In this document: positions 1-61,143 of the stretch, piece after piece
Numbering within the stretch: the stretch's first letter is position 1
How the letters are laid out: each line of letters begins with the position of its first letter
Assembly: GCA_903873715.1 (NCBI GenBank)
Contig: CAIQPS010000005.1
Span: 1 to 61,143 of the forward strand
DNA: 61,143 bases
From: an uncultured Actinomycetes bacterium
GTDB taxonomy: Bacteria > Actinomycetota > Thermoleophilia > RBG-16-64-13
Direction of reading: 5' to 3'
The notes under the pieces: generated by a model
The model's database searches: none
Told to the model about the DNA's origin: nothing
The model's input: only the letters and a program-made list of their open reading frames with translations
Position numbers and translations under genes: made by a program

Positions 1-122
1 ATGGCTTCGGAGGACAGGTCGAGGATCTTGTTGGGGTCCTCACCTTTGGCGAGCAGGTCGTCGACGATCTGAAGGGCTTCCTTCTCCTTCATGTTCGCCA
101 TGGCTTCTACGAGTTCGTGCAT
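1..122 (-). CDS. Methyltransferase-associated corrinoid protein, N-terminal fragment
   Basis: The first 40 codons of a gene that runs off the left edge. The peptide begins MHELVEAMANMKEKEALQIV and continues through DDLLAKGEDPNKIL, the helical cap (B12-binding-2) pattern found at the N-terminus of MtaC/MtbC/MttC-type corrinoid proteins, which carry a methyl group between two methyltransferases. The ATG at 122 is preceded by AAAGGAG five bases upstream, a strong ribosome site. It is divergent from the GntR gene at 416, and a second corrinoid gene lies behind that regulator. The cobalamin-binding half is outside the window, so the assignment rests on the cap domain alone. Confidence 0.72.
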   Translation of the reverse strand, partial: MHELVEAMANMKEKEALQIVDDLLAKGEDPNKILDLSSEA

Positions 123-179
123 CCCGGCTCCTTTGGAAGAAAATCGAGTGCCCGAAGGAGCTGCCCCCCGGCTGGCGCG

Positions 180-209
180 ATTCTATCTGGCCATATACAG
201 GTTTGTAAA
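180..209 (-). promoter_or_regulatory. Candidate promoter of the corrinoid gene
   Basis: On the minus strand TTTACA (209-204) and TAGAAT (185-180) are 18 bases apart, a good sigma-70-type pair. It would start transcription near position 173, about 50 bases before the ATG at 122. Read by eye only. Confidence 0.45.
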
Positions 210-222
210 TGACCTACCTATA
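194..222. promoter_or_regulatory. Candidate GntR operator
   Basis: An imperfect dyad with TATACAGGT on one side and ACCTACCTATA on the other lies over the spacer and -35 box of the minus-strand promoter. The adjacent HutC-family regulator (416-1219) is the obvious candidate to bind it and repress the corrinoid gene. This is inference from position and symmetry. Confidence 0.35.
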
Positions 223-415
223 CAATTTTGTTCGTTCCTGGTAGTACTATACGCGGGGACGTTCCCAAGCCGTCGCCGCCTACCAGGGATGGGACCCGAG
301 GAGCCGGTGGTGGTGTCATCTCGCGCGATGGGGGAACCACTCACACGGTCCTGGGGGGGGACTCAGACCAAGCATCGGGGTACGCTGCTCGATAAGTGCT
401 GATAGGGGTCGGCCG

Positions 416-1219
416 GTGCAAGAAGTACGCCGCAACAACGGTAACGGGAACGGTGACGGCAGCGGTGCCGGCTCCAAGGCGGCTGCTCGCTACCCGCACA
501 TCGTCCGGACGATCTCCGACAGGATCGCCGCCGGAGTGTACGGGCCCGACGAGAAGATCCCGTCAGCATCCCAACTGTGCGAAGAGTTCGGCGTGAGCCA
601 GATGACGGTGAGACGCGCCCTCACCTCGCTCGAAGACCAGGGACTCGTCTACGGCTGTGCCGGCAAGGGCACCTTCGTCAAGCCGGCGGAGCTCAATGAC
701 CCTGATTTCCGGATCGACATGCTCGAGGGCACCGGAGCGGACCAGCCGATGGACGCCCGCCTGCTGTCGGCCACCATGGCCCGCGCAGACGAGCGCATCG
801 CCAAGATGCTGCAGGTGGAGGTCGGGGCCCGCGTGGTCCATCTGCGCAGGCTGGTGTCGCTGGCCGGCACTCCAGCCATGTATCACCACGAGTACATCCG
901 CTACGACCCTCGCCGGACCCTGGTCGAGTCGCAACTCCAGTCGACGGCGCTCGAGGAAGTGCTCGATTCCGACCGGGGTCAACGGTTCTTCGGGGGCGAG
1001 TTGACCATCAGCGCCGTGCTGCTGGATGCGGCGGCCGCCGAGGCCCTCGGCCAGAAGCCGGGAGACCTGGCACTCTCGCTCGCGCACGTGTTCCGCGACG
1101 GAGACTCGCGCCCCGTCGGCTACGGAGAATTCCTTCTGCGGGCGGACCAGTTCCGCCTGAGATCGCGACAGACGAGCAGCCGCAAGGTCATAGGGGTGGA
1201 GTTGTTTGGCAACCCTTGA
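416..1219 (+). CDS. GntR-family (HutC/UTRA) transcriptional regulator
   Basis: A 267-residue DNA-binding regulator. Residues about 26-90 form the GntR winged helix (ISDRIAAGVYGPDEKIPSAS followed by VSQMTVRRALTSLEDQGL), and residues about 105-255 look like the UTRA ligand-binding domain of the HutC subfamily. The first 25 residues are a Gly/Asn-rich leader of no clear function. I chose the GTG at 416, which has only a weak purine-rich ribosome site; a later start is possible. It is divergent from one corrinoid gene and overlaps the next corrinoid gene by 14 bases, so it probably controls this methyl-transfer locus. The ligand is unknown. Confidence 0.85.
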   Translation: MQEVRRNNGNGNGDGSGAGSKAAARYPHIVRTISDRIAAGVYGPDEKIPSASQLCEEFGVSQMTVRRALTSLEDQGLVYGCAGKGTFVKPAELNDPDFRIDMLEGTGADQPMDARLLSATMARADERIAKMLQVEVGARVVHLRRLVSLAGTPAMYHHEYIRYDPRRTLVESQLQSTALEEVLDSDRGQRFFGGELTISAVLLDAAAAEALGQKPGDLALSLAHVFRDGDSRPVGYGEFLLRADQFRLRSRQTSSRKVIGVELFGNP

Positions 1220-1850
1220 GACACTCAGCCGCTTCCTTGTCGAACTGGACGAGGACCACGCGCTCGAAGCCGCGCACGAGATAGTCGCCGAGGGGACGAC
1301 CAGCGCCGCCGCGGTCCTGGCCGCGTGCCAGCATGCTTTGCGGGTGGTCGGGGAGCGGTACGAACGCAAGGACTACGCCCTCGCGGCCCTCATCATGTCG
1401 GGCGAGATGTTCAAAGAGATCATGGAGATCACAGAGCCTCTCCAGACGCTCACTCCCGTGCCCGAAGGGCTCACGACCATACTGCTGGGCACGGTCGAGG
1501 GTGACATCCACGATATCGGCAAGGACATCTTCCGCACGTCACTGCAAAGCCACGGGTTCAAGGTGGTCGACATAGGAGTCGACGCGCCGAAGGAACGCTT
1601 CCTCGCCGAGGTGGTCTCATCCCGTCCCACGGTCGTGTGCTTGTCGGGACTCATCACCGTCGCGTTCCGTAGCATGAAGGCCACCGTCGACCTGATACGG
1701 AGCCACGAGGACGAACTGGGGTACCGCCCCTACTATGTCCTCGGGGGCGCCACTGTCGACAGCAGAGTGGCCGAGTACGTCCAGGCCGACTCGTGGAGCA
1801 CCGACGCGATGGAGGGTGTGCGCATCTGCCAGGATTTTGCCGGGCTCTGA
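1206..1850 (+). CDS. Corrinoid (B12-binding) protein of a methyltransferase system
   Basis: A 214-residue methyl-carrier protein of the MtaC/MtbC/MttC type. Residues 1-90 are the helical cap. The Rossmann-type cobalamin domain follows with GDIHDIGKD at residues 99-107, where His102 is the expected lower axial cobalt ligand. Later SGLITVAF and YYVLGGATVDS match the remaining B12 contacts. The TTG start at 1206 lies inside the 3' end of the GntR gene and has AGGGGTGGAG just upstream, so translation is probably coupled to the regulator. No substrate-specific methyltransferase (MttB, MtaB or similar) is in the window, so the methyl donor cannot be named. Confidence 0.85.
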   Translation: MATLETLSRFLVELDEDHALEAAHEIVAEGTTSAAAVLAACQHALRVVGERYERKDYALAALIMSGEMFKEIMEITEPLQTLTPVPEGLTTILLGTVEGDIHDIGKDIFRTSLQSHGFKVVDIGVDAPKERFLAEVVSSRPTVVCLSGLITVAFRSMKATVDLIRSHEDELGYRPYYVLGGATVDSRVAEYVQADSWSTDAMEGVRICQDFAGL

Positions 1851-1851
1851 T

Positions 1852-1897
1852 GCACCAGGAGGCCGGTGCCTGGAGGCCGGCGCGCGACTCACGCGCC
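1852..1897. terminator. Convergent-gene terminator region
   Basis: Between two convergent genes, two short inverted repeats can fold: GCACC/GGTGC (1852-1869) and GGCGCG/CGCGCC (1879-1897, 7-nt loop). Neither is followed by a clear T-run, so this is a weak call. Confidence 0.3.
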
Positions 1898-1902
1898 CCC
1901 GG

Positions 1903-3567
1903 TCAGAAGGACGCGTCGACCACCACGTCGACCAGATAAGGAACGCCTGACTCCAAGGCCTCGATCATCGCCTGGCGCAGCTCCCCGGGCTTGGTGACCT
2001 TCCGGGCGGCGAGTCCCATCCCCCGTGCGATGCTGCAGAAGTCGATCTCGGGCGGTGACAGGACCGTCCCCAGGTTGCGGCCTTTGACCTCCGGCCCCAG
2101 GATGCGGGTCTTCATGATGCGCACCTGGCGGAAGGCCCGGTTGGAGAGGACGAAGAACGTCACCGGCAGATCGTAGTGCGCGGCGTTCCACAGGCTTTGG
2201 ATACCCCACATGGCGCTGCCGTCCCCACTCACGCAGACGACCGGCCGGTCCGGCAGGCCCAGCTTGGCGCCGATGGCCATGGCGAATCCGGCGCCGATGG
2301 CGCCTCCTGTCCGGGACCGCTGGTATTCGCGCAGATCTTTGAGCGGGAGCATCCGGCGTAGAAGTGCGGAATAGGACCAACAGTCGTCGACGATGTGAGT
2401 GCCCGGCTTGAGGGCGTCGCGGAGCTCGGCCACGAACCGGGTGCCCGAGATGGGGTCGTCGTCCCACTCGGCGGCGACCTTCTTGTCGAACGCCTTGACC
2501 ATCTCGGCACGCTCGGTGGCGAAGGCCTCGGTGCGCCCGGCGACGGCTGCGCGCGTCGCCCCCGTCATCCCAGCCTCGACCGCCGCGTTGAGGTCGGCGA
2601 GAGCCACCTTGATGTCCCCTTCGATGCCGCACGCGATGGGGAAGTTCTTGGCTATCTGCCAGGGGTTGTCGTCGATCTGGATGACCTTCGTGCACGGGGG
2701 GCAGAGGGGCTTGGGCGTGGGGATGGCCTGCATGAAGAACATCGCCCCCACCACGACCAACACGTCGAACTGCTCGAGCAGATCGCGGGTGGCGCCGGTA
2801 TTGGGGTCCAGGTCACCGGCATAGAGCGGGTGATGGACCGGGAAGTTCACGTCGGCCATCCACGGCTGGTAGACCGGGGCTCCGATGTTCTCGGCAAACC
2901 GCACGATCTCATCGAGCGCTTCGCACCTGGTGACGCCGTCCTCCACGATGATGGCCGGGCGCTCGGCCTTCGCCAGCAGAGCGACCGCCTCGGCTATCGA
3001 GCGGTCGTCGGGGTGAAGCCGCGTGAACGAGTGGCCGCTCGGCTGGTACTCGAAGTCGAAGGCGTTCGCCAGCACGTCGAGCGGCAGGGACACCATCACC
3101 GGGCCCGTCGGCGGATGAGTGGCGATCTTGAAGGCGCGGCGCATAACCGTCGGCAGGTCCTCGGGGCGCCTGACCTCCGTGGCCCACTTGGTGAACGGGG
3201 CGGCGATCTTGACCAGGTCGTCCGACATGGCCGCTTCCTCAGCCAGGATGCGGGTGTCCTGCTGACCCACGGTCACCACGAGCGGCACCCCGCCCCAGTA
3301 GGCGTTCGACAGCATCGACATGCCGGCGGCCAGCCCGGTGCCGGTGTGCAGGTTGAGGAACCCGACCTTGCCGGTGGCCCGGGAATACCCCTCGGCCATG
3401 CCCACCGAGACCAGTTCGTTCATCGAGAGAATGTACTTGATCTCCGGATGGTCCTCGAGGACGTCGATGAACTGGACCTCCGTGGCTCCCGGGATGCCGA
3501 AGGCGTACTCCACACCCTCCTCGCGCAGGATCCGGATCAACGCTTCCTTGCCCGTGGTCATGGACAT
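1903..3567 (-). CDS. ThDP-dependent 2-oxo acid decarboxylase, benzoylformate-decarboxylase-like
   Basis: A 554-residue thiamine-diphosphate enzyme with the usual three domains: pyrimidine-binding N-terminal, central, and pyrophosphate-binding C-terminal. Glu51 in SMNELVSVGMAEGY is the cofactor-activating glutamate. His74 in LNLHTGTG aligns with His70 of benzoylformate decarboxylase, and VSGDGSAMWGIQSLWNAA (about 446-463) is the metal/ThDP motif with the same flavour. These point to a non-oxidative 2-oxo acid decarboxylase giving an aldehyde rather than an acetolactate synthase, though the substrate is not shown. The first ATG at 3567 was chosen; the open frame extends upstream without a conserved sequence. 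It is the last gene of a six-gene operon with two aldehyde-linked molybdoenzymes. Confidence 0.8.
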   Translation of the reverse strand: MSMTTGKEALIRILREEGVEYAFGIPGATEVQFIDVLEDHPEIKYILSMNELVSVGMAEGYSRATGKVGFLNLHTGTGLAAGMSMLSNAYWGGVPLVVTVGQQDTRILAEEAAMSDDLVKIAAPFTKWATEVRRPEDLPTVMRRAFKIATHPPTGPVMVSLPLDVLANAFDFEYQPSGHSFTRLHPDDRSIAEAVALLAKAERPAIIVEDGVTRCEALDEIVRFAENIGAPVYQPWMADVNFPVHHPLYAGDLDPNTGATRDLLEQFDVLVVVGAMFFMQAIPTPKPLCPPCTKVIQIDDNPWQIAKNFPIACGIEGDIKVALADLNAAVEAGMTGATRAAVAGRTEAFATERAEMVKAFDKKVAAEWDDDPISGTRFVAELRDALKPGTHIVDDCWSYSALLRRMLPLKDLREYQRSRTGGAIGAGFAMAIGAKLGLPDRPVVCVSGDGSAMWGIQSLWNAAHYDLPVTFFVLSNRAFRQVRIMKTRILGPEVKGRNLGTVLSPPEIDFCSIARGMGLAARKVTKPGELRQAMIEALESGVPYLVDVVVDASF

Positions 3568-3617
3568 CGCTCGAGTCTCCGATCGGTCTGGATGGTGTCG
3601 CCGATTGTATCGCCCGG

Positions 3618-4076
3618 TCAGTCGCCCTGGGCCGGGCCCGTCCAACGCAGCGCGCTCGTGGGGCACGAGTCGCTGCACATCGGGCGCTTGCCCTCGGCGA
3701 GGCGGTCGGCGCACAGGTCGCAGAGTTGGAGCACGCCCCCGGGGCCGAACTGCGGCACGCCGTAGGGGCACGCCGGCAGGCAGGCCCGGCAGCCATCACA
3801 GCGGGCTGCGTCCACCCGCACGATGCCGTCCTTTTCGTCCCGGGTTATGGCCCCCGGCGCGCAGGCGGCGGCGCACGGCGGGTCGGGGCAATGCCGGCAG
3901 GCCTCCGAGTGGAAGGTGCGGGTGACGGCCGGGAACTCCCCGCCGGCCACCTCGTAGACCCGGCGCAGCCTGAAGGTGCCGGGAGGGATCTCCCGCCACT
4001 GCTTGCACGCGATCTCGCAGGTGAAGCACTTGATGCAGCGCTGGGAGTCGTGGCTGAAGGCGAAGGTGTCCGGCAT
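3618..4076 (-). CDS. Four-cluster ferredoxin-type electron-transfer subunit
   Basis: A 152-residue protein with four cysteine clusters: CIKCFTCEIAC (residues 14-24), CRHCPDPPCAAAC, CDGCRACLPAC and CDLCADRLAEGKRPMCSDSC. This is the DmsB/PsrB/HycB pattern of four [4Fe-4S] clusters that accept or deliver electrons for a bis-MGD enzyme. It has no signal peptide or membrane segment, so the complex is probably cytoplasmic. Only two bases separate it from the molybdo-enzyme gene upstream. Its ribosome site GGAGGAGG lies inside the end of that gene, so the two are almost certainly a translated pair. Confidence 0.9.
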   Translation of the reverse strand: MPDTFAFSHDSQRCIKCFTCEIACKQWREIPPGTFRLRRVYEVAGGEFPAVTRTFHSEACRHCPDPPCAAACAPGAITRDEKDGIVRVDAARCDGCRACLPACPYGVPQFGPGGVLQLCDLCADRLAEGKRPMCSDSCPTSALRWTGPAQGD

Positions 4077-4078
4077 GG

Positions 4079-6346
4079 CTAGGCCTCCTCCCACTTGGCG
4101 ATGCGTACCAGGGTCTGCTTGGGCATCTGGGAGAAGAACGTGTCGAAGTGGCGCTCGTCGGAGTTGTAGAGGTTGTTGACCTCGCTGCCCCCGTCGCCGG
4201 TGCCGTACCCAGGCAGTCCCAGTTCGGCGCAGGATTGCCACCAGCCCCGCTTGGTCATGAGCACCTCGGGCGAGATGCCGGGGAAGTACTCAGCCACGAA
4301 CCGGCTCCACCCGTGCGGCGACTCCACCCGCACCCAGTCGCCGTCCGCGATGCCGTACCGGGCGGCGGTCGCGGGGTTCATCCGCAGCCACGGATAGGGC
4401 TGCAACTCCCGCAGATAGGCGACGTCGTGGTGGTAGCTGTGCTGGGCCAGGCGATAGGCGTGGACGTCGCTCAGGATGAGCGGATAGTCGGCGGCGAGTG
4501 CCGGGGTCTCGGCCAGACCTTCCGGCGGGCCCTGGTACTCAGGCAGGTAGGGCAGGACACCGGTGCCGGTGCAGTCAGGCCTGCCCCCGATGTACTCGTT
4601 GTAGCACTGCACCTTGCCGTGAGGCAGGTCCTTGAAGAGCTTGGCGTACTTGCGGTACTCGGGCTGAGAAGGCCCGGGCGCCGCCGCCGGCGCACCGGCC
4701 GGCGCGGGCGGCCGCACGAACATCCCGCCGGGGTTCTCGCGCAGATCGGCGACCGTCACTCCGTGCTTGGCCAGCATCTCACCCATGAACGCATCCATGT
4801 CGCCCTGCCAGAAGTGCTCGCCGTAGCCGCAGCGCACCGCCAGGTCGAGGTAGAAGCGCCAGTCGCTGCGGGCCTCGCCGAGGGGCTCCACCACCTGGTT
4901 GTACGGCGCGACGCGCAGGCCGTCGGGGGTGGGCCGCACGCCGAAGTAGTCGCCCTGCTCGTAGCTGGTGCAGGCCGGCAGCACGATGTCGGCGTAGTCG
5001 AGATGCGGCGACTTGAAGATGTCCATGGCGAACATGAAGTCGAGCTTGGTGAGCGCTTCGGCGACACGCCGCGGGTTGCGGGTGGCCGAAAGCGGGTTGC
5101 TGCAGCTCGCGTTCAGCACCCTGATGGGGTACGGCTTTTCGGTGAGGATGCTCATCAGCGCCTTGTAGTAGGCGGAGGTCGGCCCGCTCTCCCAGCGGTC
5201 CGGGGTCTGGTACCACACCGGCGCCTCCGGGGCCACCAGCCGCTCCACCATGCCCGCGGGGAGCATCTCGTCCAGCCAGGAGACCGGGGCGCTTCCGCCG
5301 AAGCCGCCTCCGGCGAACTGTCCGCCGGGCACGTCCAGGTTGCCGGTGATGGCGGAGATAAGGCAGACGGCGGAGACGGTGGCGGTGCCGTCGCCCGCCT
5401 GGTCGCCGATGCCGTTCCCCATCCTTACGAACATCGGCCGGGTGGTGCCCATGAGTCTTGCCGTCTCCCGGATCCGCTCCGCCGGAAGGCCGGTTATCGG
5501 CGCCGCCCACTCGGGCGTGCGGGCGGCCACGTGTTCCGCCAACTTGTCGAAGCCGTGGCACCACTCGGCGACGAACGCCGCGTCGTAGAGCCTCTCCTCG
5601 ATGATCACGTTCAGGAAGGCCAGGGCAAGGGCGCAGTCGGTACCCGGCCGCACCGGCAACCAGACGTCGGCCTTGGCCCCCATCGGGTCGAGCATGGGCC
5701 GGATGTCCACCATGGCCGCGCCGTTCGCCAGCGCGTTGAGCATGGCCCGCGGTGCGCCCTGGTTGACGCCCGAGTTCTCGACGTTGCCGCCCCAGTTGAC
5801 GATGAGCCTGGTCTTCATCCAGTCGTCGGGCGCCATGCTGATGTAGCCGGTGGTTACGCGCGCCGCCGCCATGCGGGGCGTGGCGCATATGGCGCTGTGC
5901 AGGTAGTTGGGGCTGCCGTGGACGTTCAGGAACCGCCGGCCGAGGCTGCCGAGCACCGGCCAGAACTCCGGGGACAGGACGGCGTACGACTCCGGGCCGT
6001 ACTTCTCCTTGGACTCGAGCAGCTTCTCGGCGATGGTGTCGAGCGCCTCGTCCCAGGTGATGCGCTGAAACTTACCCTCGCCCTTCGCGCCCACCCGCTT
6101 CATCGGGTGCTGGAGCCGGTCGGCCGCGTAGACGAACTGGGGGCCGGTGAGGCCCTTGGCGCAGAGGGCGGTGTTGCCCCGCACTCCGGCATTGAAGGCC
6201 GCCGGGGCGCCCTCGACCCGTACGAAGCGGCCGTCGCGCACGTGGCAGAGGACGGCGCAGGTGGGGCGGTACGAGCCGCAGCCGTGGCAGAACGTGGGAA
6301 CGATCTTTTCGGCGGCCGCGCCACCGTTCGGCTGGTTGGGACTCAC
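4079..6346 (-). CDS. Bis-MGD molybdenum/tungsten oxidoreductase catalytic subunit
   Basis: A 755-residue member of the DMSO-reductase family. Numbered from 6346, the N-terminal [4Fe-4S] motif is C20-x2-C23-x6-C30-x31-C62, with a wider second gap than the usual x3. Cys154 in SAICATPRM is in the position that ligates the metal in Cys-type members (thiosulfate/polysulfide reductases, acetylene hydratase). GNGIGDQAGDG, ITGNLDVPGG and the C-terminal molydopterin-binding domain are present. There is no Tat signal, so it is cytoplasmic. Two tandem GTG codons (6349, 6346) can start it; the second is better spaced from AAGGAGG. The partner is the ferredoxin subunit downstream. The substrate is unknown; an aldehyde or acid in this operon is a guess. 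Confidence 0.85.
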   Translation of the reverse strand: MSPNQPNGGAAAEKIVPTFCHGCGSYRPTCAVLCHVRDGRFVRVEGAPAAFNAGVRGNTALCAKGLTGPQFVYAADRLQHPMKRVGAKGEGKFQRITWDEALDTIAEKLLESKEKYGPESYAVLSPEFWPVLGSLGRRFLNVHGSPNYLHSAICATPRMAAARVTTGYISMAPDDWMKTRLIVNWGGNVENSGVNQGAPRAMLNALANGAAMVDIRPMLDPMGAKADVWLPVRPGTDCALALAFLNVIIEERLYDAAFVAEWCHGFDKLAEHVAARTPEWAAPITGLPAERIRETARLMGTTRPMFVRMGNGIGDQAGDGTATVSAVCLISAITGNLDVPGGQFAGGGFGGSAPVSWLDEMLPAGMVERLVAPEAPVWYQTPDRWESGPTSAYYKALMSILTEKPYPIRVLNASCSNPLSATRNPRRVAEALTKLDFMFAMDIFKSPHLDYADIVLPACTSYEQGDYFGVRPTPDGLRVAPYNQVVEPLGEARSDWRFYLDLAVRCGYGEHFWQGDMDAFMGEMLAKHGVTVADLRENPGGMFVRPPAPAGAPAAAPGPSQPEYRKYAKLFKDLPHGKVQCYNEYIGGRPDCTGTGVLPYLPEYQGPPEGLAETPALAADYPLILSDVHAYRLAQHSYHHDVAYLRELQPYPWLRMNPATAARYGIADGDWVRVESPHGWSRFVAEYFPGISPEVLMTKRGWWQSCAELGLPGYGTGDGGSEVNNLYNSDERHFDTFFSQMPKQTLVRIAKWEEA

Positions 6347-6356
6347 CACTCCTCCT

Positions 6357-6824
6357 TCACGCTTCGATGAGGCTGAGCAGCCTATCGAGAAACGGCCTCT
6401 GGCCTTTCAGTATCTTATCCCTCGCCGCCTCCACCGGGAACCAGGAAGCCGCGTCCACCTCGGGGAAGCCGCGCATCTGGCCGCTCTTTGGCGGCCACTC
6501 CAGCTCGAAGGTGTTGCTCACGATGGCGGCCGCGTCGAGCTCCGCTTCCACTGCGAAGGCGTGGATGGTCTTGCCGCTCGGCTGCCGCTCCACCCCCAGC
6601 GGGAGCAGTTCGCCCTCCAGCGCCACCCCGGTCTCCTCGGCGAACTCGCGCAGCGCAGCCGCCCGCACGTCCTCGCCCGACTCGAGCAGTCCCTTGGCGA
6701 TGGACCAGGCGCCGTCGCCCTTGTTCTTCCAGAACGGCCCGCCGGGGTGCACCAGAAGCACCTCCAGCCCGGCGACGGTCCGGCGATAGGGCAGGATGCC
6801 GGCGCTATGCGGCGCGGGGCTCAC
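6357..6824 (-). CDS. Nudix hydrolase
   Basis: A 155-residue single-domain protein with a perfect Nudix box at residues 45-67 (G45, E51, R59-E60, E63-E64, G66). These proteins hydrolyse a nucleoside diphosphate linked to another group. The N-terminal SAGILPYRR and VLLVHPGGPFWKNKGDGAW resemble the small predicted NTP-pyrophosphohydrolases. It sits inside the redox operon: its GTG overlaps the stop of the flavo-FeS gene by 4 bases, and it ends 10 bases before the molybdo-enzyme start. Placement suggests a role in cofactor (dinucleotide) quality control, but the substrate cannot be read from sequence. Confidence 0.88.
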   Translation of the reverse strand: MSPAPHSAGILPYRRTVAGLEVLLVHPGGPFWKNKGDGAWSIAKGLLESGEDVRAAALREFAEETGVALEGELLPLGVERQPSGKTIHAFAVEAELDAAAIVSNTFELEWPPKSGQMRGFPEVDAASWFPVEAARDKILKGQRPFLDRLLSLIEA

Positions 6825-9139
6825 CGCTCGAGGCGCATCCGGTGGCAGTAGGCGGCGAGCACCTCGTACGTGCCGGCGCCCGTCCGCCGGTAGTGCACCC
6901 AGTAGGTGAAGACGGGCTTCACGAGCGATGCCAGACGGCTGCCGTCCTCGGGGTCGTGGAAGAAGTCCCCCCCGTTCTCAGCCGTCCAGATGGCTTCCTG
7001 GATCTCGTCCGACCGTATGAGCTTCTCCTCCATGGCGTACTGCACGTCCTCGGGGATCTCCAGGCGGACGTGGTCCCACTCGTGCCGGGCCGGCTCGAAC
7101 TCGGCGCCCCGCAGGCGCTTCATCAGTTCCTTCTTGACGTGCCGCTGGTTGCCGCGCTTCTGGTCGAGCGTGGGCACGAGCATGTCCGTTTCGAGACCGA
7201 GGGCGACGTCCAGGATGTGGGCGCACTCCTTGCCTTTCCAGGCGAACACGTCGCGGCAGTTGGCGCAGTACACGAGGTACGGCTGCTCGCCCGCTTCGGT
7301 CCGGTGCGTCACGATCTCCTCGAACAGAGCCGGGTTCGCCACCCGGATGTGGCCGCCGTGGCCGCAGCACCGGTTCTTCTCGGGCAACTCGGTGAGCGAC
7401 ACCCCCGCGCTCCGCGCAAGATCGCGCACGGCGTCTTCCATCCCCGTATCGTCCCGGGCGTTGCAGGGGTCGAACACTGAAGCTTGGGTGAAGGGTGAGG
7501 CAAACATCGGCCCCGCCGCGGCTCCGCCGCCCGCCGCCGCACCCGCACCGGTGCTCTCCGCCAGCATCTGATAGACCGACACCCGGGGGATCTCCGGCAG
7601 GAACGACCCCAGCACCATGGAGCAGGTGGCGCAGGCGAACACCAGGGTCGGCTTGCCCAGCCCCTCCCACTCCCGGCGCGTGGCGGCCATGTGGGCGTCC
7701 ACGCGGACGTCGTCGCCGGCCCAGTACGCAGGCGAACCGCAGCAACTGAGGATGACGCCCAGGTCGTGGGTCGCCGACAGCGCCTCGTACGTGCGCAGCA
7801 CGTGTTCCGGCTTGCCTGCCCCGAGCTGGCAGCCCGGGTAGAACGCGTACTCGCAGGTGGTCTTCCCGGGCGCCGCCGACGCGAACGCGCCCTCGGTGGT
7901 GGCGAATTCCATCTCCCGGAGCCAGAAATCGTGCAGCGCGCCCGGGGCAACGCCGGCGCTCACGCGGGCCGCCCGCGAGAGGCGCAGCAGCCCACCCACG
8001 TCGACGTCCTCGGGGCACACGGCGGCGCAGTGGCCGCACAGGTTGCACGAGTAGGCCTCCCGCGTGAGCGTACGCGAGGCGAACGGGCTCACGGCGAGGT
8101 CGGAATGGGCCTCGACGGCCAGCTTCTTCGGGTCCTTCTTGTACCGGCGCAGCAGTTCGCAGCCGGCGATGCAGGCGTCGCAGTCACATTGCATGCAGCG
8201 GGCCGCCTCGGCCTGGGCCTCCTCGGCGGTGAAGCCGTCGGGGCCGGTCGCAGCCACGCGGGGCGCCCGCACCACCCCGTCGTGGGTGAGATAGCGGGCG
8301 CAGGCCTCTTTCTGGTAGTCGCCGGCCGCACGGCCGACCTTGCCGGTCTGCAGCAGGTGCTCGATGCTCTTGGACGCCTCGACCCCCTCGGCGATAGCCT
8401 CCACCACGGTGGAACCGGTCAGCCGCCCCGCCATGAAAACGCGGGCGTCGCGGGTGCCGAAGGTGCCGCAATCCCAGCCGTCCAACAGCCCGAAGGACTC
8501 ACCCCCGGCGCCGGTGGCGACGAACACGGCGGTGAAACCGGCGAGTTCCTCCAGCGACGCGACCGCCGCGCCGAACCGGAACTCCACCTCCACGGCGGCG
8601 AACTGCCTGGCGATGTCCGCGTCGAAGTCCGCGAAGCGCGGGTCGGAGCGGAGACTCCCACCCCATCCCGGCTGCGGGTCGAACACCCTCACCTGGTAGC
8701 GCTTCTGCGCCAGGTTGAGCGCGCAGGCCAGCCCGGCCGTCCCGGCGCCCACCACCGCCACGGTCTGCTCCTTGGGCGGGATGACGTAGCGCTCGGCCTT
8801 CTGCTCCTTGACGTTGCGGAGCACCGCGGCTTCGATCTCGCGCAGGGCGATGGGTTCGTCGCCGAGGGCCGCTCGCTGGCAGCGCTCCTCGCAAGGAGAC
8901 TCGCACAGCGCAGCGACTATCACCGGGAACACCACCGAGTTGCGCAGCTGTTTGTACGCGGAGGTCCATTTCCCCTTGGACGCCTTGTCCAGGAAGGAAC
9001 GGATCTCCAGGCGGAACGGACAGGCCGTGGAGCACGAGGCCGGGTCGCCGCGGAAGCAGCGTTCGGTGAAAGCCGTGAAGTCCTCCGGCTTGAGGGAACG
9101 CACGTCCCGGGCGCCGCCCTGTGGCGCGGCCCTATCCAA
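6821..9139 (-). CDS. Flavo-iron-sulfur oxidoreductase: GltD-like FAD domain fused to HdrD-like CCG domains
   Basis: A 772-residue fusion. Residues 28-87 are a GltD-type cysteine module (CFRGDPASCSTAC, CESPCEERC). An FAD Rossmann motif GAGTAG is at 131-136. Cysteines at 315-327 and C365-x2-C368-x2-C371-x3-C375 can hold FeS clusters. Two CCG domains follow (PGCQLG/SCCGS and DPCNARDD/RCCGHGG), as in heterodisulfide reductase D. Only about 22 residues lie between VFVATG (205-210) and ARVFMAG (232-238), where GltD-type proteins carry the NAD(P)H domain, so that domain appears absent. The TTG start is weak; a GTG at 9103 is an alternative. It follows the Mop gene by 6 bases and probably takes its electrons. 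Confidence 0.82.
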   Translation of the reverse strand: MDRAAPQGGARDVRSLKPEDFTAFTERCFRGDPASCSTACPFRLEIRSFLDKASKGKWTSAYKQLRNSVVFPVIVAALCESPCEERCQRAALGDEPIALREIEAAVLRNVKEQKAERYVIPPKEQTVAVVGAGTAGLACALNLAQKRYQVRVFDPQPGWGGSLRSDPRFADFDADIARQFAAVEVEFRFGAAVASLEELAGFTAVFVATGAGGESFGLLDGWDCGTFGTRDARVFMAGRLTGSTVVEAIAEGVEASKSIEHLLQTGKVGRAAGDYQKEACARYLTHDGVVRAPRVAATGPDGFTAEEAQAEAARCMQCDCDACIAGCELLRRYKKDPKKLAVEAHSDLAVSPFASRTLTREAYSCNLCGHCAAVCPEDVDVGGLLRLSRAARVSAGVAPGALHDFWLREMEFATTEGAFASAAPGKTTCEYAFYPGCQLGAGKPEHVLRTYEALSATHDLGVILSCCGSPAYWAGDDVRVDAHMAATRREWEGLGKPTLVFACATCSMVLGSFLPEIPRVSVYQMLAESTGAGAAAGGGAAAGPMFASPFTQASVFDPCNARDDTGMEDAVRDLARSAGVSLTELPEKNRCCGHGGHIRVANPALFEEIVTHRTEAGEQPYLVYCANCRDVFAWKGKECAHILDVALGLETDMLVPTLDQKRGNQRHVKKELMKRLRGAEFEPARHEWDHVRLEIPEDVQYAMEEKLIRSDEIQEAIWTAENGGDFFHDPEDGSRLASLVKPVFTYWVHYRRTGAGTYEVLAAYCHRMRLER

Positions 9140-9145
9140 CGGCTT

Positions 9146-11971
9146 CTAGACCGGGTTGGCTTTGATCCATTCCAGCTCTTCCTCGAAGTCCGAACCCAGG
9201 AAGTACTTGGGCGGGGTGAGGTCCTCGCCCCGCTGTTTGGCTTCCCACCCGGCCTTGACCTTGTCCGGGGTGGCCGGAAGAGCATACACGCGCACGCCGC
9301 AGGCGTTGTTGATGGCGTTGATGACGGCCATGTGGTTGCAGCTCTGGAAGACCTCGGCGCAGCCGGACGACCCGTGGGGGCCGAGCGGGCGCGGAGTCTC
9401 CTGGAACACCAGCGTCATGTCGTCCGGTATGGCGTCGATCTGCGGGATGCCGCAGCCGATCATGCTGCCGTGCTTGTCCTGCGCGTCGTAGTTCTCCGAC
9501 AACGCGAAGCCGATGGAGTGGGACAGGCCGCCGTAGGCCTGGCCTTCCACCGACAGCATGTTGCCGATGGTGCCCACGTCGCCGATCCACGCGAACCGCA
9601 GGGTCTGGGTCTTGCCGGTCTTGACATCCACTTCGACCAGGGCCAGGTTGATCCCGTACATGAACGCCGGCACGCGGTTGCCATGGCCGGTGTTGGGGTC
9701 GAGTCCCGGGTCGAGGCCCATGTTGAACTGGTCGTGATGGCCGATGTACTTGGTGGGGATACCTTCCGCGACCATCTCGGCGTGGGTGCGCCAGGTGCCG
9801 TCGGGCTTGCGCATGGCGTCCATGAGCTTGTTGGCGGCGTCGATGGTGGCGAGGCCGGCCACGTAGTGCGAGCGGCTGGCGGCCGCCAGGCCCGTGTCGG
9901 GGCAGGTCTTGCTGTCGTTCATCACGAGCTTGACCTGGTCGGCCTTGATGCCCAGCGGTTCCAGCGCCTTGACGGTGTGGGTGAGCGTCCCGATGTCCCC
10001 GCCCTGGCCCAGGTCCTCCCAGGTGTTGTAGTGGGTGATGGTGCCGTCGGCGTTCAGTTCCAGCGCCACCTCGGCGACGTCGAACATCCCGATGGTCACG
10101 ATGAACCCGCCCATGCTCATGCCCACGCCGGTGTGTCTACCGGCGGCGCGGCCAGCTTCGGCCTCGGCCTTGTAGGCGTCGTAGATGGGCTTGGCCTTCT
10201 CGAGCAGCCCCGGGTAGAGGTAGTCGAGATACGGGCGGCTGTTGATGGTGAGGTCGCCCTCGCGCGCCGCGTTCTTATAGCGGAACTCCCACGGGTCGAT
10301 GCCGGCCTTCTCTGCGGCCATGTCGATGAGCGCCTCGGTGGTGGTCGAGATCTGCGGCACGCCGAAGCCCCGGTACGAGGTGTTGAAGTTGTGGTTGGAC
10401 GAACCGCCGCGGCCCAACGCCTTGAAGTTGGGGACGTTGTAGCCGTGGAAGCCGAGCGAGGTGAGGTTCAGGAAGATCGGCACGAAGCCGTAGGCGCCGT
10501 GGTCCAAGGCCACGTCGTACTCCGCCGCCACGATCTTGCCCTCGTCGTCGCAGGCGATGCGGCCGTTCGAGAAGGTGGCCATGCGCTTGCCGGTGACGTG
10601 GTTGAACTCGTCGTAGCTCATGGTGAGGGTGCAGGGCACGTTGAAGTTCTGCACGGCGGTGATGACCAGCGCGAAGGTGTTCGGGCAGACCGAATAGCCG
10701 AACGCGGCGCCCGAGGTGTTCAGCACCATCCGCAGGTTGTCGCGCTCGATGCCGCAGGCCACGGACAGGGCGTCGCGGGCCTCACCGAAGTTGTGCGACT
10801 TGCACTGCAGGGTGAGCATCCCGTCGGTGCCCCAGTAGCCCTGGAGGGTGTCCGGCTCGATGGTGAGATGCGGCTCGTGCTGAGAGTAGAAGCTGCCCTC
10901 GGCGGTGAACGGGGCGTCGTCGAACAGGTCCGCGGTGTCCTCGCCCTTGAAGACCGGCTGCTCCATGTACCAGTTGGGTATGCCGGGGTGGATCTCGACG
11001 GCGTCGGGCATGACCGCCTCGGGATACGTCAGGTAGGTGGGCAGCACTTCGAGGTTCTGCTTGACGGCCGCGGCCGCTTCGCGGGCATGCTCGCGGGTGT
11101 CGGCGGCCACCACGGCCACCACGTCCCCGCGCCGGCAGATCTTCTTGTCGGCTATCACCGGGAACTGGCGGATGCCCGTGCCCCGCTGCCGCGGGATGGG
11201 GCCCTGCATGGGCAGGCTGTTGCTGCCCTTGACGTCCTTGCCGGTGATGACCCCGATGACGCCGGGCATCTTCTCGGCTTCGGACGTGTCGATGCTGATG
11301 ATGTTGGCGTGGTGCGCCCCGGCCATGACGACGGCCAGGTGGGCGGTGCCGGGCGGCATCTGCAGCGCGACGTCGTCGCCGTAGTCGGCCAGGCCGGTGA
11401 CCTTGGCGAGCGCGGTCGGCCGCGGCCTGCGGGAGCCGTATATCTCGGTCTCGCCCTCGAAGTCGTAGGTGATGTCGGCCATGGTCTTCTCGCCGCGCAC
11501 GACCTCCGCGGCAGCCATGACGGCGTCCACGAGGGGCTTGTAGCCGGTGCAGCGGCAGATGTTGTGGTGCGACTTGAACCAGGCACGCACGTCCTCACGG
11601 CTCGGCGACTGGTTCTGCAGCAGCAGTCCGTAGGCCGAGACTATGAAGCCGGGCGAGCAGAAGCCGCACTGGGCGCCACCATAGGTGATCCAGGCCTGCT
11701 GCAGCGGATGCAGGTGCTGCGGCGTGCCGATGCCCTCGATGGTGGTGATCTCGCTGTACTCGGGCACCCGCTTCAGCTTCTTGGTGCACGCCCGGACCAC
11801 TTCACCGTTGAGAAGGACGGAGCAGGCGCCGCAGACGCCCGTGCCGCACCCGACTTTGACGCCGGTGAGGCCCATGCGCCGGAGCACCTCGGCCAGAGTG
11901 TCTGTCTCGGGGTCGCACGTGACGAACCTGTCCACCCCGTTGATGTTCAAGCTCAGACGTTCGAGCTTCAT
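9146..11971 (-). CDS. mop: Mop-type molybdenum aldehyde oxidoreductase (xanthine oxidase family)
   Basis: A 941-residue single-chain enzyme oxidising aldehydes to carboxylic acids, closely resembling Desulfovibrio gigas Mop over its whole length. Two [2Fe-2S] clusters are bound by C42, C47, C50, C62 and by C102, C105, C139, C141. The long molybdopterin-cytosine-dinucleotide domains follow. The catalytic glutamate is kept in GPHGSSGCAE (about residue 873), where Mop has Glu869. There is no FAD domain, so electrons must leave to another protein; the flavo-FeS gene 6 bases downstream is the natural acceptor. It is the first gene of the six-gene operon. The C-terminus is about 30 residues longer than in the D. 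gigas enzyme. Confidence 0.95.
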   Translation of the reverse strand: MKLERLSLNINGVDRFVTCDPETDTLAEVLRRMGLTGVKVGCGTGVCGACSVLLNGEVVRACTKKLKRVPEYSEITTIEGIGTPQHLHPLQQAWITYGGAQCGFCSPGFIVSAYGLLLQNQSPSREDVRAWFKSHHNICRCTGYKPLVDAVMAAAEVVRGEKTMADITYDFEGETEIYGSRRPRPTALAKVTGLADYGDDVALQMPPGTAHLAVVMAGAHHANIISIDTSEAEKMPGVIGVITGKDVKGSNSLPMQGPIPRQRGTGIRQFPVIADKKICRRGDVVAVVAADTREHAREAAAAVKQNLEVLPTYLTYPEAVMPDAVEIHPGIPNWYMEQPVFKGEDTADLFDDAPFTAEGSFYSQHEPHLTIEPDTLQGYWGTDGMLTLQCKSHNFGEARDALSVACGIERDNLRMVLNTSGAAFGYSVCPNTFALVITAVQNFNVPCTLTMSYDEFNHVTGKRMATFSNGRIACDDEGKIVAAEYDVALDHGAYGFVPIFLNLTSLGFHGYNVPNFKALGRGGSSNHNFNTSYRGFGVPQISTTTEALIDMAAEKAGIDPWEFRYKNAAREGDLTINSRPYLDYLYPGLLEKAKPIYDAYKAEAEAGRAAGRHTGVGMSMGGFIVTIGMFDVAEVALELNADGTITHYNTWEDLGQGGDIGTLTHTVKALEPLGIKADQVKLVMNDSKTCPDTGLAAASRSHYVAGLATIDAANKLMDAMRKPDGTWRTHAEMVAEGIPTKYIGHHDQFNMGLDPGLDPNTGHGNRVPAFMYGINLALVEVDVKTGKTQTLRFAWIGDVGTIGNMLSVEGQAYGGLSHSIGFALSENYDAQDKHGSMIGCGIPQIDAIPDDMTLVFQETPRPLGPHGSSGCAEVFQSCNHMAVINAINNACGVRVYALPATPDKVKAGWEAKQRGEDLTPPKYFLGSDFEEELEWIKANPV

Positions 11972-12024
11972 GTGCCTGCCTTTCTCTCTCTGACCGACCC
12001 CGAGGGTCCCCCTTCGTGGTTGCC

Positions 12025-12063
12025 AGTATAACGCCCGGGCTTCGTTTGTGAGCGACCGCTCAC
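12025..12063 (-). promoter_or_regulatory. Promoter and palindromic operator of the mop operon
   Basis: A minus-strand -10 box TATACT (12030-12025) lies about 55 bases before the mop ATG. At the -35 position there is no TTGACA; instead GTGAGCG-AC-CGCTCAC (12048-12063) forms a perfect 7-bp inverted repeat. The arrangement suits an activator, or a repressor that blocks RNA polymerase. No regulator gene for it is next door. Confidence 0.45.
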
Positions 12064-12103
12064 CAGCCCAGTCGTTCCGAAAAACACCCCTCCGGCCAAG
12101 AGA

Positions 12104-12127
12104 AAGACCCCGCCGGGGCGGGGTCTT
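12104..12127 (-). terminator. Rho-independent terminator after the 4-hydroxybutyrate operon
   Basis: AAGACCCCGCC and GGCGGGGTCTT form a perfect 11-bp stem, followed on the minus strand by TCTTTCTCTT-like sequence. It lies 55 bases after the stop of the alcohol dehydrogenase gene and before the mop promoter, separating the two operons. Confidence 0.8.
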
Positions 12128-12182
12128 GGTAAAGCTGTATGTGGCGCTCGCGGCGAGCGCCCGGTCGGCCGGCTGGCGCCCC

Positions 12183-13343
12183 CTACGGCCGCACCGCCAT
12201 GTTGCGGTACACCCGCTCCATGTCCTCCCGGGTGAACTTCCGCGGGTTGTTGTTCCACAGGCGCCCCTGGGTCATGGCGCCCTCCACCAAGCCGGGGATG
12301 GCCGACTCCGGGATGTCCACGTCGCTGAGGTACTGCGGCACGTCCAGATCGGCGGCCAGTTGGCGCAGCGCCGCCAGGGTCTTGCGGGCGCCCTCGCCGT
12401 CGGAGAGGCCGTCCATGTTCTCGCCCATGGCCTCGCCTATCTCCTTGAACCACTTCTGGCAGGCCAGCATGTTGAGCTCCATGGCCCAGGGCAGCACCAT
12501 CGTGTTGGCGATGCCGTGAGCGATGTGGAACATACCGCCGATGGGGTACGACAGCGCGTGCACCGCGCCCACGCCCGCGTTACCGAAGGCGATGCCGCCC
12601 ATCATGGAGCCGATGGCCATGTTCTCGCGCGCCCACATGTTGCCGCCGTCGTAGACCGCGGTGCGGATGCTCTTGCTGATGAGTCTGATCCCCTCGAGGG
12701 CCAGCGAGTCGGTGTGCATGGTGGCGTTCACCGAGATGTAGGCCTCGATGTTGTGGATGAGGGCGTCCATGCCGGAGGCCGCCGTCACTCCGGGCGGGCA
12801 GCTCACGGTGAGGTTCGGGTCGATGAGGGCGATGTTGGGCATGAGGAACGGGCTGACGACGCCCTGCTTCACGTTCAGCTTCTCGTTGGCGAAGATGGCG
12901 ATGGCCGTACATTCCGACCCGGTGCCGGCCGTGGTCGGCACGGCGATGATGGGCAGGCCCTTGCGGGGGACCTTGTCCACGCCCACGTAGTCGTAGATCG
13001 TGGCGCCGCTGTTGACCAGCACCGCGACCGCTTTGGCCACGTCTATGGGCGACCCGCCGCCGAAGCCAACGACGATGTCGTAGCCTTCCTTCTCGGCGAG
13101 GGTCACGATCTCCTGGACACTGTCCATGGGAGGCTCGGGCACCGAATGGTCGAAGGTGCCCACCTCGAGGCCGGCCTCCTTCAAGACCCGCTCCATCAGC
13201 GGGAGCATCCCCGCGCCGCACACTCCCTTGTCCGTGATGATGAGGGCCTTGGTGCCTCCCAGCTTCCGGGCCTCCTCACCGAGATGGTCTATCGACCCGA
13301 TGCCGGTGATGAGCGTTTTCGGCTGGCGGTGGATGCGGATCAT
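12183..13343 (-). CDS. Iron-containing alcohol dehydrogenase, probable 4-hydroxybutyrate dehydrogenase
   Basis: A 386-residue group III (Fe-type) alcohol dehydrogenase. GGGSPIDVAK is the NAD(P)-binding motif, and GMDALIHNIEAY, AVHALSYPIG and HIAHGIAN supply the metal-binding Asp and His residues. On its own the family could act on many alcohols. Its place as the last gene after a 4-hydroxybutyrate CoA-transferase and 4-hydroxybutyryl-CoA dehydratase matches AbfH/4HbD of clostridial 4-aminobutyrate fermentation, which interconverts succinate semialdehyde and 4-hydroxybutyrate. A 27-base gap separates it from the CoA-transferase gene and a strong terminator follows. Confidence 0.85.
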   Translation of the reverse strand: MIRIHRQPKTLITGIGSIDHLGEEARKLGGTKALIITDKGVCGAGMLPLMERVLKEAGLEVGTFDHSVPEPPMDSVQEIVTLAEKEGYDIVVGFGGGSPIDVAKAVAVLVNSGATIYDYVGVDKVPRKGLPIIAVPTTAGTGSECTAIAIFANEKLNVKQGVVSPFLMPNIALIDPNLTVSCPPGVTAASGMDALIHNIEAYISVNATMHTDSLALEGIRLISKSIRTAVYDGGNMWARENMAIGSMMGGIAFGNAGVGAVHALSYPIGGMFHIAHGIANTMVLPWAMELNMLACQKWFKEIGEAMGENMDGLSDGEGARKTLAALRQLAADLDVPQYLSDVDIPESAIPGLVEGAMTQGRLWNNNPRKFTREDMERVYRNMAVRP

Positions 13344-13370
13344 GGTCTCTGCCCCTTCTGGTGGATACGT

Positions 13371-14693
13371 CTAGAACGCCACACGGCCGGCACCGTAGAG
13401 CCGGGCCGCTTCTTCCTTGATCTGTTCGCGGAAATCCGGATGGGCGATGTCGATGAGCGCCCGCGCCCGCTCCCGCAGGTTCTTGCCGCGCAGATGCGCG
13501 ACCCCGAACTCGGTGACCACGTAGTCGACGTCGGCCCGCATGGTGGTGACGGCGGCCCCGGCGGCCAGGCACGGCGCGATGCGGGAGACGGTGCCGTTCT
13601 TGGCCGTCGCCGACAGCGCGATGATGGCCTTGCCGCCCTTGCTGCGAGCGGCCCCACGCATGAAGTCAACCTGCCCGCCGATGCCTGAGTACTGGAGCGG
13701 CCCGATGGTGTCGGCCGCCACCTGACCCTGCAGGTCGATCTCCAGGGCCGAGTTGATGGCCACCACGTCGTCGTTCTGGCCGATCACATACGGATCGTTC
13801 ACATAACTGGCCGGGAACATGTTCACGAGCGGGTTGTCGTCCACGAAGTCGTAGAGCCGCCGCGTGCCCATGAGGAAGTTGGCCACCATCTTGCCGGGGT
13901 GCACGGTCTTGTGCTGGTTCGTTATGACGCCCTGCTCGTACAGGGTCACCACGCCGTCGCTGAACATCTCGCTGTGGATGCCCAGTTCGTTCTTCTCGTG
14001 CAGGAAGAGCAGCACCGCGTCGGGGATGGCCCCGATGCCGAGTTGCAGGCAGGCGCCGTCCGCCACCAGTCCGGCTATGTTCCGCCCGATGGCCTCCTCG
14101 ACGGGGCCGATCGCCGGCGGCGCCAGTTCCACGAGCGGAATGTCGGCCTCCACGACGTGGTCGATCTTGGAGACGTGGATGAACGAGTCCCCGTGGGTCC
14201 GCGGCATATGCCGGTTCACCTGGGCGACGACGATCTTGGACGCGAGAGCAGCCGGCTTGGTGTAGTCGACGGAGATGCCGAACGAGCAGAGGCCGTGCTT
14301 GTCCGGAGGCGACACCTGGATCAACGCGACGTCCGGCGGGAGATAGCCCTCGGAGAACAGCTTGGCCAGCTGATGGAAGAACACCGGCACGTAGTCGCCA
14401 CGGCCGCTGTTGACCGCCTCCCGGGCGGAGGCGCCCACGAACAGCGAGTTGTGGAAGAACGACTCGGCGTACTCGGGCCGGCAGTACGCGCTCTTGGCCA
14501 TGGCCACCATGTGGCTGATCTCCACGTCCCGCAGGTCGCCGGCGCGGGCCACGAGCGCGTCCACGAGCGCCAGCGGCTCGCCGCACGCATGCCCGATGAC
14601 AACCCTGTCGCTCGATTTGACGCAGGCCAGCGCCTCGGCGGCGGTGGTCCGCTTGCGGTCGTACTCGCTCTTCCAATCCATGTGTGTCGTCAC
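13371..14693 (-). CDS. abfT: 4-hydroxybutyrate CoA-transferase
   Basis: A 440-residue member of the acetyl-CoA hydrolase/transferase family. It moves CoA from acetyl-CoA or a similar donor to 4-hydroxybutyrate. Glu242 in GIHSEMFSDG is the residue that forms the glutamyl-CoA thioester, equivalent to Glu238 of Clostridium aminobutyricum AbfT, and the length matches that family. GQNDDVVAINSALEIDLQGQ and GIGGQVDFMRGA are typical of the C-terminal half. The ATG at 14693 overlaps the end of the small CGGC gene by 4 bases. Lying between the dehydratase and the dehydrogenase, it supplies the dehydratase substrate. Confidence 0.9.
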   Translation of the reverse strand: MTTHMDWKSEYDRKRTTAAEALACVKSSDRVVIGHACGEPLALVDALVARAGDLRDVEISHMVAMAKSAYCRPEYAESFFHNSLFVGASAREAVNSGRGDYVPVFFHQLAKLFSEGYLPPDVALIQVSPPDKHGLCSFGISVDYTKPAALASKIVVAQVNRHMPRTHGDSFIHVSKIDHVVEADIPLVELAPPAIGPVEEAIGRNIAGLVADGACLQLGIGAIPDAVLLFLHEKNELGIHSEMFSDGVVTLYEQGVITNQHKTVHPGKMVANFLMGTRRLYDFVDDNPLVNMFPASYVNDPYVIGQNDDVVAINSALEIDLQGQVAADTIGPLQYSGIGGQVDFMRGAARSKGGKAIIALSATAKNGTVSRIAPCLAAGAAVTTMRADVDYVVTEFGVAHLRGKNLRERARALIDIAHPDFREQIKEEAARLYGAGRVAF

Positions 14694-14965
14694 TCCTCGA
14701 GTCTTCTGGCGATGGCGGCCGGGATGTCCGCGGGCGCCGTCGGGACGCCGTCCACGAGACGTCCGGCCACGATGATCCCCGCCGTCTCGTCCACCAGCTG
14801 GTGGTCGGAGGCGCAGGCCCGGGCGCAGCCGCTAAGCAGCACCGTCTTGTCGCCGCCCGCCGGTTCTATCTCGCGCGCGATGGCTCCCCGATCGATCTCC
14901 GGGTTGCAGCCGCCGCAGTAGACTACGTCCACCGGGCGGGGGTCGGTCGTGTCAGCCGGCGTCAC
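14690..14965 (-). CDS. Small Cys-rich CGGC-motif protein of the 4-hydroxybutyrate operon
   Basis: A 91-residue protein. It has VVYCGGCNPEIDRG (Cys17 and Cys20) and a second pair in LSGCARACASDH, spaced well for binding a metal or FeS cluster or forming a disulfide. No signal peptide or membrane segment. It starts with GTG two bases after the dehydratase stop and overlaps the CoA-transferase start by 4 bases, so it is made together with both. I do not recognise a characterised family. A role in assembling or reducing the dehydratase [4Fe-4S]/FAD site is a guess from position. Confidence 0.7.
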   Translation of the reverse strand: MTPADTTDPRPVDVVYCGGCNPEIDRGAIAREIEPAGGDKTVLLSGCARACASDHQLVDETAGIIVAGRLVDGVPTAPADIPAAIARRLEE

Positions 14966-14967
14966 GG

Positions 14968-16500
14968 CTACTCGGCGTCGCCCTTGGCTTTCTCCCCATC
15001 GTCCGGGCCGGCGCCGCCGCCCGGGGCCGCCGCCTTCGGCGGGTCCCAGGGCTTACCCACCCCGGCCAGCTCTTTGGCCAGGGCCTTCTTGTGCTCCATG
15101 TTGGACTGCCGCGCGATCATGATGCGCTGCGCCTGCGGCGAGCCGGCGCCGTGCATGCTCTCGGTGCGATAGCCCACGGCGGCGGTGCCGAGCGTGAGGT
15201 TCTCGATGAGCCTCAGCACCCGCATCCGGTCGATGGTGGGCACGTCGCACTGGCCGGCCAGGTACTTCTCCACGATGGGCCCGATCTTCTCGTCGGCCAG
15301 GTCCTGCGCCGCCGGCATGGTCACCATCAGCCCGCCGGCGATGTCCTCGGCCAGCCGGGCGATCTCGTAGGGGAAGCGGGTGACGTTCTGCTTGCAGACG
15401 TTGGCCAGCAGCATGTCGATCTGGTAGTTGCCGGCCGGCATCTCCACACCCTCGTACGAGCAGGCGAGCCCGCAGGAGAAGAGGGTCTCGTTGAGATGCG
15501 TCATCTCGATGAGCTTGTCCTTGATGTGGCTGGCCTTGGGCACGCCGTTGTAGTCGGCGGCCAGGGCGCTCGCGCCTATGAGCACGTCGCCCACGCCCAC
15601 CTTGCAGCCGCCGTAGCTCTGGCGGTGGAAGCCGGCGAACCGCTCCACCAGGGCGCCGGAGAACTCTGTCTCGCCGCAGAGGTAGACGTTCTCCCAGGGG
15701 ACGAACACATCGTCGAACACCATCAGGGCTTCCTGGCCGCCGAAGCGGGCGTTGCCCACGTCGAGGGTGTTGTCCTCGAGCTTGCGGGTGTCGCAGCTCT
15801 GCCGCCCGTAGATGTAGTAGATGCCCTCGGCGTTGGCGGGGCAGCTGAAGCTGACGGCGAAGTCGGCGTCCTCGGGGCGCATGGCCACCGTCGGCATCAC
15901 GATGACCTCGTGGGAGTTGCAGGCACCGGTCTGGTGGGCCTTGGCGCCCCGCACCACGATGCCGTCCGCCCGCTTCTCCACCACGTGGACGAAGACGTCG
16001 GGATCGGCCTGCTCGTGCGGCGCCAGCGACCGGTCGCCTTTGGGGTCGGTCATGGCCCCGTCGGCCACCAGGTCGTTGTCCTGGAGGTACACCAGGTACT
16101 TCTTGAACCGCTCGTGATAGTCGGTGCCGCGCGCCTTGTCGGTCTCGTACGTGACCGAGTAGAGGGCGTTGATGGCGTCCATGCCCACGCAGCGCTGGAA
16201 GCACGACCCGGTCTTCTGACCCAGCAGCCGCTGCATCTTGACCTTCTTGGCCAGGTCCTCGCGGGACTGATGGATGTGGGTGAACCGGTTGATGGTGCGC
16301 CCGGTGATGTGGCTGGTGGCCGTCATGAGGTCCGCGTATTCGGGCTGGAGGGCCAACTCGTAGGTCATGGCCATGGAGTTGATGCTGGGCCTGATGATCG
16401 GGTGGTTCACATAGTCATCCACCTTCTGGCCCATCAGGTAGATGTTCAGATGCAGGTCGGTGAGCTCCTGCAGGAACTGCTCGGGGGTCTTGAGTCCCAC
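14968..16500 (-). CDS. abfD: 4-hydroxybutyryl-CoA dehydratase / vinylacetyl-CoA delta-isomerase
   Basis: A 510-residue FAD and [4Fe-4S] enzyme that dehydrates 4-hydroxybutyryl-CoA to crotonyl-CoA by a ketyl-radical route. Counted from the GTG at 16500, the cluster ligands are Cys100, Cys104, His292 and Cys299, essentially the AbfD numbering (Cys99, Cys103, His292, Cys299), which also supports this start. AAAGGA lies seven bases before it. The fold is the 4-hydroxyphenylacetate-3-hydroxylase/acyl-CoA dehydrogenase type. The last 30 residues are a Pro/Ala/Gly-rich, charged tail not seen in the clostridial enzyme. It heads an operon with the CGGC protein, CoA-transferase and dehydrogenase. Confidence 0.95.
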   Translation of the reverse strand: MGLKTPEQFLQELTDLHLNIYLMGQKVDDYVNHPIIRPSINSMAMTYELALQPEYADLMTATSHITGRTINRFTHIHQSREDLAKKVKMQRLLGQKTGSCFQRCVGMDAINALYSVTYETDKARGTDYHERFKKYLVYLQDNDLVADGAMTDPKGDRSLAPHEQADPDVFVHVVEKRADGIVVRGAKAHQTGACNSHEVIVMPTVAMRPEDADFAVSFSCPANAEGIYYIYGRQSCDTRKLEDNTLDVGNARFGGQEALMVFDDVFVPWENVYLCGETEFSGALVERFAGFHRQSYGGCKVGVGDVLIGASALAADYNGVPKASHIKDKLIEMTHLNETLFSCGLACSYEGVEMPAGNYQIDMLLANVCKQNVTRFPYEIARLAEDIAGGLMVTMPAAQDLADEKIGPIVEKYLAGQCDVPTIDRMRVLRLIENLTLGTAAVGYRTESMHGAGSPQAQRIMIARQSNMEHKKALAKELAGVGKPWDPPKAAAPGGGAGPDDGEKAKGDAE

Positions 16501-16599
16501 GGACTCGTCCTTTCGTCGGTGTGGGGGCACCGGCCGGTCACTTCCGGCCAAGGATGGAGGCTACCACTTGCTGCATACGCAGTCCATCCATTCAACGAC

Positions 16600-16626
16600 G
16601 AAGCCCGGCCGCTCGGGCCGGGCTTC
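16600..16626 (-). terminator. Terminator hairpin after the amidohydrolase-fold gene
   Basis: GAAGCCCGGCC and GGCCGGGCTTC form a perfect 11-bp stem with a 5-nt loop, about 65 bases past the amidohydrolase stop. The T-run is poor. A second GC-rich inverted repeat lies at about 16670-16686. The rest of the 190-base gap to abfD should hold that operon's promoter, but I see no clear -35/-10 pair. Confidence 0.6.
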
Positions 16627-16691
16627 GCGCTCCACTCACTGCAAGGTCTGCGCGCCCCCGCCGGGGGGCGCCGCCCCGCCGGGGCGCGGTT

Positions 16692-17738
16692 CTACTTGAC
16701 CGGCAGGTTGAACATCTTGATGGCGTTGCCGCTCATGATCAGCTCTTTCTCCTCAGCCGTGATGTCCAGGGTGTCCATGAACTTCACGCCGTCGTTCATC
16801 CAGTTGTAGAACACCGGGAACGACGAGCCGAACAGGACGTGGTCGGCACCGCAAACCTTGATGGCGCACTCCACCTGGTCTTTGCCCCACGAGGCCGGAT
16901 GGGTCATGTCGAAGAAGATGTTGTTCTTCAGATACCTGGTGATCTGCTCGCCGGAGCTCATGTCCAATCTGAGCATGGCTTCCTTCTTCATGCCCTGCTT
17001 GGGGGTGAGCAGCTTCTGCTGGGCGAACCAGTTGCCCCCGAACATGGTGTGGATGAACTTGAGGTTCGGGAACTCCTCGAACATCCCGGAGAAGAGCTCG
17101 CGCCCCACGGCGGTCGCCTGGTCCATGATGCGGCCCAGTTCGCGGCGGAGGTTGGTCCACTCGTAGACGCCCTTCCAGTGCACCGGCAGCGGCGTGTGGT
17201 GGATCACGCAGGGGACGTTCATCTCGTTCAGGACCTTGAAGTAGGGCTTGAAGGCCTCGTCGTCCAGGTAGAGCTGGCCGTAGTGGCAGGCCAGCTGCAC
17301 GCCCACCATGCCCAGCTCCTTGATGCAACGCTCCAGCTCGTGGATGTTGTCCCTGCCGCCCCACGGCGGGAGTGCGGCATTGGCGAACAACCGGCCGTTC
17401 GACCGTTTGCAGATGTCGGCGGCCTCGTCGTTGATGGCCTTGCAGGCTTCCAGCGGAAGCCACTCCTGCCAGACCGGTACCCGCAGCAGGGCTATGTCGA
17501 CGCCGGCGTCGTCCATGGCCTGCAGCTTGGCCTCGAGGTTGTAGTCACCCTCGACGTAGTTGAGGTTCTGATAGCCCTTGGGCTTCTCGAGGATGAGTTG
17601 CTTCTTGCCCGACTCGACCGTCCCCAGGTGGGCGATCTCGCCCCACTCGCGCGGCACGCAGTCCAAGAAGGCGTTGAGGATCTTCTCGTTGCTGAACAGG
17701 TCGCTCGGGAGATGGTGGATGTTGATGTCTACAATCAC
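16692..17738 (-). CDS. Amidohydrolase-2 family protein (ACMSD-like fold), metal site altered
   Basis: A 348-residue protein of the amidohydrolase-2 family, whose members decarboxylate or hydrolyse aromatic and related acids. The fold markers are visible: an N-terminal VDINIHHLP, LRVPVWQEWLP, an HHTPLP strand, FIHTMFGGNWF and the late FGSSFPVFYNW. Two usual metal ligands are changed: the first His of the D-x-H-x-H motif is Asn6, and the Asp of the late GSDxP motif is Ser. It may therefore bind metal differently or not at all. The GTG at 17738 begins the conserved region. It stands alone, with its own palindromic upstream site and terminator. Confidence 0.78.
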   Translation of the reverse strand: MIVDINIHHLPSDLFSNEKILNAFLDCVPREWGEIAHLGTVESGKKQLILEKPKGYQNLNYVEGDYNLEAKLQAMDDAGVDIALLRVPVWQEWLPLEACKAINDEAADICKRSNGRLFANAALPPWGGRDNIHELERCIKELGMVGVQLACHYGQLYLDDEAFKPYFKVLNEMNVPCVIHHTPLPVHWKGVYEWTNLRRELGRIMDQATAVGRELFSGMFEEFPNLKFIHTMFGGNWFAQQKLLTPKQGMKKEAMLRLDMSSGEQITRYLKNNIFFDMTHPASWGKDQVECAIKVCGADHVLFGSSFPVFYNWMNDGVKFMDTLDITAEEKELIMSGNAIKMFNLPVK

Positions 17739-17820
17739 GTGTCGCTCTCGCTTTCTCGCCTGTGCCTCAGACTCGACGGACGCGCCTCTTGCGCGCCGCC
17801 TCCTATCAAACACAGCATAG

Positions 17821-17842
17821 CGCGATATCGCGATATATCGCA
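17821..17842. promoter_or_regulatory. Overlapping palindromes upstream of the amidohydrolase-fold gene
   Basis: GCGATATCGC (17822-17831) and GCGATATATCGC (17830-17841) are two perfect palindromes sharing two bases, and ATATCGCGATAT spans their junction. They lie about 85-100 bases before the GTG at 17738 and are an AT-rich island in GC-rich DNA. This is probably an operator; the cognate regulator is not identifiable. Confidence 0.45.
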
Positions 17843-17915
17843 AACTTTTCTGCGGCTGCGCCAGGGCGCGAGACGACGGGGGCCGAGCGCCGGTCCTTCG
17901 TGATCGGGGAATCAG

Positions 17916-17934
17916 GCCGCGCCGCAGGCGCGGC
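17916..17934 (-). terminator. Hairpin after the SpeD-like gene
   Basis: GCCGCGCC-GCA-GGCGCGGC is a perfect 8-bp stem with a 3-nt loop just past the SpeD-like stop codon on the minus strand. There is no T-run, so termination is uncertain. Confidence 0.4.
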
Positions 17935-17940
17935 GGGGGA

Positions 17941-18369
17941 TCAGTACGCCATCGCCACGGCGCGCGGCGCCTGGAAGAACGTCCTGGTGAACTCGCACAC
18001 CTTCTGGACTTCGAATTTCTGGCAGGTGTAGATGTCGACGCTGAAGAAGAGGAGCGGGCTGTCCCAGGCGTAGAAATGAGCGCCGGAGTTCTCCCAGTGG
18101 ACCCATCCGGCCCACCCGTAGTTCTCGGAGAGATGGGTGACGGGCTCCATGAGCACCCGCATCCCGCAGACCTCCGACAACTGCGTCAGATATCGCTTTA
18201 TCTGGTCCTCGACTATCGGCCACCGGCAGGTGCCTTCGATCACCAACCGTTGCCTGAAGATCATGGGAGCCAGGTCGGGCATCCCCGCCGAACACTGCAC
18301 GAGTTCGACGGAAGATGAGGGGGCGATCACCTCGGTAGTGGGTACGGCGGTCTGAGAAATATCATCCAC
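17941..18369 (-). CDS. SpeD-like protein (S-adenosylmethionine decarboxylase homologue)
   Basis: A 142-residue protein from the GTG at 18369, which has AGGA eight bases upstream. The conserved part begins near MPDLAPMIFRQRLVIEG (from residue 30), about 113 residues long, the size of a prokaryotic SpeD. The core NSGAHFYAW and VDIYTC lines up with the SpeD ESH...HTW and DxFTC motifs. Ser95 sits at the self-cleavage position that makes the pyruvoyl group and Cys116 at the catalytic cysteine. The usual processing His is Tyr100, and the Glu before Ser is Asn94. Such divergence is known in SpeD relatives that act on other amino acids. No spermidine synthase is nearby. Starts at 18414 or 18282 are possible. 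Confidence 0.65.
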   Translation of the reverse strand: MDDISQTAVPTTEVIAPSSSVELVQCSAGMPDLAPMIFRQRLVIEGTCRWPIVEDQIKRYLTQLSEVCGMRVLMEPVTHLSENYGWAGWVHWENSGAHFYAWDSPLLFFSVDIYTCQKFEVQKVCEFTRTFFQAPRAVAMAY

Positions 18370-18570
18370 GAGACTCGTCCTAGGATCGATGTTCCACCGG
18401 TGTGCAGCATGCACAAGTAATACGACCCTGTCCGCGGTGATTCCTTGCTCTCTTCGGCGGCGACTCTCGCACTCAAGTCTCTTGATGTTGGAACCGATGG
18501 AAGGGATGTCTATTCATGCCATTCGACCGGGGGGCCGCTCGATGCACGAGCGCCACCCGTTGAGGTGCCA

Positions 18571-20937
18571 GTGTTGCGAACGACCGATACTATCGATGCC
18601 CCCTCCACCAGGTCCGTGCTCCGGGCGCTCCGGAGCTCCGACTCCGGACGAGACCGGTTCACTCTCGTCTACCTCTCGTTCGGCGGGCTGGCCATACTCG
18701 CCGGCCTGGTCTTCCCCTCGCTCCAATCGGTGACAGGGCTCCTCATCGGCGTCGCCACGATCGTTGCGGCTGTCACCTCCGTATGGGTGCGGCGGCCGGC
18801 GGTCGTCTGGCCGTGGGCCTGTCTGATAGCGGCGTTCGTCCTTTTCCTCGCCAACAACGCGGCGAAGGAGGCCTTCCAACCGCTGGGCAACATGACCGCG
18901 AGCCGGTCCATGGTCCCAGACATGATCGCCCTCCCGGCATACGTGCTCCTGACGCTGGGCCTTCTGGGATTCTCGCGCAGCCGCGCGCGTGGCGCCGGCC
19001 AGACCAGCGTCCTTCTCGACGGCCTCATCGCCGCGACTGCGCTGGCCTCTCTGGCATGGGCGTTCGCAGTCGAGCCGCTGCTGGCCCGCGAACAGGCGCC
19101 CGACCTGGTCAAGCTGGTCCTCACGGCCTATCCGTCCATGTCCATCTTCCTGGTGGTCGTCGTGCTCAGGATCATCATCAACGCGGACGGCAAGCGGCCG
19201 CCGGCCTTCTGGCTGTGCGTCGGCGCGATGGTGTTCATGCTCATCGGCGACGGCATCTACATGTTCGCCGACATCGACCTGCTGCACCTGCCCGGGCAAC
19301 TCCTCAACCTGCCCTACATGATCGCCTTCCTCGGCGCCGGCGCCACCGCGATCCACCCGTCCATGCGCGAGATGACGGAACCGGGGCCCGAGACCCACCT
19401 CACCGCTTCAGCGGGCCGCGCCGCCCTCGTGGCCGGCGCGCTCATCGTCAGCGCCGTGCTGGCGTCGCAGCACCGCGCGTTCGCGGCGGCGGACCGCTGG
19501 GTGATGTTCGTGCTGTTCTCCGCCCTCATAGGCGCCGTCATCCTCCGCATCGTCCAGGCGCTGCGCGTCGCAGCCCAGTCGGAGGCCCGGCTCATCCACC
19601 AGGCCGACCACGACGACCTCACCGGCCTACCCAACCGCCGGATGATGGAACGGGAGCTCTCCCGGATACTTGCGAGGGGCGCCGACGAAGAGGGTCACGT
19701 GGCCCTCCTCTTCCTCGACCTCGACCGCTTCAAGCTGGTCAACGACACTCTCGGCCACGGCCGCGGCGACGATCTCCTCATAGAGGTGGCCCGGCGCCTG
19801 CAGGCGCACGTGCGGCCCTCCGACCTGGTGACCCGCATCGGCGGGGACGAGTTCATGATCATCATGGACCACGTCACCAGTGCCTCCCAGGCGCTCGATC
19901 TGGCGAACCGCCTCCGGCTCTGCCTCAAGGACCCGTTCGTGCTGAACGGCATCGAGTTCTACACCACCGCCAGTGTCGGACTTGCCCTGGCAGCGGAGAG
20001 CGAAGCTCACCCCACGGCCGAGACCCTCGTCAGGGACGCGGACACCGCGATGTACCAGGCCAAGGAGGGGGGCCGGGACAAGGTGGCGGTGTTCGACCAA
20101 TCCATGCGCGACGAGGTCTCAGAGCGGGTGAAGCTCGAGCACGACCTGCGCAGCGCCATCGCGCTCAAGCAACTGCACCTGGTCTACCAGCCGATCGTGC
20201 GGCTGCCTCGCGGGCCGAGCGTGGGCCTGGAGGCGCTGGTGCGCTGGGCCCATCCCACCCGCGGAGTGCTCCCGCCTTCGCAGTTCATCCCCATCGCCGA
20301 AGAGAACGGCATGATCTCCGAGATCGGTGCGTGGATCATGGAGGAAGCCGTAAGCCAGCTGGCCGCCTGGTGCCGCTACGCTCCTGAGATGGATGGCATC
20401 TACGTCTCGGTGAACCTCTCCAGCGCCCAGTTGCGCGACGAGGGCATCGTCGACCGCGTGGCCGACCTGCTGACCGCCCACGGACTGCCGGGGTCGTCCC
20501 TGTGCCTCGAACTGACCGAGACCATGGCCATGCAGGATCCCGCGGCCTCGGCGGCCATCCTGGGAAGGCTCAGGCGTCTGGGGGTCGGCATAGCGCTCGA
20601 CGACTTCGGCGCCGAGTATTCCTCACTCGCGTATCTCAAGCGCCTGCCGGTGACCATGCTCAAGATCGACAAGAGCTTCATAAGCAGCCTGACCCAGGAA
20701 GACAGCGCGGACGCCGCCCTGATCTCGGCCGTTGTCGCTATGGCCAAATCCCTCGGGATCACGACGGTGACGGAGGGGGTGGAGAGTTCCGCGCAGGCCC
20801 GGCGCCTGCTGCGGCTGGGGGTCGATGCGGTCCAGGGCTACCTGTTCTCCCGGCCTGTCACAGCCGACAAGCTCCTCGAGCTGACGGCCTCACTGAGCCA
20901 GCAGAGGCTGAATCTCGTGATCGCCTCCACCAACTGA
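18571..20937 (+). CDS. Membrane GGDEF-EAL cyclic-di-GMP protein
   Basis: About 788 residues. The first 340 hold roughly nine membrane segments (for example LTLVYLS...LAILAGLVF and FWLCVGAMVFMLIGDGIYMF), an MHYT/7TM-like sensor of unknown ligand. Then comes a GGDEF domain with DHDDLTGLPNRR and an intact RIGGDEF, followed by an EAL domain with GLEALVRW, LELTET, an intact DDFG and TEGVES. The loop after DDFG is AEYSSL rather than the common TGYSSL. Both cyclase and phosphodiesterase residues are kept, so either activity is possible. The GTG at 18571 has GAGG upstream; the frame stays open to 18445. Confidence 0.88.
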   Translation: MLRTTDTIDAPSTRSVLRALRSSDSGRDRFTLVYLSFGGLAILAGLVFPSLQSVTGLLIGVATIVAAVTSVWVRRPAVVWPWACLIAAFVLFLANNAAKEAFQPLGNMTASRSMVPDMIALPAYVLLTLGLLGFSRSRARGAGQTSVLLDGLIAATALASLAWAFAVEPLLAREQAPDLVKLVLTAYPSMSIFLVVVVLRIIINADGKRPPAFWLCVGAMVFMLIGDGIYMFADIDLLHLPGQLLNLPYMIAFLGAGATAIHPSMREMTEPGPETHLTASAGRAALVAGALIVSAVLASQHRAFAAADRWVMFVLFSALIGAVILRIVQALRVAAQSEARLIHQADHDDLTGLPNRRMMERELSRILARGADEEGHVALLFLDLDRFKLVNDTLGHGRGDDLLIEVARRLQAHVRPSDLVTRIGGDEFMIIMDHVTSASQALDLANRLRLCLKDPFVLNGIEFYTTASVGLALAAESEAHPTAETLVRDADTAMYQAKEGGRDKVAVFDQSMRDEVSERVKLEHDLRSAIALKQLHLVYQPIVRLPRGPSVGLEALVRWAHPTRGVLPPSQFIPIAEENGMISEIGAWIMEEAVSQLAAWCRYAPEMDGIYVSVNLSSAQLRDEGIVDRVADLLTAHGLPGSSLCLELTETMAMQDPAASAAILGRLRRLGVGIALDDFGAEYSSLAYLKRLPVTMLKIDKSFISSLTQEDSADAALISAVVAMAKSLGITTVTEGVESSAQARRLLRLGVDAVQGYLFSRPVTADKLLELTASLSQQRLNLVIASTN

Positions 20938-21765
20938 CGAGTCTTCGTCAAGCCGGTAGAGCGGCACGTCCAGTCCGGCGACCATGCGGGTGAACGGCCT
21001 CTCCGGATCTTCCTTGGTGAAGACCTCCAGGTTGTGCCGCGTGCCCGGGATGCACATCGCCGCGTAGTTCTCGTCATAGCTGCCCGGCCGCCCTGGCATG
21101 GGTAGATGGAACTGCTTTCCCGCCAGCGGCTCGAACTCCACTCCCACCCTTCCCAGAGAGCGGACGGCGAGCCTGTTCATGTACGCGAAGATGTTGTCGA
21201 TCCCGATGATCCGGGTGAGCTTGAACACGGCCTTGTAGCTGATGAGGCTGTAGGGCCTGTCCCAGGTGGGTTTACACCTGCCCGTCTGGATGTTGGACGT
21301 GAGGTTGAAGCATCTGCCCCAGTCGACGATCTGGTGGTGGAACATCACCTCCTGCAGGCCGGCCCGTTCCTGCGGATCGGTCGCGGTCAGCCTGTCGTCG
21401 ACCACCTCGATGCCTGTGAGCAGGGCGCCGTCGAAGACGACTCGCTCCTTCCGCGCCCGCACGATGCGCTTCACGTGCGCCACCACGCGCGCGTCAAGGT
21501 CGAGGGTGACCAGGAAGAGCGAATCCCGCTCGTAGGGCTTCATGCCCTCGTGGAAATCGTAATGTTCGGCGCCGAAGACGCTGGCCTCGTAGGTCCTCAC
21601 GAAATCCGACCGGGGATCGTCGCTCCCCAGGAGGACGGTCGCCGTCCCCGCCCCCGCGGAGGAGTGCCCCACCAGGTCGGCCAGCCCGCCCTCGATGGAC
21701 GTCAACCGGCTCTCGGCCAACCGATAGGCGTCCTGGGTGACGAAGAAGGGCTCACCATCGCTCAT
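20890..21765 (-). CDS. Unassigned protein, possible acyltransferase (GNAT/autoinducer-synthase-like)
   Basis: A 291-residue soluble protein that I cannot assign with confidence. The stretch VRTYEASVFGAEHYDFHEGM...PYERDSLFLVTLD...RVVAHVKRIVRA resembles the start of GNAT-like autoinducer-synthase folds (a variable first residue block, then a substrate-retaining beta-strand pair). The rest, with HHQIVDWGRCFNLTSNI and MPGRPGSYDENYAAMCIPG, is unfamiliar. There are no membrane segments or signal peptide. The gene is convergent with the GGDEF-EAL gene and the two coding ends overlap by 48 bases. A link to cyclic-di-GMP signalling is only suggested by this adjacency. Confidence 0.6.
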   Translation of the reverse strand: MSDGEPFFVTQDAYRLAESRLTSIEGGLADLVGHSSAGAGTATVLLGSDDPRSDFVRTYEASVFGAEHYDFHEGMKPYERDSLFLVTLDLDARVVAHVKRIVRARKERVVFDGALLTGIEVVDDRLTATDPQERAGLQEVMFHHQIVDWGRCFNLTSNIQTGRCKPTWDRPYSLISYKAVFKLTRIIGIDNIFAYMNRLAVRSLGRVGVEFEPLAGKQFHLPMPGRPGSYDENYAAMCIPGTRHNLEVFTKEDPERPFTRMVAGLDVPLYRLDEDSSVGGGDHEIQPLLAQ

Positions 21766-21858
21766 GGGTCTACAGACCTCACCTGGCTGGATCGGGGGAA
21801 CGGCAGTGTCTCCACTGTCGACATATTCGACCCGACCTGTGCAGGTTCCTGGCTGCCC

Positions 21859-21877
21859 GGCCGCAGATATCGCGGCC
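21859..21877 (-). terminator. Weak hairpin after the ABC transporter operon
   Basis: GGCCGC-AGATATC-GCGGCC forms a 6-bp stem about 17 bases past the ATPase stop on the minus strand. There is no T-run. Confidence 0.3.
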
Positions 21878-21893
21878 GCGGGCGGAGCCCCTG

Positions 21894-22703
21894 TTACTCG
21901 AGCAGCATAGAGTCGATGGCGAGGGTCTCACCGCTGGCCTCGTGGAACTTGTTCACGAGGTCCGGTACCGTGAGCAGCGCCTTCTGCTCCTTGGCGAGAT
22001 CGAGGATGATGCGGCCCGCGTGCATCATGATGAGGCGGTTCCCCCACTGGAGTGCTATCTCCATGTTGTGGGTGACCATCATGGTGGTCATGTGGCTGTC
22101 GTTCACGATCTTTCCGGTGAGTTCCATGATCGTGGCCGCCACCTTGGGGTCGAGGGCCGCGGTGTGCTCATCGAGCAGCAGCATCCGGGGCTCGGCCACG
22201 GTGGCCATGAGCAGCGACATGGCTTGGCGCTGGCCGCCGGAGAGCTTGTTGACCTGGCTGGTGAGACGGTCCTCGAGACCCATGTCCAGTTCCGCCAGCC
22301 GCTCCCTCATCCGGGACTTGATGCGTCTGGGGACCCCGGGACCGAGACCCCGCCTGCGACCCCGGAGATAGGCCATCGCCATGTTCTCCTGGATGGACAT
22401 CGAGGGCGCAGTACCCGCACGCGGATCCTGGAAGACCCGGCCGATGAACTTCGCCCGCCGGTGTTCGGACAGCTTGGTGATGTCCTGGCCGTCGAGGATC
22501 AAGGTGCCGCTGGTCGCCGGCAAGGTGCCTGCGATGGTGTTGAGCAGGGTCGACTTGCCCGACCCGTTGGAGCCGATGATCGTGATGAAGTCCCCGGGAG
22601 CCACTCTCAGGCTCACGTCCTTCAGGGCCATCACCTCGTTGACGGTGCGGGGGAAGAAGACCTTGCGCAGATCCTGGATGACGAGTTCGGCTGCGGCGCT
22701 CAC
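21894..22703 (-). CDS. ABC transporter ATP-binding protein (TrpZ/YufO-like)
   Basis: A 269-residue ATPase with Walker A GSNGSGKST, Q-loop VFQDPRAG, signature LSGGQRQAMSLLMA, Walker B MLLLDEHTAALD and H-loop VTHNM. The DEHTAALDP version is typical of the ATPases that pair with the PF04392 binding protein and a LIV-like permease. The GTG at 22703 overlaps the permease stop by 4 bases, which fixes the start. It powers uptake through the permease just upstream. Confidence 0.92.
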   Translation of the reverse strand: MSAAAELVIQDLRKVFFPRTVNEVMALKDVSLRVAPGDFITIIGSNGSGKSTLLNTIAGTLPATSGTLILDGQDITKLSEHRRAKFIGRVFQDPRAGTAPSMSIQENMAMAYLRGRRRGLGPGVPRRIKSRMRERLAELDMGLEDRLTSQVNKLSGGQRQAMSLLMATVAEPRMLLLDEHTAALDPKVAATIMELTGKIVNDSHMTTMMVTHNMEIALQWGNRLIMMHAGRIILDLAKEQKALLTVPDLVNKFHEASGETLAIDSMLLE

Positions 22704-23605
22704 GTGCGGATCACCTTCTTCCGGACGGTGGGAAGCGCCAGGGCGACCACCACGAGCACGGCCGTGAACAGCTTCAGGTCCGTGGGCGCGATACCCAACC
22801 GCAGACTGACGGCGATGAGCAGGCGATACACGATCGACCCGCCTATCACGCTGAACAGCACCCAGCGGACGCTGCGCACACCGAACAGCACCTCGCCGAT
22901 GATGACCCCGGCAAGGCCGGCCACGATGGTGCCGATGCCCATGCCCACGTCCGCGAAGCCCTGGAACTGTGCCACGAGCGACCCGCTCAGGGCCACGAGC
23001 GCGTTCGCCAGGCCGAGAGCCAGCACCCGGACAACGTTCGTGTTGACCCCCAGCGAGCGGAGCATCTGCTCGTTGTCGCCGGTGGCCTGCATGGCCAGCC
23101 CGACCTCGGTGTGAAGGAACCAGTCGAGGACGAACTTCACGAGGAGCATGAGCACGACCAGCACGAGCACCACCCACCAGCCGGTCATGGACTTGCCGAA
23201 CCAGTGGCTCAACTGGTCGAAGACCGTCTCCTTGCGAAGCAGCGGGATGTTGCTGCCGTGCATCACGCGCAGGTTCACGGTGTAGAGACTGGTCATCAGC
23301 AGGATGCCGGCCAGTAGTTTGGGGCCGTAGTTCGTGAAGTTGCTGTCCCCCGACTTGAGCAGGAGATGCAGCAGGCCGGTCGCGTATCCGGCCGCCAGAC
23401 CAGAAGCCGTCCCGGCGACGGTGGCCAACCAGGGCGACCCGCCGGACGTGATGATGATGGCGGTGACGGCCCCGCCCAGAGCCAGACTGCCGTCGACGGT
23501 GAGGTCGGGGAAATCCAGCACGCGGAAGGTCAGGTACACGCCCAGGACCATGAAGCCGTATAGCAGGCCCTGTTGGAGTGCGCTCAGTAAGACCGTCTGC
23601 ACCAT
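22700..23605 (-). CDS. ABC transporter permease (TrpY-like)
   Basis: A 301-residue integral membrane protein with eight or nine hydrophobic segments. GLLYGFMVLGVYLTFRVLDF, DLTVDGSLALGGAVTA and GIGTIVAGLAGVIIGEVLFG are hallmarks of the branched-chain-amino-acid-like permeases that work with PF04392 substrate-binding lipoproteins. It lies between the binding-protein and ATPase genes. A strong hairpin between it and the binding-protein gene probably lowers its expression relative to that gene. Confidence 0.9.
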   Translation of the reverse strand: MVQTVLLSALQQGLLYGFMVLGVYLTFRVLDFPDLTVDGSLALGGAVTAIIITSGGSPWLATVAGTASGLAAGYATGLLHLLLKSGDSNFTNYGPKLLAGILLMTSLYTVNLRVMHGSNIPLLRKETVFDQLSHWFGKSMTGWWVVLVLVVLMLLVKFVLDWFLHTEVGLAMQATGDNEQMLRSLGVNTNVVRVLALGLANALVALSGSLVAQFQGFADVGMGIGTIVAGLAGVIIGEVLFGVRSVRWVLFSVIGGSIVYRLLIAVSLRLGIAPTDLKLFTAVLVVVALALPTVRKKVIRT

Positions 23606-23623
23606 CGGTTCACCTTACATTTC

Positions 23624-23657
23624 GGACCGGCCGGGCCTGTTTGGGCCCGGCCGGTCC
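23624..23657 (-). terminator. Attenuating hairpin between binding-protein and permease genes
   Basis: GGACCGGCCGGGCC and GGCCCGGCCGGTCC form a perfect 14-bp stem with a TGTTTG/CAAACA loop. It lies 41 bases after the binding-protein stop. A partial terminator or 3' stabiliser here would raise the binding protein above the membrane components, as is common for ABC importers. Confidence 0.6.
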
Positions 23658-23698
23658 GCGTGGACATCTCTGCCGCCGATTCTAATACCTGGCGACGA

Positions 23699-24784
23699 TC
23701 AGTAGGTAGTGTCGGCTTTCGCCTTGAGGTCCTCGGGGATGGTGACACCCATCGCCGCGGCGGCCTTCATGTTGATGGCCAACTTCAGGTCCTTGGCGTA
23801 CTCCACCGGGATCTGGGAGATGGGCGTGCCCTGCAGGATCTTGGCAGCCATCTCGCCGGCCTGGACGCCGTGCTGATAGTAGTCGAACGCGTAGGCGGCA
23901 AGAGCGCCACCCTTGACGCTGTCGATGTCGCCGGCGATCAGGGGCAGCTTGTTCTCTTCGCAGACCTTGACCACGCTGTCCAGGGCGGACACGACGGTGT
24001 TGTCGGTGAGGACGGAGATGGCTTCGCACCGGCCCACCAAGGACTGCGCCGCAGCGAGCACCTCGGACGAGTTCGACACGGTGGCTTCGACGACCTCGAG
24101 ACCCATGGCCTTGGCAGCCGCCTTCTCCTTCTCGACGAGCGCGACCGAGTTGGTCTCGCCGGCGTTGTAGAGCAGACCGACGGTCTTGATGTTCGGCACG
24201 AGGGCCTTGATCAGATCCAGGTGCGGCTGCACGGGCAGCATGTCGGAGCAACCCGTGACGTTGGCGTCGGGCGCGTTGGCGTCCTTCACCAGGCCCGCGG
24301 CGACCGGGTCGGTGACCGCGGCGAAGACCACCGGGATGGTGGTGGTGGCCTTGACGGCCGCCTGGCTGGTGGGCGTCGCCACCGAGAAGATCATGTCCGC
24401 TTTGTCACCCACGAACTTCTGGGCGATGGTGGTGGCGTTGGCCATGTCGCCCTGGGCGTTCTGCCTGTCGTACACCACGTTGGTGCCCTCGACGTAGCCG
24501 GCCGCTTTGAGCGCGTCGATGAAGCCCTGGACGGTCGAGTCGAGGGCCGGATGGGTGACGATCTGGGTGATTCCGATGTGGACCACCTTCGAGGCCGCCG
24601 TGGTGGACGAACCAGCGTCGGTGACGCTCGAGGTCGTAGCCGCCGCGGTGGTGTCGGTGCCGCCGCCCGCGGCCGAACTGGACGTCGTGGCCGTGGAGCT
24701 TCCACACCCGGCGACGGCGAAGACGGCCGCCACGAGGACGAGCAACACCAGCGCCGTAGCGAACGCTACGCGTTTGTTCCGCAT
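23699..24784 (-). CDS. ABC substrate-binding lipoprotein (TrpX-like, PF04392)
   Basis: About 361 residues. A signal peptide ends in the lipobox VAGC and is followed by a 45-residue Ser/Thr/Ala linker. The binding domain starts at VVHIGITQIVTHPALDST, with IPVVFAAVTDPVAAGLV, LYNAGETNSV and PLIAGDIDSVKGGALAAYAFDYYQHG. This is the ABC_sub_bind family, which includes tryptophan/tyrosine-linked TrpX; the ligand here is not known. Two ATGs (24787, 24784) are available. The second lies exactly six bases after a GGGGGG tract, as in two other exported-protein genes of this window. Confidence 0.92.
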   Translation of the reverse strand: MRNKRVAFATALVLLVLVAAVFAVAGCGSSTATTSSSAAGGGTDTTAAATTSSVTDAGSSTTAASKVVHIGITQIVTHPALDSTVQGFIDALKAAGYVEGTNVVYDRQNAQGDMANATTIAQKFVGDKADMIFSVATPTSQAAVKATTTIPVVFAAVTDPVAAGLVKDANAPDANVTGCSDMLPVQPHLDLIKALVPNIKTVGLLYNAGETNSVALVEKEKAAAKAMGLEVVEATVSNSSEVLAAAQSLVGRCEAISVLTDNTVVSALDSVVKVCEENKLPLIAGDIDSVKGGALAAYAFDYYQHGVQAGEMAAKILQGTPISQIPVEYAKDLKLAINMKAAAAMGVTIPEDLKAKADTTY

Positions 24785-24826
24785 CATTAACCCCCCAAGA
24801 GTAGGCAGAAAAGAGGCCATATATTG

Positions 24827-25399
24827 TCATCCAGGGGGACGCGCGTCAATCGCGGGCGCACATGCCGCCGCCCTCAACGCGCCGAACACCTCCGCGAACC
24901 GGGCGGGAGTGAAGTGGGCGTTCAGTCCGCTGGTGTTGGGGAGCACCCAAATGTGCGTGACGCCGATGGTCTCCTCCTGGAGCCCCAGCCGGACGTCCTT
25001 GCGGCGGAACGCGGTCGAGTAAGCCCCGATACCCACGAAGGCCACCCAGCGCGGCCGGCAGCGCTCCACCTTCTCTTCGAGCACCAGTCTCCCCTCTCGG
25101 AACTCCTCCGGCCGGAGCTCGGCCGCCGAGACCGTGGCCCGCTGCACGAGGTTCACGATGCCCAGACCCCAGCGCAGCAACTCGCGGTCCTCCTCGGGGC
25201 GCAATCGCCGGGGAGTGAAGCCCGACTCGTGAAGTGCCGGCCAGAAGCGGTTGCTCGGCCCGGCGAAATGGTGCCCGGCCGCGGCCGAGTAGAGCCCGGG
25301 GTTGATGCCGACGAACAGCACCGTCAGCCCCGGGGCGATGACGTCCGGGATGGTCTTGCCGATGGCGGCCTGCAGTTCGGCTTTGGTGGGTCCGGCCAC
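24827..25399 (-). CDS. mug: G/U mismatch-specific DNA glycosylase
   Basis: A 190-residue member of the MUG/TDG branch of the uracil-DNA glycosylases. LFVGINPGLYSAAAGHHFAG carries the GINPG active-site motif, with Asn in the catalytic place, and LPNTSGLN near residue 160 is the second motif that inserts into DNA. It removes uracil or ethenocytosine opposite G, useful in high-GC DNA. The GTG at 25399 was chosen because the family starts close to this point; an ATG at 25456 would add 19 basic residues. It is divergent from purL, 100 bases away. Confidence 0.9.
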   Translation of the reverse strand: MAGPTKAELQAAIGKTIPDVIAPGLTVLFVGINPGLYSAAAGHHFAGPSNRFWPALHESGFTPRRLRPEEDRELLRWGLGIVNLVQRATVSAAELRPEEFREGRLVLEEKVERCRPRWVAFVGIGAYSTAFRRKDVRLGLQEETIGVTHIWVLPNTSGLNAHFTPARFAEVFGALRAAACAPAIDARPPG

Positions 25400-25499
25400 G
25401 GTCCTGTTCCTCCGCCGGAAGGGTGGGCGGGATACCCCCGTAGGGTAGCGCACCATCCACACGGGCGGTCGCTCACGTGATACCTTCAACACGATCTTG

Positions 25500-28400
25500 A
25501 TGCTGCGTTTCTTCAGAACACCCGGTCTGCCCAAAGCGCGAGTGGACGCGTTCGCGTCTGCGGCCGAGCGCATCGCCGGGCGGCCTGTCGGGCCGGTCGC
25601 CACCGAGTGCTGCTTCTACCTCGAAGAGGACGGGCGGCCGCTCACCGAGGCCGGACTGGCCATCGTCAAGTACCTGATGGCCGAGACCTTCGAACCGGAC
25701 AAGTTCGGCTCGGCCAGCTTCCTGGAGGGCGGCTACCCGACCGTGCTCGAGTTCGGCCCGCGGCTGGAGTTCGAGACCGCGTGGTCGTCCGCCGCCGTTG
25801 AGATCTGCGCGCGCAGCGGGGTGGACGGGGTGCGGCGCATCGAGCGCTCGGTCCGGCTGGGGCTCTCGGCCGAGTTGCCCCCGGACGTGGCCGCCGAGGT
25901 GCTCGCGCTCCTCTACGACCGCATGACCGAGATGCCGTACCCGGAGCCGCTCGCCTCGTTCGAGTCGGGCCTGGCACCGAAGCCGGTGACCGAGATCCGG
26001 CTGCTGGAGGAGGGCCTCCCGGCGCTCGTGGGCTTCAGCGACGCTTACGGCTGCGGCTGGGACGCCGCCGACCTCGACATAATCTCCGGCGTGTTCGAGC
26101 GCCTCGAGCGGAACCCCACCGACGTCGAACTGTTCCAGATCGCCCAGGCCAACTCCGAGCACTCGCGGCACTGGGTGTTCAAGGGCGAACTGTGGGTGGA
26201 CGGGCAGCGGGTGCCGGAGAAGCACCTCATGCAGATCGTCAAGGAGCCGCTCGCGGGCTCGGGCCCGAACTCGGTGATAGCCTTCAACGACGACAGTTCC
26301 GCCATCCGGGGCACGGAAGTGGACCACCTGGTGGCCACCGACCCGTTGGGACCGTCCAGGCTGGAGACCAAGAGCATCCTGCTCCATCCGACGCTCACCG
26401 CCGAGACCCACAACTTCCCGTCCGGTGTCGCTCCGTACCCGGGCGCGGCCACGGGCGGCGGCGGCCGCATCCGCGACAACCAGGCGGTCGGGCGCGGCGG
26501 CATCGTGTGCGCCTCCGGCGCTGCCTACTGCGTGGGCAACCTGCACATCCCCGGCTATCCCCTCCCCTGGGAGGAGGACGGCTACCAGCACCCGGCGGAC
26601 CTCACGTCGCCGCTCGACATCCTCATCCAGGCCAGCAACGGCGCCTCCGACTACGGCAACTGCTTCGGCGAACCGCTCATCTACGGCTTCACCCGCAGCT
26701 TCGGCATGCGCCTCCCGGATGGGTACCGCTCCTGGTACAAGCCCATCATGTACAGCGCGGGCGCCGGCCAGATCCGCGACGAGCACGTGGTCAAGCTCAA
26801 GCCGGCCAAGGACATGCTCGTGGTGCAGGTCGGCGGTCCGGCATACCGCATCGGCATGGGCGGTGGCGCAGCCAGCAGCATGGAGCAGGGCAAGAACCTG
26901 CAAGACCTGGACTTCAACGCCGTCCAGCGCGGCGACCCCGAGATGGGGCAGCGGGTCAACCGCCTCATGCGGGCCTGCCAGGAACTGGGCGCCGCCAACC
27001 CGATACTCTCCGCCCACGACCTGGGCGCAGGTGGGGACTGCAACGCCCTCCCGGAGATCGCCGAGCCGGCCGGGGCCTTCATCGACCTGCGGGCCATCCC
27101 CGTAGGCGACCAGACCCTGTCGGTGCTGGAGATCTGGGGCAACGAGTCCCAGGAGAGGAACGCGCTGCTCATCGCGGCCGAGTCCCTGCACCTCTTCGAG
27201 ACCATGGCTGCGCGCGAGAACGTGCCGCTCGCCGTCGTGGGCCGGATAACCGGCGACGGCATCCTGGTGGTGCACGACTCTGCCGACGACAGCAGACCGG
27301 TGGAACTGCCGCTCGACGACATCCTCGGGCAGTTGCCGCCCAAGCGGTTCGACTTCGACCGCGTGACGCGCGAGCTCACGCCTCTGGTCCCGCCGCCGGT
27401 CGGCGAATTCCGCCGGACGCTCGAGCTTGTCCTGCGCCTCCCGTCCATCGGGTCCAAGCGCTTCCTCACCAACAAGGTGGACCTCGACGTCACCGGGCTG
27501 ATCATCCAGCGGCAGCTCGTGGGGCCGCGGCATCTGCCGCTGTCCGACTACGCGCTCATCGCCCAGACCTACGCGAGCCCCTCGGGGACCGCTCTCAGCC
27601 TGGGCGAGCAGCCCCTCAAGGGCCTCATCAGCCCCGGGGCCGGCGCCCGCATGGCCGTCTCCGAGGCGCTCCTCAACATGGCCGGGGTCAAGATCAGCGG
27701 CATCGACGGCATCAAGTGCTCCGGCAACTGGATGCTCGCGGTCCGGCAGCCGGGCGAGGGCGCCTGGCTCTACGACGCGGCCTGCGCCCTGCGGGAGATC
27801 CTCTCCGCGCTCGGCATGGCCATCGACGGCGGCAAGGACAGCCTCTCGATGGCCAGCAACGGCCGGGGCCCCGACGGTTCGCGCGAACTGGTCAAAGCGC
27901 CGGCCCAGCTGGTGATGGCCCCGTACGCGTTCGTCGAAGACGTTGACGTCCGCGTGACCTCCGACCTCAAGACCGGCGGTGCCAAGCTGCTGCTCCTCTC
28001 CGCCGGCGACAAGCTCCGCCTCGGCGGCAGCGCGCTCGGCCAGGTTCTCTGCCAGATCGGCGACGAGACCCCCGACATCGACGACCCGGCGCGGCTCAAG
28101 GCCCTGTTCGAGGCTGTCCAGGAGATGGTGGCCGCCCGGGCAATCTCAGCCTGCCACGACGTCAGCGACGGCGGCCTCATCGTCACCCTGCTGGAGATGG
28201 CCTTCGCCGGCGACAAGGGCTGGGACGTCCGCCTCACCGGCGACGATCTGTACCGCGTCCTGTTCTCGGAAGAGGCGGGCCTGGTGGTCGAACTCCGCGA
28301 CGAAGCGCCGGCTCGGGAGATCGCCGCGCGCTACGGTGTCGCGGTCACCGAACTGGGGCGTGTCCAGGACCGGACCGTGCGTCTGGCGTTCAACGGCGCC

Positions 28401-29441
28401 ATCGTCCTGGACGAACCGGCCGCCGCCCTGCACGCGGTGTGGGAAGAGACCGGCTACCAGCTCGAGCGCCTGCAGCAGAATCCCGAGTGCGCCGACCAGG
28501 AGTGGCGGTCGCACGCGTCTCCCCCGGCGACCACCTGCTATCACCTGACCTTCGATCCCGACGCGGACCCGGCTGCAGAGACCGGCGCTTCCGCTGCCGA
28601 AGTCGCCTCCGCCGGCCGCGCGCCGCGCCCCGCAGCCAAGATCGCCCGCACCGGCGCCAAGCCGCGTGCCGCCATCCTGCGCGAGGAGGGCAGCAACGGC
28701 GACCGGGAGATGGCCGCCGCCTTCATGGCCGCCGGCTTCGAGCCCTGGGACGTCACCATGACCGACCTGCTCTCAGGCAACATCGGCCTCGACGGTTTCC
28801 AGCTCGTCACGTTCGTCGGCGGGTTCGCCTTCGGAGACGTGCTCGACTCGGCCAAGGGCTGGGCGTCGGTCATCCGCAACCACGGGCAGCTGTCCGAGGA
28901 GTTCGACCGGTTCTTCGCCCGGCCCGACACCGTCTCGCTCGGGGTGTGCAACGGCTGCCAGCTCATGGCGCTGCTGGGTATCCCCGGCTTCGACCTCGCC
29001 GACCGGCTCAAGCCCCGCTTCATCCACAACATGTCCGGGCGCTTCGAGTCCCGGTTCACTACGGTGCGCATCGACAAGAGCCCCTCCATCTTCCTGCAAG
29101 GCATGGAGGGATCCACGCTCGGGGTCTGGGTGGCGCACGGCGAGGGGCAACTGCACGTCCCGGAGCCGGATACGCTCGATTGGATCGTCCGTAGCGGCCT
29201 GGCGCCGGTCCGCTATGTCGATCCGACCGGCGGCCCCACCACCACCTACCCGTACAACCCCAACGGCAGCCCCATGGGCATCGCCGCCCTGTGCTCCCCC
29301 GACGGCCGCCACCTGGCGATCATGCCCCACCCGGAGCGCTGCTTCCAGCTGCGCCAGTGGCCGTGGACCCCGGCGGATTGGGAGTTCACCTCGAGCCCCT
29401 GGCTCCGCCTGTTCCGCAACGCCTACGCGGCGGTGAGCTAG
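25500..29441 (+). CDS. purL: Phosphoribosylformylglycinamidine synthase, large single-chain type
   Basis: A 1,313-residue enzyme of purine synthesis converting FGAR, ATP and glutamine to FGAM. It joins the N-terminal PurS-like part (MLRFFRTPGLP...), a linker, two AIR-synthase-like ATP domains (NSEHSRHW, TAETHNFPSGVAPYPGA, GGKDSLSM) and a C-terminal glutaminase with nucleophile Cys in LGVCNGCQLM and His in MPHPERC. An Ala/Pro-rich insert of about 45 residues separates synthetase and glutaminase. Actinobacteria commonly use the three-subunit PurL/PurQ/PurS form, so the large type is notable. The ATG at 25500 fits the family start, though no good ribosome site precedes it. Confidence 0.95.
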   Translation: MLRFFRTPGLPKARVDAFASAAERIAGRPVGPVATECCFYLEEDGRPLTEAGLAIVKYLMAETFEPDKFGSASFLEGGYPTVLEFGPRLEFETAWSSAAVEICARSGVDGVRRIERSVRLGLSAELPPDVAAEVLALLYDRMTEMPYPEPLASFESGLAPKPVTEIRLLEEGLPALVGFSDAYGCGWDAADLDIISGVFERLERNPTDVELFQIAQANSEHSRHWVFKGELWVDGQRVPEKHLMQIVKEPLAGSGPNSVIAFNDDSSAIRGTEVDHLVATDPLGPSRLETKSILLHPTLTAETHNFPSGVAPYPGAATGGGGRIRDNQAVGRGGIVCASGAAYCVGNLHIPGYPLPWEEDGYQHPADLTSPLDILIQASNGASDYGNCFGEPLIYGFTRSFGMRLPDGYRSWYKPIMYSAGAGQIRDEHVVKLKPAKDMLVVQVGGPAYRIGMGGGAASSMEQGKNLQDLDFNAVQRGDPEMGQRVNRLMRACQELGAANPILSAHDLGAGGDCNALPEIAEPAGAFIDLRAIPVGDQTLSVLEIWGNESQERNALLIAAESLHLFETMAARENVPLAVVGRITGDGILVVHDSADDSRPVELPLDDILGQLPPKRFDFDRVTRELTPLVPPPVGEFRRTLELVLRLPSIGSKRFLTNKVDLDVTGLIIQRQLVGPRHLPLSDYALIAQTYASPSGTALSLGEQPLKGLISPGAGARMAVSEALLNMAGVKISGIDGIKCSGNWMLAVRQPGEGAWLYDAACALREILSALGMAIDGGKDSLSMASNGRGPDGSRELVKAPAQLVMAPYAFVEDVDVRVTSDLKTGGAKLLLLSAGDKLRLGGSALGQVLCQIGDETPDIDDPARLKALFEAVQEMVAARAISACHDVSDGGLIVTLLEMAFAGDKGWDVRLTGDDLYRVLFSEEAGLVVELRDEAPAREIAARYGVAVTELGRVQDRTVRLAFNGAIVLDEPAAALHAVWEETGYQLERLQQNPECADQEWRSHASPPATTCYHLTFDPDADPAAETGASAAEVASAGRAPRPAAKIARTGAKPRAAILREEGSNGDREMAAAFMAAGFEPWDVTMTDLLSGNIGLDGFQLVTFVGGFAFGDVLDSAKGWASVIRNHGQLSEEFDRFFARPDTVSLGVCNGCQLMALLGIPGFDLADRLKPRFIHNMSGRFESRFTTVRIDKSPSIFLQGMEGSTLGVWVAHGEGQLHVPEPDTLDWIVRSGLAPVRYVDPTGGPTTTYPYNPNGSPMGIAALCSPDGRHLAIMPHPERCFQLRQWPWTPADWEFTSSPWLRLFRNAYAAVS

Positions 29442-29522
29442 CCCCGACCCTGCCGGCGTCCTCGACGGCGCCGCTGCATCTCCAGCAGAGCCATGTCCCG
29501 GTCGTATCTTGGCGCGCGTGAT

Positions 29523-29562
29523 TTAGCTGTGCTAACCTGTCGTTGTTAGGTGTTCCTAACAA
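29523..29562. promoter_or_regulatory. Tandem DtxR-type operators of the iron-permease operon
   Basis: TTAGC-TGT-GCTAA (29523-29535) and TTGTTAGG-TGTT-CCTAACAA (29543-29562) are two inverted repeats 20-22 bases apart, both resembling the DtxR/IdeR/MntR box. They lie 30-70 bases before the FTR1 start, over the likely promoter. The second gene of the operon is a DtxR-family regulator, so metal-dependent autoregulation is expected. Confidence 0.75.
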
Positions 29563-29593
29563 ACTGGTTTAGGGGCTATCGAAAGGCACCGTC

Positions 29594-30427
29594 ATGGTCA
29601 CATCACTGGGTATCGCTCTCCGGGAAGGGATCGAAGCGGCCCTCATCGTCGGAATAGTGCTGCTGTATCTTGCCAAGACCGGCCGCGGGCACCTCAAGCG
29701 TCTCGTGTACTGGGGAGTGGCGGCGGCCGCCCTGCTCTCGGTGGCGCTGGCCGTGGTGCTCGACCGAGTGGGGCTGGACACGGAGAACCCCCTCGTCGAG
29801 GGCATCATCCTTGCCGTTGCCGGAGTCTTCGTCATCACCATGGTCGTGTGGATGACCCGCGCGTCGCGCGGCATCAGCGCCGGGATGAATACCCGTCTCG
29901 ATTCGATCACCGCAGACAAGCAGGGCCGCGGACTCGGGTGGGGGCTGTTCGCCTTCGTATTCGTCATGGTGCTCCGCGAGGGGGCCGAGATGGTCCTCTT
30001 CCTCAAAGCCGCGACACTCGGGGCCAAAGCCAGTCCGGCCGACCTGGCGGGTGCGCTCGTCGGACTCGTTCTGGCCGTGGTGTTCGCCTTCTTCCTCGCG
30101 CGAGGGAGTGTCCGGGTCAACGTGGGGCGCTTCCTGCGTTTCACCGGCTGGGCTCTCGTGCTGCTGGGCATCAAGCTGCTGCTCGGCAGTCTGCACGAGT
30201 TCGGCGAACTGCGCATGCTGCCGCTCGGGAACGGCTTCTTCGAGGAAGCCGGGGGACTCACCGAAGGCGTGCCGGGAGATATCCTGATGGGTGTCGTGAT
30301 CGCAGTCCCGGTGGCGTTGCTGCTCTGGGACATGGCCCTTCCGCTACGGCAGCGGCTGGCGCGGCGCACGGGCAGGCATGGACGAGGCGGGCGACCGGCG
30401 GTGGGGGCGGCGGATGGACAGCACTGA
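29594..30427 (+). CDS. FTR1-family iron permease
   Basis: A 277-residue membrane protein with seven hydrophobic segments. It has two copies of the FTR1 motif: REGIEA (residues 10-15) in the first helix and LREGAEM near residue 122. Their glutamates bind ferric or ferrous iron during transport (EfeU/FTR1 family). The C-terminus ends in a short basic tail. The gene begins 31 bases after a DtxR-type box, and the following regulator gene overlaps its end by 14 bases. The partners EfeO and EfeB are not present here. Confidence 0.9.
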   Translation: MVTSLGIALREGIEAALIVGIVLLYLAKTGRGHLKRLVYWGVAAAALLSVALAVVLDRVGLDTENPLVEGIILAVAGVFVITMVVWMTRASRGISAGMNTRLDSITADKQGRGLGWGLFAFVFVMVLREGAEMVLFLKAATLGAKASPADLAGALVGLVLAVVFAFFLARGSVRVNVGRFLRFTGWALVLLGIKLLLGSLHEFGELRMLPLGNGFFEEAGGLTEGVPGDILMGVVIAVPVALLLWDMALPLRQRLARRTGRHGRGGRPAVGAADGQH

Positions 30428-31070
30428 GAGCAGGGAGGAATACCTCGAGGCGGTCTTCAAGCTCGAGTGCGGCCCGGGCGGCGCGACCATCACCCGGATA
30501 GCCCGTGAGCTCGGCGTACAGCCCGCGTCCGTCTCCCAGATGATCACCCGGTTGGTCGACAGCGGCCTGCTGCACCGGGACTCAGCGCGGGGCCAGATCG
30601 GCCTGACCGATGAGGGCCGCACCCAAGCGGTCCGTGTGGTGCGCAGACACCGGCTGAGCGAGCGCTTCCTTACCGATTACCTCGGTCTCCCCTGGGACAC
30701 CGTCCACGAGGAGGCCTGCCGGCTCGAGCATGCGTTGAGCGACGCTGCCGAAGAGAGCCTTGCCCGGCGGCTGGGCCATCCGGCCACGTGCCCCCACGGC
30801 CACCCGATACCGTACGAGGTGCCGGTGGCCGACTGCGGGGTCCCTTCGCATCTGGCGGACGCGCGGGCGGGCGAATCCTGGAGTGTCGCCTTCCTGGCCG
30901 ACGAGAGCCCCGAGTTCCTCCGGTACGCCGCGTCGTGCGGCCTGGCTCCCGGTGTGCTGCTCGTCGTCGTCGACGTCGCCCCGTTCGACGGCCCGATGAC
31001 GTTCGTCATCGAGTCGACGCGGTACCAGATAGGCAGGGAAGCGGCGCGCAGGGTGGCCGTCACGCGCTGA
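30414..31070 (+). CDS. DtxR/IdeR/MntR-family metal-dependent repressor
   Basis: A 218-residue regulator. Residues 1-60 are the winged helix (STESREEYLEAVFKLECG, VQPASVSQMITRLVDSGLL), followed by the metal-binding dimerisation region with H83-type histidines (RRHRLSERFL, DTVHEEACRLEHAL, CPHGHPIP) and a C-terminal FeoA/SH3-like domain. This matches the IdeR layout. It overlaps the FTR1 gene by 14 bases, so the metal exporter/importer and its sensor are co-expressed. Operators of the right type lie upstream of the operon. An ATG at 30378 is possible, but the family sequence begins at 30414. Confidence 0.9.
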   Translation: MDSTESREEYLEAVFKLECGPGGATITRIARELGVQPASVSQMITRLVDSGLLHRDSARGQIGLTDEGRTQAVRVVRRHRLSERFLTDYLGLPWDTVHEEACRLEHALSDAAEESLARRLGHPATCPHGHPIPYEVPVADCGVPSHLADARAGESWSVAFLADESPEFLRYAASCGLAPGVLLVVVDVAPFDGPMTFVIESTRYQIGREAARRVAVTR

Positions 31071-31120
31071 TCGCCGAGGCGCCGGCGGCGGGTCCGACGC
31101 AGCCCCGGCCGGCGCATCGC

Positions 31121-31146
31121 CGGCCTCCAAGCCCGGCCTCCAAGCC
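31121..31146. repeat. Two tandem copies of a 13-bp unit
   Basis: CGGCCTCCAAGCC is repeated exactly twice, followed by a partial CGGCC. It lies in the 87-base gap between two convergent genes and is probably neutral slippage. Confidence 0.7.
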
Positions 31147-31157
31147 CGGCCGCTGCC

Positions 31158-32324
31158 TCAGACCAGCCGGCGCACGATACCGGCGATGTCCTCTTCCGAC
31201 GGGTCCCGCGGGTTGGTGGGCCGCTGGGCGCTGTCCATGGTCTCCCGCACGATGATGGGCACGTGGCTCTCCTGGAAGCCCATATCCCGCAAGCGGCCGG
31301 CGATGCCGATCCGGACCAGCAGATCCTGCAGTTGGGCGTAACCCTCGCCGGGCGCGCCGCCCCCCGCGGAGTCGTCGCCGGTGAGACCCATGGCCCTGAA
31401 GACCGCCGCCATCTTCTCTCCCACCGCCGGCGCGTTGTACTCGAGCACCACCGGTAGACACATCCCGACGGCCTGGCCGTGCGGCATGTGGTAGAGCGCG
31501 CACAGCGGCATGGCCATGGCGTGACAGAGCCCGAGTTTGGAGTTCATGCCCGCCGTCATGGCCATGGTGGCGCCTATCTGCATCTTCTCGCGCAGATCCA
31601 GGTCGCTGCCGTCGGCACAGGCCGCCGCGATGTTGCGGCTGAGCAACTCGATGGCCCGCCGTGAGAACATCTCGCTGGCCGGTGACGCGCCCTTGGAGAT
31701 GTACGACTCGGTGGCGTGCACCAGGGCGTCGGTGCCGCTGGCGGCGGTCACTTTGGGCGGCATGGAGACGGTCATGAGCGGGTCGGTGAGGGCGACCGTC
31801 GGGCAGATGCGGTGGCTGATCACCAGGAACTTGGTGTGCCGCTCCTCGTCGATGAGCACCACCCCGTCGGATATCTCGCTGCCGGTGCCCGAGGTGGTCG
31901 GCACGGTGACGATCTTCATGGAGGGGACCGCCGGCACCTTGTCCACGCCGGCATAGTCGCGGATGTGGCCGCCGAACGAGGCGATCACGGCGAGGCCCTT
32001 CGAGACGTCCAGCACGCTGCCGCCCCCCACCGCCACGATGGAGTCGAACCGCTTGAGATCGACATCGCGGATGATGGAGTCGAACAGGGCCACGGTCGGC
32101 TCGTAGTCGACGGCGTCGCAGACGGCGTACTCGAGACCCGCGCCGCGCAAAGAAGCGAGCACCGGCTCCACGACGCCCAGGGAGAGCAGCAACTTGTCGG
32201 TGAGCACCAGCGGGGCTCGGCAGCCCAGCCCTCTGAGCACGGCGCCGGCCTGTCCGGCCTGCCCCCTGCCGTGCCGCCAGACCGTCGGGAAGTCGAACGA
32301 TGGGACGAGGGCGGGGTCGCCCAT
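31158..32324 (-). CDS. Iron-containing alcohol dehydrogenase
   Basis: A 388-residue Fe-type alcohol dehydrogenase, only distantly like the one at 12183. GGGSVLDVSK is the nucleotide motif; GTDALVHATESY, CHAMAMPLCALYHMPHGQAVG supply the metal ligands Asp and His. PTTSGTGSE is conserved. GAGGAG precedes the ATG at 32324. It is the last gene of the aldehyde:ferredoxin oxidoreductase operon, so it may reduce the aldehyde made there to an alcohol, or the reverse. Confidence 0.85.
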   Translation of the reverse strand: MGDPALVPSFDFPTVWRHGRGQAGQAGAVLRGLGCRAPLVLTDKLLLSLGVVEPVLASLRGAGLEYAVCDAVDYEPTVALFDSIIRDVDLKRFDSIVAVGGGSVLDVSKGLAVIASFGGHIRDYAGVDKVPAVPSMKIVTVPTTSGTGSEISDGVVLIDEERHTKFLVISHRICPTVALTDPLMTVSMPPKVTAASGTDALVHATESYISKGASPASEMFSRRAIELLSRNIAAACADGSDLDLREKMQIGATMAMTAGMNSKLGLCHAMAMPLCALYHMPHGQAVGMCLPVVLEYNAPAVGEKMAAVFRAMGLTGDDSAGGGAPGEGYAQLQDLLVRIGIAGRLRDMGFQESHVPIIVRETMDSAQRPTNPRDPSEEDIAGIVRRLV

Positions 32325-32337
32325 GCCGGTCTCCTCT

Positions 32338-33237
32338 CTACTCGATGGTCACGCCGGTCGTGTGCTCGACCCAGCGGACCATCTCGCTGATACTGCTGCC
32401 CGTGCCCGCGAAGTCCGCGGCGGCCTGCCACAACTGCTGCCCGGTGCCCGACAGCGGAGCGGGGATCCCCGCCTCTCGTGCCAGGCGCATGGCTATGCCG
32501 ACATCCTTCAACATCAACTCGAGCTTGAAGGCATCGTCGAACGCCCGGTTGGTTATGCGCTGCCGGATGTGGGTCTGGCTGATCCACGACATGCCGGTGG
32601 AGACGTTGAGAACGTCGGTCATGACGTTCGGATCGAGTCCCAGCTTGGTCCCGATGGCCAGGCCCTCCGCGGTGGCCATGAAGGTCATGGCGGTGATCAT
32701 GTTGTTGAGGCACTTCATGGTGTGCCCGGCACCGAGGCCGCCCAGATGGAACGCCTGCTTGCCCATGACGTCGAGCAGCGGCGTGACCCGGTCGAGATCC
32801 TGCTGTTCCGCCCCCACCATGAACACCAGGGTGCCGGTCTCGGCCCCGAGTCGAGCGCCGGACACCGGCGCGTCCACCATAGCGATGCCGCGGTCCGCCA
32901 GGGCCGCCGCAGTGTCCTTGGTGAGCCACGGTTCCGACGACGAGGTGTCGAGGAGCAGGGCGCCTTCCCGCAGGCCGTGGACCAACCCGTCCTCACCGAG
33001 TGCGACTTCCTGCACGTATCGACCGGACGGGAGCATGGTGACGACGATGTCCGCAGCGCGCGCCACCTCCACGGGCGATGCCGCCACCTGGAGGCCGCCG
33101 GCCGCGGCGGCGGCCCGCGCAGCGGCCGCCGGGTCCTTGTCGTACACGGTCACGGCGTAGCCGGCCTTGGCCAGGTTGTCCGCCATGGGCAGCCCCATGA
33201 CGCCCAGGCCCACAAAACCGAGGCGTGGTGCGCTCAT
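32338..33237 (-). CDS. 3-hydroxyisobutyrate-dehydrogenase-like NAD(P) enzyme
   Basis: A 299-residue beta-hydroxyacid dehydrogenase. GFVGLGVMGLPMA is the NAD(P) motif, DAPVSGARLGAETG the substrate-binding loop, and Lys in GHTMKCLNN the catalytic base. The family includes 3-hydroxyisobutyrate, tartronate semialdehyde and succinate semialdehyde (GHB) reductases; the exact substrate is not readable. AAGGAG seven bases before the ATG at 33237 fixes the start. Its operon partners all act on aldehydes or alcohols. Confidence 0.88.
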   Translation of the reverse strand: MSAPRLGFVGLGVMGLPMADNLAKAGYAVTVYDKDPAAAARAAAAAGGLQVAASPVEVARAADIVVTMLPSGRYVQEVALGEDGLVHGLREGALLLDTSSSEPWLTKDTAAALADRGIAMVDAPVSGARLGAETGTLVFMVGAEQQDLDRVTPLLDVMGKQAFHLGGLGAGHTMKCLNNMITAMTFMATAEGLAIGTKLGLDPNVMTDVLNVSTGMSWISQTHIRQRITNRAFDDAFKLELMLKDVGIAMRLAREAGIPAPLSGTGQQLWQAAADFAGTGSSISEMVRWVEHTTGVTIE

Positions 33238-33266
33238 GCCCCCGCTCCTTGCGTCGGTGACAGCGA

Positions 33267-33548
33267 TCAACCGCCGCCGAGCGGCAGCACTACGACGATC
33301 TCATCTCCATCCTCAAGAGTGGCCGTCTCGTCGGTGAGGCTCCCGCCACCGTTCAGCGACACGAGCATCCGCCGGGAGAACGCTCCCCTCGAAGGGTCCC
33401 ACGCCCACACCGGCAGCCGTCCCGCCACCGTCGGGGTTATGGCATCGAGGACATCACGGTAGGTCGCACCCGCCGGCAGTTCGACCGGAAGCGCGGCCGC
33501 ACCGACCTGGTCCCTCAGTGCCCCGAGAAACTTGACGGTCACCTTCAT
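33267..33548 (-). CDS. MoaD/ThiS-like sulfur carrier protein
   Basis: A 93-residue ubiquitin-fold protein ending in LPLGGG, the diglycine tail that is adenylated and thiocarboxylated to give sulfur to molybdopterin. VTVKFLGALRDQVG at the N-terminus is typical of MoaD. A MoaD paralogue beside a tungsten aldehyde oxidoreductase is a familiar arrangement and suggests a dedicated pterin supply for that enzyme. It lies 19 bases after the oxidoreductase gene. Confidence 0.85.
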   Translation of the reverse strand: MKVTVKFLGALRDQVGAAALPVELPAGATYRDVLDAITPTVAGRLPVWAWDPSRGAFSRRMLVSLNGGGSLTDETATLEDGDEIVVVLPLGGG

Positions 33549-33567
33549 CCGCGAGAGCCCCGTTCTG

Positions 33568-35433
33568 CTATGCGATCCCCAGCGCGGCCAGCGTCTTGTC
33601 GGTGGGCCAGCCGGTCTTCGCGTCCCATCCCATGGCTTCGTAATACCCCTCGCGGAGCATCTCGAACGGCGGCGGCGTGGCCCCGGCGGCCGGACCGGCC
33701 ACCAAGGGATCGAGGAACCGCTTGGGCAGCTGGAACGAGTCGTGAGCGACGCCTTCCCGGGCGTTGAACGCGTGCCTGGCGGTCAGGATGCGCCTGCCCG
33801 CGGTGAGGCCTTCGGCCCAATCGATGTCCCAGCCGGTGACCGGCGCGATGAGTTCCGCGACGGGCGGCGCGTAGAACTGGGCGTAGAGGGCGCACAGACC
33901 GGCCGAGCTGAGCAGCTGGTAGAAGGACGCGCCGCGCACGTAGAGGTCGGGCTTCTTCTCCCATTCCCCGAAGGCCGACGTGCCGTCCGTCTGCAGGAGC
34001 GGGTCGCTGCCGAGCGCCGTGCCGCCCTCGAGAGCGGACATGGGTGCCGGGCCCAGATGGTTTGCCGGCTGGGCGTCGGCGATGTAGTGGGTACCGTGCG
34101 CCGGGGACAGACGGGGATCGTGGAACGGGATGGCCCGCCCCGCTACCGTCATCGCATACTGCTCGCTGCCCTTGCCGATCTGGTCGGCCGCGTACTTGGC
34201 CCCGTCCGCCAGGATCGCGCCGAAGCCTTCCCGCGCGCCGATCTGCCGGGTGAGTTCCACCATGGCGACAGGGTCGCCCCACTTGAGCTCCAGGCCCCCG
34301 GTGTCGCCCGCGTCGATCAGGCCGTTCTCGAAGCACTCGATGGCGAAGGCGACCGAGCCGCCCACACCCATGGTGTCGATGCCGTAGCGGTTGCAGATCT
34401 CGTTGGCCTTGATGATCGCTTCCACCAGATCGTTGTGGCAGTTGGGGCCGAGCGCCGCGAGGGTCTCGTACTCGGGCCGATGGACCTCGCCGTCGGTGGC
34501 GTACGGGCCTTCAGCGATCTCGATGAGAGCGCCGCACCGCACCGGGCAGGTGTGGCACCCGTAGGATTTAAGCTTGTAGACGTCCATCTTGGCCGCGTCG
34601 AGGTTGTCGCACGTCGGCATGGCGTCGGTGCCTGTGGATGCCCAGTTGTCGGTGGGGCAGTCGCCGATGGAGAGGAGGAAGCTCGTGGCGCCCCCGGTGC
34701 CGGCAGCGGTCAGACCCTGATGGAACGGGCTGTTCTTCAGCTCGTCGCCGTAACGCTTCTGGATCTCGCGCAGGCCTTCCTTGTCGGCCACGGGCAGGCG
34801 GCCGGTCTTGCCGCCCCGGACCGCGATGGCTTTGAGCTTCTTGGACCCCATGACGGCGCCGACGCCCGAGCGGGCCGCGATGCGCCCCTTCTCGTTCACG
34901 ATGCCGGCCAGGAGCGACAGCTTCTCGCCCGCCGGGCCCACGCAGGTGACGGTCCAGGAACCGGGCTCGCCCAGCTTCTCCTGGATCGCGTCCTCGGTCT
35001 CGTACGTATCCATCCCCCACAGATCGTCCGCGGGGACGATACGGGCCTTGCCCTGGTCGATGACAATGCAGACAGGGGTCGCAGCGGCCCCGGTGACGAA
35101 CAGCCCGTCATAGCCCGCGAACTTCAGTTCCGGGCCCCAGGTGCCGCCGGAGTTGGAGTCGGCCCAGGCGCCGGTGAGCGGCGACTTGCAGGCCACCGTA
35201 TAGCGGCCGCCGCCGTACACGCCGGTCCCGGTGAGCGGCCCGGTGGTGAAGGCCAGCATGTTCTCGGGCCCCAGCGGGTCGATGTCGGCCTTGGTCCGCT
35301 CGAGGATAGTCGCGACGGCCAGACCAGTCCCCCCGATCCACTTGCGGTAGTAAGCGTCGTCGCGGGTCTCTTCGCTCACAGCGCCGGTCGTCAGATCGAC
35401 GAAAAGGACTTTCCCCACAAATCCGTTGGCCAT
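33568..35433 (-). CDS. aor: Tungsten-dependent aldehyde:ferredoxin oxidoreductase
   Basis: A 621-residue cytoplasmic enzyme interconverting aldehydes and carboxylic acids with ferredoxin. The N-terminus MANGFVGKVLFVDLTTG and the stretches GGGRYTVACKSPLTG and GIVNEKGRIAARSGVGAVMGSK are AOR-family signatures for the bis-pterin tungsten site. The [4Fe-4S] ligands are in CHTCPVRCG with the fourth Cys in SSAGLCALY. AAGGGGGAG five bases before the ATG at 35433 fixes the start. It heads an operon with MoaD, a 3-hydroxyisobutyrate-dehydrogenase-like enzyme and an alcohol dehydrogenase, which fits acid-to-alcohol reduction or the reverse. Confidence 0.93.
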   Translation of the reverse strand: MANGFVGKVLFVDLTTGAVSEETRDDAYYRKWIGGTGLAVATILERTKADIDPLGPENMLAFTTGPLTGTGVYGGGRYTVACKSPLTGAWADSNSGGTWGPELKFAGYDGLFVTGAAATPVCIVIDQGKARIVPADDLWGMDTYETEDAIQEKLGEPGSWTVTCVGPAGEKLSLLAGIVNEKGRIAARSGVGAVMGSKKLKAIAVRGGKTGRLPVADKEGLREIQKRYGDELKNSPFHQGLTAAGTGGATSFLLSIGDCPTDNWASTGTDAMPTCDNLDAAKMDVYKLKSYGCHTCPVRCGALIEIAEGPYATDGEVHRPEYETLAALGPNCHNDLVEAIIKANEICNRYGIDTMGVGGSVAFAIECFENGLIDAGDTGGLELKWGDPVAMVELTRQIGAREGFGAILADGAKYAADQIGKGSEQYAMTVAGRAIPFHDPRLSPAHGTHYIADAQPANHLGPAPMSALEGGTALGSDPLLQTDGTSAFGEWEKKPDLYVRGASFYQLLSSAGLCALYAQFYAPPVAELIAPVTGWDIDWAEGLTAGRRILTARHAFNAREGVAHDSFQLPKRFLDPLVAGPAAGATPPPFEMLREGYYEAMGWDAKTGWPTDKTLAALGIA

Positions 35434-35663
35434 CGGTTCTCCCCCTTGAGTCTGAGTATGACCACCGATGAATATACCTGTTTTACGGGCCGCCGTGAGG
35501 CCAAAAGGTGTGAGAGCCGGCGCTCTTTGGTGCACCACTTACTGTACATTACTTGGTTTGCAAGATTTGTTGCACCGACTGTCGCCTGCCGCGCTTGACA
35601 CCCGGCGTGGCAAGCCATAGCGTATCCGCGCACCAAGGCACGACAGCACGAAACGAGGTCCTC

Positions 35664-36431
35664 ATGGCCCCTGGAAGACTCGACGGGAAAGTCGCCCTCA
35701 TCACCGGCGCGGGCGCGGGCATCGGTGCCTGCACGGCCGAGTTGTTCGCACAGGAAGGCGCGACCCTGGTCCTCAACGACCTGCGCGAGGACGGCATCGC
35801 CGCGCTGGCAGAGAAGATCACGGCCGCCGGCGGCAAGGCCATCGCCGTCACCGGCAATGTGACGGCGCGGGAGGACGTCGCCAGAGTGGTCGCCGAGGCC
35901 GTCGCTGCCTACGGGCGCATCGACGTGCTGGTGAACAACGCCGGCATCTCCGACAAGCACTCTCCGGCCATCCGGACCAGCGACGAACTGTGGGACAAGG
36001 TCGTCTCCACGAACCTCACCGGCGTCTTCTACTTCTGCCGGGAGGTCCTCCCCCACATGGTGGCACAGGGCAGCGGCTCCATCGTCAACCTGGGCTCCAT
36101 CGGCGGCGTGTACCACTGCGCCGGCGTGGCCTACTCCGCGGCCAAGGCCGGGGTCAACGGCCTCACCAGGAACATCGCCCTGCAGTACGCGGGCAGCGGC
36201 ATCCGCTGTAACTCGGTGAACCCGGGCCCGACGTCCACCTCGATGATCTCCCCCGAGATGTTCGCATCCGGCGACCAGGAGATGATGCGGATCACGGGCG
36301 AGCACATGTACCTTGCCGCCGGCGAGTGCGAGCCCATCGACCAGGCGAGAGCCATCCTGTTCTTCGCCAGCGACGAGTCGCGGTACATCACCGGGCAGTG
36401 GCTGGTCATCGATAGGGGCGTCTGCCTGTAA
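35664..36431 (+). CDS. Short-chain dehydrogenase/reductase
   Basis: A 255-residue classical SDR. GAGAGIG is the dinucleotide motif, LVNNAG the structural motif, and Ser in NLGSIGG with YSAAK forms the catalytic triad. DRGVC near the end replaces the more usual DGG. The N-terminal Asp after the second strand (VLNDLR) suggests NAD+ rather than NADP+. GAGG five bases before the ATG at 35664 marks the start. It is divergent from aor with a 230-base gap. The substrate is unknown. Confidence 0.88.
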   Translation: MAPGRLDGKVALITGAGAGIGACTAELFAQEGATLVLNDLREDGIAALAEKITAAGGKAIAVTGNVTAREDVARVVAEAVAAYGRIDVLVNNAGISDKHSPAIRTSDELWDKVVSTNLTGVFYFCREVLPHMVAQGSGSIVNLGSIGGVYHCAGVAYSAAKAGVNGLTRNIALQYAGSGIRCNSVNPGPTSTSMISPEMFASGDQEMMRITGEHMYLAAGECEPIDQARAILFFASDESRYITGQWLVIDRGVCL

Positions 36432-36463
36432 GGGCGGGCCTCCGGCCGGAAGGAGCTCGACCC

Positions 36464-36988
36464 TTGCCGAACGAGCCACTCGCGTCCCTTTCCAGGGAGA
36501 CGCTGATCAAGCTGCTGGAGGCCTACTCCCGCAACTGGAAGTCGCTGGACGCCCTGTGGTTCGGCGCGGTCGAGGCGGAGTCCGGGCTGGACACCGCGGT
36601 GCGTCTCGACCTGGACAACTGGCGGGTGCAGGCGGTGAGCGAGGCCCGGCGCCTCAAAGAGGCGCTGGCCCTCACCGAGACCGGCCCGGCCGCCGTGCTG
36701 AAGGTGCTCTCGTTCATGACCTGGCAGCTGACCTCGGACCTCTTCGAGTACGAGATGGACACCCCCGACCGAGCCGTGATCCGCTACCGTACGTGCGCGG
36801 TCCAGGAGGGGCGAACGCGGGCGGACAAGCCCACGTTCCCCTGCAAGGAGATGAAGCTCACGTTGCTGTCGAGCATCGCTTCGGTCGTCGATCCGGCGGT
36901 GAAGGTGTCCTGCCTGTCCGGCCCGCCGGACCCTCCCGGAGCCGGCTACTGGTGCAGGTGGGAACTCACCGTCACGGCGCCGCTCTGA
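36464..36988 (+). CDS. DUF6125-like protein
   Basis: A 174-residue soluble protein. YSRNWKSLDALWFGAVEA, LDNWRVQAVSEARRLKEAL, DKPTFPCKEM and CLSGPPDPP are reminiscent of the DUF6125 family (from memory; not a sure match). The Cys residues in TFPCKE and SCLSGPP recur at conserved-looking places and might bind metal. TTG at 36464 has AAGGAG eight bases upstream, which is convincing. It follows the SDR gene by 32 bases, so they are probably co-transcribed. Its 3' end overlaps the convergent gene by 17 bases. Confidence 0.68.
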   Translation: MPNEPLASLSRETLIKLLEAYSRNWKSLDALWFGAVEAESGLDTAVRLDLDNWRVQAVSEARRLKEALALTETGPAAVLKVLSFMTWQLTSDLFEYEMDTPDRAVIRYRTCAVQEGRTRADKPTFPCKEMKLTLLSSIASVVDPAVKVSCLSGPPDPPGAGYWCRWELTVTAPL

Positions 36989-39500
36989 GCGTCCCCCAGA
37001 TGTCGACGGCGTCCAGGGTCAGGTACTCGGAGGCCGCGCTCAGCGAGCTGCGGACGAGCTGGAGCGTGTGGTTCCCCGCGGGTATCGTCCCGCTCGACCA
37101 GATCTTGGTGTTGTAGATGGCGCTCGGCGCTGCCAGGTCGATCGTGGCCTTCTTCACTCCGTCGAGGAACACGGCGACCACCCCGGTGGTGGTGCCCTTC
37201 ATGCCGTAGTAGTCGATCTGGGTGCCGTTGAAGTAGATGGTGGCTGAGGCCCCGGACGTGCTCGACCGGCCGTAGCTCCCGCCCGAGGCGCCGGTCGCGG
37301 CGAAGTCGGTCCAGGTCCCCCATTTGACGATGTCTCCGTCGGTCTGCTCGTGACGCCCGTGCGACGCGACCACGATCTTGCTGACGAACGCGTCGACCGC
37401 CAGGTTGTGGCTTAGATCGGGGCCCACCGTGACCGGGAAGTTGCTGAAGGAGGTCGTCCACCCGGTGACGTAGGCCGCGCCCGCCGAGTCGACGGCTATG
37501 CCGAGGCCCTTGTCGTTGTCGTCGCCGCCCAGGTATCCGCAGTAGGACAGCGAACTGCCGCTCGCCAACACTTTGGCGACGAAGGCGTCGCCGAAGTAGA
37601 TGAAGTCCGCGCCGTTGGGGGTGAGGTCGGGGCCGGACTTCTCCGGGAAGGTGGCTGCGGTGGAGAAGGTCTGGCCGATCACGTACGCGTTGGCCCCGGG
37701 ATCGAGGGCGATGCCGTAGGCGCTGTCGCGGTCGTTGCCTCCGATGTAGCCGCAGTAGGCGAGTGTGAGCCCGTCCGGGTTCACCTTGGCCACATAGGCG
37801 TCGCTTCCCCCGCCGTTGAAGGCGAGGTCCGGGCCGCCCTTCTCGGGGAAGGTGGCCTGCGTCGATCCCGTCGTGCCGGTGATGTACGCGGCCCCCGCTG
37901 AGTCGACAGCCACTCCCATCGCGTCGTCGGAGCCGCTCCCACCCACGTATCCGCAATAGATGAGACTGCCGCCGCCGATGGCCACCTTGGCCACGAAGGC
38001 GTCGTCGCCCCCGTTGTAGGTCAGGTCCGGCCCCACCTTCTCAGGGAAGCTGGACTGGCTCGAATTGGTCCATCCACTGATGTACGCGCGGCCGGAGGTA
38101 TCGACCGCGATGCCGGTCGCTTGGTCGTCGCCACTGCCACCCACGTAGCCGCAGTAGAGGAGCGAGCTCCCCGAGATGGCCACCTCGGCGACGAAGGCAT
38201 CCATGGCGCCGTTGTAGATGAGGTCCGGGCCGCCCTTCTCGGGGAAGGTGCCCGCGCTGGAGAACGTCCATCCGGCGATGAACGCGTGGCCGGCGGAGTC
38301 GACCTTCACGCCATTGGCGCCGTCGCCCTGGCTACCGCCCACGTAGCCGCAGTAGACGAGGCTGGTGCCCGTAGTGCTCACCTTGGCGATGAAGGCGTCA
38401 TCACCGCCGTTGTGGATGAGATCGGGCCCGCCCTTATCCGGGAAGGTGGCCGCCGTCGACGTGGTGCTGCCCACGACGTACGCGCAACCGCTGGAGTCGA
38501 CGGCTATCGCGTTGCCAAATTCGTAGCCGCTCCCGCCGATATAGCCGCAGTACACGAGGCCCGTGCCGTCGGCCTTCACCTTGGCGACCCAGGCGTCACC
38601 CAGGTCCTGGTCCACATCCCCGCCGTTGTAGCTGAGGTCCGGGCCGGCCTTCTCGGGGAAGCTCGCCTCGGTGGACACGGTGCTGCCCGCGATGTACGCG
38701 CAGCCCGACGCGTCGACTGCGATTCCGGCGCCGTTCTCATCCTCGCTGCCGCCGATGAAGCCGCAGTAGACGATCACGGCCGGGTCGATGACGAGCGGGA
38801 GCGAGCGGTCGTACGCGCCTACGCGGAAGCTGTAGCTCACCTGGTCGCCGTCCGTGGACGGCTCCAGCACATAGCGGGCGCTCACCGGCACCCGGGCGCC
38901 CTGCACTTCCTGATAGGCGACAGGGGCATCGTCCGTGAAGGACGCCACCGGGGTGCTCACCACCAGCTGGCCGGCGTCGTTGAGAGTCACCGCCGCTCCG
39001 CGATAGCCCAGGCGGATGTTCGCCGGGTCCGCGCCCGGCGCCACCACGAACTGGTGCTTGAGCCGGTCGTCGGTACCGCTGTAGACGAGATCGATGCCCG
39101 GCCACAGATCGGAGTAGGAGACTGACGAATAGGTGGGCAGGCCGGTCTTCCACTGGTCGGCCGAGCCTTTGAAGTACGAGATGACCGCCCCGGTCTCGCC
39201 GACGCCGGCGGGCGCCACCGCGCGGGCCCCGAGGAAGTCGAGCTTGACCGCCCACGGAGCGGCGCCCTTCTCAGTCAGGGCGAACGTGAGCCCCTGGGGG
39301 GTGAAGTAGACGGACTTGTCCTGCCCTTGGACGTAGTACGAGACGGCGCTATCGGACTGGCCCTGGTTCTGCACGAAGTAGAGGGGCATCCGCCCCCAGT
39401 CTGTGGCCGCCGGATCGGCCGAGGCCACGGCGGGCAGGAGAAGCCCGCATATCAGCGCGCACGCCACCCCTAGGACCAGAAGCAAGTTCCTGCGGCTCAC
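36972..39500 (-). CDS. Secreted seven-repeat SBBP beta-propeller protein
   Basis: An 842-residue exported protein. A Sec signal peptide runs from the GTG at 39500 to about residue 28 (LLLVLGVACALICGLLLP then ASA). After a 230-residue N-terminal domain (YFVQNQGQ, ISYFKGSADQWKTGLPTY, DLVYSGTDDRLKHQF) there are seven repeats of about 60 residues, each beginning YCGxxGG and containing SFPEKxGPDL, the SBBP motif; seven blades make a likely propeller. A C-terminal beta-sandwich (IYFNGTQIDYYGMKG, FLDGVKKATIDL, GNHTLQLV) resembles ligand- or sugar-binding modules. There is no lipobox or wall anchor. GGGGGG lies six bases before the start. Confidence 0.88.
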   Translation of the reverse strand: MSRRNLLLVLGVACALICGLLLPAVASADPAATDWGRMPLYFVQNQGQSDSAVSYYVQGQDKSVYFTPQGLTFALTEKGAAPWAVKLDFLGARAVAPAGVGETGAVISYFKGSADQWKTGLPTYSSVSYSDLWPGIDLVYSGTDDRLKHQFVVAPGADPANIRLGYRGAAVTLNDAGQLVVSTPVASFTDDAPVAYQEVQGARVPVSARYVLEPSTDGDQVSYSFRVGAYDRSLPLVIDPAVIVYCGFIGGSEDENGAGIAVDASGCAYIAGSTVSTEASFPEKAGPDLSYNGGDVDQDLGDAWVAKVKADGTGLVYCGYIGGSGYEFGNAIAVDSSGCAYVVGSTTSTAATFPDKGGPDLIHNGGDDAFIAKVSTTGTSLVYCGYVGGSQGDGANGVKVDSAGHAFIAGWTFSSAGTFPEKGGPDLIYNGAMDAFVAEVAISGSSLLYCGYVGGSGDDQATGIAVDTSGRAYISGWTNSSQSSFPEKVGPDLTYNGGDDAFVAKVAIGGGSLIYCGYVGGSGSDDAMGVAVDSAGAAYITGTTGSTQATFPEKGGPDLAFNGGGSDAYVAKVNPDGLTLAYCGYIGGNDRDSAYGIALDPGANAYVIGQTFSTAATFPEKSGPDLTPNGADFIYFGDAFVAKVLASGSSLSYCGYLGGDDNDKGLGIAVDSAGAAYVTGWTTSFSNFPVTVGPDLSHNLAVDAFVSKIVVASHGRHEQTDGDIVKWGTWTDFAATGASGGSYGRSSTSGASATIYFNGTQIDYYGMKGTTTGVVAVFLDGVKKATIDLAAPSAIYNTKIWSSGTIPAGNHTLQLVRSSLSAASEYLTLDAVDIWGTLRAAP

Positions 39501-39644
39501 GTCACTCCCCCCTGTCGTGCCGACCACACATTGCCGGACCGGCCCCATCTTATCTGATGGACCCATGCCGTGGGAGCCTCGGCGCTGCGCGGGCGGGCGG
39601 GGGCGCCGCCGGGCGCCGCAGACCCACCCGGCGCGGGCCGGCCC

Positions 39645-40910
39645 CTATCCGGCGACTGTCTCGGTCTCCGGCTCCGGTTCGAGCGACTTGAGGCGACGCA
39701 TCTCCGGGAACACGGCCCCGACGACCATCACCACGAGGATCGTCCCGATACCTCCGCCCCACACGGCTATCACCGGCCCCACTGCCGCGGCCAGCAGACC
39801 CGACTCGAACGTCCCCAGTTCGTTGGACATGCTTATGAACAGGCCGTTCACCGCGGAGATGCGGCCCCGCATGGTGTCGGGCACGCGGGTGAGCATGAGC
39901 GTCGCCCGGATCACGACGCTGATGTTGTCGAGCGCCCCGAGCACGAAGAGCATGAGGACCGACAGCACGAAGTTCCTGGAGAGCCCGAAGACGATGGTGG
40001 CCAGGCCGAACCCGACGACCGCGGTGAGCAGGGTCTTCCCGGCCTTCTTGAAGGCGGGCATGTGGGCCAGGACCAGGGCCATCAGCAACGCCCCGACGGA
40101 CGGCGCGGCCCGCATGATGCCCAGCCCAGTCGGGCCGACCTTGAGGATGTCGGTGGCATAGACGGGCAGCAGGGCGACCGCGCCACCGAAGAGCACGGCG
40201 AACATGTCGAGGGTGATGGCGGCCAGGACCACCCTTGTCTTGCCCATGAAGCGCAAACCTTCTTTGAGCGACTCGAGCGTCGCCGCCTTCCGCGCGAGCG
40301 GGACGCGCCGCCCCCGGATGAGCGTGAGCAGCACCACGTACACGGCGATGGCGCAGGCATCGAACACGTAGAGCCACGTGACGCTGTGCACGGCGGCCAC
40401 CCAGACCCCCGCGATGGCCGGCCCCGTGATGGCGGCCAGCTGCCAGGAGGAACTGTTCCAGGTGGCCGCGTTGGCGAACAGTTCCGGCGGGACCGTCTGC
40501 GGGACCAGCGCCGAGGACGCCGGGTCGCTGAACGCCCGCACCGTACCGATGGCGAGCAGCACCCCGTAGATGACGGGGATGGGCCCCTGCAGCCAGGAGA
40601 GCACGGCCAGCGAGACGGAACACACCACGAAGAGGCTCTGCCCGGCGATCATGATCCGCTTGCGGTCGTGCTGGTCGGCGAAGTGCCCGCCGGGGAGCGA
40701 CAAAACGATCACCGGCAGCACCTGCGCCAGCCCCACCAGCCCGAGAGCCAGCGTGGAGTGGGTGCGCAGCCACAACTCCCAGGCGATGGCGAAGCTGAGC
40801 ATCTCCCCACCCAGGCTGGCGAGCACCCGGCCTATGAGGAGGAAGCGGAAATCGCGGACGCGCAGGACGGCGTAGGGGTCGCGGCGCGTGGGCGTGGAGG
40901 CGGATGTCAT
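39645..40910 (-). CDS. MFS transporter (EntS/MFS_3-like exporter)
   Basis: A 421-residue major-facilitator protein with 12 predicted membrane helices. The loop GGHFADQHDRKR after helix 2 is the MFS motif A, and the charge pattern and RVPDTMRGRISAVNGLFI resemble the MFS_3 group that includes the enterobactin exporter EntS and macrolide exporters. It stands alone, between the propeller-protein gene and the divergent DUF35/thiolase operon. The substrate cannot be predicted. Confidence 0.87.
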   Translation of the reverse strand: MTSASTPTRRDPYAVLRVRDFRFLLIGRVLASLGGEMLSFAIAWELWLRTHSTLALGLVGLAQVLPVIVLSLPGGHFADQHDRKRIMIAGQSLFVVCSVSLAVLSWLQGPIPVIYGVLLAIGTVRAFSDPASSALVPQTVPPELFANAATWNSSSWQLAAITGPAIAGVWVAAVHSVTWLYVFDACAIAVYVVLLTLIRGRRVPLARKAATLESLKEGLRFMGKTRVVLAAITLDMFAVLFGGAVALLPVYATDILKVGPTGLGIMRAAPSVGALLMALVLAHMPAFKKAGKTLLTAVVGFGLATIVFGLSRNFVLSVLMLFVLGALDNISVVIRATLMLTRVPDTMRGRISAVNGLFISMSNELGTFESGLLAAAVGPVIAVWGGGIGTILVVMVVGAVFPEMRRLKSLEPEPETETVAG

Positions 40911-40950
40911 GAGGAGAGGATAGCCCGTGACGACGGCGGACCGGCGCCGG

Positions 40951-41013
40951 TTGACTGAAGAGTCCTGTTGATGTTATAAACCAGGAGAGCTGCTATATCG
41001 AACGATTGATATA
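40951..41013 (+). promoter_or_regulatory. Promoter and operator of the DUF35/thiolase/TetR operon
   Basis: TTGACT (40951-40956) and TATAAA (40975-40980) are 18 bases apart, a near-consensus promoter. Just after the expected start point lies TATATCGAACGATTGATATA (40994-41013), with outer arms TATATC/GATATA and an inner ATCG-AA-CGAT repeat. A repressor here would block elongation; the TetR protein at the end of the operon is the candidate. The same motif (17 of 19 bases) occurs before the acyl-CoA ligase at 57138. Confidence 0.65.
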
Positions 41014-41029
41014 TCACGAGGAGGGTTCT

Positions 41030-41458
41030 GTGGCAAGCCCAGGCTCTATTCGCCCTGTCGCCACCGGTGTCTTCACGATGCCGCCCGATGACACTACAGC
41101 CCCGCACCTGCTCGGCGGGGCCTGTGATAGAGGGCATGGCCCGTTCTTTCCCCGGCCCACGTATTGCCCGCGCTGCCTGGACCCGGTACACGAGGTCGAC
41201 CTGGGCGGGCACGGCACCATCTACAGCTACACGGTAGTGCGCACTCGCCCCCCTCTGGGATTCCCTCAACCCTACGCTGTCGGGTACATCGACTTGGAGG
41301 AATACCCGCTGCGGGTCTTCTGCCTGCTCGATCCGACCTGTTTGGATGAGTTGAAGATCGGCAGGCGACTGAGGCTCCGCGTGGGACCGTTCGGCGACGA
41401 CGGTTCGGGCGAGCCGCTGCTCCGGCCCCTGTTCACGGTCGCGGAGGAGGAAGGATGA
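41030..41458 (+). CDS. DUF35 OB-fold/zinc-ribbon protein partner of thiolase
   Basis: A 142-residue protein. The rubredoxin-like zinc ribbon is CDRGHGPFFPRPTYCPRC, followed by an OB-fold (GTIYSYTVVR, PYAVGYIDL, LKIGRRLRLRV). DUF35 proteins bind thiolase-fold enzymes and are needed for acyl-CoA retro-aldol, retro-Claisen or HMG-CoA-synthase-linked reactions. The GTG at 41030 has GGAGG five bases upstream. Its stop overlaps the thiolase ATG by 4 bases, so the two are made as a pair. Confidence 0.9.
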   Translation: MASPGSIRPVATGVFTMPPDDTTAPHLLGGACDRGHGPFFPRPTYCPRCLDPVHEVDLGGHGTIYSYTVVRTRPPLGFPQPYAVGYIDLEEYPLRVFCLLDPTCLDELKIGRRLRLRVGPFGDDGSGEPLLRPLFTVAEEEG

Positions 41459-42618
41459 CCACTCCCGTCGTCATCGGCGTAGGGATGATGCCGTTCGGCA
41501 AGCATCCCGAGCGCACCATCGTCGATATGGGGGCCGAAGTGGCCCGAGCCGCCCTGCTGGACGCCGGTCTCGCGCCGACGGATATCGACATGGGCTTCTT
41601 CTCGAACGTCCTGGCAGGCCGTCTATTCGGCGACGCCACGATCGGCCAGAACGTGCTCTGGGAGGTGGGGGTCAATCGCATACCGGTGGTGAACGTCGAG
41701 AATGCCTGCACTTCCGGCGGGACCGCCTTCATGCTGGCCTGCAACGCCATCAAGGCCGGCGAGGCCGAGGCGGTGATGGTGGTGGGTTCGGAGAAGACGG
41801 CCGTTCCGCAACTGGGTCTCATCAACTCCGGACAGACCGAACTCGACACACAACTCGGTCTCGTCGCTCCCGCCGGGTTCGCCTTGCGGGCGTGCCGTCA
41901 CATGGCCGACTACGGCACCACGCTCGAACAACTGGCCCTCGTGGCCGTGAAGAACCGCCGCCACGGCTCCCTCAACCCGGCGGCCATGTATAGGCAGCTG
42001 ACGAGCGTCGAGGAGGTGCTGTCTTCCCCGATGATCGTGGACCCCCTCACCCGCCTCCAATGCTGTCCGAACGCCGACGGGGCCGCGGCCGTCGTCGTCG
42101 CCTCGCCCGCTCGAGCCCGCAGGGCCGGACTCCTCCCTGGTGACCCGCGCTGGGTATCGGTGCGGGCGGCCCTTCTTGCCACCGGCAGCTACGAGAACCC
42201 CCAGGACCTTCTGCGCTGGGAGACCGATTACCGGGCGGCCGCGCTCGCGTATGAGCGCGCCGGTCTCGGCCCCGCGGACGTCGACGTCGTGGAACTCCAC
42301 GACGCGTTCACCATCGGCGAGATCATCCACTGCGAGGCCTTGGGCTTGTGCCCTCCGGGGGAAGGCGGTTTACTGGTCCAGTCCGGCGCCACGACGTTGG
42401 GCGGTCGCGTGCCGGTCAACGTCTCCGGTGGCCTTCTCAGCCGCGGTCATCCCACGGGGGCGACCGGGGTGGCGCAGTTGGTGGAGCTCGTCCAGCAGTT
42501 GCGCGGCCAGGCCGGCGCGCGGCAGGTGGAAGGCGCGAAGATCGGGCTGGCGCAGTGCATGGGCGGGGACAAATCGGGCGACACGAAATCGTGCACGATG
42601 GTCGTCCTGGGGAGATAG
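41455..42618 (+). CDS. Thiolase-fold acyltransferase (lipid-transfer/SCP-x type)
   Basis: A 387-residue thiolase-superfamily enzyme without the beta-oxidation-thiolase loop. The nucleophile Cys is in NVENACTSGGTAF, with the catalytic His in SRGHPTGATG and the second Cys in LAQCMGG. The pairing with a DUF35 protein is the rule for this non-decarboxylative subgroup. It probably cleaves or forms a C-C bond next to a CoA thioester. The operon continues to a TetR regulator nine bases downstream. Confidence 0.88.
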   Translation: MTTPVVIGVGMMPFGKHPERTIVDMGAEVARAALLDAGLAPTDIDMGFFSNVLAGRLFGDATIGQNVLWEVGVNRIPVVNVENACTSGGTAFMLACNAIKAGEAEAVMVVGSEKTAVPQLGLINSGQTELDTQLGLVAPAGFALRACRHMADYGTTLEQLALVAVKNRRHGSLNPAAMYRQLTSVEEVLSSPMIVDPLTRLQCCPNADGAAAVVVASPARARRAGLLPGDPRWVSVRAALLATGSYENPQDLLRWETDYRAAALAYERAGLGPADVDVVELHDAFTIGEIIHCEALGLCPPGEGGLLVQSGATTLGGRVPVNVSGGLLSRGHPTGATGVAQLVELVQQLRGQAGARQVEGAKIGLAQCMGGDKSGDTKSCTMVVLGR

Positions 42619-42627
42619 GGAGAGGAC

Positions 42628-43272
42628 GTGGGAGCGGTCGAGATGAGCAGTCCCGGGAAGCGAACGACGGAGCTCGAGACCAAGGACCTGCTGCTCGAGG
42701 TTGCCATAGACCTGTTCGCCACCAAAGGCTATGCGGCCACCTCCATCCGTGACATCGCCAACGGGATGGGGATGAGCATCTCCAACATCTATCACTACTA
42801 CGGCAACAAGGAAGGCATACTGCTCGCCATCTTCGAGCAGTCGGCCGTGCGGCTGTATGAGGATCTCGAGCGCGTCGCGGAACTGGACATGGACCCTGCT
42901 GAGCGACTCGGACTGCTTGTGAAGACCAACTTGACCCATACCGGCCGCTTCAGGAACGAGGCGCGCATCTACACCATCGAGCGCGAGCAGTACCCGCCTG
43001 AGGCCCAGGAGCGGGTCAAACGGCTGCAGCGCCAGATCCTGGACATGTACGTGGGGCAGCTCCGCGCGATCGCCGCGCAAGGCCTCCTGGTCCACGGCGA
43101 CATCACCGTGCTCGCCTTCAACATCCTCGGGGTCGTGAACTGGCCGTTGAGATGGTTCCGAGAGGACGGCCCGCTCGCCTTCGACCAGGTGGTCGAGGAG
43201 ATAGCCGGGTTCGTACTGCGCGCCTGCCTCAGGCCCGAAGCCGTGCCCGAGTCCTACTCCGCCATCATCTGA
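42628..43272 (+). CDS. TetR-family transcriptional regulator
   Basis: A 214-residue regulator. Residues 20-66 are the TetR helix-turn-helix (LLEVAIDLFATKGYAATS, IRDIANGMGMSISNIYHYYG), and the rest is an all-helical ligand domain of the AcrR/FadR-like kind with a TetR_C_11-type tail. It starts at GTG 42628 with GGGAGAGGAC upstream; an ATG at 42643 is also possible. As the third gene of the DUF35/thiolase operon it probably senses an acyl-CoA and controls the palindrome at 40994. Its 3' end overlaps the convergent MBL gene by 19 bases. Confidence 0.9.
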   Translation: MGAVEMSSPGKRTTELETKDLLLEVAIDLFATKGYAATSIRDIANGMGMSISNIYHYYGNKEGILLAIFEQSAVRLYEDLERVAELDMDPAERLGLLVKTNLTHTGRFRNEARIYTIEREQYPPEAQERVKRLQRQILDMYVGQLRAIAAQGLLVHGDITVLAFNILGVVNWPLRWFREDGPLAFDQVVEEIAGFVLRACLRPEAVPESYSAII

Positions 43273-44150
43273 CTGAAGTCGATCTCCCAATCGATCACCA
43301 GGTGAGAACCGGGGGCTTCACCCCGGAACTCCGCGTATGCCCTGGGAACGGTCATGGCGAGGGCGGCGGGTGACGCCAGCGACGGGATGCCGCTGAACCT
43401 GCCCATGTTCATGGTCTTGCACGCCTCCTCACAGGACATGCCGGCGTCGAAACACTTACGCGCCTCGGTCCGCACCAGGACCGAGTGCTCGTGGCACAGC
43501 GCGACCGCCTCCTTACCGCCCACCGGACCGTGTCCAGGCACATAGACGTCGGCATCGAGTCCCAGCAGATAGTCGAGGCTTTCGATGAGCCCCGACAGAC
43601 TGCCGCCCATGGCCGCGGGAGGCAGCCCGGACAGGACCAGGTCGCCACAAAAGACGATCTTCTGCTCGGGCAGGTGGACGATCGCGTCGGCCTCGGTGTG
43701 CGCTGCTCCCAGGTCGATGGCGCGGATCTCTCTGTCCCCGTCGTAAACTGTCAAGCTGCGCTCGAAGCTCACATCCGGTAGGGTGAACTCCGCGCCCTCC
43801 CAGTCCTCGTCGGGGAACAACTGCTTGTCGCCCTCCAACTCGGCCTTGCCCTTCAGGCGCATCTGCTCGCGGCACGCCGCCGAACATATGACGGTGGCCT
43901 CAGGGAAGAAGTGGTTGGTACACACGTGGTCGGTGTGGTAGTGCGTGTTGATGATCAGACGGACCGGCTTGGCTGTGGTCCGGGCCAGATTCTCGATCAG
44001 GCCGTCGACCATCTGCTTGTTGAGCACGGTGTCGACGAGGACGACGTCGTCCTCCCGCACGATCACGCCGGCGTTGCTTCGGCCCAAGCCCTTCTGCACG
44101 TAGGCATAGACGTCCGGCGCCAGCTTTTCCCATTTGGGGTACATAGCCAT
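43254..44150 (-). CDS. Metallo-beta-lactamase-fold hydrolase
   Basis: A 298-residue MBL-fold protein. NTHYHTDH is the zinc-binding H-x-H-x-D-H motif, with further ligands in GAAHTEAD, FCGDLVL and VPGHGPVG. Members hydrolyse thioesters, lactones, sulfates or phosphoesters, and the substrate is not clear from sequence. It is the second gene of a two-gene operon with the alpha/beta hydrolase (34-base gap) driven from the operator region at 45125. It might release CoA or open a lactone in the pathway. Confidence 0.85.
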   Translation of the reverse strand: MAMYPKWEKLAPDVYAYVQKGLGRSNAGVIVREDDVVLVDTVLNKQMVDGLIENLARTTAKPVRLIINTHYHTDHVCTNHFFPEATVICSAACREQMRLKGKAELEGDKQLFPDEDWEGAEFTLPDVSFERSLTVYDGDREIRAIDLGAAHTEADAIVHLPEQKIVFCGDLVLSGLPPAAMGGSLSGLIESLDYLLGLDADVYVPGHGPVGGKEAVALCHEHSVLVRTEARKCFDAGMSCEEACKTMNMGRFSGIPSLASPAALAMTVPRAYAEFRGEAPGSHLVIDWEIDFSQMMAE

Positions 44151-44184
44151 CCTCTGTGTACGGTTTGTCGTCCGTGCCGCGTCT

Positions 44185-45060
44185 TCAGCTCTTCAGGAAC
44201 GCCTCGACCATCGAGTTGAACTCGTCCGGCTTATCCACGTACACGACGTGACCGGCGTCGATCTCCGCGCCCCGCGCGTCGGGCATGAAAGCCACCATCT
44301 TCTTCATGGTGCCGCTCTCCAGCATAGTGCTCTTGCTACCCCGGATGATCAGAGTAGGACAGTTGACCTGGGTGATGAGGAACCAATAATCGGGCTCAGG
44401 CCGCCTGCCGAGCGCTATGGCCTTCGCCGCCTGGATGCCGGCACTGAACTCCTGCCTCTCGAACGCCGGGTCGTTCTTGAACCGCCACTTGCCGTCGGGG
44501 CATTCCTGCGCCGCGGTCAAGGCATACGCTCTCACCTTCTCCTCGGACATGTTCGGGTCGTGTGTCGCGCGGACCCAGTCGATGAGTTCCTGGAGGGATT
44601 CGAAACTCTCTCGTATGTTGGACAGCAGCATGCGCGAGATGTCGACCCACTCGTCGTTGAGGACCGGTGGCATCTCGGTGAAGACCAGCTTCTCCACCCG
44701 CTCCGGGCGGGTGGCCGCGAGCAGCACGCCCACCATCCCGCCACTGCTGGAAGCCACGATCGACGTCCTACCCACATGCATGGCGTCGAGGAACAGGGCG
44801 ATCTCGTTGGCAAGATACCGGTGGCCGTACTTGTCGGGAGCCGCCCATTCGCTGCCGCTGTGCCCCCGGTGCGTGAGGGCGAGGCAACGGTATTCGTCGC
44901 GGAAGTGGGCGACGTTCTGCGCCCAGTTCACCGGATGCCCGCCGCCTCCGTGCATCCACAGGAGAGTCGGTCTCCCCTCGTTACCCCAGTCGAAGTACTG
45001 GAGCTTCAGACCGTCGAGCGTGATATAGCTGGGCTCGGGCATGCCGTTATTGCGATCCAC
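44185..45060 (-). CDS. Alpha/beta-fold hydrolase
   Basis: A 291-residue hydrolase. LLWMHGGGG is the oxyanion-hole loop; ASSSGGMVG holds the nucleophile Ser (with Ser for the first Gly of G-x-S-x-G); the acid lies near IIRGSKSTM and the His is in DAGHVVY. Substrates of such enzymes are esters, amides or C-C bonds. The GTG at 45060 has GAGGTGG three to five bases upstream. It is transcribed leftward from the operator module at 45125-45170 and is divergent from the S9 peptidase. Confidence 0.85.
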   Translation of the reverse strand: MDRNNGMPEPSYITLDGLKLQYFDWGNEGRPTLLWMHGGGGHPVNWAQNVAHFRDEYRCLALTHRGHSGSEWAAPDKYGHRYLANEIALFLDAMHVGRTSIVASSSGGMVGVLLAATRPERVEKLVFTEMPPVLNDEWVDISRMLLSNIRESFESLQELIDWVRATHDPNMSEEKVRAYALTAAQECPDGKWRFKNDPAFERQEFSAGIQAAKAIALGRRPEPDYWFLITQVNCPTLIIRGSKSTMLESGTMKKMVAFMPDARGAEIDAGHVVYVDKPDEFNSMVEAFLKS

Positions 45061-45124
45061 GGTCCACCTCTTCGTGTTCGTGATGCAGATCAAATACGGC
45101 GTGACAGGGAAAGCATCCGATATT

Positions 45125-45170
45125 GTATACACTGTGGTATACACTATCAGCGGAGGTAAGACGCTGTCAA
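45125..45170 (-). promoter_or_regulatory. Promoter-operator module A (GTATAC pair)
   Basis: On the minus strand TTGACA (45170-45165) and TAGTGT (45146-45141) are 18 bases apart. Two GTATAC sites at 45125-45130 and 45137-45142 are 12 bases centre to centre and overlap the -10 box and start point. The same elements with the same spacings occur at 57047-57092 beside an FCD-GntR regulator gene. GTATAC-type half-sites suit that regulator family, so repression by it is likely. Confidence 0.7.
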
Positions 45171-45208
45171 CGCTCCGTGCCGAGCGATCGATAGAGGAGG
45201 CCACGGGA

Positions 45209-47146
45209 ATGGCGACGGCAGCACCCCACGGATCGTGGAGATCCCCCATCTCAGGCGGGGTCGTGGCGTCTGCCGGGCCCGGCAGAGGGTTCGACAGACC
45301 GATCCTGCTGGGGCAGGGGGCGGTCTACTGGATCGAGAACCGGCCGGCCGAAGGCGGCCGTCAGGCGATCGTCGCATGGACGGCCTGTGACGGGGCGGTC
45401 GATGTCACGGCCATGCCTTTCAACGCTCGTACGCGAGTGCACGAGTACGGCGGTGGCGCGTTCGCGGTAGACGGAGGTGAGACCTACTTCTGCGAGTTCA
45501 CCGACCAGCGCCTCTACCGCCAGACGCCCGGCGATCCGCCTGTCCCGATCACCCCTCCTTCGGGGCTTCGCTATGCCGACATGGTCGTCGATCGCCCCAG
45601 AGAACGACTCGTCTGCGTGGTCGAGGATCACCGCGAGACCGGCCGGGAATGCATCAACACTGTGGCGGCCGTGAGTCTGGACGGTCGCGGCACGGTGCAG
45701 ACCCTTGCTTCCGGCAGGGACTTCTATTCGTCACCCCGCTTGAGTCCTGACGGGACGACCATTGCGTGGTTGAGCTGGGACCATCCGTACATGCCCTGGG
45801 AGGCAGCAGAGCTGTGGTCGGGAGAGATCGCTGACGACGGCTCGATAGTGAACGCCACGCGGGTCGCGGGAGGCCGGGACGAATCGGTGTGCCTGCCGAG
45901 CTACTCGCCGGATAGCATCCTCTGCTTCGTCTGCGAGAAGAGTGGCTGGTGGAACCTCTACCGTTGGCAGGGCGGCGAGGTGCAGGCGCTATGCCCGCTG
46001 GAAGCGGAGTTCGGCCTGCCCTTGTGGACGTTCGGAGCATCCACCTACGGCTTTGAGTCGAAGGACCGCATGCTCGTCACCTACTCCCGGGACAACCTCT
46101 CGCATCTGGCCAGACTGGATCTGCGGACTCTCGAACTGCGCGACATCGAGACTCCATTCACCATCATCGATTCTCTTCGGGTGACCGGCGGACATGCCGT
46201 GTTTGCAGCCGGCGCTCCCGACAGGGCGTGGGCCATCGTCCGATACGACCTGGAGACCGGCGAATTCCGGGTGCTTCGGGGATCGCTCACCGTGGATATC
46301 GACCCTGGGTATCTCTCAGCCCCCAGAGCGCTCGACTTGCCCACCGAGGGAGGTTTGACCGCCCACGCCTTCTTCTACCCGCCCACGAACAGGGACTTCA
46401 AAGGACCGCTTGGCGAGCGGCCACCCCTGCTCGTCACAAGCCACGGAGGGCCCACCTCCGCGAGCCCGAGCATCCTGAGCCTCGAGATACAGTACTGGAC
46501 CAGCCGCGGCTTCGCGGTGGCGGACGTGAACTATGGCGGCAGCACCGGGTACGGCCGGGAGTACCGGAAGAGGCTGGACGGGCGCTGGGGGATCGTCGAC
46601 GTCGACGATTGCGTGGACTGCGCGCGCTATCTGGCCGAGACGGGAGAGGTGGACTCGAAGCGCATGATCATCCGCGGGCGCAGCGCAGGAGGGTACACGG
46701 CGCTCGCCGCCCTGGCCTTCAGAGACGTCTTCGCGGCCGGCGCCAGCCATTACGGGATCAGCGACCTGGAGGCTATGGTCACCGATACCCACAAGTTCGA
46801 GTCCCACTATCTGGACAACCTGGTGGGTCCCTACCCGGCCGCGCAGGGCATCTACCGGGAACGCTCGCCGCTCCGCTTCGCCGGGAACGTGTCCTGTCCG
46901 GTCATCTTCTTCCAGGGCAGCGAGGACAAGGTCGTGCCGCCGAGCCAATCGGAGATCATGGTCGACGCTCTGAGAGACAAGGGGATCCCGGTGGCGTTCA
47001 TCCTGTTCGAAGGAGAGCAGCACGGCTTTCGCAAGTCCGAGAACATCGCGCGGGCGTTGGAGGCCGAACTGTACTTCTACTCGAGGATCTTCGGCTTCGA
47101 GACGGCCGACCGGATAGAACCGGTGCGGATAGAGAACCTGGCCTAG
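45209..47146 (+). CDS. S9-family serine peptidase (acylaminoacyl-peptidase/dipeptidyl-peptidase type)
   Basis: A 645-residue cytoplasmic prolyl-oligopeptidase-family enzyme. The first 390 residues form a beta-propeller (repeated SPDG/YSPDS blades) that gates the active site. The C-terminal alpha/beta-hydrolase domain has the nucleophile in GRSAGGYTA, Asp in GSEDKVV and His in GEQHGF. Such enzymes remove amino-acid or N-acyl-amino-acid units from short peptides. The ATG at 45209 has GGAGG eight bases upstream. It lies opposite the alpha/beta hydrolase, across operator module A, which suggests co-regulation with the peptide transporter operon. Confidence 0.9.
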   Translation: MATAAPHGSWRSPISGGVVASAGPGRGFDRPILLGQGAVYWIENRPAEGGRQAIVAWTACDGAVDVTAMPFNARTRVHEYGGGAFAVDGGETYFCEFTDQRLYRQTPGDPPVPITPPSGLRYADMVVDRPRERLVCVVEDHRETGRECINTVAAVSLDGRGTVQTLASGRDFYSSPRLSPDGTTIAWLSWDHPYMPWEAAELWSGEIADDGSIVNATRVAGGRDESVCLPSYSPDSILCFVCEKSGWWNLYRWQGGEVQALCPLEAEFGLPLWTFGASTYGFESKDRMLVTYSRDNLSHLARLDLRTLELRDIETPFTIIDSLRVTGGHAVFAAGAPDRAWAIVRYDLETGEFRVLRGSLTVDIDPGYLSAPRALDLPTEGGLTAHAFFYPPTNRDFKGPLGERPPLLVTSHGGPTSASPSILSLEIQYWTSRGFAVADVNYGGSTGYGREYRKRLDGRWGIVDVDDCVDCARYLAETGEVDSKRMIIRGRSAGGYTALAALAFRDVFAAGASHYGISDLEAMVTDTHKFESHYLDNLVGPYPAAQGIYRERSPLRFAGNVSCPVIFFQGSEDKVVPPSQSEIMVDALRDKGIPVAFILFEGEQHGFRKSENIARALEAELYFYSRIFGFETADRIEPVRIENLA

Positions 47147-48336
47147 CTGCGCGCGGCGGCGCAGAGGGCGGGCAGCGCCCCATCCACGGTCTCGGGGCTG
47201 ACGCAATAGGACAGGCGGAAATGCCCCGGGCAGTCGAACCCGGTCCCCGGGACGACTACCACGCCATGCTCGGCCAGGCCCATGGCGAAGGCGACATCGT
47301 CCTCGATGGGGGAACGCGGGAAGAGGTAGAAGGCGCCTTGCGGTTCCGGGACCGTGTATCCGGCCCCCCGCAGCGCGGCGAGGAGCACGTCCCGGTTGCG
47401 CCGGTACAGCCCGAGATCCACGCAGGCGCCCTGCAGCCGGGAGACGGTCCGCTGCATGAGCGCGGGAGCGTTCACGAAGCCCAGGATGCGGTTGGCCATC
47501 GCCAGCCCCTCCATGAGTCGCTCCACGTCGGGGATGGCCGGACTCGCGGCCAGATAGCCGATACGCTCGCCGGCCAGGGACAGCTCTTTCGAGTAACTGG
47601 AGACCACGATGCTATGGGGATAGGCGACCAGGACAGGCGGCACCGTCACGCCGTCGTAGACGATCTTCCGGTACGGCTCGTCCGAGACAAGGTAGATGAG
47701 GCGGCCGGTCTCCCGGGACTTCCTCTCGAGCACCTCGGCGAGGCGGGCGAGCGTCTGGGCGGAGTACACCCGGCCCGTCGGGTTGTTGGGTGAGTTGACG
47801 AGGACCACCCGGGTCCGGGGGCCGATGGCCGCTTCGATGGCTTCGGGAGCGAGATCGAACTCTGGAGTGGTGGCGACAGGCCGGAGCACGCCACCGTGGT
47901 TCTCGCAGTAGAAGCCGTACTCCACGAAGTACGGGCGGGAGACGATGACCTCGTCGCCGGGATCGAGGACCGTGCGCAAGATGACGTTCAGCGCCCCGGC
48001 CGCTCCGCAGGTCATGATCACGTTGGCGGCCGGCACCTCGACCCTTTGCTCTCCCGACAGGTACTCGGCCACCGCCGCGCGGACGTCGGGGAAACCGGCG
48101 TTGGGCATGTAGCCGTGGAGACGGTGCGACGGGTCGCGCAGCAGGTCCTCCAGGATGTCGCGGAACTCCTCGGGCGGCTCGGTGATGGGGTTGCCCAGGC
48201 TGAAATCGAAGACCGTTCCCGGGCCGCGAACGGCACGCAGACGGGCGGCTTCCTCCGACATACGCCGGATCCAGGAGGAGCGGGACATGGACTCGTTCAT
48301 GCGGGAGGAGAGGCAGGTGGCTGACTGATCCATCAT
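47143..48336 (-). CDS. PLP-dependent class I/II aminotransferase
   Basis: A 397-residue fold-type I aminotransferase of the aspartate-aminotransferase group. NSPNNPTG, SDEPYRK and the Schiff-base Lys in SSYSKELSLAGERIGY are all intact, with the family Arg in FRLSYC. The amino acid used is not readable. The ATG at 48336 overlaps the CoA-synthetase stop by 4 bases (ATGA), so it is the last gene of the transporter operon. Its stop and that of the convergent peptidase share the palindrome CTAG. In context it may deaminate amino acids freed from imported peptides, feeding 2-oxo acids to CoA activation. Confidence 0.9.
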   Translation of the reverse strand: MMDQSATCLSSRMNESMSRSSWIRRMSEEAARLRAVRGPGTVFDFSLGNPITEPPEEFRDILEDLLRDPSHRLHGYMPNAGFPDVRAAVAEYLSGEQRVEVPAANVIMTCGAAGALNVILRTVLDPGDEVIVSRPYFVEYGFYCENHGGVLRPVATTPEFDLAPEAIEAAIGPRTRVVLVNSPNNPTGRVYSAQTLARLAEVLERKSRETGRLIYLVSDEPYRKIVYDGVTVPPVLVAYPHSIVVSSYSKELSLAGERIGYLAASPAIPDVERLMEGLAMANRILGFVNAPALMQRTVSRLQGACVDLGLYRRNRDVLLAALRGAGYTVPEPQGAFYLFPRSPIEDDVAFAMGLAEHGVVVVPGTGFDCPGHFRLSYCVSPETVDGALPALCAAARS

Positions 48337-50549
48337 GTGTCCTTCGGGCTCGGCCGGCTGTGGGACTCGAGATACGCGCCGTACCACGCCATCCTGCCGA
48401 GGACCTGGGCGGCCGAGCGCACGGTGGAGAGCGCCACCGGACGGTGGCGGCCCGCACTGGAGAAGACAGACCGGGCGAGCGGTTCGAGCGGGACGTGGAT
48501 GACCGGCTTGCCGTGAGCGGAGATGAGGCGTCCCACCCAGTCGAGGTACGCCGCGTCCCACGGATTCAGGCCTTCGTCGTTCAGGGGGGTGCCGGCAGCC
48601 TGGGCATCGCGGCTGGTGACCGGGCTCCCCACGACGCCGAGCACGAGCACGGAGTCGACGGCATCACACGCGGTGACGAGCCCCACCACCCGCTCGATCG
48701 TATCGGCGTCCCCCGACGTCACCATGTCGATCGGATCCCCGTGACTCCAGAAGGGGGGCAGGATGTGGTTGAGGTCGTCGAGCAGAGGGGCAGGGAGCTC
48801 GGCCAGGACCAACCCGTTGCGCGCTATCTCGTCGGCTGCCAGGACGCCCCAACCTCCTCCCAGAGTGACCACGGCGACGCGGGGGCCCCGGGGCGGCGGG
48901 AGGTTCTCCAGCGCGATGGCAAGATCGATCCCCTCGTCGGGGGACGTGGTGCCGATCGCCCCGGTCTGCCGTGCCGATGCTTCCCGCACCGCCGCCGTGC
49001 CCGCCATCGCGCCGGTGTGGGACGCCGCGGCATGACTGCCGAAGGCGGTCATGCCGCCCCGCACCACCACTATCGGCTTGTGCCACGTCGTGCGGCGCGC
49101 GATATCCATGAGCCGGCGTCCGTCCCGGACCCCTTCGAGATACATCAGGATGACGTCCGTATCAGCGTCGTCACTCAGGTAGTCGAGCACGTCGACACAG
49201 TCGACCACCGCCTGGTTACCCACCCCCACGAACTTGGCGATGCCGGCGCCTTGCGCGTCCGCCATCTTGAGGAGCTTGTAGCCCACGTTGCCCGACTGGG
49301 AGATCACGCTCAGGCCGCCCCGGCTAGGATGGACGGAGACGAAACCGGTGGCGTGAAGGCTGCACCCGCTCGAGATCACACCCATGCAGTTGGGCCCGAT
49401 GAGCGCGATGCCGGCCTCCCGGGCCACTCGAGCAAGGCCGGCTTCGAGGGCCTCGCCTTCCGCGCCCGCCTCCGAGAAGCCGGCGGATATGACCACCGCT
49501 CCAGGTATCCCGATCCGGCCGCAGTCGGCCAGCACCTTCTCCACGGAGGGCGCCGCCACTGCGATGATGGCCAGGTCGGGCCGCGTGGGCAGAAGGTCGA
49601 GGGAGGCGAAGACAGGCAGGCCGAACATCGTCCCGCCTTTCGGGTTGACCGGGTAGACCGCACCTTCGTAGGCGCCCTCCACGATGTTCTTGAGAAGAGA
49701 GCCGCCCCACTTGGCGGGGTCCGATGAGGCCCCCACTATGGCGATCCCCGCCGGCGAGAAGACGGGCTCGAGAGCGGTCCGGGGAGTCACGCGCTCCCGG
49801 TCGGGCGCGCCGCGGTGACCCGTGGCCCCCGCGGCATCACCGTCGGAGAGGATGACGAGGGCATCGGCCACCACAGGCCGCCCCTTCTCGGTCATCAGCG
49901 GGTTGATGTCGATCTCCGCGATCTCAGGATGGTCCAACGCCAGTTGCCCGACCGCCTGCAGGACATGGATGAGCGCGGGCTGATCCACCTCGGGATACCC
50001 CCGGGCGGCTCCGAGCATCCTCCTCGCCCGGATGAGGCCGGCGATCTCTTGTGCGTCCTCGTCGGTGAGCGGAGCGATGCCGACAGCGATGTCGCCCATA
50101 GCCTCGGTCCAGACCCCGCCCACGCCGAAGGCCACGGCGGGGCCGAACGCCCGGTCGCGTTTCATGCCCACCATGAGTTCGCGCTCTCCGGCGATCATCT
50201 TCTCCACCAATACGCCTTCGAAGTGAGCACCGCTTCGCTCCCGGAGCACGCGGTAGGCCTCCTGCGTGGCGGCTGAGCCCGCCACGCCCAGCATGACGAG
50301 ACCCGACTCCGTCTTGTGATGGAACGCAGAGGAGACGCCCTTCATGACCACGGGATAGCCGACAGCCGTGGCGATCCGCTGGGCCTCCTCCGCGCTCTGG
50401 ACGGCAGAACCCGGCGGCACAGGCACCCCGTACAACTGCAGGAGCTTCTTGGCCTCGAACTCGTCCAGGGAGGTCTTCCCCGCCGCCACGGCGTGGGTGA
50501 TGAGGCCTCGAGCTTCGTTGAGACAGGCTTCCGACACCATCCTGGACAC
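48333..50549 (-). CDS. ADP-forming acyl-CoA synthetase (acetate-CoA ligase, NDP-forming)
   Basis: A 738-residue fused enzyme. The order is unusual for many fused homologues: an ATP-grasp domain first (about residues 25-235: YPVVMKGVSSAFHHKTESG, EIDINPLM), then a CoA-binding Rossmann domain (GASSDPAKWGGSLLKN), then a succinyl-CoA-ligase-like domain with the phospho-His in SHTGAMAG. It makes ATP from an acyl-CoA, as in peptide-fermenting anaerobes, or activates acids. AGGAG precedes the GTG at 50549. It starts 11 bases after the ABC ATPase gene and overlaps the aminotransferase, making it part of the transporter operon. Confidence 0.92.
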   Translation of the reverse strand: MSRMVSEACLNEARGLITHAVAAGKTSLDEFEAKKLLQLYGVPVPPGSAVQSAEEAQRIATAVGYPVVMKGVSSAFHHKTESGLVMLGVAGSAATQEAYRVLRERSGAHFEGVLVEKMIAGERELMVGMKRDRAFGPAVAFGVGGVWTEAMGDIAVGIAPLTDEDAQEIAGLIRARRMLGAARGYPEVDQPALIHVLQAVGQLALDHPEIAEIDINPLMTEKGRPVVADALVILSDGDAAGATGHRGAPDRERVTPRTALEPVFSPAGIAIVGASSDPAKWGGSLLKNIVEGAYEGAVYPVNPKGGTMFGLPVFASLDLLPTRPDLAIIAVAAPSVEKVLADCGRIGIPGAVVISAGFSEAGAEGEALEAGLARVAREAGIALIGPNCMGVISSGCSLHATGFVSVHPSRGGLSVISQSGNVGYKLLKMADAQGAGIAKFVGVGNQAVVDCVDVLDYLSDDADTDVILMYLEGVRDGRRLMDIARRTTWHKPIVVVRGGMTAFGSHAAASHTGAMAGTAAVREASARQTGAIGTTSPDEGIDLAIALENLPPPRGPRVAVVTLGGGWGVLAADEIARNGLVLAELPAPLLDDLNHILPPFWSHGDPIDMVTSGDADTIERVVGLVTACDAVDSVLVLGVVGSPVTSRDAQAAGTPLNDEGLNPWDAAYLDWVGRLISAHGKPVIHVPLEPLARSVFSSAGRHRPVALSTVRSAAQVLGRMAWYGAYLESHSRPSPKDT

Positions 50550-50560
50550 CGTGAGGGCTC

Positions 50561-51619
50561 CTACGCGGACCCGTCAGCAGTCTCAGCGGCCACGGCCGGG
50601 GCGGCCGTCCGCAGATGGCACGCCACCACGGTCTTCCCCTGGCTGCCGGCCGCGGCCGGCAGAAGGGCCGGCACCTCCACCCGGCAGCGCTCCTCGGCGA
50701 ACGGACACCGGGGATGGAACCGGCAGCCGGGCGGCACCCGGGAAGCATCGGGCGGTTCGCCCGGCAGGGTGCGGGTCCGCGCTTCTTCACGCTGCACCCG
50801 GGGCACGGCGGCGATGAGCATCTGGGTGTAGGGGTGCTGAGGGGCGTCGACCACGCTGCGGGCCGGGCCGAGTTCCACCAGCATTCCGTGATACATCACC
50901 GCCACCCGATCGGCCACATGGGCGGCGGTGGCCAGGTCGTGGGTGATCATGAGGATGCCCAGACGTTCCTCCCGCCGCAGGGTGTCGAGCAACTCGAGGA
51001 TGCCCGCCCGGATGGAGACGTCCAGCATGGACACCGGCTCGTCGGCCACCAGGAGGGAGGGACCCAGCACCAGGCTGCCGGCGATGGCCACCCGCTGACG
51101 CTGTCCTCCGGAGAGCTGATGGGGATAGCGTTCGGCGAAGGTCTCCGCCGGGGTGAGACCCACCTTGGCAAGCGCGGCGTGGACCCGGGAACGCTCCTCT
51201 TCGGCGGAGCTCGTGAGCTTGTGGATGCGCAGGCCCTCGGCCACGCTCTCCCTCACCCGCAGCCGGGGGTCGAGCGAGGCATAGGGGTCCTGGTGCACGA
51301 GCTGGGCCTTCTGCCTGAGGGAGCGCAGGCTCCCCCGGGACTCCCGGGTGACGTCCCGGCCCCCGAGAAGGACGGTGCCCGAGGTCACCGGCACCAGGCG
51401 CAGCGCGGCCAGGGCCAGGGTGGTCTTGCCGGAGCCCGATTCCCCCACCAGGGCGAGGAGCTCCCCGGCGTCCACGAAGAGGTCCACCCCGTCCACGGCC
51501 CGGGCCACCCGGCCCGAGCGCCGGCCCATCCGGTCGGCCAGCGAGCGCTTGAGGGCGAAGTGCACGGACAGGCCGTGGACCTCGAGAAGATGCGGGGAAG
51601 CCGAGCCGGCGGCGCTCAC
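50561..51619 (-). CDS. Peptide ABC transporter ATPase (DppF/OppF type)
   Basis: A 352-residue ATPase. Walker A GESGSGKTT, signature LSGGQRQRVAIAGSLVLG, Walker B LLVADEPVSMLD and the C-terminal oligopeptide-transporter FeS/zinc-like motif CRFHPRCPFAEERC are all present. The last of these is the oligo_HPY tail that marks Dpp/Opp ATPases. The GTG at 51619 overlaps the DppD-type gene by 4 bases. It works as a heterodimer with that ATPase. Confidence 0.92.
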   Translation of the reverse strand: MSAAGSASPHLLEVHGLSVHFALKRSLADRMGRRSGRVARAVDGVDLFVDAGELLALVGESGSGKTTLALAALRLVPVTSGTVLLGGRDVTRESRGSLRSLRQKAQLVHQDPYASLDPRLRVRESVAEGLRIHKLTSSAEEERSRVHAALAKVGLTPAETFAERYPHQLSGGQRQRVAIAGSLVLGPSLLVADEPVSMLDVSIRAGILELLDTLRREERLGILMITHDLATAAHVADRVAVMYHGMLVELGPARSVVDAPQHPYTQMLIAAVPRVQREEARTRTLPGEPPDASRVPPGCRFHPRCPFAEERCRVEVPALLPAAAGSQGKTVVACHLRTAAPAVAAETADGSA

Positions 51620-52572
51620 GAGAGCCTCCCCTGGGTGAGAGCGTGGCAGGCGGCCACGTGGCCGTCGCCCGTAAGAGGGGGCCGGACGGCGCAGGCCTCA
51701 AAGGCATGCGGGCAGCGGGGAGCGAAGGCGCAGCCGGTGATGGGCTGATCCAGGCGGGGCGGCGAGCCGGGGATGGACACCAGGGGCCGGTCCCGGTTGA
51801 CCACCGGGGTGGCCTCCAGGAGCAGGCGGGTGTAGGGGTGGCGGGGGGCGGTGAGCACCTCGTAGGTGGGACCGTCCTCCACGATGACCCCGGCATACAT
51901 GACCACCGAGCGCTCGCTGTGCTCGGCGATCATGCCGATGTCGTGGGTGACCAAGACCAGGGCCAGGCCCAGGCGTTCGGACAGGGAGTACAAAAGATCG
52001 CCGATCTGGGCCTGGACGATGACGTCCAGAGCGGTGGTGGGCTCGTCGGCGAACAGCACTTTCGGCTCGCAGGCCACGGCCATGGCGATCATGGCCCGCT
52101 GACGCATGCCCCCGGAGAGCTCGTGGGGGTAGCGGCGGGCCACACTGGCCGGGAGACCGACCAGACCCAGCACTTCCCGGGTGCGCTCCTTGGCCTCCCG
52201 GCGGGAGCACTGCTTGTGGAACACCATGGGGTCGGCGATCTGCTCTCCCACGCGGTGCACGGGGTTGAGCGCGTTCATGGCCCCCTGAAAGACCATGGCC
52301 GCGTGGGTCCAGCGCACGGTGCGGGCGCTCTTCTCCCCGTCGCAAAGGACGTCGATGCCGTCCAGGACCACCTGTCCGCCCACCGAGGCGAACGAGGGCA
52401 ACAGACCCATGGCCGCCAGGATGAGGGTGGTCTTGCCGCAGCCCGACTCGCCCAGGATGCCCAGGCGCTCCCCGGGCCGCACGGCCAGGTCCACCCCACG
52501 CACGGCGTGGGCGGAGCGGCCATCCGGGGCGTCGAACCAGACGTGCAGGCCGCGGATGTCGAGGACGCTCAC
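51616..52572 (-). CDS. Peptide ABC transporter ATPase (DppD/OppD type)
   Basis: A 318-residue ATPase with Walker A GESGCGKTT, signature LSGGMRQRAMIAMAVA, Walker B LFADEPTTALD and the C-terminal CAFAPRCPHAFEAC cysteine motif of the Dpp/Opp/Nik group. GTG at 52572 overlaps the DppC-type stop by 4 bases, which fixes the start; the open frame extends further upstream but without conserved sequence. Partner of the ATPase downstream. Confidence 0.92.
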   Translation of the reverse strand: MSVLDIRGLHVWFDAPDGRSAHAVRGVDLAVRPGERLGILGESGCGKTTLILAAMGLLPSFASVGGQVVLDGIDVLCDGEKSARTVRWTHAAMVFQGAMNALNPVHRVGEQIADPMVFHKQCSRREAKERTREVLGLVGLPASVARRYPHELSGGMRQRAMIAMAVACEPKVLFADEPTTALDVIVQAQIGDLLYSLSERLGLALVLVTHDIGMIAEHSERSVVMYAGVIVEDGPTYEVLTAPRHPYTRLLLEATPVVNRDRPLVSIPGSPPRLDQPITGCAFAPRCPHAFEACAVRPPLTGDGHVAACHALTQGRLS

Positions 52573-53456
52573 TGTTCGTCCTCCACGGTCGCCGTGCGCC
52601 GCCTGAAGAAGCGCGGCGACACATGGGCGTGGCCCAGACGGGGGTTGATCGCCTCTTCCACGCCTTGGCCCACCAGGAAGCAGCCGAGCACCACCAGGGC
52701 GATGCACACCCCCGCCGGTACGATGGCCCACCAGGCCCCTGAGGAGACAGCGGAGTTCTGGTTCGCTCTCTGGATGATGGTGCCCCAAGAGATGCGCTGC
52801 GGATCCCCGAGACCGAGGAAGGCCAGCGCCGCTTCCATGAAGATCGATGTGGCCACGGAGAGTACCGTCTGCGCCACGAGCAGTGGTGCCACGTGGGGCA
52901 GGATGTGCCTGCGGATGATGTGGAAGTCGCCCGCGCCCAGTGAGCGGGCTCTAGCCACGAACCCGCGCTCCTTGAGCGTGTGCACCTGGGCGCGCACGAC
53001 GTACGTGACACCCATCCAGGAGAGCAGGCCGATGACCAGGATGATGTGATAGATGGTCTGCCCGAAGAGCGCCGCTATCACGATCATGAGTGGCAGGCTC
53101 GGTATCACGAGGAAGAAGTCCGTCAAGCCGGCGACGCCGGTCTCACCCCAGCCTCCACGATATCCGGCGAGGATGCCGAGCGTGCCCCCGATCACGATGG
53201 CCACGATGGCGGCGGCAAAGCCGACCATCATTGAGTTCCGGGCCCCGTCCAGAGTCAGGCTGAGCATGTCGTGGCCGATCTGGTCGGTACCGAGCCAGTG
53301 AGCGGCCGAGGGCGGAGCGAAGGGGTCCCCGCTGATCTTGCCCACCGGGTACGGTTCGAGCAGGGGAGCGAGGATGGCTATCAGGACGAACGCGAACACC
53401 ACGATGCCCCCCACGAGCACCGTCCGGCGACGCAGTAGGCGGCGAGTGAGGCTCAT
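52569..53456 (-). CDS. Peptide ABC transporter permease (DppC/OppC type)
   Basis: A 295-residue membrane protein with six helices. The N-terminal block LLRRRTVLVGGIVVFAFVLI, the loop FAPPSAAHWLGTDQIGHDML and the EAA motif region RARSLGAGDFHIIRRHILPH are diagnostic of the DppC half. The ATG at 53456 overlaps the DppB-type gene by 4 bases. A basic C-terminal tail is longer than usual. Confidence 0.92.
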   Translation of the reverse strand: MSLTRRLLRRRTVLVGGIVVFAFVLIAILAPLLEPYPVGKISGDPFAPPSAAHWLGTDQIGHDMLSLTLDGARNSMMVGFAAAIVAIVIGGTLGILAGYRGGWGETGVAGLTDFFLVIPSLPLMIVIAALFGQTIYHIILVIGLLSWMGVTYVVRAQVHTLKERGFVARARSLGAGDFHIIRRHILPHVAPLLVAQTVLSVATSIFMEAALAFLGLGDPQRISWGTIIQRANQNSAVSSGAWWAIVPAGVCIALVVLGCFLVGQGVEEAINPRLGHAHVSPRFFRRRTATVEDEQ

Positions 53457-54415
53457 TCCGCCACCCGCGGGTCGAGGACGGCGTGCATCACGTCCCCCAG
53501 GAAGTTGAAGGCCACCACCGAGAGCGTGATGAACAGGAAGATGCCTTGGAGCATGGGATAGTCCCGGGCGCTGACCGCGCGTACGGTGGCCAGCCCGACA
53601 CCGGGCCAACTGAACACGCTCTCGACGAGCACCTGGCCGCCGATGGCGAAGCCGAGGGTGAGCGTCGACAGCGTGACGATGGGCAATATGGCCGAGCGGA
53701 AGGCTTCGCGCCACACCACCCGGCGGTTCCCGTAGCCCTTGGCCCGCGCGGTGAGCACGTGATCGTCGGCCAGGGCCTCGAGCTGAGACGAGCGCGCCAC
53801 CAGGGCGAACGGACCGAAGACCATCAGCGCGATACAGACGGCGGGGAGTGCGATGTGGTGCGCCCGGTCGGTGAAGACCGCCCAGAAGCCGGTATCCAGC
53901 AGGAACGGGTCGCTGACCCCGGAACTGGGGAACCAGCGGCTGAGGCCCACCACCAGAAGCAGGGCGAGCCACTGCACGGGCATCGAGTAGAGCAGCATGG
54001 CAAGCCCGGTCATCAGCCTGTCGCGCGCCGTGCCCTGCCCATAGCCGGCCGTCACCCCCACGAGCGTCCCCACCACTATGGCGATGACGGTCCCCAGGAT
54101 CAGCAGTGGGAGCGTGTTCCGGACCGCCACGAGCAGCGTGCCGAGGACGGGCTGCTGGTCGCGGAAGGAGAGACCGAGGTCGCCGTGCGCCAGGCTCTGG
54201 AAGAAGAGGCCGTACTGCACGACCAGCGGCCGGTCGATGCCCAGCTGGTGCCTGAGGGCCTCCACCTGCTCGGGAGTGGCGTTGGGCACCCGGCTGAAGT
54301 TGATAGCGTCGCCCGGGAGCGCGCGGAACAGCACGAAGCTGAAGCTGACGGCCAGGAAGGCGATCAGCAGCGCGCTCCCGAGGCGACGCAGGACGAACTT
54401 TTGGCGCTTGCTCAC
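53453..54415 (-). CDS. Peptide ABC transporter permease (DppB/OppB type)
   Basis: A 320-residue membrane protein with six helices. LPGDAINF after the first helix, the hydrophilic loop PEQVEALRHQLGIDRPLVVQY and the EAA-type ARAKGYGNRRVVWREAFR are DppB signatures. The GTG at 54415 has GAGG five bases upstream. It follows the binding-protein gene by 55 bases and pairs with the DppC-type permease. Confidence 0.92.
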   Translation of the reverse strand: MSKRQKFVLRRLGSALLIAFLAVSFSFVLFRALPGDAINFSRVPNATPEQVEALRHQLGIDRPLVVQYGLFFQSLAHGDLGLSFRDQQPVLGTLLVAVRNTLPLLILGTVIAIVVGTLVGVTAGYGQGTARDRLMTGLAMLLYSMPVQWLALLLVVGLSRWFPSSGVSDPFLLDTGFWAVFTDRAHHIALPAVCIALMVFGPFALVARSSQLEALADDHVLTARAKGYGNRRVVWREAFRSAILPIVTLSTLTLGFAIGGQVLVESVFSWPGVGLATVRAVSARDYPMLQGIFLFITLSVVAFNFLGDVMHAVLDPRVAE

Positions 54416-54470
54416 GAGGTCCTCGAGGACATCCCGTACGGTGCCTGTACCAGCGCCAGTCTAGACTCTG

Positions 54471-56264
54471 CTACTGCTGCTTGGCCAGCTTGTTGAACGA
54501 CCAGTTGTTCCTGATGTCGAACATGTCCGACGGTCCGCTCAGATCGGATATGTTCTGCCACTTGCTGTCCCAGGCCGCGATGTTCTGGAAATCGGCGATG
54601 CCTATGTAGACCTGGTCCTGCTGCAGGAGGGCCACGATCTTATCGAGGATCGCTTTGCGCGCCGCGGGATCCACGGTGACTCCCTCTTGCTTGAAGAGTT
54701 CGTCGTACGCCGGGTTCGAGTACCCGGTGAAGTTGAACCTGGCCAGACCCCTGGTGGATCCATAGGCGAGCAGGCGCTCCGGATCGGGGTACATACCGAC
54801 GGTCATGTAGATCATGTCGAAGGCCGTGTACGCTTTCTCTCCGGCAAAGGAGGCCGTGTACGGGTCGTCGAGCACCTTCTCGGTGAGGTTGATGCCTATT
54901 GCCGTGAAGTTCTCTTTGAGCACCCCGAAGATGTCGCCCGCAAGAGCGCTGCTCGGGGTGTCGACCAGGAACGTGTAGTCCATCTTCACACCGTTCGCGA
55001 CCCGGATGCCGTCACTGCCCTTGGCGAAGCCCAGGCCGTCGAGGAGCGAGTTCGCCTTGGCGGTATCGAAGGCCGGCACCGGTGCGGCAGCCGAGATGAA
55101 CTTGGGAGCATACGGCGGCACGAGAATGAACCCGCCCGGCGTGGCGAAGTCGCGGTACGCGACCTTGCAGATCGTCGCCCGGTCGATGGCCAGGTTCATC
55201 GCCTCGCGCACCTTCACGTTGGTCAGCTCGGGATGCACCGTGTAGTTCTTGGAGTAGTTGGCTGCGATGAAGCAGGGAGACGTGCCGATGCCCTTGGTGG
55301 TCAGGGTGGCGACCGAGGAGAGCGCCCCGGCCGCGGACTGCGGGATGTCGGCCAGCAGATCGAGTTCGCCCGACTTGAGAGCCTGGATGGCCGCATCCAC
55401 GTTGGTGAGAGAGACGGCGCCCCAACCCGTGATCAGCGGCTTCTCGCCGTAGAACGTGTCTACCCGCTTGAACAGGGTCGTGCCTTGCAGGTCCAGTTTC
55501 GCGATGGTGAAGGGGCCGGAGACGACCATGGTCTCTTTGGTCGGATCCATCGTGGCGGTCTTCAGCCCGCTGGCGTCACCGGCCGCGAGCGGTCCCCAGA
55601 ACTGCTGGGGCAGGATCGGGATCTCGCTGATGTTGGAGAGCACGAGAGACCCCGGCGAGGGGCCGGCGAGGGTGATGACCAGGGTGGCGTCGTCGGGAGC
55701 TTCCACCTTCGCGAGCATACCGACGTTGGGACCCCACATGCCTGTGGCGCCGCTTTCCAAGCCACTAACCATGGTGTTGTAGGTGAACGCCGCGTCTTTA
55801 CTGGTGATCGGCTTGCCGTCGGACCACACCGCGCCTGCGTGCATCTTGAAGGTGTAGGTCAGGCCGTCGGGGCTCACGGTCCACGAGTCGGCCAGTTCGG
55901 GCTTGTACTCCTGGGCTGTGGCGTCGAACCCGACCAGCGACCCATACATGACCTGCCAGGCCAACCGGGCTGCGAAGCCGCCACCGACGAAGGGGTTGAG
56001 CGAAGGGAAGGCGCCGCCCACGAAGCCGATCCTCAGCACCGGCTGGTCGCCGGCCGGAGTCGTCGCCGCGGTGGTGGCGGTGGTGGGAGCGGGCCCGCTG
56101 GTCGCGGTCGTCCCGCTCGTTTCGGTGGCGCCGCTCGTGCTGGTGGCAGCGGTCGCCTGGGTGGTCTCACTGGTGGTGGTCCCGCCGCACCCCGCGGCGC
56201 CCACGACAAGGATGAACGCGAGCAATGTCACAACGAGTGTCACGATGAATCTTCTGTGCTTCAT
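54471..56264 (-). CDS. Peptide ABC transporter substrate-binding lipoprotein (SBP family 5)
   Basis: A 597-residue lipoprotein. The signal peptide ends in GAAGC, followed by a 45-residue Thr/Ser/Ala linker. The SBP_bac_5 domain starts at QPVLRIGFVGGAFPSLNPF and carries LADSWTVSPDGLTYTFKMHAGAVWSDGKP, the family signature, then REAMNLAIDRATICK. These proteins catch peptides, nickel or other oligomers outside the membrane. GGGGGG lies exactly six bases before the ATG. It follows the GntR-type regulator gene by 71 bases in the same direction and leads the five-component transporter. Confidence 0.92.
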   Translation of the reverse strand: MKHRRFIVTLVVTLLAFILVVGAAGCGGTTTSETTQATAATSTSGATETSGTTATSGPAPTTATTAATTPAGDQPVLRIGFVGGAFPSLNPFVGGGFAARLAWQVMYGSLVGFDATAQEYKPELADSWTVSPDGLTYTFKMHAGAVWSDGKPITSKDAAFTYNTMVSGLESGATGMWGPNVGMLAKVEAPDDATLVITLAGPSPGSLVLSNISEIPILPQQFWGPLAAGDASGLKTATMDPTKETMVVSGPFTIAKLDLQGTTLFKRVDTFYGEKPLITGWGAVSLTNVDAAIQALKSGELDLLADIPQSAAGALSSVATLTTKGIGTSPCFIAANYSKNYTVHPELTNVKVREAMNLAIDRATICKVAYRDFATPGGFILVPPYAPKFISAAAPVPAFDTAKANSLLDGLGFAKGSDGIRVANGVKMDYTFLVDTPSSALAGDIFGVLKENFTAIGINLTEKVLDDPYTASFAGEKAYTAFDMIYMTVGMYPDPERLLAYGSTRGLARFNFTGYSNPAYDELFKQEGVTVDPAARKAILDKIVALLQQDQVYIGIADFQNIAAWDSKWQNISDLSGPSDMFDIRNNWSFNKLAKQQ

Positions 56265-56335
56265 TGCGTACCCCCCAACTCTGAGTGAAGCCTCTTAGCT
56301 CGATCGCATCGCTGATCAGGCCCCCAATTACGTGC

Positions 56336-56989
56336 TCATTTGCCCCCTTCCGGAGTCGTTGCGGACCACACAGATGCATAGCTGCGCACCACCTTGCCGA
56401 GCTCGGCGACCGCCGCCTCGGCCTTGTCGGCATCTCCAGCGCGAAGCGCGTCCGACACCAGCTTGTATCTCTCGGTCAGGTCTTTGCAGTCGGCCAGACG
56501 GAAGGACCGGGACCACCGGTGTCTCCAGTAGTGGACTTTCAGGCCGTCTATCATCGCGAGGAGCACGCTGTTGCCCGAGCCGGAGACCAGGGCTTCCACC
56601 CACGTCTGCGCCATCCCGGTCCATTCGTCCAGCCTGCCAGCTTCAATGGCCTGCATCATGGCCGCGTACCGCTCGTCGAGGATCCGCAAGGTGTCTTCCG
56701 ACCCCCGTTCGTGGACCAGTCTGACCGCGAGTTTGAGAAGCTGACCCTCCACTTCCAGACTCTCCAGCATCTCGCTCGCCGGATGTTCCGCCACCACGCA
56801 GAAGCCGTTGGTCAGCTTCTTCGCGTAACCCTCCTGGAGCAGTCGTTGCAGAGCTTCCCGCACGGGAGTTCGACTGACGCTCAAAGCAGCCGCGATATCG
56901 GCTGCGATGAGCATCTGGTTCGGACGTAACTCACCGGCAAGGATCGCGTCCCGCAGATACTGCGCCGTCCTGTCGGTCTGGTTCTCCAC
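56336..56989 (-). CDS. FCD-type GntR transcriptional regulator
   Basis: A 217-residue regulator of the FadR/FCD branch. Residues 1-70 are the winged helix (RDAILAGELRPNQMLIAADI, LSVSRTPVREALQRLLQEGY), then an all-helical FCD ligand domain. I chose the GTG at 56989 because GGAAAGG precedes it and the frame upstream runs into the promoter; an ATG at 57043 touches the operator and would be almost leaderless. It is the first gene of the operon with the peptide transporter, CoA synthetase and aminotransferase. It probably binds the GTATAC pair at 57047 and, by similarity, that at 45125. Confidence 0.88.
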   Translation of the reverse strand: MENQTDRTAQYLRDAILAGELRPNQMLIAADIAAALSVSRTPVREALQRLLQEGYAKKLTNGFCVVAEHPASEMLESLEVEGQLLKLAVRLVHERGSEDTLRILDERYAAMMQAIEAGRLDEWTGMAQTWVEALVSGSGNSVLLAMIDGLKVHYWRHRWSRSFRLADCKDLTERYKLVSDALRAGDADKAEAAVAELGKVVRSYASVWSATTPEGGK

Positions 56990-57046
56990 GGTATCCAGCC
57001 TTTCCGCCTCGCTCTTTAGAGTCCGGTCAGAATAGCATCCCATGGT

Positions 57047-57092
57047 GTATACAATGTAGTATACACTAGCAGCGAGGACAGCATCGTGTCAA
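57047..57092 (-). promoter_or_regulatory. Promoter-operator module B (GTATAC pair)
   Basis: On the minus strand TTGACA (57092-57087) and TAGTGT (57068-57063) are 18 bases apart and drive the GntR/transporter operon. GTATAC sites at 57047-57052 and 57059-57064, 12 bases apart, overlap the -10 box and start point. This copies module A in sequence and spacing and implies autoregulation. Confidence 0.7.
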
Positions 57093-57098
57093 CGACAG

Positions 57099-57117
57099 AT
57101 ATCGAGCGATTGCTATA
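57099..57117 (+). promoter_or_regulatory. Second shared operator-like motif before the acyl-CoA ligase
   Basis: ATATCGAGCGATTGCTATA differs at only two of 19 positions from the motif at 40995-41013 in front of the DUF35/thiolase operon. It lies 20 bases before the ligase GTG (16 bases in the other case). It is likely a common operator, perhaps for the TetR protein at 42628. Confidence 0.55.
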
Positions 57118-57137
57118 GCGACGAGAACGGAGGGGCT

Positions 57138-58736
57138 GTGTGCACCGCGGATAGCTCAAGGCAACGTACCGTCCACGGCGTGCTCGGTGCCTGTGTCGCC
57201 TCCTCGGGCGATCGGGACTTCCTCCACTTCAAGGACCGGGTCTACCGATACACGGATCTCGACATCGAGTCCGACCACGTGGCGGCGGGACTGCAGCGCG
57301 TGGGCGTCGGCAAGGGAGACCGCGTAGGCATTCTGATGGGCAACCGCCCGGAATTCTTGTTCCTCTGGTTCGGGCTCAGCAAGCTCGGGGCCGTCGAGGT
57401 GCCGGTGAACACCGCGCACCGGGGCGACCTCTTGTCCTATATGGTCGGGTACACCGACTGCCGCGTGATAGTGACTGAGGAGTCCTATCTGGAGCGCCTG
57501 GAGCCGATCCTCGGGCACCTGCCCACCGTCGAGCACATCGTCCTTCTCGACGGAGCCCAGGGCCAAACGCCTCCACTCCCCGTGCCGGCGACGCCCTGGG
57601 AAGGACTCGTCGACAACGACGGCGTCTTCGACCCGGCGGAGGTCAAGGCGTCCGATCCGTTCGTGATCCTCTTCACGTCCGGCACCAGCGGCCCGAGCAA
57701 GGGGATGCTCCTCCCCCACAACTACGGCGTGTTCATGGGTGAGATCGTCGCCGACGCCTGCGAGTACGGACAGGGCGACTGTCTCTACAACGTGCTTCCC
57801 CTCTTCCACGGCAACGCGCAGTTCCTCTCAACCATGCCGGCGCTGATGTCCGGAGCCCGCATGGCGCTCGGCGAGCGCTTCTCCGCGAGCCGGTTCTGGC
57901 CCGATGTCCGTCGCTACGGCTGCACCGCCTTCAACTACATCGGGGGCATCCTGCCGATCCTGCTGAAAGCCGATCCCCGGCCGGACGACGCCGAGAACCC
58001 GCTCCGGGTGCTCTTCGGCGCGGGTTGCCCGCCGGACCTCTTCGATGTCATCGAGCAACGTTTCGGCGTCACCATCCTCGAAGGCTACGGAATGAGCGAG
58101 ATAGGGATACCGCTCCTCAACACGCTGGCCTGCCGCAAGAAGGGGACCGTGGGCCGCCCGGTGTTCGGCGCCCAGGTGAAGCTGGTGGACGACGACGGCC
58201 TCGAGGTGCCGCAAGGGACTCCCGGTGAGATCCTCATGCGGCCGAGCCACCCCCACACCATGCTCCTCGAGTACTGCAAGATGCCCGAGAAGACGGTGGA
58301 GGCGTGGCAGGACCTGTGGTTCCACACGGGCGACTACGGGCGGATGGACGAAGAGGGCTACTACTACTTCGTGGACCGCAAGAAGGATGCCCTGCGGCGG
58401 CGCGGGGAGAACATCAGCTCCTGGGAGGTCGAGCGCACCATCGATTCGCACGACTTGGTGCTGGAGTCGGCCGCCATACCGGTCAAGACCCCCGACGCCG
58501 AGGACGAGGTCATGGTGTGCGTGGTGCTGAAGCCGGGCAAGGTCATGACGCCGGAGCAACTGCTCGACCACTGCCAGGCCAACATGGCCTATTTCATGGT
58601 GCCTCGATACGTGCGCTTCATGGATGAGTTGCCCAAGACCGCCACGGAGAAGGTGCAGAAGGCCGCCCTACGGGCAGAGGGTGTGACCCCCGATACGTGG
58701 GATCGGGAAGCAGCCGGCTACGACGTGAAGCGCTGA
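57138..58736 (+). CDS. AMP-forming acyl-CoA ligase (CaiC-like)
   Basis: A 532-residue ANL-superfamily enzyme. FTSGTSGPSKGM is the phosphate-binding loop, YGMSEIG the second motif, HTGDYGRMDEEGYYYFVDRKKD the hinge region, and Lys in TATEKVQK the catalytic lysine. The sequence is closest in style to crotonobetaine/carnitine-CoA ligases and related medium-chain ligases. The GTG at 57138 has GGAGGGG just upstream. It is divergent from the GntR/transporter operon, across module B. The acid it activates is unknown but is presumably a product of the imported substrate. Confidence 0.9.
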   Translation: MCTADSSRQRTVHGVLGACVASSGDRDFLHFKDRVYRYTDLDIESDHVAAGLQRVGVGKGDRVGILMGNRPEFLFLWFGLSKLGAVEVPVNTAHRGDLLSYMVGYTDCRVIVTEESYLERLEPILGHLPTVEHIVLLDGAQGQTPPLPVPATPWEGLVDNDGVFDPAEVKASDPFVILFTSGTSGPSKGMLLPHNYGVFMGEIVADACEYGQGDCLYNVLPLFHGNAQFLSTMPALMSGARMALGERFSASRFWPDVRRYGCTAFNYIGGILPILLKADPRPDDAENPLRVLFGAGCPPDLFDVIEQRFGVTILEGYGMSEIGIPLLNTLACRKKGTVGRPVFGAQVKLVDDDGLEVPQGTPGEILMRPSHPHTMLLEYCKMPEKTVEAWQDLWFHTGDYGRMDEEGYYYFVDRKKDALRRRGENISSWEVERTIDSHDLVLESAAIPVKTPDAEDEVMVCVVLKPGKVMTPEQLLDHCQANMAYFMVPRYVRFMDELPKTATEKVQKAALRAEGVTPDTWDREAAGYDVKR

Positions 58737-58744
58737 ACTTCGAA

Positions 58745-58779
58745 GGTTCCCCGGCGGGGCGGCGCCAAACGCCGCTTCG
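58745..58779. terminator. Hairpin between convergent genes
   Basis: GCGGCG-CCAAA-CGCCGC (58759-58775) forms a 6-bp stem nested in an outer CGAAG/CTTCG pair, followed by TTCGGTCTAT on the plus strand. It could end transcription from both sides. Confidence 0.4.
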
Positions 58780-58797
58780 GTCTATCCCCAGAGATGG

Positions 58798-59052
58798 TCA
58801 ACCCTCGCGTGCAACGAGCGGGAACCGCTCCGGATGGCGGATGGACTCCACACTGAGGTCCACGTCGAGCAGGGGCCATGAAAGATGGTCTCGACCGTGC
58901 AGTCGTACGGTGGCCAGCTGCTCCGCGGTGGCCCGCTCGAACCAGGGAAAATCACTGAATGAGAGGACGAGTTCCTCGCCGCTGACGACCAGCCGGAAAC
59001 CTCCGGCCGTCCGTCGGACGATCCTGGCGTCAGAAGAAGCGGTGCCAGGCAC
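58798..59052 (-). CDS. DUF2442 protein
   Basis: An 84-residue protein with SDARIVRRTAGGFRLVVSGEELVLSFSDFPWF and LLDVDLSVESI, the DUF2442 pattern. These small proteins are often encoded just after DUF4160 proteins, a pair sometimes linked to toxin-antitoxin-like or phage-associated loci, without a proven role. The GTG at 59052 lies inside the end of the DUF4160 frame, with GGAGGAG upstream, so the two genes overlap by 23 bases. Confidence 0.7.
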   Translation of the reverse strand: MPGTASSDARIVRRTAGGFRLVVSGEELVLSFSDFPWFERATAEQLATVRLHGRDHLSWPLLDVDLSVESIRHPERFPLVAREG

Positions 59053-59262
59053 CCGTGATCTCCTCCAAGTGCTCATGCACCAATGATAATGCCTCTCCGA
59101 TCTGTTTGTCCGACAGCCCCTGATTCGCCGCCAACTCGATGCGCGGTTCGAGCCAGAACTTGGCCCCCCATCGGCGTGGAACACGTGGACGTGCATTCGA
59201 GGTTCCTCGCGCGAAAAGAAGAAGAACCTGAACGGGCCGCTGCGGAAGATGGTGGGCACCAT
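59030..59262 (-). pseudogene. DUF4160 protein, frameshifted
   Basis: The N-terminal half VPTIFRSGPFRFFFFSREEP and HVHVFHADG is in one frame, the C-terminal half AKFWLEPRIELAANQGLSDK and HEHLEEITGAWHRFF in another. Intact DUF4160 proteins read ...HADGEAKFWLEP..., so one base is missing in the run of six G (plus-strand C at 59164-59169). Either the gene is broken or the base was lost in sequencing. Together with DUF2442 it forms the usual pair. Confidence 0.72.
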
Positions 59263-59365
59263 GCGGGTAGCATGACCGGACGCATCGCCTGTGCAGATAA
59301 GACCTTAGACCGAACGCGGCCGGCAACCGGCGCGCCCAGCCGCTGCCGACTCCCCGCCCACTTCT

Positions 59366-59378
59366 GATACAACGTATC
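59366..59378. promoter_or_regulatory. Inverted repeat before the cfa gene
   Basis: GATAC-AAC-GTATC is a perfect 5-bp inverted repeat 25 bases before the cfa start, in an otherwise GC-rich leader. It resembles TetR-type operators; no TetR gene is adjacent. Confidence 0.4.
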
Positions 59379-59402
59379 TGTCAGATGCGAGGAAGGAGAG
59401 CC

Positions 59403-60524
59403 ATGACGGCCGACGCGCAGCGCAAGCTCATCGAGGAAATGCTGGACATCGCCGATGTGAAGATCGGCGGCGACCGGCCGTTCGACATCACGGTGAACGA
59501 CCCGCGGCTCTACGCGGCCGTGCTGGGCGGCGGCACCATGGGGCTCGGCGACGCCTACATGGACGGCTGGTGGGATTGCCAGGCGCTCGACCAGTTCTTC
59601 GCGCGGGTCATGTCCGCCGGCCTGGAGAAGCAGATACGCAAGAACAAGGCCCTCCTGTGGGCGGCCTTCAAGACCCAGGTGCTCAACCCGCAGCGGCTCA
59701 CCAAAGCCTTCGAGATCGGCGAGCACCACTACGACATCGGCAACGACCTGTTCGTGAAGATGCTGGACAAGGGCCTCAACTACTCGTGCGGCTACTGGCA
59801 GTCCGCGACGACCCTCGGCGAGGCCCAGGAGGCCAAACTGGACCTCGTCTGCCGCAAGTTGGGCCTGAGCGAGGGCATGCGCGTACTCGACATCGGCTGC
59901 GGATGGGGCGGCTTCGCCATCCACGCGGCGGAGAAGTACGGCGCCCACGTCACCGGCGTCTCAGTGTCCCGCGAGCAGATCGAGCTGGCCAAGACCCGGG
60001 CGGCGGGGCTGCCGGTGGACTTCCGGCTCCAGGACTACCGCAGCATCACCGGACAGTTCGACCGGGTGGTGTCCATCGGCATGTTCGAGCACGTGGGGGT
60101 GAACAACTACCGCACCTTCATGGAGGTCACCCGCAGATGCCTCGCGGAAGACGGCCTCATGCTGCTCCACACCATCGGGCGGAACCGGTCGGGGCGGATC
60201 ACCGACCCCTGGATCGCCAAGTACATCTTCCCGAACTCGATGATCCCGTCGGCGAAGCAGATAACCACGGCGGCCGAAGGGCTGTTCGTGCTGGAGGACT
60301 GGCACAACTTCGGCGTGGACTACGACCCCACCCTCATGGCCTGGAACAAGAACTTCGTGGACAGCTGGGACTCCATCAAGCAGGACTACGACGAGCGTTT
60401 CTATCGGATGTGGACCTACTACCTGCTGTCCTGTGCCGGTAGCTTCAGGGTGAGGCGGAACCAGTTGTGGCAGGTGGTCGTCAGCCCGAGAGGAGTCAGA
60501 GGGGGCTATCGCGCGGTGAGATGA
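59403..60524 (+). CDS. cfa: Cyclopropane-fatty-acyl-phospholipid synthase
   Basis: A 373-residue SAM-dependent enzyme that adds a methylene bridge to unsaturated acyl chains of membrane phospholipids. The SAM motif is VLDIGCGWGGFA, with HYDIGNDLF, NYSCGYW and GMFEHVG as family motifs; the C-terminal RMWTYYLLSCAGSFRVRRNQ is typical of the full-length E. coli-type enzyme (382 residues). AAGGAG four bases before the ATG at 59403 fixes the start. The gene follows a GATAC-GTATC inverted repeat and is probably co-transcribed with the membrane protein after it. Confidence 0.93.
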   Translation: MTADAQRKLIEEMLDIADVKIGGDRPFDITVNDPRLYAAVLGGGTMGLGDAYMDGWWDCQALDQFFARVMSAGLEKQIRKNKALLWAAFKTQVLNPQRLTKAFEIGEHHYDIGNDLFVKMLDKGLNYSCGYWQSATTLGEAQEAKLDLVCRKLGLSEGMRVLDIGCGWGGFAIHAAEKYGAHVTGVSVSREQIELAKTRAAGLPVDFRLQDYRSITGQFDRVVSIGMFEHVGVNNYRTFMEVTRRCLAEDGLMLLHTIGRNRSGRITDPWIAKYIFPNSMIPSAKQITTAAEGLFVLEDWHNFGVDYDPTLMAWNKNFVDSWDSIKQDYDERFYRMWTYYLLSCAGSFRVRRNQLWQVVVSPRGVRGGYRAVR

Positions 60525-60542
60525 CGATGGAGGCGGCCCGCC

Positions 60543-61143
60543 ATGGATGCTGATCGGCGCAGAGACAGCTACCCCGCCCGCCTGCTGCGGGCCCTCTGTT
60601 CCGCGGTCGTCCCGGGTGTGGGCCAACTCGCCGCCGGGGCCAAGCGCCGGGGGCTCTTCCTCTTAGGGATCTTCGTCGTCGTGACCCTGGCCGCCGTGAT
60701 CATCGTGGCGCAGGGCATCGACGCGCTGCTCTCCTGGGTGGTGCAGCCCAAAGTCCTGCTGGCCCTCCTGGTCGCCGACGTGCTGCTCCTCCTGGTGCGG
60801 CTGCTCGCGGTGATAGACGCGTGGCGCACGCCCAAGGCAGGCGCCGCCGCGGCGGTCCGGCCGTCACGCGCTGGCCTGGCGGTCGTCTTCGGGGGGCTGG
60901 CCCTCCTGATAGCGCTGACCGCGGCCCCTCACGTGGTGGCCGGCTACTACACCTGGGTGTCCCGCGACCTCCTGACCTCGGTGTTCGCCGGGGATGACGA
61001 CGGGTCCACCACCTCCACGGCCGAGCCCCCTGCTTCGTCGACCTCGACCACTCACGGCTCCTCCTCCACCGGCTCGACGGCAGGCTCCACATCCACCTCG
61101 GAGGCGCCGTCGACGTCTGAGAGCACCGGTGGCGACACCAGCA
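60543..61143 (+). CDS. N-terminal part of a membrane protein, probable LytR-CpsA-Psr family
   Basis: An open frame of 200 codons running off the right edge. It begins with LLRALCSAVVPGVGQLAAGA, the segment found in membrane-anchored LCP proteins of actinobacteria, followed by three hydrophobic helices and then a Ser/Thr-rich linker (STTSTAEPPASSTSTTHGSS). The catalytic LCP domain, which transfers glycopolymers to peptidoglycan, would lie beyond the window, so the family assignment is tentative. The ATG at 60543 has GGAGG upstream, 18 bases after the cfa stop. Confidence 0.55.
   Translation, partial: MDADRRRDSYPARLLRALCSAVVPGVGQLAAGAKRRGLFLLGIFVVVTLAAVIIVAQGIDALLSWVVQPKVLLALLVADVLLLLVRLLAVIDAWRTPKAGAAAAVRPSRAGLAVVFGGLALLIALTAAPHVVAGYYTWVSRDLLTSVFAGDDDGSTTSTAEPPASSTSTTHGSSSTGSTAGSTSTSEAPSTSESTGGDTS

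What the first reader, a model, noticed from the sequence alone, without database searches (positions are those of the whole stretch)
17941..18369. Stand-alone SpeD-like protein with a changed processing residue
The core motif keeps the cleavable Ser (Ser95) and the catalytic Cys (Cys116) of SAM decarboxylase, but the processing His is Tyr100, the Glu before Ser is Asn94, and no spermidine synthase is nearby. SpeD homologues that decarboxylate arginine or ornithine instead of SAM have been reported, so this may be another neofunctionalised member, perhaps with altered self-cleavage.
Basis: partly seen in the sequence, partly recalled or inferred. Interest (0 to 1): 0.62.

Follow-up and report, generated by a model that had tools for sequence, protein, structure and literature searches.

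The report
Odd SpeD-like enzyme paired with LuxI-like synthase
A small relative of the spermidine-pathway enzyme SpeD belongs to a branch, apparently undescribed, that has lost the usual self-cleavage residues and, across Actinomycetota and Saccharibacteria, is usually encoded beside a LuxI-like synthase and a membrane signal receptor, so it may help make a new bacterial signal molecule rather than a polyamine.

Summary
The gene is on the minus strand (18369→17941). It passes Pfam AdoMet_dc, and its AlphaFold model matches Thermotoga SpeD. Ser95 and Cys116 are kept; Tyr100 and Asn94 replace His68 and Glu62.

The change is not a private mutation. A genome scan found 142 relatives; Ser, Cys and Tyr are invariant in 47 of 47 aligned members, and a third processing position, Ser55, is Ala or Cys. 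The branch is monophyletic (100/96), apart from canonical SpeD and from arginine- and ornithine-decarboxylase-type SpeD sequences, all of which keep His.

In 43 of 54 dereplicated loci the next gene, same strand and often overlapping, encodes a LuxI/FeeM-like acyltransferase. A membrane GGDEF-EAL protein (about 40 loci) or histidine kinase (about 10) adjoins. The window has the same three genes in rearranged order.

Best guess: a pyruvoyl-type amino-acid decarboxylase supplies an amine that the LuxI-like enzyme acylates into a signal read by the neighbouring receptor. Family, co-localisation and folds are shown; cleavage, substrate, product and signalling are inferred. Rivals: GNAT-assisted maturation (PanZ-like), ordinary polyamine decarboxylase, dead subunit, true SAM decarboxylase.

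The parts
17941..18369 (-). SpeD-like proenzyme, 142 aa (GTG start; 18414 GTG is a possible longer start). Predicted beta/alpha cleavage before Ser95.
18085..18087 (-). Codon of Ser95, aligned with T. maritima Ser63, the pyruvoyl precursor; invariant in the family
18070..18072 (-). Codon of Tyr100, in place of T. maritima His68; Tyr in 47/47 family members, His in 32/32 other SpeD-type references
18022..18024 (-). Codon of Cys116, aligned with T. maritima catalytic Cys83; invariant in the family
18445..20937 (+). Membrane GGDEF-EAL protein, 830 aa (TTG start uncertain), divergent from the SpeD-like gene with about 75 bp between the starts; candidate receptor/output. The hydrophobic N-terminal half was read by eye.
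   Evidence: adjacent GGDEF-EAL in about 40 related loci
20890..21765 (-). LuxI/FeeM-like acyltransferase, 291 aa, converging on and overlapping the GGDEF-EAL gene by 48 bp; a diverged member of the family that follows the SpeD-like gene elsewhere

Best explanation
The gene encodes a member of a distinct branch of pyruvoyl-type decarboxylases (here 'SpeD-Y': Tyr where SpeD has the processing His). The chain probably still cleaves itself before Ser95 and uses Cys116 in catalysis, with other conserved residues (His91, Glu93, His98, Tyr100) taking over from Ser55, Glu62 and His68. It most likely decarboxylates a small amino acid, not S-adenosylmethionine. The LuxI/FeeM-like partner then acylates the resulting amine with an acyl-CoA or acyl-ACP to give an N-acyl-amine, or an AHL-like product, that acts as a signal. 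The neighbouring membrane GGDEF-EAL protein, or a membrane histidine kinase plus response regulator in Saccharibacteria, senses it. Shown: the family, its fold, residue pattern and monophyly, the operon-like pairing and the receptor-type neighbours. Inferred: cleavage, substrate, acylation, signalling and order of steps.
For: Fold and family. Ser, Tyr and Cys invariant 47/47. Monophyly 100/96, Tyr 37/37 against His 32/32 in the references. Partner directly downstream, same strand, in 43 of 54 dereplicated loci with at least 1 kb downstream; gaps -4 to +11 nt in ten loci; of 5057 ORFs scanned, 69 match the partner profile, 68 of them adjacent and the only other the window's own. Partner model matches AHL synthases best: RpaI Z 14.2, BjaI 13.3, LasI 13.3, FeeM 12.2, best plain GNAT 11.1. 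Sequence hits to Autoind_synth, FeeM, exosort_acyl and TraI profiles. In a sample of 296 Actinomycetota genomes strong partner hits occur in 2, both carrying SpeD-Y; the third SpeD-Y genome has none. GGDEF-EAL adjacent in three orientations, 40 of 44 EAL hits adjacent. Saccharibacteria and one Mycolicibacterium carry a histidine kinase directly after the partner, with a response regulator divergent in most Saccharibacteria. Distance matrices of the two proteins correlate, r 0.51, 0 of 1000 permutations as high.
Against: No biochemistry exists. Three residues that help SpeD processing (Ser55, Glu62, His68) are gone, so cleavage may not occur. The partner is only weakly matched by curated profiles: best 23.7 bits to Autoind_synth against a cut-off of 24, and the window's copy matches no Pfam family. 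SpeD-Y occurs without any partner found in genomes of Bacteroidota, Peregrinibacteria, Planctomycetota, Bdellovibrionota and archaea and on phage contigs, so its product must have another use there. About half of the loci with long flanks have no GGDEF-EAL next door. The mirror correlation has no species-tree control. In the window the pair is split by the GGDEF-EAL gene.
Confidence: 0.42

Rival explanations
1. A pyruvoyl amino-acid decarboxylase for ordinary polyamine supply (a further SpeDA/SpeDC-like emergence), with the neighbours coincidental or only regulatory.
For: SpeD homologues turned ADC/ODC are widespread (PMC10407285). Partner-less members exist; one adjoins an arginine-deiminase/amidinotransferase-family gene and a permease-like gene.
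Against: No polyamine genes among the recurrent neighbours; these are the LuxI-like gene and receptors. Separate clade, His lost.
Confidence: 0.18
2. The GNAT-fold neighbour is a maturation factor: it binds the SpeD-Y proenzyme and drives its self-cleavage, as the GNAT-fold protein PanZ does for pyruvoyl-dependent PanD, replacing the lost processing residues.
For: PanZ/PanD precedent (PMC4410942). SpeD-Y lacks Ser55, Glu62 and His68 equivalents. Tight gene coupling. A two-domain GNAT also precedes the Acaryochloris plasmid relative.
Against: Genomes with the same SpeD-Y residues but no partner found. The partner is larger than a minimal GNAT and closest in fold to AHL synthases. Receptor-type neighbours are not explained.
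Confidence: 0.15
3. It is still an S-adenosylmethionine decarboxylase; decarboxylated SAM feeds the LuxI-like enzyme, whose relatives use SAM as substrate.
For: The genome has no other SpeD that the search could find (that search also missed this gene). AHL synthases bind SAM (RpaI and BjaI structures with SAM/SAH). Best NCBIfam hit is adenosylmethionine decarboxylase.
Against: 18.7 bits against a cut-off of 75.65 for that model. The Pro diagnostic of AdoMetDC is Asp/Glu. Aureispira and a planctomycete carry both SpeD-Y and a canonical SpeD.
Confidence: 0.12
4. A non-catalytic subunit or sensor: uncleaved SpeD-Y binds a ligand and regulates the LuxI-like enzyme, as the trypanosome prozyme regulates AdoMetDC.
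For: Three processing residues lost. Prozyme precedent (own knowledge; the AdoMetDC/prozyme structures 5tvf and 5tvm appear).
Against: Ser and Cys are invariant in 47 of 47 members, which a dead subunit would not need.
Confidence: 0.1

Closest known systems
Class 1b S-adenosylmethionine decarboxylase (SpeD; T. maritima TM0655, 1tmi/1vr7/1tlu)
   Same: Fold, length, pyruvoyl-precursor Ser and catalytic Cys at the same places
   Different: His68 to Tyr, Glu62 to Thr/Asn, Ser55 to Ala, the Pro after the Trp to Asp/Glu; no spermidine synthase beside it
SpeDA / SpeDC arginine and ornithine decarboxylases (PMC10407285; PMC9992855)
   Same: SpeD-derived, Thr before the Ser in most members, loss of the AdoMetDC-specific Pro
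   Different: The reference sequences keep His at the processing position and Ser/Thr at the Ser55 position and lie in other clades; published cases sit in polyamine gene clusters
LuxI-type AHL synthases (RpaI, BjaI, LasI, EsaI) and FeeM N-acyl amino acid synthase, for the partner gene
   Same: Fold and sub-threshold sequence similarity
   Different: No curated cut-off seen to be reached; paired with a decarboxylase-like gene and GGDEF-EAL or histidine kinase, not with LuxR
PanD-PanZ (pyruvoyl decarboxylase with a GNAT-fold maturation factor)
   Same: A pyruvoyl-type proenzyme and a GNAT-fold protein acting together
   Different: PanD has another fold; no evidence here that the partner acts in maturation

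Membership tests
SpeD / AdoMet_dc superfamily (PF02675) | Profile match above the gathering score | tested here: met
   37.8 bits against 25
SpeD / AdoMet_dc superfamily (PF02675) | SpeD fold | tested here: met
   T. maritima and A. aeolicus SpeD are Foldseek ranks 1-5, E 2e-7 to 3e-5
Bona fide class 1b AdoMetDC | Pyruvoyl-precursor Ser and catalytic Cys | tested here: met
   Ser95 and Cys116 invariant
Bona fide class 1b AdoMetDC | Processing His (Tm His68) | tested here: not met
   Tyr100; Tyr in all family members
Bona fide class 1b AdoMetDC | Equivalog model TIGR03330 above cut-off | tested here: not met
   18.7 against 75.65 bits
Bona fide class 1b AdoMetDC | Conserved Pro that Li et al. 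use to tell AdoMetDC from ADC | tested here: not met
   Asp103; Asp/Glu in 46 of 47. Which Pro is meant was inferred from the text and the alignment; Fig. 8 was not visible
Bona fide class 1b AdoMetDC | Decarboxylates SAM | not testable with these tools
   Needs an assay
SpeDA (arginine decarboxylase) | Groups with arginine-decarboxylase SpeD sequences | tested here: inconclusive
   Apart from pelagiphage relatives of the assayed HTVC201P enzyme. The assayed Solirubrobacter and Gimesia SpeDA proteins could not be fetched by name
SpeDC (ornithine decarboxylase) | Diagnostic Gln and Thr plus conserved His; clade membership | tested here: not met
   Val/Ile where putative SpeDC L114/L201 have Gln, Asn for Thr in the window, Tyr for His, other clade. 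SpeDC references were assigned by motif and tandem context, not by assay
LuxI-type AHL synthase (partner gene 20890-21765) | AHL-synthase fold | tested here: met
   RpaI Z 14.2, BjaI 13.3, LasI 13.3 against 11.1 for the best plain GNAT
LuxI-type AHL synthase (partner gene 20890-21765) | Curated profile cut-off reached | tested here: not met
   Best relative 23.7 against 24 bits (Autoind_synth), window copy no Pfam match
LuxI-type AHL synthase (partner gene 20890-21765) | Makes an acyl-homoserine lactone | not testable with these tools
   Needs product analysis
PanZ-type maturation system | GNAT-fold protein required for pyruvoyl formation | not testable with these tools
   No partner found in 11 of 14 genomes whose SpeD-Y locus lacks a complete one, which argues against but does not exclude it

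The most novel reading that the evidence does not exclude
A signalling system not yet described: a pyruvoyl decarboxylase with an altered self-processing centre and a LuxI/FeeM-like acyltransferase together make a new class of N-acyl-amine (or AHL-like) signal, read by membrane GGDEF-EAL proteins in Actinomycetota and by membrane histidine kinases in Saccharibacteria, which include epibionts of Actinomycetota, so the signal might even pass between them.
Probability: 0.3. Interest if true: 0.9.

Novelty: new variant of a known kind. Interest (0 to 1): 0.74.

Why it matters
If right, it adds a biosynthetic logic to bacterial signalling (decarboxylate, then acylate) in phyla where small-molecule signalling is little known, and links it directly to c-di-GMP and two-component output. 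Independently of that, the branch is a natural test of which residues pyruvoyl enzymes need for self-cleavage, because the equivalents of Ser55, Glu62 and His68 are replaced while Ser63 and Cys83 are invariant. It also warns that annotating such genes as S-adenosylmethionine decarboxylase in spermidine biosynthesis, as the record of the Acaryochloris relative does, is probably wrong.

Tried and rejected
The PF02675 search of the own genome returned nothing, although the window's own ORF passes the cut-off by hmmscan: the first-look filter misses this family, so absence of a second divergent SpeD in the genome is not proven. Chance ORF or shadow frame: rejected by profile, fold and 47-member conservation. 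Private mutation of Tyr100: rejected, family-wide. Membership in SpeDC: rejected on His, Gln and clade. RRM-type hits in the PDB sequence searches are treated as chance ferredoxin-like-fold resemblance. A common membrane sensor domain of the GGDEF-EAL proteins and the Saccharibacteria kinases was sought with an HMM; apart from ORFs in L017 and L054 nothing linked, so shared ligand sensing is not shown. PDB sequence search with the partner profile gave only ferritin-type chance hits. Phage collection: no match to the window protein. Literature searches listed no paper that describes a SpeD-like/LuxI-like pair; the 2026 paper on AHL signalling in Actinomycetota (PMC13136126) does not mention Acidimicrobiia, Actinoplanes, Blastococcus, decarboxylases or GGDEF.

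Full report
Observation. The interval 17941-18369 holds, on the minus strand, an open frame of 142 codons with a GTG start at 18369; a GTG at 18414 would add 15 residues. Pfam AdoMet_dc matches at 37.8 bits, above its gathering score of 25, while the equivalog for true AdoMet decarboxylase is far below its cut-off (18.7 against 75.65). An AlphaFold2 model from 47 aligned relatives has mean pLDDT 92, and its five best PDB matches are T. maritima and A. aeolicus SpeD. Ser95 aligns with Tm-Ser63, Cys116 with Tm-Cys83, Tyr100 with Tm-His68 and Asn94 with Tm-Glu62. Ala87 aligns with Tm-Ser55, a third residue discussed in processing. By the literature, S55A of the Tm enzyme still activates, Glu62 can act as the base, and human H243A stalls at the ester (PMC3975893).

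The family. A scan of one genome per species found 142 stretches that encode relatives; the best 80 were kept, plus three viral contigs and three plasmid records. Carriers include Acidimicrobiia, Geodermatophilaceae, Actinoplanes, a Mycolicibacterium, many Saccharibacteria, some Bacteroidota, Peregrinibacteria, Planctomycetota, Bdellovibrionota, archaea, cyanobacterial plasmids and phages (several of these are MAG labels). Over 47 aligned members Ser95, Gly96, Tyr100, Tyr114 and Cys116 are 47/47, His98 and His91 45/47, Glu93 42/47; position 87 is Ala or Cys. In a wider alignment with 32 other SpeD-type sequences, the Tyr position is Tyr in 37/37 family members and His in 32/32 others, and the Ser55 position is never Ser/Thr in the family and always Ser/Thr outside it. 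The maximum-likelihood tree makes the family one clade (100/96), apart from canonical SpeD, pelagiphage relatives of the assayed arginine decarboxylase, and putative SpeDC sequences (first version). Long branches meet at the base, so the order of these clades is not settled, and the SpeDC references were assigned by motif and tandem arrangement, not by assay. The sampled relatives from the window's own taxonomic family and class lack the gene, which suggests horizontal gain.

The context. All ORFs of at least 70 codons within 9 kb of the gene in these loci were compared with each other. The strongest recurrent neighbour is a roughly 270-aa protein on the same strand. After dereplication at 85% identity, 43 of 54 loci with at least 1 kb downstream have it as the next gene, with gaps of -4 to +11 nt in ten loci measured. 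Of 69 ORFs matching its profile, 68 are adjacent to the SpeD-like gene; the other is the window's copy. A profile built without the window's and L012's copies still finds the window copy at E 3.3e-8, and a single pairwise comparison gives 1e-6.

The neighbour's identity. Members match, mostly below curated cut-offs, TIGR03694 exosort_acyl (24 of 31, best 5.9e-8), Autoind_synth (best 3.9e-5), FeeM (best 1.3e-4), Acetyltransf_5 and TraI. The model of the window's copy (pLDDT 81) is closest to acyl-homoserine lactone synthases: Foldseek ranks 1-8, and structural Z-scores of 14.2 (RpaI), 13.3 (BjaI, LasI), 13.1 (MesI) and 12.2 (FeeM) against 11.1 for the best plain GNAT. So it is LuxI/FeeM-like in fold; that it makes an AHL is not shown.

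The third gene. A membrane GGDEF-EAL protein adjoins the pair in about 40 loci, in three different orientations (upstream same strand, upstream divergent, downstream convergent), and 40 of 44 EAL hits in the searched flanks are adjacent. With at least 3.5 kb on both sides, 15-16 of 33 dereplicated loci have it. In Saccharibacteria, and in Mycolicibacterium sphagni, a membrane histidine kinase follows the LuxI-like gene by tens of bases instead, and in most Saccharibacteria a response regulator lies divergently upstream. In the window the order on the plus coordinate is SpeD-like (minus), GGDEF-EAL (plus, 18445-20937), LuxI-like (minus, 20890-21765). The convergent overlap of LuxI-like and GGDEF-EAL seen in other loci (for example L008 and L019) is kept, and the SpeD-like gene lies on the other side. 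The three genes are thus retained together although the order has changed.

Dependence. In 296 sampled Actinomycetota genomes SpeD-Y occurs in three and strong LuxI-like partner hits in two, both among the three (the other partner hits are weak, E 1e-6 to 1e-11, in genomes without SpeD-Y). Of 14 genomes whose SpeD-Y locus shows no complete partner, three have one, and these are contig-end or second-locus cases; in the other eleven, mostly outside Actinomycetota, the search found none. SpeD-Y therefore can exist without the partner. Distance matrices of the two proteins correlate (r 0.51; 0 of 1000 permutations as high), with no control for species history.

Mechanism. Invariance of Ser and Cys argues for a working pyruvoyl enzyme. 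Loss of the AdoMetDC-diagnostic Pro, and co-occurrence with canonical SpeD in Aureispira and a planctomycete, argue against SAM as substrate. One planctomycete member adjoins a gene of the arginine deiminase/amidinotransferase family (PF02274) and a permease-like gene, which hints at arginine- or ornithine-like substrates but is a single case. An amine-producing enzyme next to an N-acyltransferase-type enzyme and a membrane receptor is most simply read as signal synthesis and perception. One strong rival is that the GNAT-fold partner assists maturation, as PanZ does for PanD (PMC4410942); it explains the missing processing residues but not the receptors or the partner-less members.

What is known. 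SpeD homologues with arginine or ornithine decarboxylase activity are established (PMC10407285, PMC9992855); the text of the first does not mention Saccharibacteria, acyltransferases or GNAT proteins. The searches of the held library listed no description of this pair, but most subscription papers and the supplements could not be searched.

Verdict. The larger finding is the conserved SpeD-like / LuxI-like / receptor module. Shown: family, residues, fold, clade, co-localisation. Inferred: cleavage, chemistry and signalling.

Noticed in passing
window 12183-17843, minus strand: Directly downstream of the SpeD-like gene (about 98 nt) lies a same-strand run: amidohydrolase (PF04909), HpaB-type protein that looks like 4-hydroxybutyryl-CoA dehydratase, a short ORF, CoA transferase, Fe-alcohol dehydrogenase; it looks like 4-hydroxybutyrate metabolism and was not seen as a recurrent neighbour of the family.
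   Followed up: partly
L227:1908-3357 (Acaryochloris marina plasmid pREC2): A cyanobacterial Tyr-type SpeD relative annotated as S-adenosylmethionine decarboxylase follows a two-domain GNAT acetyltransferase that is not LuxI-like by profile: a second, different GNAT pairing.
   Followed up: partly
L214, L215 (Peregrinibacteria genome G335): Three SpeDC-like sequences (motif QPITTSH.S.HYFE), two of them neighbours in one locus, in a genome that also has the Tyr-type member.
   Followed up: no
L091/L114 (Actinomycetota genome G130): Canonical SpeD directly next to a putative SpeDC in tandem.
   Followed up: no
L222 (own genome, contig C74): The genome's only Spermine_synth-domain match is a 560-aa open frame with a long membrane-like N-terminal part; no ordinary SpeE was found.
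   Followed up: partly
L084, L085, L086 (viral contigs): Virus-encoded members of the Tyr-type family without a LuxI-like neighbour.
   Followed up: partly
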